DNA of 43,135 nucleotides. Origin: Alloprevotella sp. OH1205_COT-284 (GTDB lineage Bacteria > Bacteroidota > Bacteroidia > Bacteroidales > Bacteroidaceae). The DNA is taken from contig NZ_RQYI01000021.1 of the NCBI RefSeq assembly GCF_003859795.1, forward strand, positions 1 through 43,135, in the 5' to 3' direction. Shown here piece by piece: positions 1 through 43,135 of this stretch (its first letter is position 1; each line of letters begins with the position of its first letter). The position numbers and the translations under genes are program-made. The notes under the pieces were generated by a model. That model worked only from the letters and a program-made list of their open reading frames with translations, was not told the DNA's origin and searched no databases.

Positions 1-84
1 AAATTCTAAGTAACGAGTAGAAAATTCTAAGTAACGAGTAGAAAATTCTAAGTAACGAGTAGAAAATTCTAAGTAACGAGTAGA
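1..84. repeat. Four tandem 21-base units (AACGAGTAGAA boxes)
   Basis: Four copies of a 21-base unit begin at 1, 22, 43 and 64, each containing the core AAGTAACGAGTAGA. The array may continue to the left of the window. The same core occurs twice at 10302-10342 and three times, inverted, at 21124-21182, where it forms one end of a longer non-coding element. Here the boxes point the same way as at 10.3 kb, so the body of a third element copy could lie just outside the window on the left. No coding function is apparent. Confidence 0.9.
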
Positions 85-201
85 ATTTTCCACTCCTCTC
101 GCAGGCCTTCGGTTTTCTCCGGCTCTTTTCGCTCAAAAAGTAGAACACATCTTTTTCCGACATGCCGTCGAAAAAAACATTGCTCCGATTTCAAGTTCTC
201 C

Positions 202-2796
202 TTATGCGTCCGTGCGCAAGGTTTTCCAAGTCAGACCGTCAGCAGGACGTGCTTCTTTGAGCACAAAAGAAATCAGCAAAGCCACCATTACACTGACCAC
301 CAACCCAATGGCACCGTAAAGCAGGAATGAAGCCTCCGTGAAATATTTCGTAAGAAAAACGGCACACACACCGCTCAGGAAACCCCACAACGCCGCTTTG
401 CCGCCGATGCGGGGGAAGAAAATACCCATCAGAAACAAACCGCCCAATCCGGAAGAGAGCAAACCGAGGATTTCTTGGAAGAAATCGAGCAGCGAGATGA
501 TGTCCCAAGTGGCCATAAGCAAGGCTATCAGCATACCGACAAAACCGGCAACGAGGCTGGAAGTTCGGGCGCAAAACAACAGTTTTCGGCTGTCGGCCGA
601 GGGACGATAACGCTTATAAAAATCAATGGAAAAAGCCGTGGCCACAGAGTTGATGTTGCTCGAAATCGTGCTCATTGTGGCCGAGAAAATGGCTGCAATG
701 AGCAACCCAGCCACACCGGCCGGGAGCTTACTCATGATGTAGAAAGGAAAGATAATGTCGTTTTTTGTCATGGTGAAATCCATCTCCGCCGGATGCGTTT
801 TGAAATAGGTGTACAATCCTGCACCAATCACAAAAAACACGATGCTGACAAACACGCTCATCACACCATTCATCAAAATAGAACGCCGAGCTGCTTTCTC
901 GTCTTTTGTCGTGAGATAACGTTGAATCACTGTTTGATCCGAGGTATAGGAAATCAGATTGTTGGCCATTCCACCGATGATGATTACCCAAAATGTCGCA
1001 CTTTTATAAGACAAACTCCAATCAAACAAACGAAACTTATCGTCGGCCGTGGCGATCGTCCAAAATCCGCTCACGCCGCCTTCGGTGCCGACAACGAGAT
1101 AGATCACGGCGAGCACCGCACCTCCGACCAAGATAAAACCCTGAACGACATCGCCCCACACCACAGCTTCAACACCTCCCATTGTGCAATAAAGAATGGT
1201 AATGACAGCCATGAGGACGATGCAAATATAGATGTCGATGCCCGTCACGGCCGTCAACGCCAATGAAGGCAAATAGAGCACGAGTGCCATGCGTGCCACC
1301 ATGAAAACAATAAAAAGAGCAGAAGCCATCAGGCGAATGGTGGTGTTGAAACGCTGTTCGAGATACTCATAGGCCGACGTGACTTGCAGCCGGCGAAAGA
1401 ATGGAAGATAGTAGTGGATCACGGGGAAAGAAACCAACAAGATCGTCACCAACATGGGATAGTAAGTCCAATCGGTGGCAAATGCCTTGGCCGGATAGGC
1501 CATGTAGGTAATGGCCGAGAGCATCGTCGCATAGATGCTGATTCCGGCCGCCCACCAAGGAATGCGGCCGCCTCCTTTGAAAAAGTCGTCGGCTCCGTTT
1601 TCGCGTTTCATGAAGTAGTAGCCAAGTGCCACCATACCCAACAGATAAGCCACCAAAACGACTTGATTGAGCCAACCAAATTCGGCACTCGACGACATCT
1701 TGACGGCAGTCACCGCCGTCGAGCGAATGCCGGGCTTGGATTCGCCATTGACAACAACCCACTCTCCGTTGAAAGGCACAACGGAAGCCCCGGCACGCGC
1801 CAACAAAGGAGAGGCTTCCCCTTCCGTCCAAGCATCGGTAATGGTGTTGTAGACCAAAACATGCTTTCTGAAACGATACCAATCTTCGGGGTGTTTCAAA
1901 TAATCCTCTCCCCACTCTCGGCGCAACGCCTTCTCGAAGATCTCTTTATCGACTCCGCCGAAACAAATAACGAACTGGCTGCCGGAAGCCACGGCAGACG
2001 CTCCCACCAAAGCGATCTCTTTTGCCGATGAGACCATAGGAGAGGTTTTCCGCCAGCACATCTGCCTGATATCCAACACAAAGCCCATTCGACTCGTGCC
2101 GAGGGCAGCATCCTCAAAACCGCCCAAGACAAGAAACAATGCCCCCGTTGCACCATTCTGCACGACGGAAGTGGGCTGAATCAGTCCTTCGACAGGCAGA
2201 GGCGGCAGTGCCTCCCAAGTAGGATTTTTCGCCGACAGGTTCATGCGGTGGCAGGTGCGCAAGAGTTTCCCGCTGCCGTCGGTTCCGCCGGCCACATAAA
2301 CGTATCCGTCGTTGCCCCAAGCGGCCGTTCCGTTGTAACGCTCTTCGGGCATCGGCGGAAGTTGCCGATAAACGCAACGCCTTTCTTTTTCCTCCCACTG
2401 CAACAAGCCCACATCGGCGTATGCCTTTCGGCCGTCAAACCCTCCGAGGCAAAGCACTCCGGATCGAGTGGTCACACAAGCACCATAGGCCAAAGGGCGA
2501 GGCAGACGGCCAGCGTTTTTCCAAGTGTTTCCGTCGAGCACGAAGATTTGGTCATAAAACACTTTTTCTCCTCCTTCGGCCGCAGAGGCATGCGGAAAAT
2601 TGCATCCGCCGGCCAACACGATTTTATCCGAAAGCACTCCCGAAAAAGCACCCGACACACCTTGACCGGAACTTACTTCCAACGGAGCAACAGTTCTAAA
2701 AGACAATCTGTTATATGCATTCACTTGTTTGTTTGCTGAAACATCGTTCAAAAAAAACAAACACAACACACACAGCAAGAAGAAGGCTTTTTTCAT
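202..2796 (-). CDS. NanM-like Kelch mutarotase fused to sodium:solute symporter (probable sialic acid uptake)
   Basis: The ORF could start further upstream, but the ATG at 2796 gives a normal signal peptide (MKKAFFLLCVLCLFFL...), so I use 864 residues. Residues of about 30-370 are Kelch-like repeats with recurring GG and W/Y positions, resembling N-acetylneuraminate epimerase (NanM/YjhT). From about residue 375 to the end there are about 13 hydrophobic segments of the SSS family, including the conserved stretch SAITYMAYPAKAFATDW. NanM enzymes interconvert sialic acid anomers and SSS carriers import substrates with sodium. The fusion therefore suggests that anomer conversion in the periplasm is coupled to uptake through the inner membrane. 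The sialic acid substrate is inferred from the Kelch domain; another sugar acid is possible. The gene is transcribed alone, away from ribH. Confidence 0.85.
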   Translation of the reverse strand: MKKAFFLLCVLCLFFLNDVSANKQVNAYNRLSFRTVAPLEVSSGQGVSGAFSGVLSDKIVLAGGCNFPHASAAEGGEKVFYDQIFVLDGNTWKNAGRLPRPLAYGACVTTRSGVLCLGGFDGRKAYADVGLLQWEEKERRCVYRQLPPMPEERYNGTAAWGNDGYVYVAGGTDGSGKLLRTCHRMNLSAKNPTWEALPPLPVEGLIQPTSVVQNGATGALFLVLGGFEDAALGTSRMGFVLDIRQMCWRKTSPMVSSAKEIALVGASAVASGSQFVICFGGVDKEIFEKALRREWGEDYLKHPEDWYRFRKHVLVYNTITDAWTEGEASPLLARAGASVVPFNGEWVVVNGESKPGIRSTAVTAVKMSSSAEFGWLNQVVLVAYLLGMVALGYYFMKRENGADDFFKGGGRIPWWAAGISIYATMLSAITYMAYPAKAFATDWTYYPMLVTILLVSFPVIHYYLPFFRRLQVTSAYEYLEQRFNTTIRLMASALFIVFMVARMALVLYLPSLALTAVTGIDIYICIVLMAVITILYCTMGGVEAVVWGDVVQGFILVGGAVLAVIYLVVGTEGGVSGFWTIATADDKFRLFDWSLSYKSATFWVIIIGGMANNLISYTSDQTVIQRYLTTKDEKAARRSILMNGVMSVFVSIVFFVIGAGLYTYFKTHPAEMDFTMTKNDIIFPFYIMSKLPAGVAGLLIAAIFSATMSTISSNINSVATAFSIDFYKRYRPSADSRKLLFCARTSSLVAGFVGMLIALLMATWDIISLLDFFQEILGLLSSGLGGLFLMGIFFPRIGGKAALWGFLSGVCAVFLTKYFTEASFLLYGAIGLVVSVMVALLISFVLKEARPADGLTWKTLRTDA

Positions 2797-3068
2797 GGTA
2801 TTTTTTGAGGAAAAGGTACTGCCCGACTTCGTCGAAACAGATAAACGAACGATTTGGAAAAACAAGAAAAAGCAACGGCTCTTTCGCACACCGTGCCCTT
2901 ACGGTAAGAACAGAAAAATGAGGCAGACAACTCACGATGAAAGGCAAAGGATGCCATTCTGCCTGTTGTCCGAACAGATTGCCCTCCCAAAGTCATTTCT
3001 CCCTCCCTTCGGGTCACGGAGCAATTCTCTTTGGCGGGCAATCGTTTGCAGCGAAAAACGGAAAAGGC

Positions 3069-3551
3069 TTATTCAAAAGACTTCATAAAGTCCACCATCT
3101 TGATGGCCGTTATGGCAAACTCCTTTCCTTTGTTCATCTTCGTTCCCGAACGTTCCAAGGCTTGCGCTTCGGTATTGACCGTGAGGACGCCGTTGATGAT
3201 AGGAATTTTTCCGGTGGCATTGAGTTTTACAAGTCCTTGGGTCGTGCCTTCGCAAATATAGTCGAAATGGGGCGTATCGCCCTTGATCACGCAGCCTATG
3301 GCGATAATGGCGTCGATATAACCATGTTGGGCAAATTGAGAACAACCGTAAATCAATTCAAAACTTCCCGGCACACGCCGTACGGTAATGTTGGTTTCGG
3401 CCACCCCGTGTTGAAGAAGCGTCTTGATGGCATTGTTGAGCATTTCCTCTGTGATGTGGCTGTTCCATTCGGTCGTAATGATCCCGAAACGCATAAAAGA
3501 AGCATCGGGAATACTGTTTGAGGTGTTGTCAAGAAAATTAAAATCGGACAT
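3069..3551 (-). CDS. ribH: 6,7-dimethyl-8-ribityllumazine synthase
   Basis: This 160-residue cytosolic enzyme carries out the penultimate step of riboflavin synthesis, condensing the ribitylamino-pyrimidinedione with dihydroxybutanone phosphate. Length and motifs fit the family: PGSFEL at about 61-66, GCVIKGDTPHFDYIC at 86-100 with the catalytic His95, then GVLT and QALERSG near the C-terminus. It follows the membrane TPR gene on the same strand with a 128-base gap that contains a strong hairpin with a U-rich tract. That hairpin ends close to the start codon, so ribH may be attenuated relative to the upstream gene. No FMN riboswitch is recognisable. Other riboflavin genes are not in the window. 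Confidence 0.97.
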   Translation of the reverse strand: MSDFNFLDNTSNSIPDASFMRFGIITTEWNSHITEEMLNNAIKTLLQHGVAETNITVRRVPGSFELIYGCSQFAQHGYIDAIIAIGCVIKGDTPHFDYICEGTTQGLVKLNATGKIPIINGVLTVNTEAQALERSGTKMNKGKEFAITAIKMVDFMKSFE

Positions 3552-3555
3552 GTCG

Positions 3556-3627
3556 AAAAAAGAAAAAAGAAAAAAGAGGAATTAGGCAGCACAAGCTCTT
3601 CCAAAGATGGCTCTGTCCTAATTCCTC
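3556..3627 (-). terminator. Hairpin with U-rich tract between the TPR gene and ribH
   Basis: GAGGAATTAGG at 3576-3586 pairs perfectly with CCTAATTCCTC at 3617-3627 (11 base pairs, 30-base loop). On the minus strand it is followed by a T-rich run covering 3575-3556. This looks like an intrinsic terminator, yet it sits within 25 bases of the ribH start, so it could act as an attenuator in the ribH leader rather than a simple end of transcription. Confidence 0.7.
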
Positions 3628-3679
3628 GTTTTATAGTTGTTGATTTATATTTCGTCTAAAAACAAACGATCACGTCGGC

Positions 3680-4375
3680 TTACTGCGTACGTTGAATATA
3701 TTTGTCGATTTCAGCACCGACCACGGCTCCGTTTTGGTCGTTCACCATGGAATATTGGCTGGTGGGATAATCTGTTTTGATTTTGGTGTAAATTTTGTTG
3801 GCTTCCTCCTTTTTGTTTTGGCTTTCAAGGATTTCTCCGGCTTGTATGAGATACAGCGGCGATAGAGCGGGATTGTCGGCTTTGTCAGCAGCCTTTTTGA
3901 AGTAAGAAACAGCCTTATCCAACTGCTTTTCGGCAACATAAGCATTTGCCAATGCAGCAAGAGCGTTGGGCGAAATGCTGGCATCTCCTTTGGGAGAGAA
4001 AGCCTCCAAATGCTCAATGGCCTTTTTGTATTCTCCTTTGTTGAAATAAGAAAGACCTACGTAAAGATGGGCGATGTTGGCCGCATCGGTAAAAGCATAG
4101 TCAGATGCGATTTTCTCATAACCTTTGAAAGTTGCGCCATCGCCTTTGAGGGCTTTGTCCCACTCACCGGTAACGAAATACTTCTGACCGAGCGCAATTT
4201 CAGCTTGGGCTTTTTCGTTTTGGGCATTAAGATAATAAACAGCCCCCACTCCCAATGCCACAACGGCAGCAATGGCTACGGCCGAAAGGATGAGAATTTT
4301 CTTGTACTTAGCAATGAATGCTTCTGACTTGGCGATGGTTTCGTTTACGTCGAGGATTTGATTCTGTTGGCTCAT
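3680..4375 (-). CDS. Inner-membrane tetratricopeptide repeat protein
   Basis: The 231-residue protein has a short cytosolic N-terminus, one transmembrane segment at about residues 27-48, and then a soluble region with degenerate TPR units (for example AHLYVGLSYFNKGEYKKAIEHLEAF and ALANAYVAEKQLDKAVSYFKKAA). It resembles the small YfgM-like membrane TPR proteins that commonly lie beside ribH in Bacteroidales. Its partner proteins are unknown. TPR proteins of this type usually act as periplasmic scaffolds or chaperone partners, but that is inference. A TAATTTTG box lies 47-54 bases upstream. It is first in the TPR-ribH unit and divergent from recF. Confidence 0.85.
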   Translation of the reverse strand: MSQQNQILDVNETIAKSEAFIAKYKKILILSAVAIAAVVALGVGAVYYLNAQNEKAQAEIALGQKYFVTGEWDKALKGDGATFKGYEKIASDYAFTDAANIAHLYVGLSYFNKGEYKKAIEHLEAFSPKGDASISPNALAALANAYVAEKQLDKAVSYFKKAADKADNPALSPLYLIQAGEILESQNKKEEANKIYTKIKTDYPTSQYSMVNDQNGAVVGAEIDKYIQRTQ

Positions 4376-4421
4376 GATATGTTTTATTTATATATGCAGA
4401 CGATTATCACACAATGTGGCG

Positions 4422-4429
4422 CAAAATTA
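4422..4429 (-). promoter_or_regulatory. Promoter -7 box for the TPR-ribH unit
   Basis: On the minus strand this reads TAATTTTG, a full match to the Bacteroidetes TAnnTTTG element, 46 bases before the TPR start codon. A clear TTTG at -33 is not visible. The 372-base divergent gap (4376-4747) holds no other gene. A plus-strand TAATTTTG at 4524-4531 could serve recF but lies over 200 bases from its start. Confidence 0.5.
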
Positions 4430-4747
4430 CTATATTATAGGAGATTGACGAAGGAAAAACCTTTTTTTTTAACCCACGGCAGAAAAATAAGGGCTTTTTC
4501 TTCGATTTTTAATTTCACACCGCTAATTTTGCATATCAAGCAGGTATTGAAAATAAAACGACACTTCTTCGTAGACCGTTGTTTTTCTTTGACCTCATCT
4601 TTGCCTTTCGTTTTCACCATTCCGCCATTGGCGACCAGTCGTGTAGCCCGCCGCTCCTTCTGCTCGCCGGCAGACTGACGAAAAACAAGAGCAAATCCAA
4701 TATCAATTCATGCTCAACGCCTACTGAACAGAAATGAACTTTACCGC

Positions 4748-5869
4748 ATGATTTTAGAAGAGCTTTCCATTCTGAACTATAAAAACCTCGAACAAGCCGA
4801 TTTGAGTTTGTCTCCAAATGTGAATTGCCTGATTGGTGCCAACGGCATGGGAAAAACCAATGTTTTGGATGCCGTGTATTTTCTCTCTTTCGGCAAGAGC
4901 GCATCTACCCAAACCGACAGCCAATGCATACGACACGAAGCGGACTTCTCGATGCTGCAAGGACGCTATCGAAATCATTCGGGAGAGGAAGAAATCATTT
5001 CTTGCGGCATCAAACGCGGACAGCGCAAAAGAATGAAACGCAACGACAAGGAATATAAACGTCTGAGCGAACATCTCGGCCTGATCCCGCTGGTCATGAT
5101 TTCGCCCTCCGACAGTATGTTGATTGCAGGAGGAAGCGAGGAAAGAAGAAAATTTCTGGACATCGTCATCACGCAGACATCGACACGCTACACGGAAGCC
5201 TTGATTCGCTACAACAAAACATTGCAGCAACGAAATGCCCTCTTAAAACAAGAAAACGAAACGGACTGGTGTGTGTGTGGAGTGTTGGAAGAGATGATGG
5301 CGGCCGACGCAGAAATAATATACGCAGAGCGTCAAAACACCATACGCGACTTCTTGCCCATTTTCAAAGAGATGTATGCCCGTCTGTGTAATCGCACGGA
5401 TGAAAAGGTCGATATTATTTATGAAAGCCACGGAGAACGCGGCGACTTATTATCGCTCCTGCAAAAAGGCAGAGAGAAAGAAAAGATTTTGGGCTACACG
5501 CTGTATGGCCCTCATAAAGACGACCTAAATCTGCTCATGAACGGATACAGCATTCGCAAGGAAGGCTCGCAAGGGCAGACCAAGACGTTTTTCATTGCCA
5601 TGAAATTGTCGCAATTCTTATACTTAAAGATGCAAGGCAAACAGAAATTGCCCATTCTTCTGCTCGACGACATTTTCGACAAATTGGACGCAGGGAGAGT
5701 GGGACGAATCGTGGACTATGTCAGCGGGGACACCTTCGGACAGATCTTCATCACCGACACCAACCGAGAACATTTAGATCGGATTTTGGCAGCCACGACA
5801 CGCAGCTACAAGCTCTTTCAAGTAGACAAGGGAAAAGTCAGCGAATTGATGATTTCCTCCCAAACGTAG
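4748..5869 (+). CDS. recF: DNA replication and repair protein RecF
   Basis: The 373-residue SMC-like ATPase binds single-strand gaps and helps load RecA during recombinational repair. Walker A (GANGMGKTN) is at residues 30-38, the ABC signature (SQGQTK) is near residue 275, and Walker B with the D-loop (LLLDDIFDKLD) is near 300. Length is normal for the family. The gene is divergent from the TPR-ribH unit and is followed, 73 bases downstream, by the DUF721 gene, a common neighbour in Bacteroidetes. Confidence 0.97.
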   Translation: MILEELSILNYKNLEQADLSLSPNVNCLIGANGMGKTNVLDAVYFLSFGKSASTQTDSQCIRHEADFSMLQGRYRNHSGEEEIISCGIKRGQRKRMKRNDKEYKRLSEHLGLIPLVMISPSDSMLIAGGSEERRKFLDIVITQTSTRYTEALIRYNKTLQQRNALLKQENETDWCVCGVLEEMMAADAEIIYAERQNTIRDFLPIFKEMYARLCNRTDEKVDIIYESHGERGDLLSLLQKGREKEKILGYTLYGPHKDDLNLLMNGYSIRKEGSQGQTKTFFIAMKLSQFLYLKMQGKQKLPILLLDDIFDKLDAGRVGRIVDYVSGDTFGQIFITDTNREHLDRILAATTRSYKLFQVDKGKVSELMISSQT

Positions 5870-5942
5870 GGCAAGGCCGAAACGCTTTTTGCCGACCCTT
5901 CGGGCATCGCCGAGGTGAGCCGGACGCAAAAAACACATCGTC

Positions 5943-6233
5943 ATGAAAAGAACGAAAGAACAATCCATTCAAGACGCCTTGCAACTGTTTCTACGCAGCA
6001 GCGGACTTGAAACGCCTTTATTACAACATCGGTTGATACAGGCTTGGCCGACGGTCGTCGGAAAAGAGGCGGCCTCTCAAACCCGTGCCGAGCGAATTTA
6101 CCAACAAACCCTATGGGTGAAAGTAGACTCTGCAACGCTGAGAGCGCATCTACACATGCAACGGCAGCAAATTGTTCGCAAGCTGAACGAAACGGTGAAA
6201 TCGCAGCTGATCAACGATTTGAAACTCTATTGA
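5943..6233 (+). CDS. DUF721 (DciA-like) protein
   Basis: The 96-residue protein matches the DUF721 pattern, with a central LIQAWPTVVG motif and a later beta-rich stretch (TLWVKVDSATLRAHLHM) followed by a helix. In other bacteria the family includes DciA, which helps load the replicative helicase in genomes that lack DnaC/DnaI. The position directly after recF supports a DNA-replication role. The functional assignment rests on family membership; the short length is normal for the Bacteroidetes form, which consists of the core domain only. Confidence 0.85.
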   Translation: MKRTKEQSIQDALQLFLRSSGLETPLLQHRLIQAWPTVVGKEAASQTRAERIYQQTLWVKVDSATLRAHLHMQRQQIVRKLNETVKSQLINDLKLY

Positions 6234-6354
6234 GATCGTCGTTTGAAAAGACATCGGCCTTTTGCACAAAAACACGACATGCGGTTTCCTGCTCTTTTCG
6301 CAACAAGGAGAGCAAGTATTCGTCCGCGCGATTTCGATATATGAAAAAAAACAC

Positions 6355-6362
6355 TACCTTTG
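6355..6362 (+). promoter_or_regulatory. Promoter -7 box for thyA-folA-nucleotidase
   Basis: TACCTTTG fits the TAnnTTTG consensus and has a TTTC about 20 bases upstream (6332-6335) in place of TTTG. It lies 115 bases before thyA and probably drives the three-gene unit that ends at 9551. Confidence 0.5.
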
Positions 6363-6477
6363 CCTCTGCGTTTCCCCGACGCTGAACAGACTTCCGTTTC
6401 ACGATCGTCTTCACACGTCCTCCTCTTGACGTACAAAGAAACGAAGCCGCAAACGAAAATATTCAAGGCCGAACTAT

Positions 6478-7272
<795 letters not shown>

Positions 7273-7311
7273 TTGCCTCTTTTTTCCGTTTTACCCTTTC
7301 TTTTATTCCGC

Positions 7312-7800
7312 ATGCTTACTATAATTTGTGCCTTGGCAGAAAATGGAGGAATCGGTTTTCGCAATCGGTTGCTTTATCCGCTACGCGAAGACCTGCTGCG
7401 CTTCAAGCGTTTGACCACGGGAAATACCATTATCATGGGGCGGCGCACATTTGAATCTCTCCCCAAAGGAGCATTGCCCAATCGGCGCAACATCGTGATT
7501 TCCCAAACGGTGTCCGACCCATGGGACAACACCGAAATCTACCCTTCTCTATCTGCCGCCCTCGAAGCATGCAGGGAAGAACAAGAGATTTTCGTCATCG
7601 GAGGAGCAAAGGTTTATGCCGAAGCTCTTCCCCTCGCCGATCGGCTTTGCCTCACCCACATTCACGCCACGCCGGCGGAAGCCGATACTTTTTTTCCACC
7701 GATCGATTTCAAAGAATGGGAGTGCGTTTTCAAAGAAAAACATCTTGCAGACGCTCTGAACGAACACGCTTTTACCTTTGCCGATTATCTCCGAAAATGA
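7312..7800 (+). CDS. folA: Dihydrofolate reductase
   Basis: The 162-residue enzyme reduces dihydrofolate to tetrahydrofolate with NADPH. I chose the ATG at 7312 because MLTIICALAENGGIG is the canonical N-terminus; an in-frame ATG at 7273 would add 13 non-conserved residues. Asp27 in LREDLLRFK matches the E. coli catalytic Asp27, and IMGRRTFESLP and VIGGAKVYAEAL are the NADPH-site motifs. Its stop codon overlaps the start of the next gene as ATGA, so the two are translationally coupled. Confidence 0.97.
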   Translation: MLTIICALAENGGIGFRNRLLYPLREDLLRFKRLTTGNTIIMGRRTFESLPKGALPNRRNIVISQTVSDPWDNTEIYPSLSAALEACREEQEIFVIGGAKVYAEALPLADRLCLTHIHATPAEADTFFPPIDFKEWECVFKEKHLADALNEHAFTFADYLRK

Positions 7801-9551
7801 AAAAAATCAACTGCCTACTCTCTTTTTTCCTCTTTCTAAATTCCGTCGTGCCTGCTGTTTCCAATTCAAACGCTCGTGAACTGCGTTTCTCCGTTCTTGC
7901 CACCTCCGACGTACATGGCAACTTTTTTCCGTACGATTTCATCGAACAAAAGCCCGCGGAGGGCGGACTGAGTCGTGTGGCGACCTATGTAAAAATGCTT
8001 CGAGAAAAACAAGGCAGATTCAACGTCGTGATGCTCGACAACGGAGATCTCTTGCAAGGACAGCCTTCGGCCTACTATTATAATTACGTCAATACCCAAA
8101 CTCCTCATCTTGCCGCACGGATGCTCAATCATTTGGACTATCTCTGCGCCACAATGGGAAATCACGACATCGAAATCGGGCGGCCTCACTACGATCGCTG
8201 GATGAACGATTGCGCGTTTGTCGTATTGGGAGCGAATGTCTTTGACACGGAAAAAAGCAAAAACTACCTCACCTCCTACATCATAGAAAAAGTGGGAGAT
8301 ATACGCATCGGCGTCATCGGACTCACTACGCCCGGCACTCCTCGTTGGCTTCCCGAAAACATCTGTAAAGGCTTGGAGTTTCGCGACCTCGTTTCGACCG
8401 CCCAACGCATCGTGCCCATCATTCGCAGAGCCGGAAAGGCAGACATCATCATTGCACTGATACATAGCGGAGTCGGCCCCGAAAACAGCCAAGAAAAGAT
8501 GCTCGAAAACGCCTCCGTTCAAGTGGCAGAATTGGTGCCCGACATCGATGTCGTGTTCTGCGGACACGACCATAGAATAGCCTCTCGCACGGTTGTCAAT
8601 AAACTTTCGGGGAAAAAGGTGGTTCTACTCAATCCTGCCGACAACGCTTTCCACGTCGCACAAGCGGACTTCACCTTATTGCTGGATGAAAACAAAAAGA
8701 TTGCCAAGAAACAAGTGAAAGGCAGCATCATAGACGTTCGCTCTTTGACACCGGACACTGCATTCACCGAAACCTTCCGCAAAGAGTTTGAAGAAGTGAA
8801 AAACTACACCGAACGCGTCATCGGGAACAACTCCAACCTCATCGACGCCCGCACTGCGTTGTTCGGCTCTTCTGCCATTGTCGATTACATACACCAACTG
8901 CAATTATCTCTCACCGGTGCCGAAATCTCTTTTGCCGCCCCTCTGTCTTTTGACGCCGTCATACCGATCGGCGACATCAAAGTGGCCGATATGTTCAAAC
9001 TGTACAAATACGAGAACAAACTTTGCGTCATGAAACTGAAAGGGTACGAAATCGTCAATTACCTCGAAGAAAGCTATGCTCGCTGGACTCGGCAGATGAA
9101 CTCCCCCACCGATCACATGCTGCCCTTGCGAAGCGATGCCGAGCATTTGCCACAACGTTGGCAGCGTTTGAAGAGTTCGGCCTATAATTTCTCATCCGCG
9201 GCCGGCATCAAATACACCGTCGATCTGCGGAAACCGAAAGGGCAAAAAATACAGGTGAAATCAATGGCCGACGGCAAGCAGTTTTACCCCAACAAGACAT
9301 ATAGTGTCGCCATCAACTCTTATCGGGCTGCCGGAGGAGGCGATTTACTGACGCATGGTGCACACATTCCGCAAAGTGAACTCAAACAACGCATCATCCG
9401 CACGCTTCCTCATGATATTCGCCACTACATCATGGAGGACATCTCCCAACATAAGAAACTGAATGCTCTCCCTCTTTTCCATTGGCGTTTCATACCGGAA
9501 GGTTGGGCGGCAAATGCTTCGGAACGAGATGCGGAAATTCTATTCAAATAG
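7797..9551 (+). CDS. Secreted bifunctional metallophosphatase / 5'-nucleotidase (UshA family)
   Basis: Starting at the ATG that overlaps the folA stop gives 584 residues with an N-terminal signal peptide (MKKINCLLSFFLFL...). The N-terminal half is a calcineurin-like metallophosphatase with the metal motifs SDVHG (Asp38, His40), DNGDLLQGQ, GNHD, IHSG and CGHDHR in order. The C-terminal half fits the 5'-nucleotidase C-terminal domain (PIGDIKVADMFKLYKYEN, NSYRAAGGGD). Such enzymes hydrolyse extracellular nucleotides to nucleosides in the periplasm. The substrate range is not fixed by the sequence. It is the last gene of the thyA-folA unit and is followed by a strong terminator. Confidence 0.92.
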   Translation: MKKINCLLSFFLFLNSVVPAVSNSNARELRFSVLATSDVHGNFFPYDFIEQKPAEGGLSRVATYVKMLREKQGRFNVVMLDNGDLLQGQPSAYYYNYVNTQTPHLAARMLNHLDYLCATMGNHDIEIGRPHYDRWMNDCAFVVLGANVFDTEKSKNYLTSYIIEKVGDIRIGVIGLTTPGTPRWLPENICKGLEFRDLVSTAQRIVPIIRRAGKADIIIALIHSGVGPENSQEKMLENASVQVAELVPDIDVVFCGHDHRIASRTVVNKLSGKKVVLLNPADNAFHVAQADFTLLLDENKKIAKKQVKGSIIDVRSLTPDTAFTETFRKEFEEVKNYTERVIGNNSNLIDARTALFGSSAIVDYIHQLQLSLTGAEISFAAPLSFDAVIPIGDIKVADMFKLYKYENKLCVMKLKGYEIVNYLEESYARWTRQMNSPTDHMLPLRSDAEHLPQRWQRLKSSAYNFSSAAGIKYTVDLRKPKGQKIQVKSMADGKQFYPNKTYSVAINSYRAAGGGDLLTHGAHIPQSELKQRIIRTLPHDIRHYIMEDISQHKKLNALPLFHWRFIPEGWAANASERDAEILFK

Positions 9552-9665
9552 CCCGATCAAAAAAACTGCTGATCACACTCTGTGTTTTCCCTCTTCCCTC
9601 TTGCCTCTCCCCCTCGTTTCTCTCGAAAGGCAACCCTCCAATCGTTTCTCCGATTTCATCATCGT

Positions 9666-9704
9666 GTCATCGCCAAGCTCTTTGACGAAGAGTTTGGCGA
9701 TGAC
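9666..9704 (+). terminator. Intrinsic terminator after the 5'-nucleotidase gene
   Basis: A 17-pair stem (9666-9682 with 9688-9704, one G-T pair) encloses a five-base loop and is followed by a T-rich tract (TTTATATTTTT). It ends the thyA-folA-nucleotidase transcript 115 bases after the stop codon. The sequence between it and 9855 holds no gene; it includes a run of eight G residues. Confidence 0.8.
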
Positions 9705-9855
9705 TTTATATTTTTGCAAAAGCATCTTTTGCCGTAAGTTTCAAAAAGCCTCCGTTCCCCTATTTCTCCGTGATGCGGCCGAACGCACCTTTGGGCGCAT
9801 CAATAGTGTTTTTTAAGGGGGGGGATTGCCCATTATGGGGGCGTATCCGATGTTT

Positions 9856-10342
9856 TTTCGTAAAAACGTCGAAAACCTACACTACGCCTTACATACCCCT
9901 GAATTTCAGCAAGATGAAAGTGTAGACAGACAATATACGATCATACACTGAAAGAAGTTAAGTCCTTGAAGCACAGATAAAAAGGAATGTAGACAAATTT
10001 TCCCCAAACCTACACAGCCTACACGAGCTACTTCGGGCATCCGCACGACTTCCCGATACGGTTGTGTAGGTTGTAATGACGAATGTAGTATTTCGTTTGT
10101 ATTGTCTACATTCACAACAGATTATATATCTGCAACTTACAAAGGAAATGTAGACAATGTAGACAAAAAGAAGAAAAACTCCCTGTAAGGGGGTAGAAAG
10201 TTACTTCTTTCTTACGAAGAATGGCTTCACTTCCTCTTCGCCTTGTCCCCAGATATTGCAATGCGGCGGGGCGCATCTTACCTAAGGCGTAGCGCAAACG
10301 GGGTAACGAGTAGAAATTTCCAAGCAACGAGTAGAAAATTCT
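9856..10342 (+). repeat. Non-coding element, copy A (inverted partner at 21124-21626)
   Basis: About 487 bases align, along their whole length and in the same order, with the reverse complement of 21124-21626. Shared blocks include TTTCGTAAAA..CGTCGAAAA at the outer end, CTGAATTTCAG, ACGATCATACAC, GTTAAGTC, CACAGATAA, repeated TGTAGAC/TGTAGG half-sites, TGTAGACAATGTAGACAAAA, CTCCCTGTAAGGGGG, and two AACGAGTAGAA boxes at the inner end. By eye identity is roughly two thirds. No ORF with a believable product lies in it, so a non-coding role or the remains of a mobile or replication element is more likely. Confidence 0.85.
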
Positions 10343-10421
10343 ATCTCTGATCTAAATTCTCAACTTCTCATTGATTTGCTTTTGGGTTGGGAAAGGCGGA
10401 CGTTGGCAAAATAGACAAAGA

Positions 10422-10462
10422 GAAAAAACAAGGCTGTGTCAAACGTGAGGTCTGACACAGCC
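10422..10462 (-). terminator. Intrinsic terminator after glgP
   Basis: GGCTGTGTCA (10432-10441) pairs perfectly with TGACACAGCC (10453-10462) around an 11-base loop. On the minus strand the stem is followed by TTGTTTTTTC. It ends the glycogen synthase-glgP transcript 25 bases after the glgP stop codon. Confidence 0.9.
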
Positions 10463-10486
10463 CGAAACTTCATTGGGTTTTGCTGT

Positions 10487-13123
10487 TTAGCCGAACCAAC
10501 GAACGTAGCACAAATCCTGACGAGAGGTGAGGTGCTTGTTCTTGGGGTACATGCGGAAGGCGGTACGGAAAGAACCGGCCATTTCGATTGCGGTTTTCAA
10601 CTCGAAGGTGTAGAGATTGCCTTCGTTCTTGATGACCTGCATGGGGAAAGTTTTGTAGATCACATCGTGCCCGGTTTCGGGATCTTGTCGGAGAACGACG
10701 AGATCGATGCCGATGGCGTCGTCGAGCCCTTGCTCATCGACAACGTGAGTGACAACAAACTCTTTGTCGCTGACGAGTGTTCCGCCATAGAAGCCTTCAC
10801 CAAAATTGCTTTCTACAACTTTGATGCTGTCCCAACGACAAGCCACAGCTTCTTTCCAAGAGGCAATTTCGCGAGCGATGCGGTTGTTTTCGGCCGAGAT
10901 GATCGAAAAGCGATCGCGGAGAGGATTGTAGAAACGTGTGTAGTAATCGTCGAGTTGTCGTTTCATCGTGTAGTGCGGTGCGATTTGGGCGATGGAGTTT
11001 TTGACCGTTTTCACCCAACCTTCGCTATAACCTTTTGCTCCTCGGCTGTAATAGAGAGGAATGATTTCGCTTTCGAGAAGTCCGTAGATCGTAGCCGCAT
11101 CAAGTTTGTCTTGTTGTTCCTGATTGGTGTAGGTGCGCTTGTCGGTGAGTGCCCAACCGGCTCCGGGGCGATAGCCTTCGTACCACCAACCGTCGAGAAC
11201 GGAGAGATTGACAACACCATTCATCAGGGCTTTCTCTCCCGAAGTGCCGGAGGCTTCGAGCGGACGTGTGGGGGTGTTCATCCAAATATCGACACCGCTG
11301 ACGAGGCGACGTGCCAACTCCATGTCGTAGTTGTCAAGGAAGATGATTTTTCCGATAAATTCGGGACGCATCGAAATGTCGTGTATCTTTTTGATGAGTC
11401 CTTGTCCGGCTCCGTCTGCGGGGTGGGCTTTTCCTGCGAAAAGGAATTGAACAGGATAGTCGGGATTGTTCACAATCTTGGCCAAGCGGTCGAGATCGGA
11501 GAAGAGCAGGTGGGCGCGCTTATAGGTGGCGAAGCGACGGGCAAAACCGATGATGAGGGCATTGGGGTTAATCTTGTCGAGGAGCGACATGACGCGCGCC
11601 GGATCGCCTTGGTTGCGCAACCAGCTGTCGCGGAAACGATCGCGAATATAGTCGATGAGTTTGTTTTTGAGCGCGACACGGGTTGCCCAAACTTCTTGGT
11701 CGGGCACGTTGTAGATGTTCTCCCAAAGGCTTTGGTTGCTTTGGTCTTTGATGAATTGCTCGCCGAAATATTTTTTGTGAACAGCTTTCCACTCGCTGGC
11801 GCACCACGAAGGATAGTGTACGCCGTTGGTGACGTAGCCGACGTGGCTCTCGTGGGGATTGACGTTGTAAATTTCTTCGTATTCGTCGTGGGAGAGGATT
11901 TGGTGCTCGCGGTGGGCTTCGTCGGGCAGATAGCCCGGCCAAATGGGCTTGAACATCATTTGAGAAACCTTGCCGTGAAGCCAGCTCACGCCATTGACCT
12001 CTTGGCAGGTTTTGCACAAGAACGTAGACATGCAGAAGCGTTCGCCCTTGTCGTCGGGATTTTGGCGTCCCAAGCCCATAAATTCATCCCAAGTGATGCC
12101 AAGTTTGGCAGGATATTGACCGAGGTATTTTCCGCAAAGACCTTCGTCGAAGTAGTCGTGTCCGGCAGGCACGGGGGTGTGTACGGTGTAGAGCGAACTG
12201 GCGCGTACGAGTTCGAGAGCTTCGTCGAAATTAAGACCACTTTCGACGAAATCGACCAAGCGTTGCACATTGGCCAATGCGGCGTGTCCTTCGTTGCAGT
12301 GATATACGTCTTTGCGGATACCGAGTTTTTTGAGGGCAAGAATACCGCCGATGCCGAGCAGATACTCTTGTTTCATGCGGTTCTCCCAGTCACCTCCGTA
12401 AAGGCTGTGGGTGATGCTGCGGTCATATTCGGAGTTCATCTCGTTGTCGGTGTCGAGCAGATAGAGGGGTACTCTGCCGACATTCACGCGCCAAACGAGG
12501 GCATGAACGGTGAAAGTCGGGAAGGGAACGTCGACAACGACTTGGTTGCCTTTTTCGTCAAGGACACGCTCGATAGGCATGCGGTCGAAGTCTTGTGCTT
12601 CATAGTTGGCGATTTGCTGACCGTCCATCGAAAGGCTTTGGGTGAAGTAGCCGAAGCGATAGAGAAAGCCGACGGCGCACATGTCTACATTGGAGTCGGA
12701 GGCTTCTTTGACATAGTCGCCGGCCAATACTCCAAGACCTCCGGAGTAGATCTTGACGTTGTGGTTCATGCCATACTCCATGCAGAGGTAGGCCACGGAG
12801 GCGCGTTTGGGATCGGGCTTTTCGTCCATATAGGCTCGGAAGAGCTTATACACCTTTTCGACACGGGCGGAAATCTCTGCGTCGGCACTCATCTCTTTGA
12901 GACGGGCGTAGGGGATGCGGTTGAGCAGTTCGACGGGATTTTGGTCTACTTCTTCCCACAATTTGGCATCGAGGCTTTTGAACAAGTCGAGTGCTTCTTG
13001 GTTCCAGCAGAACCAAAGGTTGTGGGCTATCTCTTCAAGGGGTTTCAGTGCATTGGGAATGTGACTTTTAACGGTCACGGTTTTCCAAGTGGGGTGATTG
13101 GAATTGGTGATTTTCACGTTCAT
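10487..13123 (-). CDS. glgP: Alpha-glucan phosphorylase (glycogen phosphorylase)
   Basis: The 878-residue cytosolic GT35 enzyme releases glucose 1-phosphate from the non-reducing ends of glycogen. The N-terminus fits the DUF3417 domain that marks the short bacterial phosphorylase type. [12 protein letters not shown] is at 527-538, and [14 protein letters not shown] at 623-636 holds the probable pyridoxal-phosphate lysine (Lys631). It lies only 16 bases after the glycogen synthase gene on the same strand, so synthesis and breakdown enzymes are co-transcribed. A terminator follows. A 908-codon open frame on the opposite strand is a compositional shadow. Confidence 0.95.
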
Positions 13124-13139
13124 GATATGATGCTGATAA

Positions 13140-14804
13140 TTATTTTTTGTGAGATTGATTGAGGGCGAAATCGTAGGCTTGATAATAGTAGGTCACGAAA
13201 TGTTTCCATTGTGCTTTGTCTGCAAATTTGGCTGCATTGCGACGCATCTTGTCGCGTTCGGCCTTGTTGGCATTCAGATATTCGACCACGCAGTGACACA
13301 TTTCTTCGGCACATTCGTGATAGTTTCGATCATCGCGGTGTAACACACGCACACCGTCGGTCAGATTGCCGGATTTGCCCAACACGCTGTTCACCCATTG
13401 TCCGAAACCGCTCAGGTCGGTCGTGACGCAAGGGGTTTTGAAAGCTACACTTTCGAGAGGGGTGTAGCCCCAAGGTTCGTAGTAGGAGGGATATAGGGTG
13501 AGGTCGTTGGCGGCGAGAAGATCGTAGTAGTGCATATCGAATATTCCGTCGTGACCGTCGAGATAGCACGGAATGAGTATGACTTTCACGTTGTTGTCGG
13601 CGCGATTGTCCAACCCCAAATCTTTCATCAAGCAAAGAATTCTGTCTTCGTTGAGGTTATAGAGATCATGGCTGATCATCGGCGTCGGAAGAGCACCGTC
13701 GAAACGGCTTTCTTTGGCTCCCGGAGATTGAAGACGCTCTTGCAGATCGGGACGTGCACCGTAGACCCAACAGGGAACTTCGATGAGAGAAAGCACTTTT
13801 TGGGAGCCGCCGCGCAATTCTTCGTTGAGCAGGCGCATGGATTCCAAATAGACGTCGAAACCTTTGCATCGGAAATCGTTGCGCCCGGAGGTGGAGATGA
13901 TGAGAGTTTCTTCATTCAAGGCTTCTCCGATGAGTGCTCCGGCGACTTTTAGCAGAAGTTTTCGAGCGGTTTTTCGTTTGGCGGTGAATGCAGAACCTTT
14001 GGGTACGAAATCGAGTTCAAAACCATTGGGGAGCACCACGTCGGCCGCTTTATCGAGGAGTTGCCGACATTCTCGGTCGGTGAAATCGGACACGGTGGTA
14101 AAACAGTCTGCCCGATGAGCACTTTGTTTTTCGATGCTGTGCTTGGCTTCCATGTTCAACTCGGCAGCCATTTGGTCGCCGTTGTAGCCGTCGAAATATT
14201 CGTAGAGTTGCTTGTTGTTGCCGGCAATGGAGCGGCCGATGCTTGTGGCGTGGGTCGTGAAGATCGTGCGCACGTTGGGACAGGCATGTTGCAAAAACAG
14301 CATGCCCAAACCGGACATCCATTCGTGTGCCTGATAGATGATATTTTGTTGTTGAAGAAATTCGCTCACAACGATTTCGACAAAACGACCGGCAGCATAA
14401 GAAAACATAGAGGCCTCATCGTAGTCTCCGTAAGCGTGGAGAGAATCGACTTGGAAAAGCTCCCAAGCCTGAGCGTAAATTTGGTCTTTGGCTTCAAAAA
14501 AAGGTTGGAAGTCGACCAATACCGCTACGGGGGTTCCCGGTATGTTCCAACGTCCTATACGGACTTTCAAACCTTGTTGCAGAGCGGCCTTTCGCCAGTT
14601 GGCATACAATCGCTTGTTTTCCGTGAAAAGCTCGTTGTCTGTTTTGTCGAGCAGATCGGGGCCGATAAATATCAATTGGTCTTCAAACTGCTCTTTGAGG
14701 GTTTTGGCTCGTGTCGAAAGAACAGTGTAAATTCCTCCGACTTTATTACAGACTTCCCAACTCGTTTCAAATATGACATTGGGAAGTTTCTTTTGATTCG
14801 GCAT
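13140..14804 (-). CDS. Glycogen synthase, GT3 (eukaryote-like) type
   Basis: The 554-residue glycosyltransferase extends alpha-1,4-glucan chains. The N-terminal [19 protein letters not shown] motif and the C-terminal [16 protein letters not shown] nucleotide-sugar motif fit the GT3 glycogen synthases of fungi and animals, which Bacteroidetes also have, rather than the GT5 GlgA of enterobacteria. Such enzymes normally use UDP-glucose; the donor here is inferred from the family. It is first in the operon with glgP, with a TATTTTTG promoter box 28 bases upstream. Confidence 0.93.
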
Positions 14805-14831
14805 GTTTTATTTATATTCTTGTTATCACTG

Positions 14832-14839
14832 CAAAAATA
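14832..14839 (-). promoter_or_regulatory. Promoter -7 box for glycogen synthase-glgP
   Basis: The minus strand reads TATTTTTG, a full TAnnTTTG match, 27 bases before the start codon of the glycogen synthase. No perfect TTTG is seen at -33. Confidence 0.55.
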
Positions 14840-14960
14840 GTAAATAAAAGGAGAACTTCATAAATTTTCTATCCTTAAAACAAAAACGGCAACAGCTTCC
14901 ATCGCATTTTGCCATACCAATAGATCATTGAAAAGCACTCTTTTATCAATTTCAAGCGAC

Positions 14961-14993
14961 AAAAAACGTGCAGCAGGCAAATGGCCTGTGCAC
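14961..14993 (-). terminator. Intrinsic terminator after the M23 peptidase gene
   Basis: GTGCAGCAGGC pairs with GCCTGTGCAC (one bulged base, short loop). On the minus strand it is followed by GTTTTTTG. It lies about 120 bases beyond the peptidase stop codon. The rest of 14805-15115 shows no gene. Confidence 0.7.
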
Positions 14994-15115
14994 GATATGA
15001 GTGATTGAAGCGGATTTATTATAAGGTACTTGAAGCGCAGTGGAGATAACATTTAATGTTCTACACAATAAATCTTTCGCAAAACAATGGTGGTTGTCCC
15101 AAAAGGGAAAGCCGT

Positions 15116-16054
15116 TCAATACCGCAAAATTTGTCCGGGTTTTAGTTTGGAGTTTTTCCGAATGCCGTTCAAGCGACAAAGATTGTCGACCGAAACTCCA
15201 ATTTTTCCGGCAATGTTACTGAGATTGTCGCCTCGTTTCACCTGATAGAACTTTCCGGCCGGAGTGGCATCTTCGTTTTGGTGTGCGGTAGCGTGTCCGC
15301 CTTGTAGGAATTCGTCACGTTTTGAGGTAGAGGTGGAGGCATGAGCCAACACGCCACGATTGCAGTCGCTGTTTCTGAACACAAAGAAATCTCCGGTGAC
15401 GTCTTGATTGACAAAGTCGAACATCAATTCCGGATTGATGGCGATGCCCAAAAAACGAGTTTCAAAGTGAAGGTGCGAACCGAAAGAGCGTCCGGTGTTT
15501 CCTCCCAGACCGATCACATCTCCGGCTTTTACTTCCTCTCCGGCTTTCACCAACTGCTTGGATAAATGGCCGTAAATGGTTTCAAGTCCGTTGGGGTGGC
15601 GAATCACCACATAGTATCCGTAGCCGGCAGCTTCGTAGTCTACGATACGCACCTTTCCGTCGAAAGCAGAAACGATGGTGTCGCCGGTATAGACTTTAAT
15701 GTCCAAGCCTTTGTGCATTCTGCGAAAAGATTGGCGATAGCCGAATCTTGATGTGATCAAACGGCTCGGCGTAGGCATTTTGAACCCTCTCAGGTCAATG
15801 TTGAACGTTTCGGGGATCTCGGCGTCGTTATAGCAATGCACCTTCGAGGTGTTCCACGAAGGATAAATCTCGTTGAGTTCGAGTTTTTTCTTCAATACTT
15901 TTTTTATGACACGATTGATCGCCAACGAGTCCACCGATTTCATTCTTCGATCAATGGGGGCTTGGCGTGCGATTAAATCTTGCCCGAAAACAGCGGTAGA
16001 GAACCCTAAAAACAGAAAAATTGATAAAATATATTTGGGAGAGAAGGCTTTCAT
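15116..16054 (-). CDS. Secreted M23 family peptidase with C-terminal LysM domain
   Basis: The ATG at 16054 gives a signal peptide (MKAFSPKYILSIFLFLGFS...) and a 312-residue protein; an upstream in-frame start would bury it. The LytM/M23 zinc motifs are present: His114 and Asp118 in HKGLDIKVYTGD, and HLH at 194-196, so the enzyme should be an active peptidoglycan endopeptidase. Residues 269-312 form a LysM domain (YQVKRGDNLSNIA...LKPGQILRY) that binds cell-wall glycan. It probably trims cross-links during growth or division. It is monocistronic, with its own promoter and terminator, and divergent from the ABC-F gene. Confidence 0.94.
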   Translation of the reverse strand: MKAFSPKYILSIFLFLGFSTAVFGQDLIARQAPIDRRMKSVDSLAINRVIKKVLKKKLELNEIYPSWNTSKVHCYNDAEIPETFNIDLRGFKMPTPSRLITSRFGYRQSFRRMHKGLDIKVYTGDTIVSAFDGKVRIVDYEAAGYGYYVVIRHPNGLETIYGHLSKQLVKAGEEVKAGDVIGLGGNTGRSFGSHLHFETRFLGIAINPELMFDFVNQDVTGDFFVFRNSDCNRGVLAHASTSTSKRDEFLQGGHATAHQNEDATPAGKFYQVKRGDNLSNIAGKIGVSVDNLCRLNGIRKNSKLKPGQILRY

Positions 16055-16077
16055 GGGGTAATGTAGGTTTTCGGTTG

Positions 16078-16109
16078 CAAAAATAATATTTTTTTGTACT
16101 AACGGCAAA
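16078..16109 (-). promoter_or_regulatory. Promoter for the M23 peptidase gene
   Basis: The minus strand carries TATTTTTG (16085-16078) and TTTG (16109-16106) separated by 20 bases, an excellent match to the Bacteroidetes -7/-33 promoter. The -7 box is 23 bases from the start codon, so the leader is very short. This is the best promoter match in the window. Confidence 0.75.
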
Positions 16110-16240
16110 TTTATGAGCACTTGTTTCCATAAAAAACATAAAAAACCTTTGTTCCTATTTGCATTTCGATGCACGCCTTTCGCCCACGCGTCGTTTTTCC
16201 GCGTTTTCTTCGTAAATTTGCACGCAAATATACAAAAAGA

Positions 16241-18187
16241 ATGATTTCAGTAGAACAGCTTAAAGTGGAGTTTTCGGCGACTCCTCTTTTTTCCGATGTA
16301 AGTTTTGTGATCAATCGTCGGGAGCGTATGGCATTGGTCGGCAAAAACGGAGCCGGAAAAAGCACCATGCTCAAAATACTCGCAGGATTGCAGTTGCCAA
16401 CAGACGGACGCGTCGCTCGGCAGCGTGATGTGAGTGTGGGCTATTTGCCGCAAGTGATGAAACTGAGCGACGACACCACTGTCATGGCCGAAGTGGAAAA
16501 GGCTTTCGGCCACATCCACGAACTTCGTGCTTTGGTGCAACGCCTCAACGACGAACTGTCCGAACGCGACGACTACGACTCTGCCGACTATATGGAATTG
16601 GTGGAGGCTTTCAGTCGTGAAAACGAACGTCTGCAAATGTTGGGCGCACAAAATTATCATGCCGAAATCGAGCGCACGCTTTGCGGTTTGGGCTTTTTGC
16701 GCTCCGACTTTGAGCGTTCCACCTGTGAATTTTCGGGTGGATGGCGCATGCGCATAGAACTCGCCAAACTTCTTTTGTCGCACCACGATGTGCTATTGCT
16801 TGACGAGCCCACCAATCATCTTGACATCGAAAGCATCAGGTGGTTGGAGCAGTTTTTAGGCAAAAGCAGCAGCGCGGTGATTCTTGTCAGTCACGACCGT
16901 GCTTTCATCAACAACGTGACTTCGCGAACGCTCGAAATTTCTTGCGGAAAGGTGGTGGACTACAAAGTGAAATATGACGAATATGTACGTCTGCGAGCCG
17001 AACGTCGCGAAAGTCAGCTGCGAGCTTATGAAAATCAACAAAAGGAAATTGCCGAGATAAAGGACTTTATCGAACGCTTTCGCTACAAACCCACGAAAGC
17101 CGTTCAGGTGCAAAGCCGCATCAAACAACTCGAAAAGATCGTTCCCATTGCCATTGATGAGATCGATCGTTCGCAGCTGCATTTGAAGTTCCCTCCTTGC
17201 TCCCGTTCGGGCGACTATCCCGTGATTTGCGAATCCGTTGGCAAGAGCTATGGCTCTCACAATGTGTTTTCCGATGTAGATTTGACGATCAAACGCGGTG
17301 AAAAAGTAGCTTTCGTCGGACGCAACGGTGAGGGGAAATCAACGCTTGTCAAGTGTATCATGCAGGAAATCGATCACGCCGGAACGCTTCGCCTCGGTCA
17401 TAATGTCGAGGTGGGCTACTATGCACAAAACCAAGCTCAGTTGCTTGACGACGAACTCACGGTGTTCGACACGATCGATCGTGTAGCCAAGGGGGACATC
17501 CGTCTTAAAATTCGCGACATCCTCGGTGCTTTCATGTTTGGAGGAGAGGCCTCCGAGAAAAAAGTGAAAGTGTTGTCGGGCGGTGAACGCAGCCGTCTGG
17601 CCATGATCAAACTGTTGCTCGAACCGGTCAATTTTCTCATTCTCGACGAACCGACCAACCATTTGGATCTTCGCACCAAAGACGTGTTGAAAGAAGCCAT
17701 TCTATCCTTTGAAGGAACGGTGATCGTTGTGAGCCACGATCGTGAATTTCTCGACGGATTGGTCACGAAGGTCTACGAATTCGGAGGAGGAAAAGTGCGT
17801 GAGTGGATCGGAGGGATCTACGATTTTTTGCAGAAAAAAGACATTGAGAGTCTCGATACGCTTTCAACCTCACTCGACAACGGAGGAACTTCGCCGAGTG
17901 CCTCTCTCTCGCCAGCCAAGTCTGCGCCAACCACCCTTTCGGAAGGCGCCATGAATTATGCCGAACAAAAAGAACAGGCCAAACTTCGGCGAAAGCTCGA
18001 ACAGACTGTACGTAAGGCCGAAGAGCGAGTGGAGCATCTCGAAAGTGAAATGGCCGATTTGGAGGCCGAAATGGCGACTCCCGAGGGGGCAGGAAACGCA
18101 CAGCTCTTTACGCGACACGGCGAACTTCGGAAACAGCTTGAAATCGCCGAAGAAGATTGGGCGGCAGCCGTCGAGGCTCTCGGCTGA
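16241..18187 (+). CDS. ABC-F family ATPase with C-terminal coiled coil
   Basis: The 648-residue protein has two ABC domains and no membrane segments, the layout of ABC-F proteins that act on the ribosome. The first domain has GKNGAGKST (34-42), FSGGWRMR and LLLDEPTNHLD. The second has GRNGEGKST, LSGGERSR and LILDEPTNHLD. A Ser/Thr/Pro-rich linker leads to a charged C-terminal coiled coil, as in Uup or YdiF-like members. The ATG at 16241 follows a TAAATTTG box at 16213-16220 and gives an N-terminus colinear with the paralogue at 19236. metA starts one base after its stop codon (TGATATG), implying translational coupling. The precise substrate is not predictable. Confidence 0.93.
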   Translation: MISVEQLKVEFSATPLFSDVSFVINRRERMALVGKNGAGKSTMLKILAGLQLPTDGRVARQRDVSVGYLPQVMKLSDDTTVMAEVEKAFGHIHELRALVQRLNDELSERDDYDSADYMELVEAFSRENERLQMLGAQNYHAEIERTLCGLGFLRSDFERSTCEFSGGWRMRIELAKLLLSHHDVLLLDEPTNHLDIESIRWLEQFLGKSSSAVILVSHDRAFINNVTSRTLEISCGKVVDYKVKYDEYVRLRAERRESQLRAYENQQKEIAEIKDFIERFRYKPTKAVQVQSRIKQLEKIVPIAIDEIDRSQLHLKFPPCSRSGDYPVICESVGKSYGSHNVFSDVDLTIKRGEKVAFVGRNGEGKSTLVKCIMQEIDHAGTLRLGHNVEVGYYAQNQAQLLDDELTVFDTIDRVAKGDIRLKIRDILGAFMFGGEASEKKVKVLSGGERSRLAMIKLLLEPVNFLILDEPTNHLDLRTKDVLKEAILSFEGTVIVVSHDREFLDGLVTKVYEFGGGKVREWIGGIYDFLQKKDIESLDTLSTSLDNGGTSPSASLSPAKSAPTTLSEGAMNYAEQKEQAKLRRKLEQTVRKAEERVEHLESEMADLEAEMATPEGAGNAQLFTRHGELRKQLEIAEEDWAAAVEALG

Positions 18188-18188
18188 T

Positions 18189-19091
18189 ATGCCCGTCGAG
18201 GCTTCTTCTCTCATCGAAAACCTCTCTCCCAATATGCTCTATCTCAACTCCGCCGTCGCCGCTTTCGACACCTTACGTTCCGAGGGGCTTCCTCTCACTG
18301 TCGGACACGCTCCGCATGCCAAAAACGTATTGTTGCTCAACATCATGCCGCTGAAATGTGTCACCGAAGAAGATTTGTGTCGCATGTTGGCGGCTTCGGG
18401 CATTGACATCAATCTCACGTTGATCAAAATTCCGGGACAGACCTATAAAACTACGTCTCAGGAATATGTCGATACACACTATGTGGATTTCGACGAAAAC
18501 ATGATGCAACGCTTTACGGACGGCCTGATCATCACCGGTGCACCGCTCGAAAACATGGATTTTGAGGCCGTGAATTATTGGCCGCAGCTTTGTGCCCTCA
18601 TGGAGTGGAGCAAAACGCACAGCACCTCAACCCTCAATATTTGTTGGGCTGCGCAAGCCGCTCTCTATTATCATTACGGCGTTCGGAAACATCCTCTTGC
18701 CGACAAGATGTTCGGCATTTTTCCTCAAACGGTCTTTCTCTCCCGGCATCCGCTCATGCAAGATTTGGGGAACACGTTTCCCATGCCCCACAGCCGTCAC
18801 ACCGAGGTGCGGTCTTCCGAACTTCCGAAAGACGTGGCCATTCTTGCCGGCGGCGGAAAGACGGGATTGGGACTTCTTGCCGACGACGAACGCCGGCAGG
18901 TCTTTGCCGTCGGCCACCTTGAATACGAACCCTTCACACTCGACAAAGAATATCGGCGCGACTTATCGAAAGGCCTGCCCATTCTGCCTCCCGAAAACTA
19001 TTATATCAACAACCTACCCGATCACGGCGTGAATTTCTCTTGGAGAGAAGCGGCTCTCACCTTCTATCGAAATTGGGCGAAGAGCCTGTGA
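18189..19091 (+). CDS. metA: Homoserine O-acyltransferase (MetA)
   Basis: The 300-residue enzyme activates homoserine with acetyl- or succinyl-CoA as the first committed step to methionine. Cys152 in NICWAAQAALYYHYG is the nucleophile, and His243 and Glu245 in GHLEYEP complete the catalytic set. NVLLLNIMPLK near the N-terminus is diagnostic. Which acyl donor it uses cannot be fixed by reading alone. It sits between two paralogous ABC-F genes and starts one base after the first. No SAM-responsive leader is seen, so regulation may follow the ABC-F promoter. Confidence 0.95.
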   Translation: MPVEASSLIENLSPNMLYLNSAVAAFDTLRSEGLPLTVGHAPHAKNVLLLNIMPLKCVTEEDLCRMLAASGIDINLTLIKIPGQTYKTTSQEYVDTHYVDFDENMMQRFTDGLIITGAPLENMDFEAVNYWPQLCALMEWSKTHSTSTLNICWAAQAALYYHYGVRKHPLADKMFGIFPQTVFLSRHPLMQDLGNTFPMPHSRHTEVRSSELPKDVAILAGGGKTGLGLLADDERRQVFAVGHLEYEPFTLDKEYRRDLSKGLPILPPENYYINNLPDHGVNFSWREAALTFYRNWAKSL

Positions 19092-19235
19092 TGTCGGCAT
19101 CCATTGCCCATAGACGATAACAATGCCGGCGAAGACTGCCCTCACCACCCTCTTGTTTCTAAAAACAATCCGCCCGATATTCGGTTCATACCCCATTCCC
19201 CCTATTCAACCACCAAACCCTCAAACCTCCTTTTT

Positions 19236-20870
19236 ATGATTTCTGTTGATGGCCTCACCGTCGAATTTGGCGGAACGACCCTTTTCAAAGATATTTCTTT
19301 TCAGATCAACGAAAAAGACCGCATCGCCCTAATGGGCAAAAACGGAGCGGGAAAAAGCACACTCCTCAAAATCCTTGCCGGCGTTCGTCAGCCGACACGA
19401 GGCAAAGTTTCTGCTCCCAAAGACACTGTCGTGGCCTATTTGCCACAACACCTCATGACCGAAGACGGCCGCACCGTTTTTGAAGAAGCCTGTTTGCCCT
19501 TTGCTCATCTCAAAGAGTTGGAACAAGAGATCGAAGTCATGAATCAAGAACTCATGACACGCACCGACTACGAGAGCGAGGAGTACATGGCACTTATCGA
19601 AAAAGTCGCCTCGGTCAGCGAAAAGTTTTATGCCATCGACCTCACCCATTTTGAAGAAGATGTCGAGAAAATGCTGCTCGGCCTCGGTTTCGAACGCACC
19701 GATTTCTCGCGCCCCACTTCCGAGTTTTCGGGCGGTTGGCGCATGCGCATCGAGTTGGCCAAGTTGCTGCTCCAAAATCCCGACGTACTGTTGCTCGACG
19801 AACCTACCAATCACCTCGACATCGAGAGTATCGGTTGGCTCGAAGAGTTTATCATGACCTCCGGCAAGGCCGTCGTCGTCATCAGTCACGACCGCAAATT
19901 TGTGGACAACATCACCACACGCACCATAGAGATCACCATGGGGCGTATCTACGACTACAAAGCCTCCTACACACAATATCTGCAACTTCGCAAAGAACGC
20001 AGGGAGCAACAGCAAAAGCAATATGACGATCAACAGAAGATGATTGCCGAAACCAAACTCTACATCGAGCGTTTCAAAGGCACCTACTCCAAAACCAATC
20101 AAGTGCAGAGCCGCGTGCGTATGCTCGAAAAGTTGGAACTCATCGAAGTAGACGAAGAAGACACCTCTCGTTTACGCCTCAAATTTCCGCCTGCCCCTCG
20201 TAGTGGAAACTATCCCGTCACGATGGACGGCGTGGGCAAATCGTTTGGCGACAAGGTCATCTTCCGCAATGCCTCGCTCATGGTCGAGCGTGGCGACAAA
20301 GTCGCCTTTGTCGGTCGAAACGGAGAAGGCAAGTCTACCCTTGTAAAGTGTATCATGGGGCAGCTTGCACACGAAGGAACACTCACGCTCGGCCACAATG
20401 TTCAGGTGGGCTATTTTGCACAAAATCAAGCCTCTTTGCTCGACGGCGAACGCACCGTTTTTGAAACCATCGACGAAGTGGCCAAAGGCGACATTCGTCT
20501 TAAAATTCGCGATCTTCTCGGAGCTTTTATGTTTGGTGGCGAAGAAAGTACCAAAAAGGTGAAAGTCTTGTCGGGAGGCGAGCGCACCCGTCTTGCCATT
20601 CTCAAAATGCTTCTCGAACCCTTCAATCTCCTCATTCTCGACGAGCCTACCAATCACCTTGATCTCCGCACGAAAGATGTGCTCAAACAAGCCCTGCAAG
20701 ATTTCGACGGCACACTTATCGTCGTCAGTCACGATCGTGATTTTCTGGATGGGCTTGTCACCAAAGTTTACGAATTTGGGCATTGCCGGGTGCGCGAACA
20801 TCTTTGCGGCATCTATGAGTTTTTGGAACACAAACGCATGGAAAGCCTTCAAGAATTGGAACGCAAATGA
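19236..20870 (+). CDS. ABC-F family ATPase (second copy)
   Basis: The 544-residue protein has two ABC domains: GKNGAGKST at 34-42, FSGGWRMR, LLLDEPTNHLD, then GRNGEGKST, LSGGERTR and LILDEPTNHLD. It is closely similar to the protein encoded at 16241-18187, from which it differs mainly by lacking the long coiled-coil tail. I take the ATG at 19236 because it aligns with the paralogue; an upstream frame at 19104 is not conserved. The family acts on stalled or antibiotic-bound ribosomes. EttA-like translation control is more likely than drug resistance, as both copies look ancestral. Confidence 0.93.
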   Translation: MISVDGLTVEFGGTTLFKDISFQINEKDRIALMGKNGAGKSTLLKILAGVRQPTRGKVSAPKDTVVAYLPQHLMTEDGRTVFEEACLPFAHLKELEQEIEVMNQELMTRTDYESEEYMALIEKVASVSEKFYAIDLTHFEEDVEKMLLGLGFERTDFSRPTSEFSGGWRMRIELAKLLLQNPDVLLLDEPTNHLDIESIGWLEEFIMTSGKAVVVISHDRKFVDNITTRTIEITMGRIYDYKASYTQYLQLRKERREQQQKQYDDQQKMIAETKLYIERFKGTYSKTNQVQSRVRMLEKLELIEVDEEDTSRLRLKFPPAPRSGNYPVTMDGVGKSFGDKVIFRNASLMVERGDKVAFVGRNGEGKSTLVKCIMGQLAHEGTLTLGHNVQVGYFAQNQASLLDGERTVFETIDEVAKGDIRLKIRDLLGAFMFGGEESTKKVKVLSGGERTRLAILKMLLEPFNLLILDEPTNHLDLRTKDVLKQALQDFDGTLIVVSHDRDFLDGLVTKVYEFGHCRVREHLCGIYEFLEHKRMESLQELERK

Positions 20871-21123
20871 GGCCTCAGCGAACTCCTCCACACACACAAT
20901 AAAACAAACAATCAACATAACAATCAAGCCCCAAATACGTCATTAACGACAAGAAGACGCAAAGAAACAAGATAAACCGACGCCTTGGAGAGCGGCTGCA
21001 ACGCCACGTGATCGACGCACAAGAAAAAGCCATCGTGCAGACTTTTCAGACAACATCAAAAGCCTAAGTCACCAAAAGCGACGACCAAGTAGGAACCGGT
21101 GAAATTTAGGTCAATGACAGATT
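20871..21123. other. Gene-free spacer after the second ABC-F gene
   Basis: I see no credible gene, hairpin terminator or RNA here. One frame (20929-21066) is open for 46 codons and ends in TAA, with a basic, helix-like composition, but it has no start codon and no recognisable relative. It may be a gene remnant. Confidence 0.4.
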
Positions 21124-21626
21124 ATTCTACTCGTTGCTTGGGAATTTCTACTCGTTGCTTAGGATTTTCTACTCGTTACCCCGTTTATTCTACCCCTTTG
21201 GTAAGCTGCGTTCCGACGCATGAAAGTATATCCGGAAAAACCAAAGAGGAGCAGAAACAATTCTTTGTGAAAAAAGCAACTTTCAGCCCCCCTTACAGGG
21301 AGTTTATCTTCTTTTTGTCTACATTGTCTACACTTCCTCTTTTAAGTCACAGATATATAGATTATTGCGAATGTAGACAAAGCGGAAAATTACCTACATT
21401 CGTCGCAACAACCTACACGCGACATCGGGAAGGCTTGCCAAGGCTCGACAGCGGCAGTGTAGGCAGTGTAGGTTTTCGGAAAAACTACCTACATTCATAT
21501 CTTATCTGTGTATCATTGACTTAACTCCTTTCTGTGTATGATCGTAAACCGCCATATACACTCGCATATTACTGAAATTCAGCGGTGTGCAGGGCACAGT
21601 GTATGTTTTTCGACGATTTTACGAAA
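21124..21626 (-). repeat. Non-coding element, copy B (inverted partner of 9856-10342)
   Basis: Read on the minus strand, this roughly 503-base stretch aligns along its length with 9856-10342. Three AACGAGTAGAA boxes (two in copy A) lie at its left end. They are followed by CCCCTTACAGGGAG, TTTTTGTCTACATTGTCTACA, a series of CCTACA/TGTAGG half-sites in both directions, GACTTAACTCCTTTCTGTG, TGTATGATCGTAAA and TTTCGACGATTTTACGAAA at its right end. The right end abuts an ISL3 transposase remnant. Short frames inside it are not conserved with copy A and I treat it as non-coding. Confidence 0.85.
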
Positions 21627-21758
21627 CATTTCGAGGGTAGATTGACCAATGCCTCTGCCGAATCATTCAATACAAAGATTAAAACATTCGGAACGCAGTT
21701 CGGAGGAGTGAGAGATATTAAGTTTTTCATGTATAGACCGGCGAAACTCTATTCTTGA
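21609..21758 (+). pseudogene. ISL3-type transposase, C-terminal remnant
   Basis: Forty-nine codons ending in TGA encode a tail with RLTNASAESFNTKIKTF and GVRDIKFFMYRPAKLYS. This matches the end of ISL3-family DDE transposases, including the final catalytic glutamate region (NASAESFN). Everything upstream is missing; the frame runs back into the outer end of element B. After the stop, GATTATCCGCTGACCC at 21783-21798 looks like the right terminal repeat of the insertion sequence. It is a decayed IS that ended next to, or inside, element B. Confidence 0.8.
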
Positions 21759-21850
21759 TGACAAAAGGGGCTTGCCCACCGAGATTATCCGCTGACCCGA
21801 AAGACTGCTGAATAATGATGGAGTGCTATGAGACTTTGTAATCATAAAAA

Positions 21851-22076
21851 ATTATTGGTGTCCAGTAAAGTTTAGGAGGTTAGAGATTTTGAGCTGAAAT
21901 CCTTCATTTTTCGTAAAAACAACCTTCTGAAAGGGCATTACGAACAGAAAAGCAGCTTGACCATGTTAGAAATGATAGTATGGAAAAATACAAGCCCCTA
22001 TTTCGTTTTTCATAGAAAGTTACTTTATAACAGCGAGTTTTGAGGTTGATTCAGTTTTTTACCGGACAGCAATAAT
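21851..22076. mobile_element. 226-base MITE-like element
   Basis: The ends form an imperfect inverted repeat of about 19 bases: ATTATTGGTGTCCAGTAAA at 21851-21869 and, read on the minus strand from 22076, ATTATTGCTGTCCGGTAAA (two mismatches). Short A-runs flank both sides and could be a target duplication. There is no ORF inside. The TGTCC-type tips suggest mobilisation in trans by an IS transposase not present in the window. Confidence 0.6.
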
Positions 22077-22079
22077 AAA

Positions 22080-22125
22080 AAATCTGCAAGTTTCGCACCT
22101 CGAAGATACTAAAACTTGCAGATTT
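22080..22125 (-). terminator. Perfect 14-pair stem downstream of the GTPase operon
   Basis: AAATCTGCAAGTTT (22080-22093) pairs exactly with AAACTTGCAGATTT (22112-22125) around an 18-base loop. It lies 67 bases beyond the last gene of the minus-strand operon and is followed on that strand by TTTATTATTG, so it is a plausible terminator, though AT-rich. A small inverted-repeat insertion is the alternative. Confidence 0.55.
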
Positions 22126-22192
22126 GACAAAGGATTTAGGAATTTATATCACTGAATATCAAATATTAAATAACCATTTAAGGAACGACTAA

Positions 22193-22930
22193 TTAATCAA
22201 AATGCACTTCAAATATAGTATGGAGTTCTCTTTTTATGGATGTTGTCTTATGAAACGAATTGTCAAGATGTACTAATCCTTTGAGTGCATTAAGATTGCA
22301 TGCAACATCAAGAACATTGTTTAGTTCCGATGATATGCAGGTAGATTGTTTAAAAGTCTTATTACGAGCTTTTTTTTGCGGATTTCTTGCGTTTAGCAAA
22401 GTAGAAATAACCATATCATTCTCTAACCCACATTGTTTAGCTCTCATAAGTGCTGTTTCATATCCTTCTTTATCAACTCCTATTGCTTCATTAGTCCATT
22501 CACTTGAAAACTTGTTGCTTTTTGCTTCTGATTCACTCGACTTGATTTTTATTTGCAAATCACCCTTTGGAATAACTGCATTAAATTCCTCGTCAATATC
22601 ACGCTGCTTAAGCCCAATTAGTAGTGTTTCCCACTTAATGTAAGTCGCCCCAAGATCAGTTAAAATGTTTACGATTTCTCGTATTTTTGCTTGCAGAACA
22701 GTATCTTCATATTCTTGCAAAAGGACATACCGGTCATCAAAAGGACATTTTAAATAGGTTTGTCCATATTCACACAATTCAGAAGAGAGAGATGCAGGCA
22801 GAAGGTCTTTATCAAATTCGGGATCGATAATCATTAGAGAAGATGGAATCATTTCCGAATTTTTCTCCCATTTCCAAGAACCAGCTATTTTTTGTGGTTC
22901 GATTCTGATCACATTTGGTTGGGTATTCAT
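22193..22930 (-). CDS. Uncharacterised 245-residue protein, last gene of GTPase operon
   Basis: I do not recognise a named family. The protein is hydrophilic, with no signal peptide or membrane segment. A middle part (about 100-150) is charged and includes PKGDLQIKIKSSESEAKSN. The C-terminal 60 residues contain the regular pattern SSELNNVLDVACNLNALKGLVHLDNSFHK followed by a strand-like end (LHTIFEVHFD), as in a small alpha/beta domain. It begins 14 bases after the membrane-protein gene and is AT-rich like the rest of the operon. By position it is a cytosolic partner or effector of the GTPase; that is inference. Confidence 0.75.
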   Translation of the reverse strand: MNTQPNVIRIEPQKIAGSWKWEKNSEMIPSSLMIIDPEFDKDLLPASLSSELCEYGQTYLKCPFDDRYVLLQEYEDTVLQAKIREIVNILTDLGATYIKWETLLIGLKQRDIDEEFNAVIPKGDLQIKIKSSESEAKSNKFSSEWTNEAIGVDKEGYETALMRAKQCGLENDMVISTLLNARNPQKKARNKTFKQSTCISSELNNVLDVACNLNALKGLVHLDNSFHKTTSIKRELHTIFEVHFD

Positions 22931-22944
22931 AATGAGATGATTTG

Positions 22945-23475
22945 CTATTTTGTATTAGGTGAATCAAATGATATTGAATCTATAGTTTCAATAGTCGCTT
23001 CTCGAGTTTTATTTGTTGCGCTTGCCACACATGTGTAAACGAGATAGCCTATTGCTCCTCCTATTATTATTGTCATAAGAAGAGTTATTAGAAGATTCAT
23101 TTTTTTTTTCTCAGATACGCTTATATCATCAGAAACAATCTCAAAATTATGTTTTGAACTGATTGACATCAACTCATCTTTGGCTTGTTGTAAACTCATC
23201 ATATTATTGATGTAAGCCATAAAAGGAATTCTTCTTCCATTTTCATCTAGGTTACTGTATCTACCTTTTATGATGTATGACTTTTGTCCACCTTTCCCTT
23301 GTATGAATATTTCACATTTTGAACCATTCTGAATTTTTCTATCTGAATCTGTTGCGCATAAAACAGAATATAGTCTTTGAAATCTTTCGTCAGAATGAGA
23401 AATAAGAGTCCCATTAAGAAAGAGCTTAGTGTCAGCATTTATGCTGTCTTGTACCCATAAAATATTATTAATCAT
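22945..23475 (-). CDS. Uncharacterised single-pass membrane protein of GTPase operon
   Basis: The 176-residue protein has a soluble N-terminal domain of about 120 residues with features such as GTLISHSDERFQRLYSVL and KGRYSNLDENGRRIPFMAY. A lysine cluster (SEKKKM) follows, then one transmembrane helix at about 126-150 and a short polar tail. No signal peptide is present, so the N-terminal domain should be cytosolic. The start codon overlaps the stop of the GTPase gene as ATGA, so the two are made together and probably interact at the inner membrane. No family name can be given with confidence. Confidence 0.8.
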   Translation of the reverse strand: MINNILWVQDSINADTKLFLNGTLISHSDERFQRLYSVLCATDSDRKIQNGSKCEIFIQGKGGQKSYIIKGRYSNLDENGRRIPFMAYINNMMSLQQAKDELMSISSKHNFEIVSDDISVSEKKKMNLLITLLMTIIIGGAIGYLVYTCVASATNKTREATIETIDSISFDSPNTK

Positions 23476-24095
23476 ATATTCATCTTATTTTTGAGGTTTT
23501 CTAAATCTGATTTATTTGTGGCATTTATTACCATTATATTTGCCTTGGATAATAGATCCGTTAGTTTGTGAGTTTGCTTCAACTCATTAGTTATTTCTTT
23601 GGCCTTGTTTTTATAATCTGAAACCTTGTCAGCATATGAAATTACAAGATAAAAATTATCATTGTCCAATTGACTTCTGAATTTGTTTTCTATAAAACCA
23701 AGTCTTGCAATGACATCTCGTTTGTATGAATCATTATTTAGATAATCATAAATACTGAAAAAAAACATCACAGCTTTTGGGGTACTCGTACAAATTGCTT
23801 GTTCGTAATATAGTTTTATATTTTCTTCTTGCCCACCATAGTCATATCCACTCTTGATCTTTATGGAGTCACCATTCTTTTTTTTAAAAGTGAATGGGGG
23901 AAAGGACTCTCTATCAAACGTTCCCGCATTTTTATATTCTACATTCCGCAAAAAACAAAGCCATAAAGTTTTACCAGAAGCAAGAGGTCCTAATACAATC
24001 AGTTCTTTTGCGTCTTTTGACAGCTTATGCCATGCTCCAATAATAGTTACTAATACAGCAAATAGGAGGTAAATTGGATAACCAAATGGTAACAT
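23472..24095 (-). CDS. Membrane-anchored Ras-like small GTPase
   Basis: The 207-residue protein starts with a hydrophobic anchor (residues about 5-22) and then a P-loop GTPase core: Walker A GPLASGKT at 36-43, switch-II motif DYGGQE at 85-90, a strand FFFSIYD, a weak G4 motif SYADKV at 153-158 (in place of NKxD) and a G5-like NATN at 191-194. Arf, SRP-receptor beta and other TRAFAC GTPases share the DxxGQ form. It lies between a 72-residue small-protein gene and a membrane-protein gene that it overlaps by four bases. The weak G4 motif leaves guanine specificity open. A role as a switch in a conflict or stress response is plausible but inferred. Confidence 0.82.
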   Translation of the reverse strand: MLPFGYPIYLLFAVLVTIIGAWHKLSKDAKELIVLGPLASGKTLWLCFLRNVEYKNAGTFDRESFPPFTFKKKNGDSIKIKSGYDYGGQEENIKLYYEQAICTSTPKAVMFFFSIYDYLNNDSYKRDVIARLGFIENKFRSQLDNDNFYLVISYADKVSDYKNKAKEITNELKQTHKLTDLLSKANIMVINATNKSDLENLKNKMNI

Positions 24096-24125
24096 AAATA
24101 TTTTGTTCTTAAATTTTAGTATTGA

Positions 24126-24344
24126 TTACATGAGTTCCACATTCAGCTCAATATTATTTAAACATCCTGCCTTTTTGATGTCGATACCGTAGATACGGTA
24201 GAAAGCATCAATAACGCATTGACCTCCATTGGTGGAAACAGGGTTACTCATAGTCTTAGTAATTACCTCTACTGACATGCCTGGCTCTATTCGTATGCCA
24301 TTGCAGTTCTTGATACGCTTTGCTGTAATTCTAAATCTTGCCAT
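24126..24344 (-). CDS. Small conserved 72-residue protein (resembles DUF6140)
   Basis: The protein begins MARFRITAKRIKNCNGIRIEPGMSVEV and includes NPVSTNGGQCVIDAFYRIYGIDIKKAG. From memory this resembles the DUF6140 small proteins of Bacteroidetes; this could not be checked here. It is predicted to be a compact, mostly beta domain with no signal or membrane segment. It is the first gene of the minus-strand operon, 30 bases upstream of the GTPase gene. Function is unknown. Confidence 0.75.
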   Translation of the reverse strand: MARFRITAKRIKNCNGIRIEPGMSVEVITKTMSNPVSTNGGQCVIDAFYRIYGIDIKKAGCLNNIELNVELM

Positions 24345-24425
24345 GGTTACATTGCATTACATGGTTAGTAGATAATAACAACCTCATATTCATCGTGCCT
24401 ATAAATCGTTTAGGACAACATTGGC

Positions 24426-26435
24426 TTATGGTATATAATTGGATACACTCAAACGAGAAATCTTTCCTTTGAAATTACCGGTTTTTTGGAGCGGGAAAAC
24501 GAGTGTGCGCTGATAATACATTTTGGCAGCACTGTAAGGGTCGGCCGTAGCTCCGGCTGCACCGGCATTGGCACTGACTCCACCAATGGTGAGAGGATAG
24601 AGAGCCTGACGAAAACGCCCATCGACAAGCAGTCGGGTTTCTTTGTTCGTACCTTGAATGGTAAGACGTACTTTCTTGCCTTTCGGCACGACATAGTCGA
24701 ACTCGTTGAGATACCCCTCACGCTCGAAAGCAAGTTTGCCGCCATTGGGCGAAGCGAGATAGACCGTGGCATTGGGGGAGGTGAAGAGTACGTTGCCGGG
24801 GTTGACTTCTTCGGCATGGAGATCGAAAGAAACGGAATAATCGTAACCTATTTCCTTTCCAAACCAATCCAATGTGCTGTTGGGGAGTAATTCGAGGGCA
24901 GGATATTCGACGGCGGTACGGGTGTTGCGCCCCAGCGTGCGTGCCAACTCGTCTACTCCGGGGGCTTCGCTCAAATAAAGAGCTCGGTGACTGAACTCTT
25001 CGTAAGGAAGAGAGGTCTTTGTCGCTGTCCAGCACTTGACGGAGAGCGTTTGAAGAGCGGGCATGACGCGGTGGTGAATGTCCTTGACGGTGATGCCGTT
25101 GCCGACGTGATCGTTCCACACGGCAAACATACCGCCGAGCAAAGAGGGGTCTCCGTCTTCAAACTTGACCTTGCCGATTTGAGCGGGAGTCCAGCCTTCG
25201 TAGAGCCAACGACAGTTGAGATAATCGTAATAGTAGCCGGCGGCGGGCACGATGTAGACATAGCCGTCGGGAATGCTGATGAGCTGATAGCCCAACTCCT
25301 TCATTTTGACGGGATCGGCATAACCGTTATACCATATCTGCATCACGACATTGTCGCTCTTGACGGGAGTGTCGCCCTTGGCGTGAGTGAGTGCTCCCCA
25401 AGCCACGGCCTGCTTGCCGTGCTTCTCGACGTGGCGGATGAGGTGGTCGGTGAGTGCACGAAACTTCTCGACAATGGCTTTGTCTTTGTTGCTGTATTCG
25501 TCGGTGCCGATGTGTACTCGCTTACCGCGGAAGACGGGGCGCGGCCCTTGGCAATATTCGGTAAATAGGCTGTCGAGGAAAGGCACGAGATGAGGATTGT
25601 TGAGATCGAGATGATCAAGACCGTATTCCTCAGACCCCAGCGAGGGGCGATAGTGACTGAAAGCCAAAGAGTGGGCAGGAACGTCGATTTCGGGAATGAT
25701 CTCGACAAATTGTTTTTCGGCCTCAATCTGGAAGTCTATGAACTCTTTCTTGGTATAGCTTCCGTCTTTGGCGGTGAGGCCGGGGAAGAAATCGCTTTCG
25801 AGCCGGAAAGCGGCTTGCGTCTTACTCCAATCGTTGCCGAAATACTGCTTAAATCCGTTGTCGTTGAGATGCACTTGGAGGCAGTTCATTTTATAGTAGG
25901 CCATCACGCTGACGAGTTGGCGAAGATAGGACATGGGAATGTATTTTCGGCCGCAATCAATCATGAATCCGCGCAGAGGATAAGCCGGAAGATCGACAGC
26001 TGTTCCGCGAGGGAGCGTGCGAGAAGCGGTCTGCTCACTGATTTGCAATATGGTGCGCGTTGCCCAAAAGGCTCCTTGTTCAGTCACTGCGGATACGGAA
26101 GCGGTGGTGCCGACACTGAGTTTGTACCCCTCTTTTCCGAGTGGCTCTTTTTCATTCTCCGCTTGCAAGGCAAAAACAAAATCTCCTTCTTTGGGCTGCC
26201 CGGAAGTTAATACGAGAGAACGGCCGAAGAGTGTGCGATAATCGGCTGCAAACTTCTCGGCTACGGCGCGAAGCTGCTTGCTCTTTACCACGACTCGACC
26301 GGAAGGCAGGAAATTTCCTTCGCCACCTTGCCAAGAGGTGAGTTCGGGAACGACAAAAGGTTTGGAATTGACACGTTCTGCAACGGCGAAAAGCGTTGAA
26401 CACAAGAAAAGGATAAGCGTAAGAATCTTTTTCAT
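24426..26435 (-). CDS. Beta-N-acetylhexosaminidase, GH20
   Basis: The ATG at 26435 gives a signal peptide (MKKILTLILFLCSTLFAVA) and 669 residues. A GH20b-like N-terminal domain is followed by the catalytic barrel: LRGFMIDCGRKYIPMSYL at about 154-171, QVHLNDN, and the catalytic Asp312-Glu313 pair in HIGTDEYSNKD. The last 150 residues look like a LamG-type beta domain. The enzyme removes terminal GlcNAc or GalNAc from glycans outside the cytosol. With the putative sialic acid transporter at the left of the window it suggests use of mucin-type or other host glycans. Transcribed alone. Confidence 0.94.
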   Translation of the reverse strand: MKKILTLILFLCSTLFAVAERVNSKPFVVPELTSWQGGEGNFLPSGRVVVKSKQLRAVAEKFAADYRTLFGRSLVLTSGQPKEGDFVFALQAENEKEPLGKEGYKLSVGTTASVSAVTEQGAFWATRTILQISEQTASRTLPRGTAVDLPAYPLRGFMIDCGRKYIPMSYLRQLVSVMAYYKMNCLQVHLNDNGFKQYFGNDWSKTQAAFRLESDFFPGLTAKDGSYTKKEFIDFQIEAEKQFVEIIPEIDVPAHSLAFSHYRPSLGSEEYGLDHLDLNNPHLVPFLDSLFTEYCQGPRPVFRGKRVHIGTDEYSNKDKAIVEKFRALTDHLIRHVEKHGKQAVAWGALTHAKGDTPVKSDNVVMQIWYNGYADPVKMKELGYQLISIPDGYVYIVPAAGYYYDYLNCRWLYEGWTPAQIGKVKFEDGDPSLLGGMFAVWNDHVGNGITVKDIHHRVMPALQTLSVKCWTATKTSLPYEEFSHRALYLSEAPGVDELARTLGRNTRTAVEYPALELLPNSTLDWFGKEIGYDYSVSFDLHAEEVNPGNVLFTSPNATVYLASPNGGKLAFEREGYLNEFDYVVPKGKKVRLTIQGTNKETRLLVDGRFRQALYPLTIGGVSANAGAAGATADPYSAAKMYYQRTLVFPLQKTGNFKGKISRLSVSNYIP

Positions 26436-26533
26436 AAGAAAAATTAGAAGATAAAGAAAAACTGAAATCAAACGGCAGGATAACCATCGCCACTGCCATG
26501 GTTATCATCAAAAGGCGTACTCGGCAAACAGGA

Positions 26534-27985
26534 TTATTCTTCGGGAAATTCCAATCGGGCTTGGGCGAGATATTCTGAGGGCAAACGATCGGGATAAATC
26601 TGTCGAAAGAATTGCTGGGTTCGAGTGGGATCTTCGTAGATGGAATAGGCCAACCAAAACATATATTCGGGAATGCGGCGCAAACGGCGAGCGGCAAAAG
26701 CGAGATAAGGGGCTGCAAGGGTTGTCCCGTTTTCAGTGACTTTCAACAGGGTATCCCAAATTTCGCTCATTGTTTCGAAAAGGTTGGCTTCGCAGAGTAT
26801 CTGCGCCATGCGTTGCCGAGTTTCAGCCGTCAGCGTATAGGTGGAAAGGTAATGAAGAAGAGCCTTCTTGCCGAAATCCTGTTCGCCATAGTTGAAACAC
26901 AGTTGTGCGGTTTGCAAAAGGACATCGGCATAGCTCGTCCCCAAAGAGCAACAACCGAGCAGCGTGTCATGAGCACGACGAAAATCTCCTTCGGCAGCGT
27001 AAGTCGTGGCAATATCTCCAAGAATACGTACTTTGTCGGGGTGCTCGTTCGGACAGGCTTGGTTGGAGCGTGAGAGTACCTTTCGGGCTTCAAGCATTTT
27101 TCGTTGATTGATGAGAATTTCTCCGGCCGAAAGAGCCATGGTATAATCTGTGGGATATAGGAGCCGATAATTGTCGTAGACTTCCAAAACCTCGTCGTAT
27201 TTTTCGAGTCCGAGAGCTGCTACGGCTTTGAAACGCAGGGCTTTCTCGTTTTTCGGGTCGATGGCCAATGCAAAATTGGAGGCTTCGGCACATTTTTCGA
27301 AGTTCTTGCTTTCATTGCTCACATCGGCCAACATGATCCATGCGTCAAGATCGTAAGGATCGTTGTCCAAGACTTTTTCCAACAACGAAACGGCAGATGG
27401 GGTGTCGCCGAGCTGAAACGCACATTCGGCCAAAAGAATTTGTGCACGATTATATTCGGGTTCCGAAGAAGTGATTTGCTGCAAATACTTCTGTGCTCGT
27501 GCAATACTTCCGTAATCGATAAACAACTCTCCCATTTCGAGCAACAAGTCGGAAACACCCATCGGCTCCTCTTCGCCGTCGAGCGGTAGTTGTGCGTCTA
27601 TGTCGCGTTCGATGCGAAGCCCTTGGTTGAAAAAAGATTCGGCACGTTCAAAATCGAGCTCACTCAATGCTTTTTCTCCCCAAAAGAAACAAACATCAAG
27701 GCAGTCTTGTTCGGATATGCTTTCGACCACTTGAACGGCCTCCTGCCAGCGACCCTCGTTTTTAAGGCGATAGGCACGACGAATTTGCACCTCCGGATTG
27801 TCGGGATGTAGACGGAGCGCAAGGCGCATACATTCCTCGGCTTCAAAATACTGATTGTTTTGCTCGTAATGGTCGAGTATATCCAAAATGTCGGGGGCAT
27901 CCATCCATAAAGGAACGGAAGCCTCCGACAATTTCTGTTCGTATTGACGAACCAAATGCTTTACTTCGTTTGGTTCTCGCTTCAT
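26534..27985 (-). CDS. Soluble tetratricopeptide repeat protein
   Basis: The 483-residue protein is made almost entirely of TPR-like helical pairs (for example ILDHYEQNNQYFEAEECMRLALRLHPDN and AWIMLADVSNESKNFEKCAEASNFALAIDPKN). There is no signal peptide or membrane helix. I use the ATG at 27985 because MKREPNEVKHLV starts the conserved part; an upstream start would add 22 unlikely residues. It is probably a cytosolic scaffold; partners are unknown. It lies 144 bases after glnS on the same strand. Confidence 0.85.
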   Translation of the reverse strand: MKREPNEVKHLVRQYEQKLSEASVPLWMDAPDILDILDHYEQNNQYFEAEECMRLALRLHPDNPEVQIRRAYRLKNEGRWQEAVQVVESISEQDCLDVCFFWGEKALSELDFERAESFFNQGLRIERDIDAQLPLDGEEEPMGVSDLLLEMGELFIDYGSIARAQKYLQQITSSEPEYNRAQILLAECAFQLGDTPSAVSLLEKVLDNDPYDLDAWIMLADVSNESKNFEKCAEASNFALAIDPKNEKALRFKAVAALGLEKYDEVLEVYDNYRLLYPTDYTMALSAGEILINQRKMLEARKVLSRSNQACPNEHPDKVRILGDIATTYAAEGDFRRAHDTLLGCCSLGTSYADVLLQTAQLCFNYGEQDFGKKALLHYLSTYTLTAETRQRMAQILCEANLFETMSEIWDTLLKVTENGTTLAAPYLAFAARRLRRIPEYMFWLAYSIYEDPTRTQQFFRQIYPDRLPSEYLAQARLEFPEE

Positions 27986-28129
27986 GATAAATAAATGAAA
28001 TGAACGATTTCGGACAACAACACATAATGCCTCTATACAGCTTTGTGTCACGAAAAGGCGTGGTGGTCTTTGAAATCATTGTGAGGACGCGCGATGCGCC
28101 CTCACAAGAAAAACTTGTTGACAATATAT

Positions 28130-29869
28130 TTACTTTCCCTTGTCCTCCTTCAATGAAACGGTGCTATTGAAGATGAGATGTTCGGGCGTGGAATCCGGAT
28201 CGACGTTATAATATCCGGTGCGAGTGAACTGCAAATAGTCAAACGCCTTTCGCGTGAGCAGGAACTTTTCGACAAACGCACGTTTGTTGATACTGATGCT
28301 GTTGGGGTTGATAAAAGGACGCATTGCCTCAATGCCCCTAACACCGTGTTCCTCCTCATACTCTTTGATGGCATCACGAGGATTTTCACAAGTCCAAAGA
28401 CATTCGTAGTTACGTACTTCGGCCGGCAAACAATGATCGCAACTGAGCCAGTGAATAGTGCCCTTTACCTTGCGATTGGCACCTTCGGTTCCGGCTTTCG
28501 AAGTCGGATCGTAAGTGCAATAGATTTCTTCCACTTCGCCTGTTTCTTCGTTTCTCTTACAACCGGTGCAATTAACGATATACGCACTTTTAAGACGCGT
28601 TTCCTTACCGGGATACATGCGAAAGAATTTCTTGTCGGCTTCTTCCTTGAAATCCTCGCGTTCAATCCACAATTCGCGGCTGAATTCGATGATATGTGTT
28701 CCTTCTTCGGGACGTTCGGGGTTGTTGACAACTTCGAGCTCTTCAACCTGTCCTTCCGGATAATTGGTGATGATGAGTTTGACGGGGTTCAACACAGCCG
28801 AAACACGAGTGGCTCGCTCGTTGAGATCGGCACGAGCCGCACTTTCGAGAAGTTTCATGTCATTGAGAGCATCGAAAACGGTATAGCCGATTTTATCAAT
28901 GAACTTACGGATACTCTCGGGACTATAACCACGACGACGAATTCCGCAAAGCGTCGGCATTCGGGGGTCGTCCCAACCGTCTACAACTCCTTCTTGGGTC
29001 AAAATAAGGAGATTGCGCTTCGACATCAACGTGTAGTTGAGGTTGAGTTTGTTGAACTCAAATTGACGCGGACGATTGTCGGAGAGATCTTCTCCACGAG
29101 TTTCTTTATACCAGTCCACAAAAAGATCGTAAAGCGGACGATGAGGCACAAACTCCAAAGTGCAGATAGAATGTGTCACTCCTTCCAAATAGTCGCACTG
29201 CCCATGCGTGAAGTCGTACATCGGATAAGCATTCCACCTATTACCGGTGCGGATGTGAGGCATGTTGAGTACACGATACATGATTGGATCGCGGAAGTGC
29301 ATATTGTCGCTGGCCATATCTATCTTGGCACGCAACACCATCTTTCCCGGCTCAATGCGACCACTGTTCATCTCTTCGAAAAGTCGGAGAGATTCCTCAA
29401 TGGGACGATTACGATAGGGACTTTCCTGTCCGGGACGTGTGGGGGTTCCTTTCTGTTGTGCAATCTGTTCGCTTGTCTGCTCATCAACATACGCCCGACC
29501 TTGTTTGATCAAAGCCACGGCAAACTCCCAAAGATCTTCAAAATAGTCCGAAGCATAAAGTACTTTTCCCCAATGATAGCCCAACCATTCGATGTCGCGC
29601 TCAATGGCTTCGACAAATTCATGATCCTCTTTCTGAGGATTGGTATCGTCCATGCGGAGATTGCACACCCCTCCGAATTTTTCGGCAATGCCGAAATCCA
29701 AGGCTATGGCTTTTGCATGTCCGATATGGAGGTAGCCGTTGGGCTCGGGCGGAAAGCGAGTTTGCAACCGGCCGCCGTTCTTTCCGGCTGCCAAATCATC
29801 TTTCACAATTTGCTCAATGAAGTTGAGCGTTTCTTTTTTTTCTGTTACTTCTTCGGGAGTAGTGCACAT
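28130..29869 (-). CDS. glnS: Glutaminyl-tRNA synthetase
   Basis: The 579-residue class I enzyme charges tRNA-Gln with glutamine. PEPNGYLHIGHAKA carries the HIGH motif at 48-51, RMDDTNPQKE follows, and MSKRN (near residue 280) replaces KMSKS. The C-terminal half is the beta-barrel anticodon-binding region. Direct charging by GlnS is one of two bacterial routes; its presence suggests the transamidation route is not needed for tRNA-Gln. It begins 62 bases after recQ on the same strand. The 571-codon frame on the opposite strand is a shadow. Confidence 0.97.
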   Translation of the reverse strand: MCTTPEEVTEKKETLNFIEQIVKDDLAAGKNGGRLQTRFPPEPNGYLHIGHAKAIALDFGIAEKFGGVCNLRMDDTNPQKEDHEFVEAIERDIEWLGYHWGKVLYASDYFEDLWEFAVALIKQGRAYVDEQTSEQIAQQKGTPTRPGQESPYRNRPIEESLRLFEEMNSGRIEPGKMVLRAKIDMASDNMHFRDPIMYRVLNMPHIRTGNRWNAYPMYDFTHGQCDYLEGVTHSICTLEFVPHRPLYDLFVDWYKETRGEDLSDNRPRQFEFNKLNLNYTLMSKRNLLILTQEGVVDGWDDPRMPTLCGIRRRGYSPESIRKFIDKIGYTVFDALNDMKLLESAARADLNERATRVSAVLNPVKLIITNYPEGQVEELEVVNNPERPEEGTHIIEFSRELWIEREDFKEEADKKFFRMYPGKETRLKSAYIVNCTGCKRNEETGEVEEIYCTYDPTSKAGTEGANRKVKGTIHWLSCDHCLPAEVRNYECLWTCENPRDAIKEYEEEHGVRGIEAMRPFINPNSISINKRAFVEKFLLTRKAFDYLQFTRTGYYNVDPDSTPEHLIFNSTVSLKEDKGK

Positions 29870-29931
29870 ATTGCTTTGCTTTACTGTTGCTGAGTATTAA
29901 ATACCTCAAATCGCATGGAGCATTGATCGAT

Positions 29932-32115
29932 TCAATTGGCCATTTCGGAGAAGAATTTGATACGCACCATGCGGATTTCCTCTTCGCTGTAATCATTTCC
30001 CAATTCTTCAATGGCTTCGCCAAGATTATCCGTATCGGATTCTCTGAAGTAATCATAGATGTCCAACACACTATCTTCATCCATAACCTCGTCGATGAAA
30101 TAGTCGATATTGATTTTCGTTCCGCTGTAAACGATGGCTTCTATCTCATTGAGTAAATCACCAAACTCTATGCCTTTGGCCTTAGTGATTTCGTCGAGAG
30201 GCATTTTTCGGTCAATGCTCTGAATGATGTCGACTTTGATTTGCGACTTTTTGGCCACGGTTCGAATTCGAATATCTTCGGGACGTTCGATTTCGTTGTC
30301 TTCGCAGTGTCGACGAATCAATTCGCAGAATTTCAACCCATAACGTTTCGCTTTTCCCGCTCCGACACCGGGTATGTTCTGCAATTCGTCCACAGTTTGA
30401 GGATAAATCGTCGCCATGGCTTCGAGAGAAGCATCTTGGAAAATGACATAAGGCGGAATATCAAGCTCTTTCGACATCTTTTTCCGCAAATCTTTTATCA
30501 TCTGATACAAAATGGGATCAAGAGCGCCGGCTGCCCCATTCTGCATGGGGGTATTTTCTTCATCTTCCTCAAAATCATTATCTTCCACGATTTTGAAGCT
30601 TGTCGGTTTCTTCAAGAATTTCTTTCCTGCCGGAGTAACTTTAAGTACGCCGTAATTATCAACATCTTTTTGCAGATAGTCTGCAATCAATGCTTGACGA
30701 ATCACCGCATTCCATAAGTGTTCATCCTCATCATCTCCTGCACAACCGAAATTCTCTAATTCATCATGATGGTGTGCCATAACCTCTTCGGTTGAGTTAC
30801 CCATCAATATATCTTTGATATAGTCATCACGAAAATGTTCTTTTGTATCCAAAATCACTTCGATGACTTTACATAAATGTTCTTTTCCTTCCACTTGTTT
30901 CTTGGGATTTTTACAATTATCACAATTCCCACAACTCTCAGGTTCATACGTCTCTCCGAAATAGTGGAGCAAGAGCTTACGACGGCATACGGCAGACTCG
31001 GCATAAGCCGCTGTTTCTTTAAGAAGTTGTCTTCCTATATCTTGTTCGCTTACAGGCTTTCCTTCCATAAACTTTTCGAGTTTCTGCAAATCCTTGTAAG
31101 AATAAAAAGCCAAACAATGACCTTCGCCACCATCACGACCGGCACGACCGGTTTCTTGATAGTAACCTTCCAAACTCTTGGGTATATCATAATGAATGAC
31201 AAATCGCACGTCCGGTTTATCTATTCCCATTCCGAAAGCGATTGTTGCCACAATTACATCTATATCCTCTTTTATAAAAGCATCTTGTGTATCAGAACGC
31301 GTTTGTGAATCCAAACCGGCATGATATGCTGCCGCTTTTATGTCGTTTGTACGCAATACTTCTGTCAGCTCCTCCACACGTTTACGAGACAAACAATAGA
31401 TGATGCCACTCACTCCGTGATGAGCCTTAATGAACTTTATCAAGTATCGCTCAGTTGCTTGCGTTTTTTGTTTTACTTCATAGAAAAGATTTGGTCTATT
31501 GAACGAACTTTTAAATTCTGCAGCATCCTGCATTCCCAAATTTTTCTTGATGTCGGCTCTCACCTTTTCTGTGGCTGTTGCCGTCAAAGCGATGACAGGA
31601 GCATTTCCTATTTTACTAATGATAGGACGTATTTTCCGATATTCGGGTCTGAAATCATGTCCCCACTCCGAGATGCAATGCGCCTCATCGATGGCGTAAA
31701 AAGAGATTTTCACCGATTGCAAGAAATCAATATTCTCTTCTTTTGTCAATTGTTCGGGGGCGACATACAAAAGTTTTGTACGCCCGATCATAATATCGTT
31801 CTTCACCTTATCTATCGCTGATTTTGTCAGCGAAGAATTGATGAAGTGAGCAATTCCGTCGTCTTCACTCGTTTGACGTACGGCATCCACCTGATTCTTC
31901 ATCAAAGCAATGAGTGGAGAAATAACGATCGCAACTCCATCCATTATCAAAGAGGGCAACTGATAGCAAAGCGACTTACCACCTCCCGTAGGCATCAAAA
32001 CAAACACATCTTTGCCCGTAAGCAAAGTGCGAATGATGGCCTCCTGATTGTCTTTGAACGCATCGAAGCCAAAAAACTTCTTGAGTTGTTCATGAAGATT
32101 GATGTCGGTTGTCAT
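29932..32115 (-). CDS. recQ: ATP-dependent DNA helicase RecQ
   Basis: The 727-residue SF2 helicase unwinds recombination and replication intermediates. Walker A (PTGGGKS) is at 42-48 and DEAH at 143-146, with the RecQ motif SEWGHDFRPEY after it. The four zinc cysteines are in CRRKLLLHYFG...CGNCDNC, then a winged-helix region, and an HRDC domain (about 560-640) with IPPYVIFQD and IPGVGAGKAKRYG. A C-terminal extension of about 90 acidic residues follows HRDC. Minus-strand TAACTTTG at 32153-32160 is a likely promoter box 37 bases upstream. Confidence 0.97.
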   Translation of the reverse strand: MTTDINLHEQLKKFFGFDAFKDNQEAIIRTLLTGKDVFVLMPTGGGKSLCYQLPSLIMDGVAIVISPLIALMKNQVDAVRQTSEDDGIAHFINSSLTKSAIDKVKNDIMIGRTKLLYVAPEQLTKEENIDFLQSVKISFYAIDEAHCISEWGHDFRPEYRKIRPIISKIGNAPVIALTATATEKVRADIKKNLGMQDAAEFKSSFNRPNLFYEVKQKTQATERYLIKFIKAHHGVSGIIYCLSRKRVEELTEVLRTNDIKAAAYHAGLDSQTRSDTQDAFIKEDIDVIVATIAFGMGIDKPDVRFVIHYDIPKSLEGYYQETGRAGRDGGEGHCLAFYSYKDLQKLEKFMEGKPVSEQDIGRQLLKETAAYAESAVCRRKLLLHYFGETYEPESCGNCDNCKNPKKQVEGKEHLCKVIEVILDTKEHFRDDYIKDILMGNSTEEVMAHHHDELENFGCAGDDEDEHLWNAVIRQALIADYLQKDVDNYGVLKVTPAGKKFLKKPTSFKIVEDNDFEEDEENTPMQNGAAGALDPILYQMIKDLRKKMSKELDIPPYVIFQDASLEAMATIYPQTVDELQNIPGVGAGKAKRYGLKFCELIRRHCEDNEIERPEDIRIRTVAKKSQIKVDIIQSIDRKMPLDEITKAKGIEFGDLLNEIEAIVYSGTKINIDYFIDEVMDEDSVLDIYDYFRESDTDNLGEAIEELGNDYSEEEIRMVRIKFFSEMAN

Positions 32116-32152
32116 AGTTACGTAGAGTAAGAATATAGGTTACTTGCTCTCG

Positions 32153-32160
32153 CAAAGTTA
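32153..32160 (-). promoter_or_regulatory. Promoter -7 box for recQ
   Basis: The minus strand reads TAACTTTG, a full TAnnTTTG match, 37 bases before the recQ start. No clear -33 TTTG is present. The 263 bases between clpX and recQ hold no gene. Confidence 0.5.
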
Positions 32161-32378
32161 TAAACAACTTTCGACATTTACGACCATTAGAGGAGTTTTT
32201 TTTCATACAAAGCAGCTAAGACAAGCTCTTTTTTGCCGTATTCACATATCGTTGAGATGAAAATCCGATCTATTTCGATTTTCATCTTCCTATTTATTTA
32301 CCAAACCAAGTAAGTTTTGTATATGCCTATAAGAATTGTGTTTGATCTTCTATGTAGATTAAATCGATTATTTCTTTG

Positions 32379-33620
32379 TCAAGCCTCTATCTCTCTATTC
32401 GTTTTTTCAAATTGAGCACGAGCGTATGGCAAATCAACGGTTAGCTGTTTATGTACATTTGAAGGAGCATCAAACATTGCATCCATCATAATTGTTTCCA
32501 CGATAGAACGTAAGCCACGCGCCCCCAGTTTATAATTCACTGCTTGTTCGACAATATAATCCAACACCTCCGGTGCAAAAGTCAGTTTCACGCCATCTAA
32601 TTCAAAGAGTTTGATATATTGCTTTACGATAGAGTTTTTGGGTTCTATCAATATATTCCTCAGAGCCTCTTTATCCAAGGGTTTCAGATATGTCAGCACC
32701 GGCAAACGCCCTATGATTTCGGGTATCAGACCAAAAGATTTAAGATCCTGAGGCTCTACGTATTGCATCAGATCGCTTGCATCGATTTTCTTCATATTCT
32801 GCACAGAATTATACCCCACCGTGTGCGTATTCAATCGTTGTGCTATTTTCTTTTCGATGCCGTCGAAAGCTCCTCCACAGATAAAGAGAATGTTGCGTGT
32901 ATCCACTTGAACATAGTCTTGATCGGGGTGTTTTCGCCCACCTTTGGGAGGAACATTGACGATACTGCCTTCCAAGAGTTTAAGCATTCCCTGCTGTACT
33001 CCTTCACCACTGACATCACGCGTAATCGAAGGGTTATCGCTTTTACGAGCAATTTTGTCTATTTCGTCGATGAAAACGATACCCTGCTCGGCCTTTTCCA
33101 CATCAAAGTCGGCCACTTGGAGCAGACGCGAAAGAATACTCTCCACATCTTCCCCCACATATCCGGCTTCCGTAAACACAGTGGCATCGACAATCGTGAA
33201 AGGGACTTTCAGGAGTTTGGCTATCGTGCGTGCCAAGAGAGTCTTCCCCGTTCCGGTCGAGCCGACCATGACAATGTTGCTCTTTTCGATCTCCACACTG
33301 TCGTCTTCGGCTTTTCCATTGCTGCGAATACGTTTATAATGATTGTACACAGCCACAGACAAATATTTCTTGGCAGCATCCTGCCCGATGATATACTGAT
33401 CGAGATAAGTTTTAATCTCTCTCGGAGTGGGCAATGTTCCAAAATCTTCGCTCGATTCTTTTTGGTGGCTTTTTCTTAGGCTCTCATCTGCGATACGCTT
33501 GGCCTGATAGGCACAATCGTCACAAATAAACCCGCTTATGCCTGCGATGAGCATACTCACCTCTTCGGCACTGCGCCCGCAAAAAGAACAATGGTCTTCG
33601 TGTTGGTGTTTTTTTGCCAT
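32379..33620 (-). CDS. clpX: ATP-dependent Clp protease ATP-binding subunit ClpX
   Basis: The 413-residue AAA+ unfoldase feeds substrates to ClpP. The N-terminal zinc finger has Cys11, Cys14, Cys33 and Cys36. Walker A (GSTGTGKT) is at 120-127 and Walker B (VFIDE) at 182-186. Loops expected for ClpP docking and substrate pores lie between and after these. It follows clpP with an 80-base gap in the tig-clpP-clpX cluster conserved in many bacteria. Confidence 0.98.
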
Positions 33621-33700
33621 TACTATTCGGAGGTTATTCTTTTATCTTTTTCGTCACTTGGCATTGGTTTTCTCCTTTTGCCCCAAAGACTCGGTTTCCA

Positions 33701-34366
33701 TTATTTGCGCACGAGGACTTGATCGATCATACCGTATTCGCGAGCCTCTTCGGCCGTCATCCAGTAGTCGCGATCACTATCTGCCCACACTTTGTCGAAC
33801 TCCGTATGACTGTGTTTGGCCACAATCGTATAAAGTTCTTTTTTGAGTTTCATGATTTCGCGCGCCGTGATTTCGATGTCGGAAGCCTGCCCTTGTGCAC
33901 CACCCAGCGGTTGGTGTATCATTACACGGCTATGGGGCAATGCCGAACGCTTGCCTTCCGCACCTGCCACAAGAAGCACGGCAGCCATAGAAGCAGCCAT
34001 ACCGGTACAAATGGTAGTCACATCACTTTGAATGAATTGCATCGTGTCATAGATACCCAGGCCGGCATAGACACTACCGCCCGGCGAGTTGATGTAAATC
34101 GAAATATCCTTGCCCGGATCGGCCGAATCGAGGTACAATAATTGGGCTTGGAGCGTATTGGCGGTGTAGTCATCTATGGGTGTTCCGAGAAAGATGATGC
34201 GATCCATCATCAATCGACTGAACACGTCCATCTGAGTCACATTGAGTTGCCGCTCTTCGAGGATATAGGGATTGAGATATTGATTTTGCGCGGCTACGAC
34301 ATCGTCGAGCACAAGCGAGTTGATACCCATGTGGCGGGTAGCATACTTTCTGAAATCCTGATTCAT
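33701..34366 (-). CDS. clpP: ATP-dependent Clp protease proteolytic subunit
   Basis: The 221-residue serine protease forms the ClpXP chamber. Catalytic Ser126 (GMAASMAA), His151 (MIHQPLGG) and Asp200 keep the same spacing as the E. coli triad. The N-terminus is about 30 residues longer than the E. coli mature form. I use the ATG at 34366; the 21 upstream in-frame residues overlap a 13-pair stem in the tig-clpP gap and are unlikely to be translated. Confidence 0.97.
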   Translation of the reverse strand: MNQDFRKYATRHMGINSLVLDDVVAAQNQYLNPYILEERQLNVTQMDVFSRLMMDRIIFLGTPIDDYTANTLQAQLLYLDSADPGKDISIYINSPGGSVYAGLGIYDTMQFIQSDVTTICTGMAASMAAVLLVAGAEGKRSALPHSRVMIHQPLGGAQGQASDIEITAREIMKLKKELYTIVAKHSHTEFDKVWADSDRDYWMTAEEAREYGMIDQVLVRK

Positions 34367-34396
34367 GACGGAAAAGTTTTGATATTCCCCTGTAAA

Positions 34397-34441
34397 GCAA
34401 ATGGGGCAAACGGAAAAGAGTCGTTCCATTGCCCCATTTGC
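34397..34441 (-). terminator. 13-pair stem between tig and clpP
   Basis: GCAAATGGGGCAA (34397-34409) pairs perfectly with TTGCCCCATTTGC (34429-34441) around a 19-base loop. On the minus strand only TTTAC follows, so it is a weak terminator at most. It lies 22 bases after the tig stop and 30 bases before clpP, where it could cause partial termination or shield the 3' end of tig mRNA. Confidence 0.6.
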
Positions 34442-34462
34442 TATGCAGGGTTCGATCGGTGA

Positions 34463-35809
34463 TTAGTTTTCAAAGAGTTTTTGGAACTCCTCTACGCTTA
34501 CACTCTTGCGGTTGAGCTTCACCACATTTTTGAGAGCGGCAGCGAGTTTCTCGTCGATGCAACGCTCTACCAAACCGTTCACTTGATCGCCTTTTTTGAG
34601 CATTTCTGCGGCATATTGTTCGAGATATTCCTCAGGCACATTATTCATGCCATATTGCATAAACTGAAAACGAGTAGCTTTGATGGCTTGCGCCTTCACG
34701 TCGGCATTGTCCACTTTGATGTTTTGTGCGCCGACAAGTTGCTCTTTAATCAAGTGCCATTTGAGTTCTTCGATGCTCTTGTCGAAATTTTTCTCCACAT
34801 ACTCCTCTCCCTTGTCGGCATTTTGCTCTTTCATGAAGCGTTTGAGAAGTTCGAGAGGGAATTCGAGTTCACCTACTTTCTCTTCCGCATATTTGCGGAC
34901 ATCAAGCAGGAACTTATAGTCACTGTCGGCCACGTGTTGCGTTTGCATCAACTCTTTCACCTTGGCACGGAATTCCTCTTCTGTCTTCACCGTACCGGGT
35001 TCGAATATGCGGTCAAAGAACTCTTCGTTCATCTCTGCGGGCACGAAGCGGCTGATCTCCTCCACTTGAAACGTAAAATTGCCTTTGTGGTTTCCGGCCT
35101 CTTCCTTGCTCACTTTGATCAAAGCTGCAAATTCATTTTCGCTGTGTGCTTCAAACGGATTGAAAGTGATGACATCGTTCACCTTTGCTCCGGCAAAGAT
35201 TGCCTTTTGCTCATCATTTTTGAAGTATGCAGGCATCAAACTGGCTTTGTCGATATTGATACCCCCTTCGAGCACATTGCCGTCTGCATCCTGCTCGGCA
35301 AGAGCACCGCGAAGAATGTCGCGTTCTTCGTAGCTTTCCACGTTTTCGGGATGGCCGGCTTGCTGTGCAAAGTTTTTCACCTGTCCGTCCACTTGTTCGT
35401 CGGTCACTTCGATGTCGTAGAAATCCACCATATCGTCGGCCGTGAGTTCCACTTTGAATTCGGGAGCAAGTGCAATGTCAAACAAAAACTCGAAGTCGTC
35501 CTGTTTTTCAATATCTTGTGGTTGCTGTTTTTCAGACATCATGGGCTCGCCGAGGATGTTCATTTTATTGTCTTGGATGTAGCCCATAAGCTTTTCACCC
35601 AACATACGGTTCACTTGATCGGCTTTGACCTGAGCACCAAATCGCTTTTGAATCACAGAGGTAGGCACCTTTCCGGGGCGGAAACCGGGCATCTCTGCTT
35701 TGGCACTGATATTTTTGAGTTCCTTCTTCACTGCATCCTGATAATCTGCCTTCTCCATTTTCACGGTAATGAGGGCAGTTACACCGGACTGTTCGAGAGT
35801 AATGTTCAT
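34463..35809 (-). CDS. tig: Trigger factor
   Basis: The 448-residue ribosome-associated chaperone and peptidyl-prolyl isomerase folds nascent chains. The ribosome-binding N-terminal region contains MPGFRPGKVPTSVIQKRFG (the signature loop). The central part is a diverged FKBP-like domain and the C-terminal half is helical. The ATG at 35809 starts at the conserved MNITLEQSG; an upstream frame would add 31 residues. It is first in the tig-clpP-clpX cluster and divergent from fmt across a palindromic promoter region. Confidence 0.95.
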   Translation of the reverse strand: MNITLEQSGVTALITVKMEKADYQDAVKKELKNISAKAEMPGFRPGKVPTSVIQKRFGAQVKADQVNRMLGEKLMGYIQDNKMNILGEPMMSEKQQPQDIEKQDDFEFLFDIALAPEFKVELTADDMVDFYDIEVTDEQVDGQVKNFAQQAGHPENVESYEERDILRGALAEQDADGNVLEGGINIDKASLMPAYFKNDEQKAIFAGAKVNDVITFNPFEAHSENEFAALIKVSKEEAGNHKGNFTFQVEEISRFVPAEMNEEFFDRIFEPGTVKTEEEFRAKVKELMQTQHVADSDYKFLLDVRKYAEEKVGELEFPLELLKRFMKEQNADKGEEYVEKNFDKSIEELKWHLIKEQLVGAQNIKVDNADVKAQAIKATRFQFMQYGMNNVPEEYLEQYAAEMLKKGDQVNGLVERCIDEKLAAALKNVVKLNRKSVSVEEFQKLFEN

Positions 35810-35934
35810 GGTGTGTCTTGTTATTTTTGATATTATGTTGATCCTTCTTTTGTTCTCTTTTTTACAAAGAAATAAAAAGCACGTCCACTCATTTTCAGCC
35901 AATAGGAAGGTGACGCGCCCACATTTTAGCGAGG

Positions 35935-35972
35935 CAAAGATAGTGCTTTTTTCGCGAAAAAAGCGTATCTTC
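35935..35972. promoter_or_regulatory. Divergent tig / fmt promoter pair around a perfect palindrome
   Basis: Minus-strand TATCTTTG (35942-35935) faces left toward tig. Plus-strand TATCTTCG (35965-35972, one base from consensus) faces right toward fmt. Between them lies a perfect 20-base palindrome, GCTTTTTTCGCGAAAAAAGC (35945-35964). It occupies the spacer region of both promoters, as expected of a shared operator. The rest of 35810-36185 holds no gene. Confidence 0.6.
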
Positions 35973-36185
35973 GCAAAAAATTATTCTTCGACCGAACATA
36001 CACAACATTTTCCCTTCTACTATCCCGGCTCTTTTTCACGCCATGTTTGTTTGCGAAAAGGAAAACAAGATATTACCGGAATCGCCATGAGAAATTTCTT
36101 CTCATCCGTATCACGGAAAGTTCGGTTCGTCGTTCGCGAGAAGATGTTTATCATACATTTTACTTTTGTCCGCTTTTAAAATTAT

Positions 36186-37157
36186 ATGACAAAACAAAAT
36201 TTGAGAATCGTTTATATGGGCACTCCCGACTTTGCCGTAGCAAGTCTTCGTGCATTGGTCGAAGGAGGCTATAATGTTGTGGCCGTGGTCACCATGCCCG
36301 ACAAGCCTATGGGCAGACACCAAACCGAACTTTCGCAAAGCGCCGTCAAGCAATATGCCGTGAGCCAAAGCCTCCCCGTCTTACAGCCCGAGAAACTCAA
36401 ATCGCCGGATTTTCTCGAACAGCTCCGTGCGCTCCGTGCCGATCTTCAAATCGTGGTGGCTTTTCGCATGCTGCCCGAAGCTGTGTGGAGCATGCCTCGC
36501 CTCGGCACGTTCAATCTCCACGCCTCGCTCCTGCCTCAATATCGCGGAGCAGCTCCCATCAACTGGGCAGTCATTCATGGCGAAACGGAAACAGGGGTCA
36601 CCACATTTTTCCTTGACCGCGAAATCGACACGGGAAAAGTGATTCATCGCGCCACAGTTCCCATTCTCTCCACCGACAATGCCGGCTCCGTACACGACAA
36701 ATTGAAGAAAAGAGGGGCAGAACTGGTGCTGCAAACCGTCGACGACATCATTGCCGACAACGTTTCTCCCATCTCTCAAAGCGAACTTGCCACAGATGCC
36801 CCCATTCGTCACGCTCCCAAAATTTTCAAAGAGGACTGCCGCATTGATCGAAACAAAAACGTGAAGCAAGCCTTCGACTTCATCCGCGGCCTCTCGCCCT
36901 ATCCGGCTGCCTGGACGGAATTAGTGGATGAAAAAGGCAGACGGAGCGTTCTCAAAATCTATGCCGCCTCTCAGGAACAAACTCATGTTTCCGAGCCCGT
37001 CGGCCAAGTGGTGTGCGATGGCAAAAGCTCGTTCAAAATTGCCTTTTCCGACGGCTATCTCCACATGGAAACTCTTCAACTCGCAGGAAAAAAACGCATG
37101 AACGTCATCGACTTTCTACGTGGTTTTCATCCCGAAGGAGTTTTGCGCATAGAATAA
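36186..37157 (+). CDS. fmt: Methionyl-tRNA formyltransferase
   Basis: The 323-residue enzyme formylates initiator Met-tRNA with 10-formyltetrahydrofolate. The catalytic stretch FNLHASLLPQYRGAAPINWAV holds Asn110 and His112, and Asp148 lies in DREIDTG. The C-terminal OB-like domain is present, and length is normal. It is first of three closely spaced plus-strand genes, 28 bases before the agmatine deiminase gene; co-transcription is likely but the functions are unrelated. Confidence 0.97.
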   Translation: MTKQNLRIVYMGTPDFAVASLRALVEGGYNVVAVVTMPDKPMGRHQTELSQSAVKQYAVSQSLPVLQPEKLKSPDFLEQLRALRADLQIVVAFRMLPEAVWSMPRLGTFNLHASLLPQYRGAAPINWAVIHGETETGVTTFFLDREIDTGKVIHRATVPILSTDNAGSVHDKLKKRGAELVLQTVDDIIADNVSPISQSELATDAPIRHAPKIFKEDCRIDRNKNVKQAFDFIRGLSPYPAAWTELVDEKGRRSVLKIYAASQEQTHVSEPVGQVVCDGKSSFKIAFSDGYLHMETLQLAGKKRMNVIDFLRGFHPEGVLRIE

Positions 37158-37185
37158 CTTTTTCGTTTTTCCAACTCTTCACATC

Positions 37186-38343
37186 ATGCCTCTCTCTCAT
37201 TTTCTCAATTCCAACGTTTACACCACGGGCGAAATCAGCCTCGAAACGGTTCGGGAGCAAATCAAAAACGAGCATCCGGAGTTTCGGTACAAACGCACCC
37301 TTCCTGCCGAGTGGGCACCGCAAAGCGCCATACAACTCACTTGGCCGCACCAACAAACCGATTGGCGCGACATGCTGCCCGAAGTCACGACGACCTACGT
37401 TCGCATGGCTTACGAAATTGCCATGCGACAGCCACTGATTATCGTTCATCCCGACACCGAAGCGATCGGTAGCTTTCTCCGACAGCAACTGCCTCAATCG
37501 GCCATCGAAAATATCCGTTTCGTTCAAGCTCCCTCCAACGACACTTGGACACGTGACCATGCCTTTCTTACCGTTGTCGGCACGGCGGGAGCCGAACTGC
37601 TCGATTTCCGTTTCAACGGTTGGGGTGGAAAGTTTGAAGCTTCGCTCGACAATGCCCTCAACCGCCGACTTTTCGACGCCGCCCTTTTCAAAGGCCGCTA
37701 CGAAGACTGCAACGGTTTTGAACTCGAAGGCGGAGCCATCGAAAGCGACGGAATGGGCACACTGCTCACCACCGAAGCCTGCCTGCTCAACCCCAACCGA
37801 CGACGAGAGGGCGACCTCATTCCCATTCCCGACCGCATGCAGGTGGAAATGTTGCTGCAAGACCGCCTCGGCATAGAGCGAATACTCTGGCTGCGCAACG
37901 GCTATCTGGCCGGCGACGACACCGACTCCCACATCGACACTCTCGCCCGCCTTTGTCCCGACAACACCATTGTCTACGTCAAATGCGAAGATCCCAATGA
38001 CGAACACTTCACCGCCCTCCGAGCCATGGAGGCCGAGCTGCAAGTGTTCCGCACGGCGGGGGGACATCCCTATCGCCTCATCCCCGTGCCTTTGCCCGCC
38101 CCATGCTTCGACGAAGAAGGAGAACGTCTCCCGGCCACCTATGCCAACTTCCTCATCATGAACAAGGCCATACTCATGCCGATTTACGGCCAACCGGACA
38201 ATGACGAAACCGCGAAACTCGCCCTGCAAAAAGCATTTCCCTCACACGAAATCGTGCTCATCGACTGCCTTTCGCTCATTCGCCAGCACGGTTCTCTCCA
38301 CTGCGCCACGATGCAATATCCGCGAGGCGTTTTCTCTCTCTAA
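37186..38343 (+). CDS. aguA: Agmatine deiminase (PAD_porph family)
   Basis: The 385-residue protein belongs to the Porphyromonas-type peptidylarginine deiminase / agmatine deiminase family. DTWTRDHAF, FELEGGAIESDGMG, DTDSHIDTLARL and the C-terminal catalytic Cys373 in HGSLHCATMQYPRG are all present. There is no signal peptide, and the next gene encodes the enzyme for its product. These points favour cytosolic agmatine deiminase (agmatine to N-carbamoylputrescine) over a secreted protein-citrullinating enzyme. Confidence 0.92.
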   Translation: MPLSHFLNSNVYTTGEISLETVREQIKNEHPEFRYKRTLPAEWAPQSAIQLTWPHQQTDWRDMLPEVTTTYVRMAYEIAMRQPLIIVHPDTEAIGSFLRQQLPQSAIENIRFVQAPSNDTWTRDHAFLTVVGTAGAELLDFRFNGWGGKFEASLDNALNRRLFDAALFKGRYEDCNGFELEGGAIESDGMGTLLTTEACLLNPNRRREGDLIPIPDRMQVEMLLQDRLGIERILWLRNGYLAGDDTDSHIDTLARLCPDNTIVYVKCEDPNDEHFTALRAMEAELQVFRTAGGHPYRLIPVPLPAPCFDEEGERLPATYANFLIMNKAILMPIYGQPDNDETAKLALQKAFPSHEIVLIDCLSLIRQHGSLHCATMQYPRGVFSL

Positions 38344-38364
38344 CCCTACCTCAACCCTCCTTTC

Positions 38365-39240
38365 ATGAAAGTAGCCCTCATCCAAATGGCCTGCACGGCC
38401 GATGTAGAAGACAACCGCAACAAACTCGCGGAACGCATTGCGGAAGCCGCCAACAACCAAGCCGAACTCGTCGTGCTGCAAGAGTTGCACAATTCGCTCT
38501 ACTTCTGTCAAACCGAAAACACCGATCTTTTCGACCTTGCCGAACCCATACCCGGCCCTTCCTCCGAATTCTACGGTCGGATTGCCCGTCAACACTCCGT
38601 AGTTCTCGTCACCTCGCTTTTCGAACGACGCGCCCCCGGCCTTTACCACAACACCGCCGTCGTATTTGAAAAAGACGGCACGATCGCCGGAAAATATCGC
38701 AAAATGCACATCCCCGACGATCCCGCCTATTACGAAAAATTCTATTTCACGCCCGGAGACCTCGGTTTTCACCCCATTGATACCTCTGTGGGACGTCTCG
38801 GCGTACAAGTGTGTTGGGATCAATGGTATCCCGAAGGAGCACGTCTGATGGCACTTCGCGGTGCCGAACTGCTCATATATCCCACTGCCATCGGCTACGA
38901 AAGCAGCGACACCGTCGAAGAGCAAGAGCGTCAACGCGAAGCATGGACCACCGTACAACGCGGCCATGCCGTGACCAACGGTCTGCCCGTCATCGCGGTC
39001 AATCGCACTGGACACGAGCCCGATCCGAGCGGACAGACCAACGGCATCCGTTTCTGGGGCAGTTCTTTCGTTGCCGGTCCTCAAGGCGAGCTTCTCTATC
39101 GCGCCGAGAAAGACGAAGAAACGGTCAAAGTCGTAGACATTGATCTCCGCCGATCCGAAAACGTGCGTCGTTGGTGGCCTTTCCTACGCGACCGCCGCAT
39201 CGAAGAGTTTTCTGGGCTTTCTCGCCGTTTTTTAGATTAA
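38365..39240 (+). CDS. aguB: N-carbamoylputrescine amidase
   Basis: The 291-residue nitrilase-fold enzyme hydrolyses N-carbamoylputrescine to putrescine, carbon dioxide and ammonia. The catalytic triad is Glu40 (LQELHNSLYF), Lys113 (YRKMHIPDDP) and Cys150 (VCWDQWYPEGAR). The motif around the cysteine is typical of AguB. It begins 21 bases after aguA and completes the two-step route from agmatine to putrescine. The CRISPR array starts 90 bases after its stop, across an AT-rich stretch. Confidence 0.94.
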   Translation: MKVALIQMACTADVEDNRNKLAERIAEAANNQAELVVLQELHNSLYFCQTENTDLFDLAEPIPGPSSEFYGRIARQHSVVLVTSLFERRAPGLYHNTAVVFEKDGTIAGKYRKMHIPDDPAYYEKFYFTPGDLGFHPIDTSVGRLGVQVCWDQWYPEGARLMALRGAELLIYPTAIGYESSDTVEEQERQREAWTTVQRGHAVTNGLPVIAVNRTGHEPDPSGQTNGIRFWGSSFVAGPQGELLYRAEKDEETVKVVDIDLRRSENVRRWWPFLRDRRIEEFSGLSRRFLD

Positions 39241-39329
39241 ATGGTCGTTTCCGGGTCAGTAGATAAAGCTCTTTTTTAATTCAACTATTACTTCTAAATA
39301 AAAGATTATCAATAAGAAATAGATGATAA

Positions 39330-42300
39330 GTTGTTTTTCACAGAACAAAGATACTGATTTGTAGGCAAATCACAACTAAGTTATGCAGGTAAGAAATATT
39401 TTTCTTGTTGTTTTTCACAGAACAAAGATACTGATTTGTAGGCAAATCACAACCATATGTCTAACGTTTTAATATTCATCTACGTTGTTTTTCACAGAAC
39501 AAAGATACTGATTTGTAGGCAAATCACAACATGAAGCCGACAAGCCATTGGATAACGTCTGTTGTTTTTCACAGAACAAAGATACTGATTTGTAGGCAAA
39601 TCACAACATACGCCGTTATCGGATTAACCGAAAAAATGTTGTTTTTCACAGAACAAAGATACTGATTTGTAGGCAAATCACAACTGTACATATTCTTACG
39701 TTTTAAGTTTTTGAGTTGTTTTTCACAGAACAAAGATACTGATTTGTAGGCAAATCACAACATCTTTCTTTTATAGAGCTCATGAGTGTCAGTTGTTTTT
39801 CACAGAACAAAGATACTGATTTGTAGGCAAATCACAACAGACCCGATCCACGCCCAAGGTCTGCGCATGTTGTTTTTCACAGAACAAAGATACTGATTTG
39901 TAGGCAAATCACAACGACATCTGGAAGTTGATGACCGAGTATTACGTTGTTTTTCACAGAACAAAGATACTGATTTGTAGGCAAATCACAACTGAAAAAC
40001 ATTCACGGCATAGATCCGGATGGTTGTTTTTCACAGAACAAAGATACTGATTTGTAGGCAAATCACAACAATAGAGTGTTTTGTCAATCTATCTAATTGT
40101 TGTTTTTCACAGAACAAAGATACTGATTTGTAGGCAAATCACAACAGATTGAATTATCTTTTATAAGGATTTTTGTTGTTTTTCACAGAACAAAGATACT
40201 GATTTGTAGGCAAATCACAACGTAATTCTCCAATAAGTTTTTCTGAGTTCTGTTGTTTTTCACAGAACAAAGATACTGATTTGTAGGCAAATCACAACAG
40301 ATTTACCGGAGGAGCTTATTAATCGACTGTTGTTTTTCACAGAACAAAGATACTGATTTGTAGGCAAATCACAACAATGCCTGAGTGAGGTCTTGCACGC
40401 CCCCCGTTGTTTTTCACAGAACAAAGATACTGATTTGTAGGCAAATCACAACTCACGAAGGTAAGACGCGATATACTCGTCAGTTGTTTTTCACAGAACA
40501 AAGATACTGATTTGTAGGCAAATCACAACCCTCCGTGCGCCATTTGCCCTTGCCATAGAGTTGTTTTTCACAGAACAAAGATACTGATTTGTAGGCAAAT
40601 CACAACGGCTTTTGAACTTCACCAACCACTTTCTCAGTTGTTTTTCACAGAACAAAGATACTGATTTGTAGGCAAATCACAACTATTATGGGGTGGAGGA
40701 GACGGGAGTCGAAGTTGTTTTTCACAGAACAAAGATACTGATTTGTAGGCAAATCACAACACTCCATATATCTATGGCAGAACTCCGGATGTTGTTTTTC
40801 ACAGAACAAAGATACTGATTTGTAGGCAAATCACAACTCTATTGCTTTCAAATGGATAGGACAAATCGTTGTTTTTCACAGAACAAAGATACTGATTTGT
40901 AGGCAAATCACAACCAAAAAGTGTTGTTTTTGAAAAGAGACAAAGTTGTTTTTCACAGAACAAAGATACTGATTTGTAGGCAAATCACAACTGCTCAAAA
41001 TTACTATTATGAAAACCAACAGTTGTTTTTCACAGAACAAAGATACTGATTTGTAGGCAAATCACAACACAATTGCTGTCAAATAAGCACTGAAATCTGT
41101 TGTTTTTCACAGAACAAAGATACTGATTTGTAGGCAAATCACAACCATTCTTGAATTCTCGCGCCTCGAAACGGCGTTGTTTTTCACAGAACAAAGATAC
41201 TGATTTGTAGGCAAATCACAACGCAAGATTAAAACTGCCATAGGGTGTGTTGGTTGTTTTTCACAGAACAAAGATACTGATTTGTAGGCAAATCACAACA
41301 GCTCAATCCTCGACGCTTGCTCATTGTTAGTTGTTTTTTACAGAACAAAGATACTGATTTGTAGGCAAATCACAACTCGAATTCGTCGAGGAGGGTGTCC
41401 TGCATGGTTGTTTTTCACAGAACAAAGATACTGATTTGTAGGCAAATCACAACTAGTTATGGGTTGCGCAGATGCTCATTGTCGTTGTTTTTCACAGAAC
41501 AAAGATACTGATTTGTAGGCAAATCACAACCCCCCTGCAATCCTTGAATGCCCTGAATGGTTGTTTTTCACAGAACAAAGATACTGATTTGTAGGCAAAT
41601 CACAACTATTACCAGAGATGATTGAGTTTTTGTTCCGTTGTTTTTCACAGAACAAAGATACTGATTTGTAGGCAAATCACAACTAACAAAACCAAAGGGA
41701 TAAACAAAAAATAGTTGTTTTTCACAGAACAAAGATACTGATTTGTAGGCAAATCACAACCAAAGCCGCCAACTCTTCGGCGTTCTTGCCGTTGTTTTTC
41801 ACAGAACAAAGATACTGATTTGTAGGCAAATCACAACTCTCATTGACATAGCAATAGGTGAGGGTGAGTTGTTTTTCACAGAACAAAGATACTGATTTGT
41901 AGGCAAATCACAACATGAAGCCTACAAGTTTAGGCCAACTACGGGTTGTTTTTCACAGAACAAAGATACTGATTTGTAGGCAAATCACAACCAGATTCAG
42001 ACAAGCACCAAGCCGACGGACGTTGTTTTTCACAGAACAAAGATACTGATTTGTAGGCAAATCACAACAGTTCTTCATTGAATGGTAACATAATCCCTGT
42101 TGTTTTTCACAGAACAAAGATACTGATTTGTAGGCAAATCACAACCGCAACCGCTTTCACCCACCACCCAATGAAGTTGTTTTTCACAGAACAAAGATAC
42201 TGATTTGTAGGCAAATCACAACCCGTGGGAAGTCGAGGGCGAAGAAAAAGACGTTGTTTTTCACAGAACAAAGATACTGATTTGTAGGCAAATCACAACC

Positions 42301-42967
42301 AAACGTATTGGCTGCGGGGGCGCAAGCGGGTTGTTTTTCACAGAACAAAGATACTGATTTGTAGGCAAATCACAACCGAGGTAGGCCAATAGGCCTCCTC
42401 TACTGGGTTGTTTTTCACAGAACAAAGATACTGATTTGTAGGCAAATCACAACTGAGACTACTTTGGTAAAACAAATAGGTCTCAGAACAAAGATACTGA
42501 TTTGTAGGCAAATCACAACTAGGTTTCTTATTTTCCAATTTGTCAGTATGTTGTTTTTCACAGAACAAAGATACTGATTTGTAGGCAAATCACAACTTTT
42601 CGCAAATTTTCTCGGCCAAGTAGCGAGTTGTTTTTCACAGAACAAAGATACTGATTTGTAGGCAAATCACAACTAGTTTGGCCTTTCTTTACTTTAGGTT
42701 CAGGTTGTTTTTCACAGAACAAAGATACTGATTTGTAGGCAAATCACAACGTGTAGTGATAAATAGCCGCTTTCTCTGTAGTTGTTTTTCACAGAACAAA
42801 GATACTGATTTGTAGGCAAATCACAACATAGATGAAAGATAAACGTTTATTTTGATAGTTGTTTCTCACAGAACAAAGATACTGATTTGTAGGCAAATCA
42901 CAACAAGAACGGCTGATACTCTTCGATATGGCGAGTTGTTTCTCACAGAACAAAGATACTGATTTGT
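39330..42967 (-). CRISPR. CRISPR array, 48 repeats and 47 spacers, 47-base type II-C-like repeat
   Basis: Repeats of 47 bases start at 39330, 39407, 39484 and so on. They begin GTTGTTTTTCACAGAAC on the plus strand, end GGCAAATCACAAC and contain the hairpin GATTTG-TAGG-CAAATC. Spacers are 30 bases, with three of 29. Forty-six repeats are full length. Repeat 42 (42484-42519) has only 36 bases. Repeat 48 (42935-42967) is cut by an insertion sequence. Repeat 27 has C10T, and repeats 47 and 48 have T8C. On the minus strand the repeat reads GTTGTGATTTGC...TATCTTTG..., the form found with Bacteroidetes type II-C Cas9, and TATCTTTG is a promoter box. I therefore assign minus-strand transcription. No cas gene or anti-repeat is seen in the window. 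The subtype is inferred from the repeat alone. Confidence 0.95.
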
Positions 42968-43135
42968 GGTTCATCCGACATTTGGAGTGATGCGGTTCTA
43001 AAAAGAAGAAAACCGCTGAACAAATTGTATATTTGAATTAGCACAAACAAATATGCAGCTATGAACAGCAGTTTTCTATATCATGCTTGGGGATTGTATC
43101 ACCACAAGTGTCTACGAGAGGAATACAAAGGTAAT
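42968..43135 (+). mobile_element. ISL3-like insertion sequence, left end (runs off the window)
   Basis: The CRISPR repeat is broken after GATTTGT. The new sequence starts GGTTCATCCGACATTTGGAG, which resembles, with mismatches, the minus-strand reading of the terminal repeat left by the ISL3 remnant at 21798. A transposase reading frame begins 93 bases further in. The right end, target duplication and rest of the array lie outside the window. Confidence 0.75.
43061..43135 (+). CDS. ISL3-family transposase, N-terminal part only
   Basis: Twenty-five codons are visible: MNSSFLYHAWGLYHHKCLRE then EYKGN at the window edge. The LLYHAFG...EYKG pattern is typical of the N-terminus of Bacteroidetes ISL3-family transposases, whose zinc-binding region follows. 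Its position 93 bases inside an inverted-repeat-like end fits an intact insertion sequence. The gene is cut by the end of the window, so completeness cannot be judged. Confidence 0.7.
   Translation, partial: MNSSFLYHAWGLYHHKCLREEYKGN

Follow-up and report, generated by a model that had tools for sequence, protein, structure and literature searches.

Among described bacterial gene sets centred on a GTPase, the DO-GTPase/GAP1 conflict systems combine a membrane-associated TRAFAC GTPase with an uncharacterised partner and transmembrane (TM) proteins, and on rare occasions with a DNA-glycosylase domain; the DO-GTPases themselves have a conserved glutamate in Walker B (PMC7159879, in the part of the source used here). 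MglA and Rup are single-domain bacterial GTPases of the Ras superfamily that occur in conserved gene sets (from the portion of PMC4316618 drawn on here), and DynA, a dynamin, delays phage lysis in Bacillus (PMC8844932, likewise in part).

Here we describe a locus of Alloprevotella sp. OH1205_COT-284 in which a putative GTPase also keeps company with a membrane protein. The window, by which we mean the whole stretch of 43,135 nucleotides that was analysed, is contig C14, one of the 93 that make up a draft genome of 2.3 Mb. An initial annotation had proposed a four-gene operon around a membrane-anchored Ras-like GTPase, a candidate conflict system. Our comparisons bear out the linkage of three of these genes – the GTPase (G), a protein with a TM-like helix (B) and a soluble protein (C) – at 13 of 13 loci with B, whereas the fourth, a member of the DUF6140 family, proved promiscuous.

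Organisation and surroundings of the locus

The unit extends from position 22193 to 24344, with gaps of 30, -4 and 14 nt between DUF6140 and G, G and B, and B and C, respectively (Table 1). The four genes occupy less than 2.2 kb, and the hairpin that follows C has a z-score of -5.55, a stability equalled in none of 200 shuffles. Four open reading frames on the minus strand, close spacing and a terminator at the end support the view that the genes form one transcription unit, as had been proposed.

Table 1. Features of the locus, in coordinates of the window.
Feature	Position	Strand	Details
DUF6140 gene	24126-24344	minus	72 aa; first gene of unit; Pfam PF19637
G, putative membrane-anchored Arf/Roc-like P-loop GTPase	23472-24095	minus	207 aa
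B, protein with one C-terminal TM-like helix	22945-23475	minus	176 aa; ATGA overlap with G
C, soluble protein	22193-22930	minus	245 aa
Intrinsic terminator hairpin 3' of C	22080-22125	minus	21 pairs, then U-run
Remnant of ISL3-family transposase (C-terminal)	21585-21758	plus	PF01610, E 1.3e-5, above cut-off
Possible tail remnant of leader element (compare other DUF6140 loci)	24382-24417	minus	resemblance by eye only

The GC-content of the unit is 0.30-0.36, compared to approximately 0.5 in the genes on both flanks, which bears out its description as AT-rich; the intergenic DNA beyond its low-coordinate end is AT-rich as well (0.32-0.43). Neighbouring genes encode a GH20 hexosaminidase, a TPR protein, GlnRS and an ABC-F protein. 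Debris of both insertion sequences and MITEs had been reported beside the unit. The former is present as the ISL3 remnant, whereas a repeat scan of positions 20900-22260 found no MITE debris; apart from the terminator stem, it returned direct repeats of short length and one inverted pair, which is weak (18 nt, 78%).

An insertion-sequence remnant next to the unit is what might be expected of decaying accessory DNA with no present function, as is the fact that the structured leader RNA of other DUF6140 loci (see below) gave no profile match in the window or its genome. Against decay stand four frames that are all intact, their tight spacing and the retention of the terminator, and we give this explanation almost no weight.

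The GH20 gene served as a landmark for comparison with related genomes. It has a match in 41 of 41 genomes of the genus and a long match (E below 1e-199) in 31, our own included. In ten fetched regions the TPR gene still adjoins GH20 in three and the orthologue of the window's ABC-F gene in none, and hence no clean empty site could be defined; one region (L161) has an ABC-F gene of 30% identity 2.3 kb away. The genes 3' of GH20 vary among the six regions compared.

G resembles Arf, SR-beta and Roc GTPases

G has the motifs GPLASGKT and DYGGQE and an N-terminal hydrophobic anchor, and in these respects the anchored P-loop GTPase of the initial annotation stands. By itself the window protein (P0002) matches no Pfam family. 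A profile built from 13 G members (A12) gave, in a profile search of solved structures (PDB), matches to ARL3 (1.7e-9), to the Roc domain of LRRK2 (1.8e-8; nearly full-length, positions 34-204 of 215) and to SR-beta (5.2e-7; positions 9-134, beginning in the anchor region). Taken singly at E <= 0.1, the 13 members match Arf (7/13, best 1e-8), Roc (7/13, 6e-8), SRPRB (6/13, 9.4e-4) and DO-GTPase2 (3/13, 9.5e-5). At the level of sequence profiles, G is related to Arf, SR-beta and Roc GTPases across the G domain, and the label 'Ras-like' is better replaced by Arf/Roc-like.

The P-loop and the motif [DE]x[GS]G are present in the G proteins of all 13 loci that hold G, B and C (hereafter triads). 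A guanine motif of the form T/S-H/Y-x-D, which we take to be Roc-type, occurs in nine; one (L017) has THLN, and in three no such motif was found by pattern. Given this variability, we regard specificity for GTP as putative. Motifs and anchor support the designation of G as a putative GTPase anchored in the membrane. One G profile also took in the GTPases of two loci that stand outside the triad count: L016, where no B or C was found, and L018, where the sequence ends 93 bases 3' of the GTPase gene.

B and C belong to no recognised family

The N-terminal domain of B contains the pattern NNILWxQD ... DxxGRxIxF, and a simple scan detects a single hydrophobic TM-like stretch; together with the overlap with G this is in keeping with the single-pass membrane protein first described. 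C has two beta-type amphipathic stretches (around residues 112-135 and 182-230 in the protein from the window), which could, speculatively, insert into membranes. Elsewhere the C domain lies within larger proteins with regions that, by eye, are zinc-ribbon-like, glycine-rich or repeat-like. In all, 38 frames match C, one of them merely a short piece.

No credible Pfam family was found among 13 members of B, nor among 20 members of C, which had been described as of no recognised family. Searches with B and C against solved structures gave no convincing match to a natural protein; profile matches of both to designed proteins, and weak matches of C, were taken as chance. Across Pfam, PHROGs, NCBIfam and PADLOC there is nothing credible for G, B or C (matches in PHROGs and NCBIfam were weak or sub-threshold), and DUF6140 alone was recognised. 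In these collections the gene set was not recognised as a named system, in agreement with the initial annotation.

The lack of recognised partners bears on one alternative, namely that the locus is a signalling system resembling MglA/MglB or SR-beta/SR-alpha, in which G and B would localise a surface or secretion machine and C would be the cytosolic output, with no role in conflict. GTPases in such systems usually have membrane partners, and an Arf/SR-beta-like G domain with an N-terminal anchor would suit one. B and C members show no roadblock, longin, OmpA or response-regulator family at E <= 0.1, and no common machine adjoins the triads whose neighbours were listed. We consider this alternative unlikely.

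G, B and C form a co-inherited triad

The first relative to be found, in genome G037, has G, B and C in order, with identities of 29, 31 and 23%; its C is weak alone by BLASTP (E 0.021) and was secured by a later profile. A UDG-like gene precedes G in this genome (PF03167, E 0.0014, below cut-off). A search of the order with a two-row profile (A1) added G523 and G490, each with G-B-C; two further good GTPase matches (G235 and G210) have no B or C in view, one of them being cut by a contig end. Nine more triads were found among 78 DUF6140 loci.

Every locus with B also holds G and C (13/13); B was never seen without them, and the linkage of the three survives the comparison across Bacteroidales that the initial annotation had called for. 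The order is G-B-C in 12 of 13 triads, the exception being L071, with C-G-B, C split over two overlapping frames and a contig that ends 29 nt after B. Recurrence of the same order in other genera means that the arrangement is more than chance. Between-locus distances, calculated for 12 loci with L071 left out, are correlated for G and B (0.80), G and C (0.89) and B and C (0.82), values reached in none of 5000 permutations (p 2e-4). Equivalent correlations of DUF6140 with G, B and C (10 loci) are 0.005, -0.13 and -0.06. It follows that G, B and C are inherited as a unit with which DUF6140 does not travel. These distances do not support the four genes as one co-inherited system; together with the triad of G037, which lacks DUF6140, and the presence of other cassettes at most DUF6140 loci, they point to a three-gene module and a companion. 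On the basis of sequence comparison, we conclude that gut-type Bacteroidales have inherited G, B and C together, as one accessory unit.

Few genomes have the module, and we class it as accessory. P0002 finds matches in 3 of 201 genomes of the family, its own included and one by chance; A1 in 8 of 393 of the order, comprising three triads (own, G523 and G490), two good GTPases and three weak ones; and A12, at E <= 1e-10, in 1 of 385 of the phylum – its own – in a scan that scored the best seven first-look candidates per genome. C occurs at nine places in 7 of 393 order genomes. B was found in 3 of 300 genomes of the order: its own, G490 and one chance match.

Several candidates were set aside. 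As GTPases, the match in G188 is chance, inside a 750-residue frame of another kind, as are those in G417 and G497, in 567-residue frames; a weak match in G216 was dropped, this genome being retained for a weak match to C (9.6e-9). L049_17096, which is 437 aa long and has NKxD as well as two G1 motifs, was discounted as a chance match to G, and a weak match to B in G233, inside a 671-residue frame, was dropped likewise. G was not found in plasmids or phages (tblastn), nor in viral contigs (scan). Outside the phylum it was sought solely by a close-relative scan of genome contigs with P0002, in which 0 of 34 stretches were confirmed.

DUF6140 is a shared companion

The small protein that opens the unit had been called DUF6140-like, and it matches Pfam PF19637 at E 1.9e-31 with 108.3 bits, compared to a gathering cut-off of 27. 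No credible relative was found among solved structures (one match at E 1), and one full-text search found no paper on the family in the collection covered. DUF6140 occurs in 8 of 247 genomes of the order.

To define the company it keeps we took 78 loci from the best 80 of 186 relatives. The triad is present at nine, a C match of at least 310 aa at 23 (a count that takes in the short piece of L071) and dynamin-like genes at 19; C, a longer C protein or a dynamin is present at 48 of the 78, and none of them at the remaining 30. The next frame on the same strand starts within 60 nt after DUF6140 in 57 of 77 loci, and in 22 of 70 loci the preceding frame ends no more than 60 nt away. By title the loci belong to Bacteroidales with few exceptions, namely two Lachnospiraceae MAGs (L071, a triad, and L103) and a Methanobrevibacter MAG (L070), all three presumed to be mis-binned contigs.

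Two further DUF6140 3' ends lie elsewhere in the genome of the window, each at the end of a contig. After one (C27) comes a 530-aa protein that has a C domain and, by eye, paired cysteines, a stretch rich in glycine and a hydrophobic C-terminal stretch; after the other (C7) come three dynamin-like GTPases, of which one carries ankyrin repeats. DUF6140 lies in the gene run of C at five of the nine places (the window, C27, G523, G524 and G490:C56); at G490:C17 and G487 the contig breaks off immediately upstream of the run, and in G474 and G216 DUF6140 is absent beside C. Genome-wide it is absent from G474, G487 and G216. It is present in 4 of 7 C-positive genomes, compared to 8 of 247 generally, the window genome figuring in both counts. 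Among the three triads outside the window that were found without a DUF6140 query, DUF6140 is adjacent in one (G523); in G490 the contig starts just upstream of the triad, and in G037 DUF6140 is nowhere in the genome. We conclude that DUF6140 is a promiscuous companion of various membrane and defence-like gene sets.

Promiscuity could also mean that DUF6140 itself is what matters, perhaps as a small protein that binds nucleic acids or RNA and regulates a mobile cassette, with G-B-C as interchangeable cargo. The many different gene sets that adjoin it fit such a role, as does the lack of correlation between its distances among loci and the distances of G, B and C. They have to be weighed against viral contigs, in which 0 of 43 candidate DUF6140 stretches were confirmed, and against the triad of G037, which does without DUF6140; we think it quite improbable that DUF6140 is the driving element.

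A structured leader RNA at other DUF6140 loci

Upstream of many DUF6140 genes lies an element of 250-340 nt with a terminator-like stem at its end. It begins at a TAnnTTTGC motif, presumably a Bacteroides-type promoter, and at five loci where DUF6140 is the last gene (L067, L076, L078, L082 and L086) it stands upstream of the operon. A leader profile, iterated on its own set, picks out 37 of 90 upstream sequences (E <= 1e-3). For two long-range helices, named from L059, 76.6% of cells are paired in 24 sequences, compared to 39-49% when slid, and 13 of 18 pairs change on both sides. Paired cells and covariation score were as high in none of 500 shuffles, a comparison that relatedness of the rows can inflate. 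RNAalifold returned only three pairs for the 5' half of the leader, which makes model R1 in effect a sequence profile. Rfam had no leader family at gathering score, ten sources giving two unrelated matches; at E <= 5 there was none for the leader of L079 and three for that of L100, far below gathering scores.

Matches to the leader occur in 11 of 14 genomes, at one to six copies each. In six of nine DUF6140 genomes one copy is found no further than 1 kb upstream of DUF6140; many copies in the 11 matching genomes adjoin other genes, and we rejected the leader as DUF6140-specific. Several copies precede genes that look secreted or lipoprotein-like (by eye, 16 loci).

A possible role at the membrane

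Ten chosen DUF6140 neighbours were compared to the defence models of PADLOC. Five match – among them dynamins to LeoA/LeoBC (best 3.4e-13), an AAA ATPase to IetA (1.2e-28) and a further protein to PDC-S26 (6.4e-31) – and five, including the C-domain protein of C27, have no match. The proteins having been chosen, with no background set, this result is suggestive only. At L037 a WYL regulator adjoins DUF6140. The four window proteins have no PADLOC match at E <= 1, and no catalytic effector is recognisable in the unit. These points tell against a conflict role, as do the negative searches for G in phages, plasmids and viral contigs and for DUF6140 in viral contigs. A defence role, as first proposed, is something we still infer.

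The best reading of these data is a membrane-acting conflict or envelope-stress system. Conflict is favoured by the patchy occurrence, by the low GC-content of the unit, by hits to defence models among the neighbours of DUF6140 and by the WYL regulator of L037. A membrane-stress role ranks nearly as good: the GTPase pair would sense tension or damage and C would repair or remodel the membrane, much as the dynamin sets and larger C-domain proteins may do, with phage defence a by-product at most. This would agree with neighbours of DUF6140 that often look membrane-linked (Dynamin_N GTPases, TM-like stretches and glycine-rich C-domain proteins, by eye) and with a leader RNA family that also precedes secreted-looking genes; it sits less well with an occurrence far patchier than that of core stress systems, and with the defence-model matches of some DUF6140 neighbours. 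We regard a pure envelope-stress module as possible, if short of probable.

For the membrane-acting reading we propose, tentatively and with a little less than even confidence, a GTPase switch in which G and B gate C, which would act at the membrane on phage or another envelope insult. G would be anchored in the inner membrane through its N-terminal helix and cycle between nucleotide states, and B, anchored by its C-terminal helix, would probably read or control the state of G through its cytosolic domain. The order G-B-C, the overlap of G and B and their tight co-inheritance support a physical complex. Upon sensing of phage infection or another envelope insult, the G-B pair might release or recruit soluble C, which may act on the membrane, perhaps through insertion of its amphipathic beta segments. 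This could end in damage to the membrane by which infection is aborted, or else in its stabilisation. DUF6140 would be the shared companion, a small adaptor or regulator common to several such membrane cassettes. Direction of control, trigger, action of C and indeed all functional steps are what we infer.

A broader picture, offered with clear reservations, is an undescribed plug-in network of Bacteroidales, in immunity or membrane stress, in which DUF6140, frequently preceded by a structured leader RNA that resembles a pseudoknot, would combine with one or another membrane cassette – the triad, larger proteins with the C domain, dynamin sets or AAA sets – and the C domain would be a new membrane-acting effector gated by G and B. 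Should the proposal hold, bacteria would use an Arf/SR-beta/Roc-like GTPase and its membrane partner to control a protein downstream, in a setting other than the MglA and DO-GTPase families, and DUF6140, a Pfam family of no known function, would be central to several membrane-linked accessory operons.

Comparison with described systems

The gene set did not appear in any title or abstract listed by our literature searches, which covered defence by Arf-like GTPases as well as dynamins, WYL and Bacteroidales. Its nearest counterparts are the systems named at the outset and the Arf, SR-beta and Roc proteins. With Arf, SR-beta and Roc proteins G shares GxxxxGK[ST] and a DxGG-type motif; unlike them, it sits in a bacterial operon with B and C. 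As a single-domain bacterial GTPase in a conserved gene set it resembles MglA and Rup as portrayed in the part of PMC4316618 used here. It differs from MglA/MglB in that B and C members show no roadblock (MglB) family at E <= 0.1, and from Rup in that neither B nor C was recognised as a group 1 neighbour described in that part of the source. The bacterial dynamins (LeoA/LeoBC, DynA) have in common with the triad a DUF6140 companion and a membrane theme, and dynamin-like genes are present in the same genome (C7); their G domain is another one (Dynamin_N), and they are much larger and lack B and C.

Closest in theme are the DO-GTPase/GAP1 systems. We rejected G as a DO-GTPase: P0002 has no Pfam match, and DO-GTPase2, found for 3 of 13 members, ranks behind Arf and Roc. 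GAP1 models exist in Pfam, and no GAP1, GASH or FNIII component was found there for C (20 members) or B (13) at E <= 0.1; the window unit also lacks a second GTPase. The resemblance, as far as the portion of PMC7159879 drawn on here describes these systems, lies in a membrane GTPase with an uncharacterised partner and, in G037, a weakly UDG-like gene before G. Judging from these family and profile matches, G-B-C is not a DO-GTPase/GAP1 system; the two share a common theme, built from other parts.

A structured leader upstream of DUF6140

In a number of relatives' loci, including L059, L079 and L093 (Table), the small gene DUF6140 (PF19637) is preceded by a conserved, structured noncoding element of about 250–340 nt, the long-range helices of which covary. 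This leader element matches no Rfam family and was not found in the window; matching genomes carry one to six copies, some of which precede genes resembling those for secreted proteins and lipoproteins. Directly 5' of its promoter lies a GAGCGTCATGTCC-type word, the reverse complement of a GGACATGACGCTC-type word in the transcribed part; by eye, both words seem to co-vary across several loci. Separately, the window holds a Rfam CRISPR-DR49 repeat match and a 21-nt word that occurs as a tandem pair; its two copies are 90% alike, and related words lie next to them.

Coordinates of features
Feature	Locus	Position
Leader element, upstream of DUF6140	L059	1795-2137
Leader element, upstream of DUF6140	L079	9659-9989
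Leader element, upstream of DUF6140	L093	9651-9992
Leader word pair (example)	L059	near 1800 and 1925
CRISPR-DR49 match, near right end	window	42858-42904
Tandem 21-nt word	window	21125-21166
GTPase relative, no B partner	L016	7076-7729
GTPase relative, no B partner; locus cut by contig end	L018	5872-6714
DUF6140 end leading C-domain fusion protein	L021 (G000:C27)	8276-9868
DUF6140 end leading three-dynamin operon	L022 (G000:C7)	125-6216

Gene settings of DUF6140 and the triad

Beyond the window's own copy, its genome (G000) has two DUF6140 ends, on contigs C27 and C7. Both contigs break at the same bases inside DUF6140, which suggests that these copies are near-identical in sequence.

In L019 (G490:C17) the triad of Arf/Roc-like GTPase, single-pass membrane protein (B) and soluble protein (C) sits within a long same-strand gene run that includes a PP2C phosphatase and small proteins without a family; a CxxCxGxG protein and HExxH-type proteins, with no Pfam family, were also noted there by eye. 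Relatives of the GTPase occur without B in two loci.

Elsewhere, DUF6140 lies beside a protein that by eye looks HNH-like (L041) and, in L039, beside one that by eye resembles its neighbor in L038. That L038 neighbor is PDC-S26-like, and in L037 the neighbors of DUF6140 are a WYL regulator and an IetA-like AAA ATPase.
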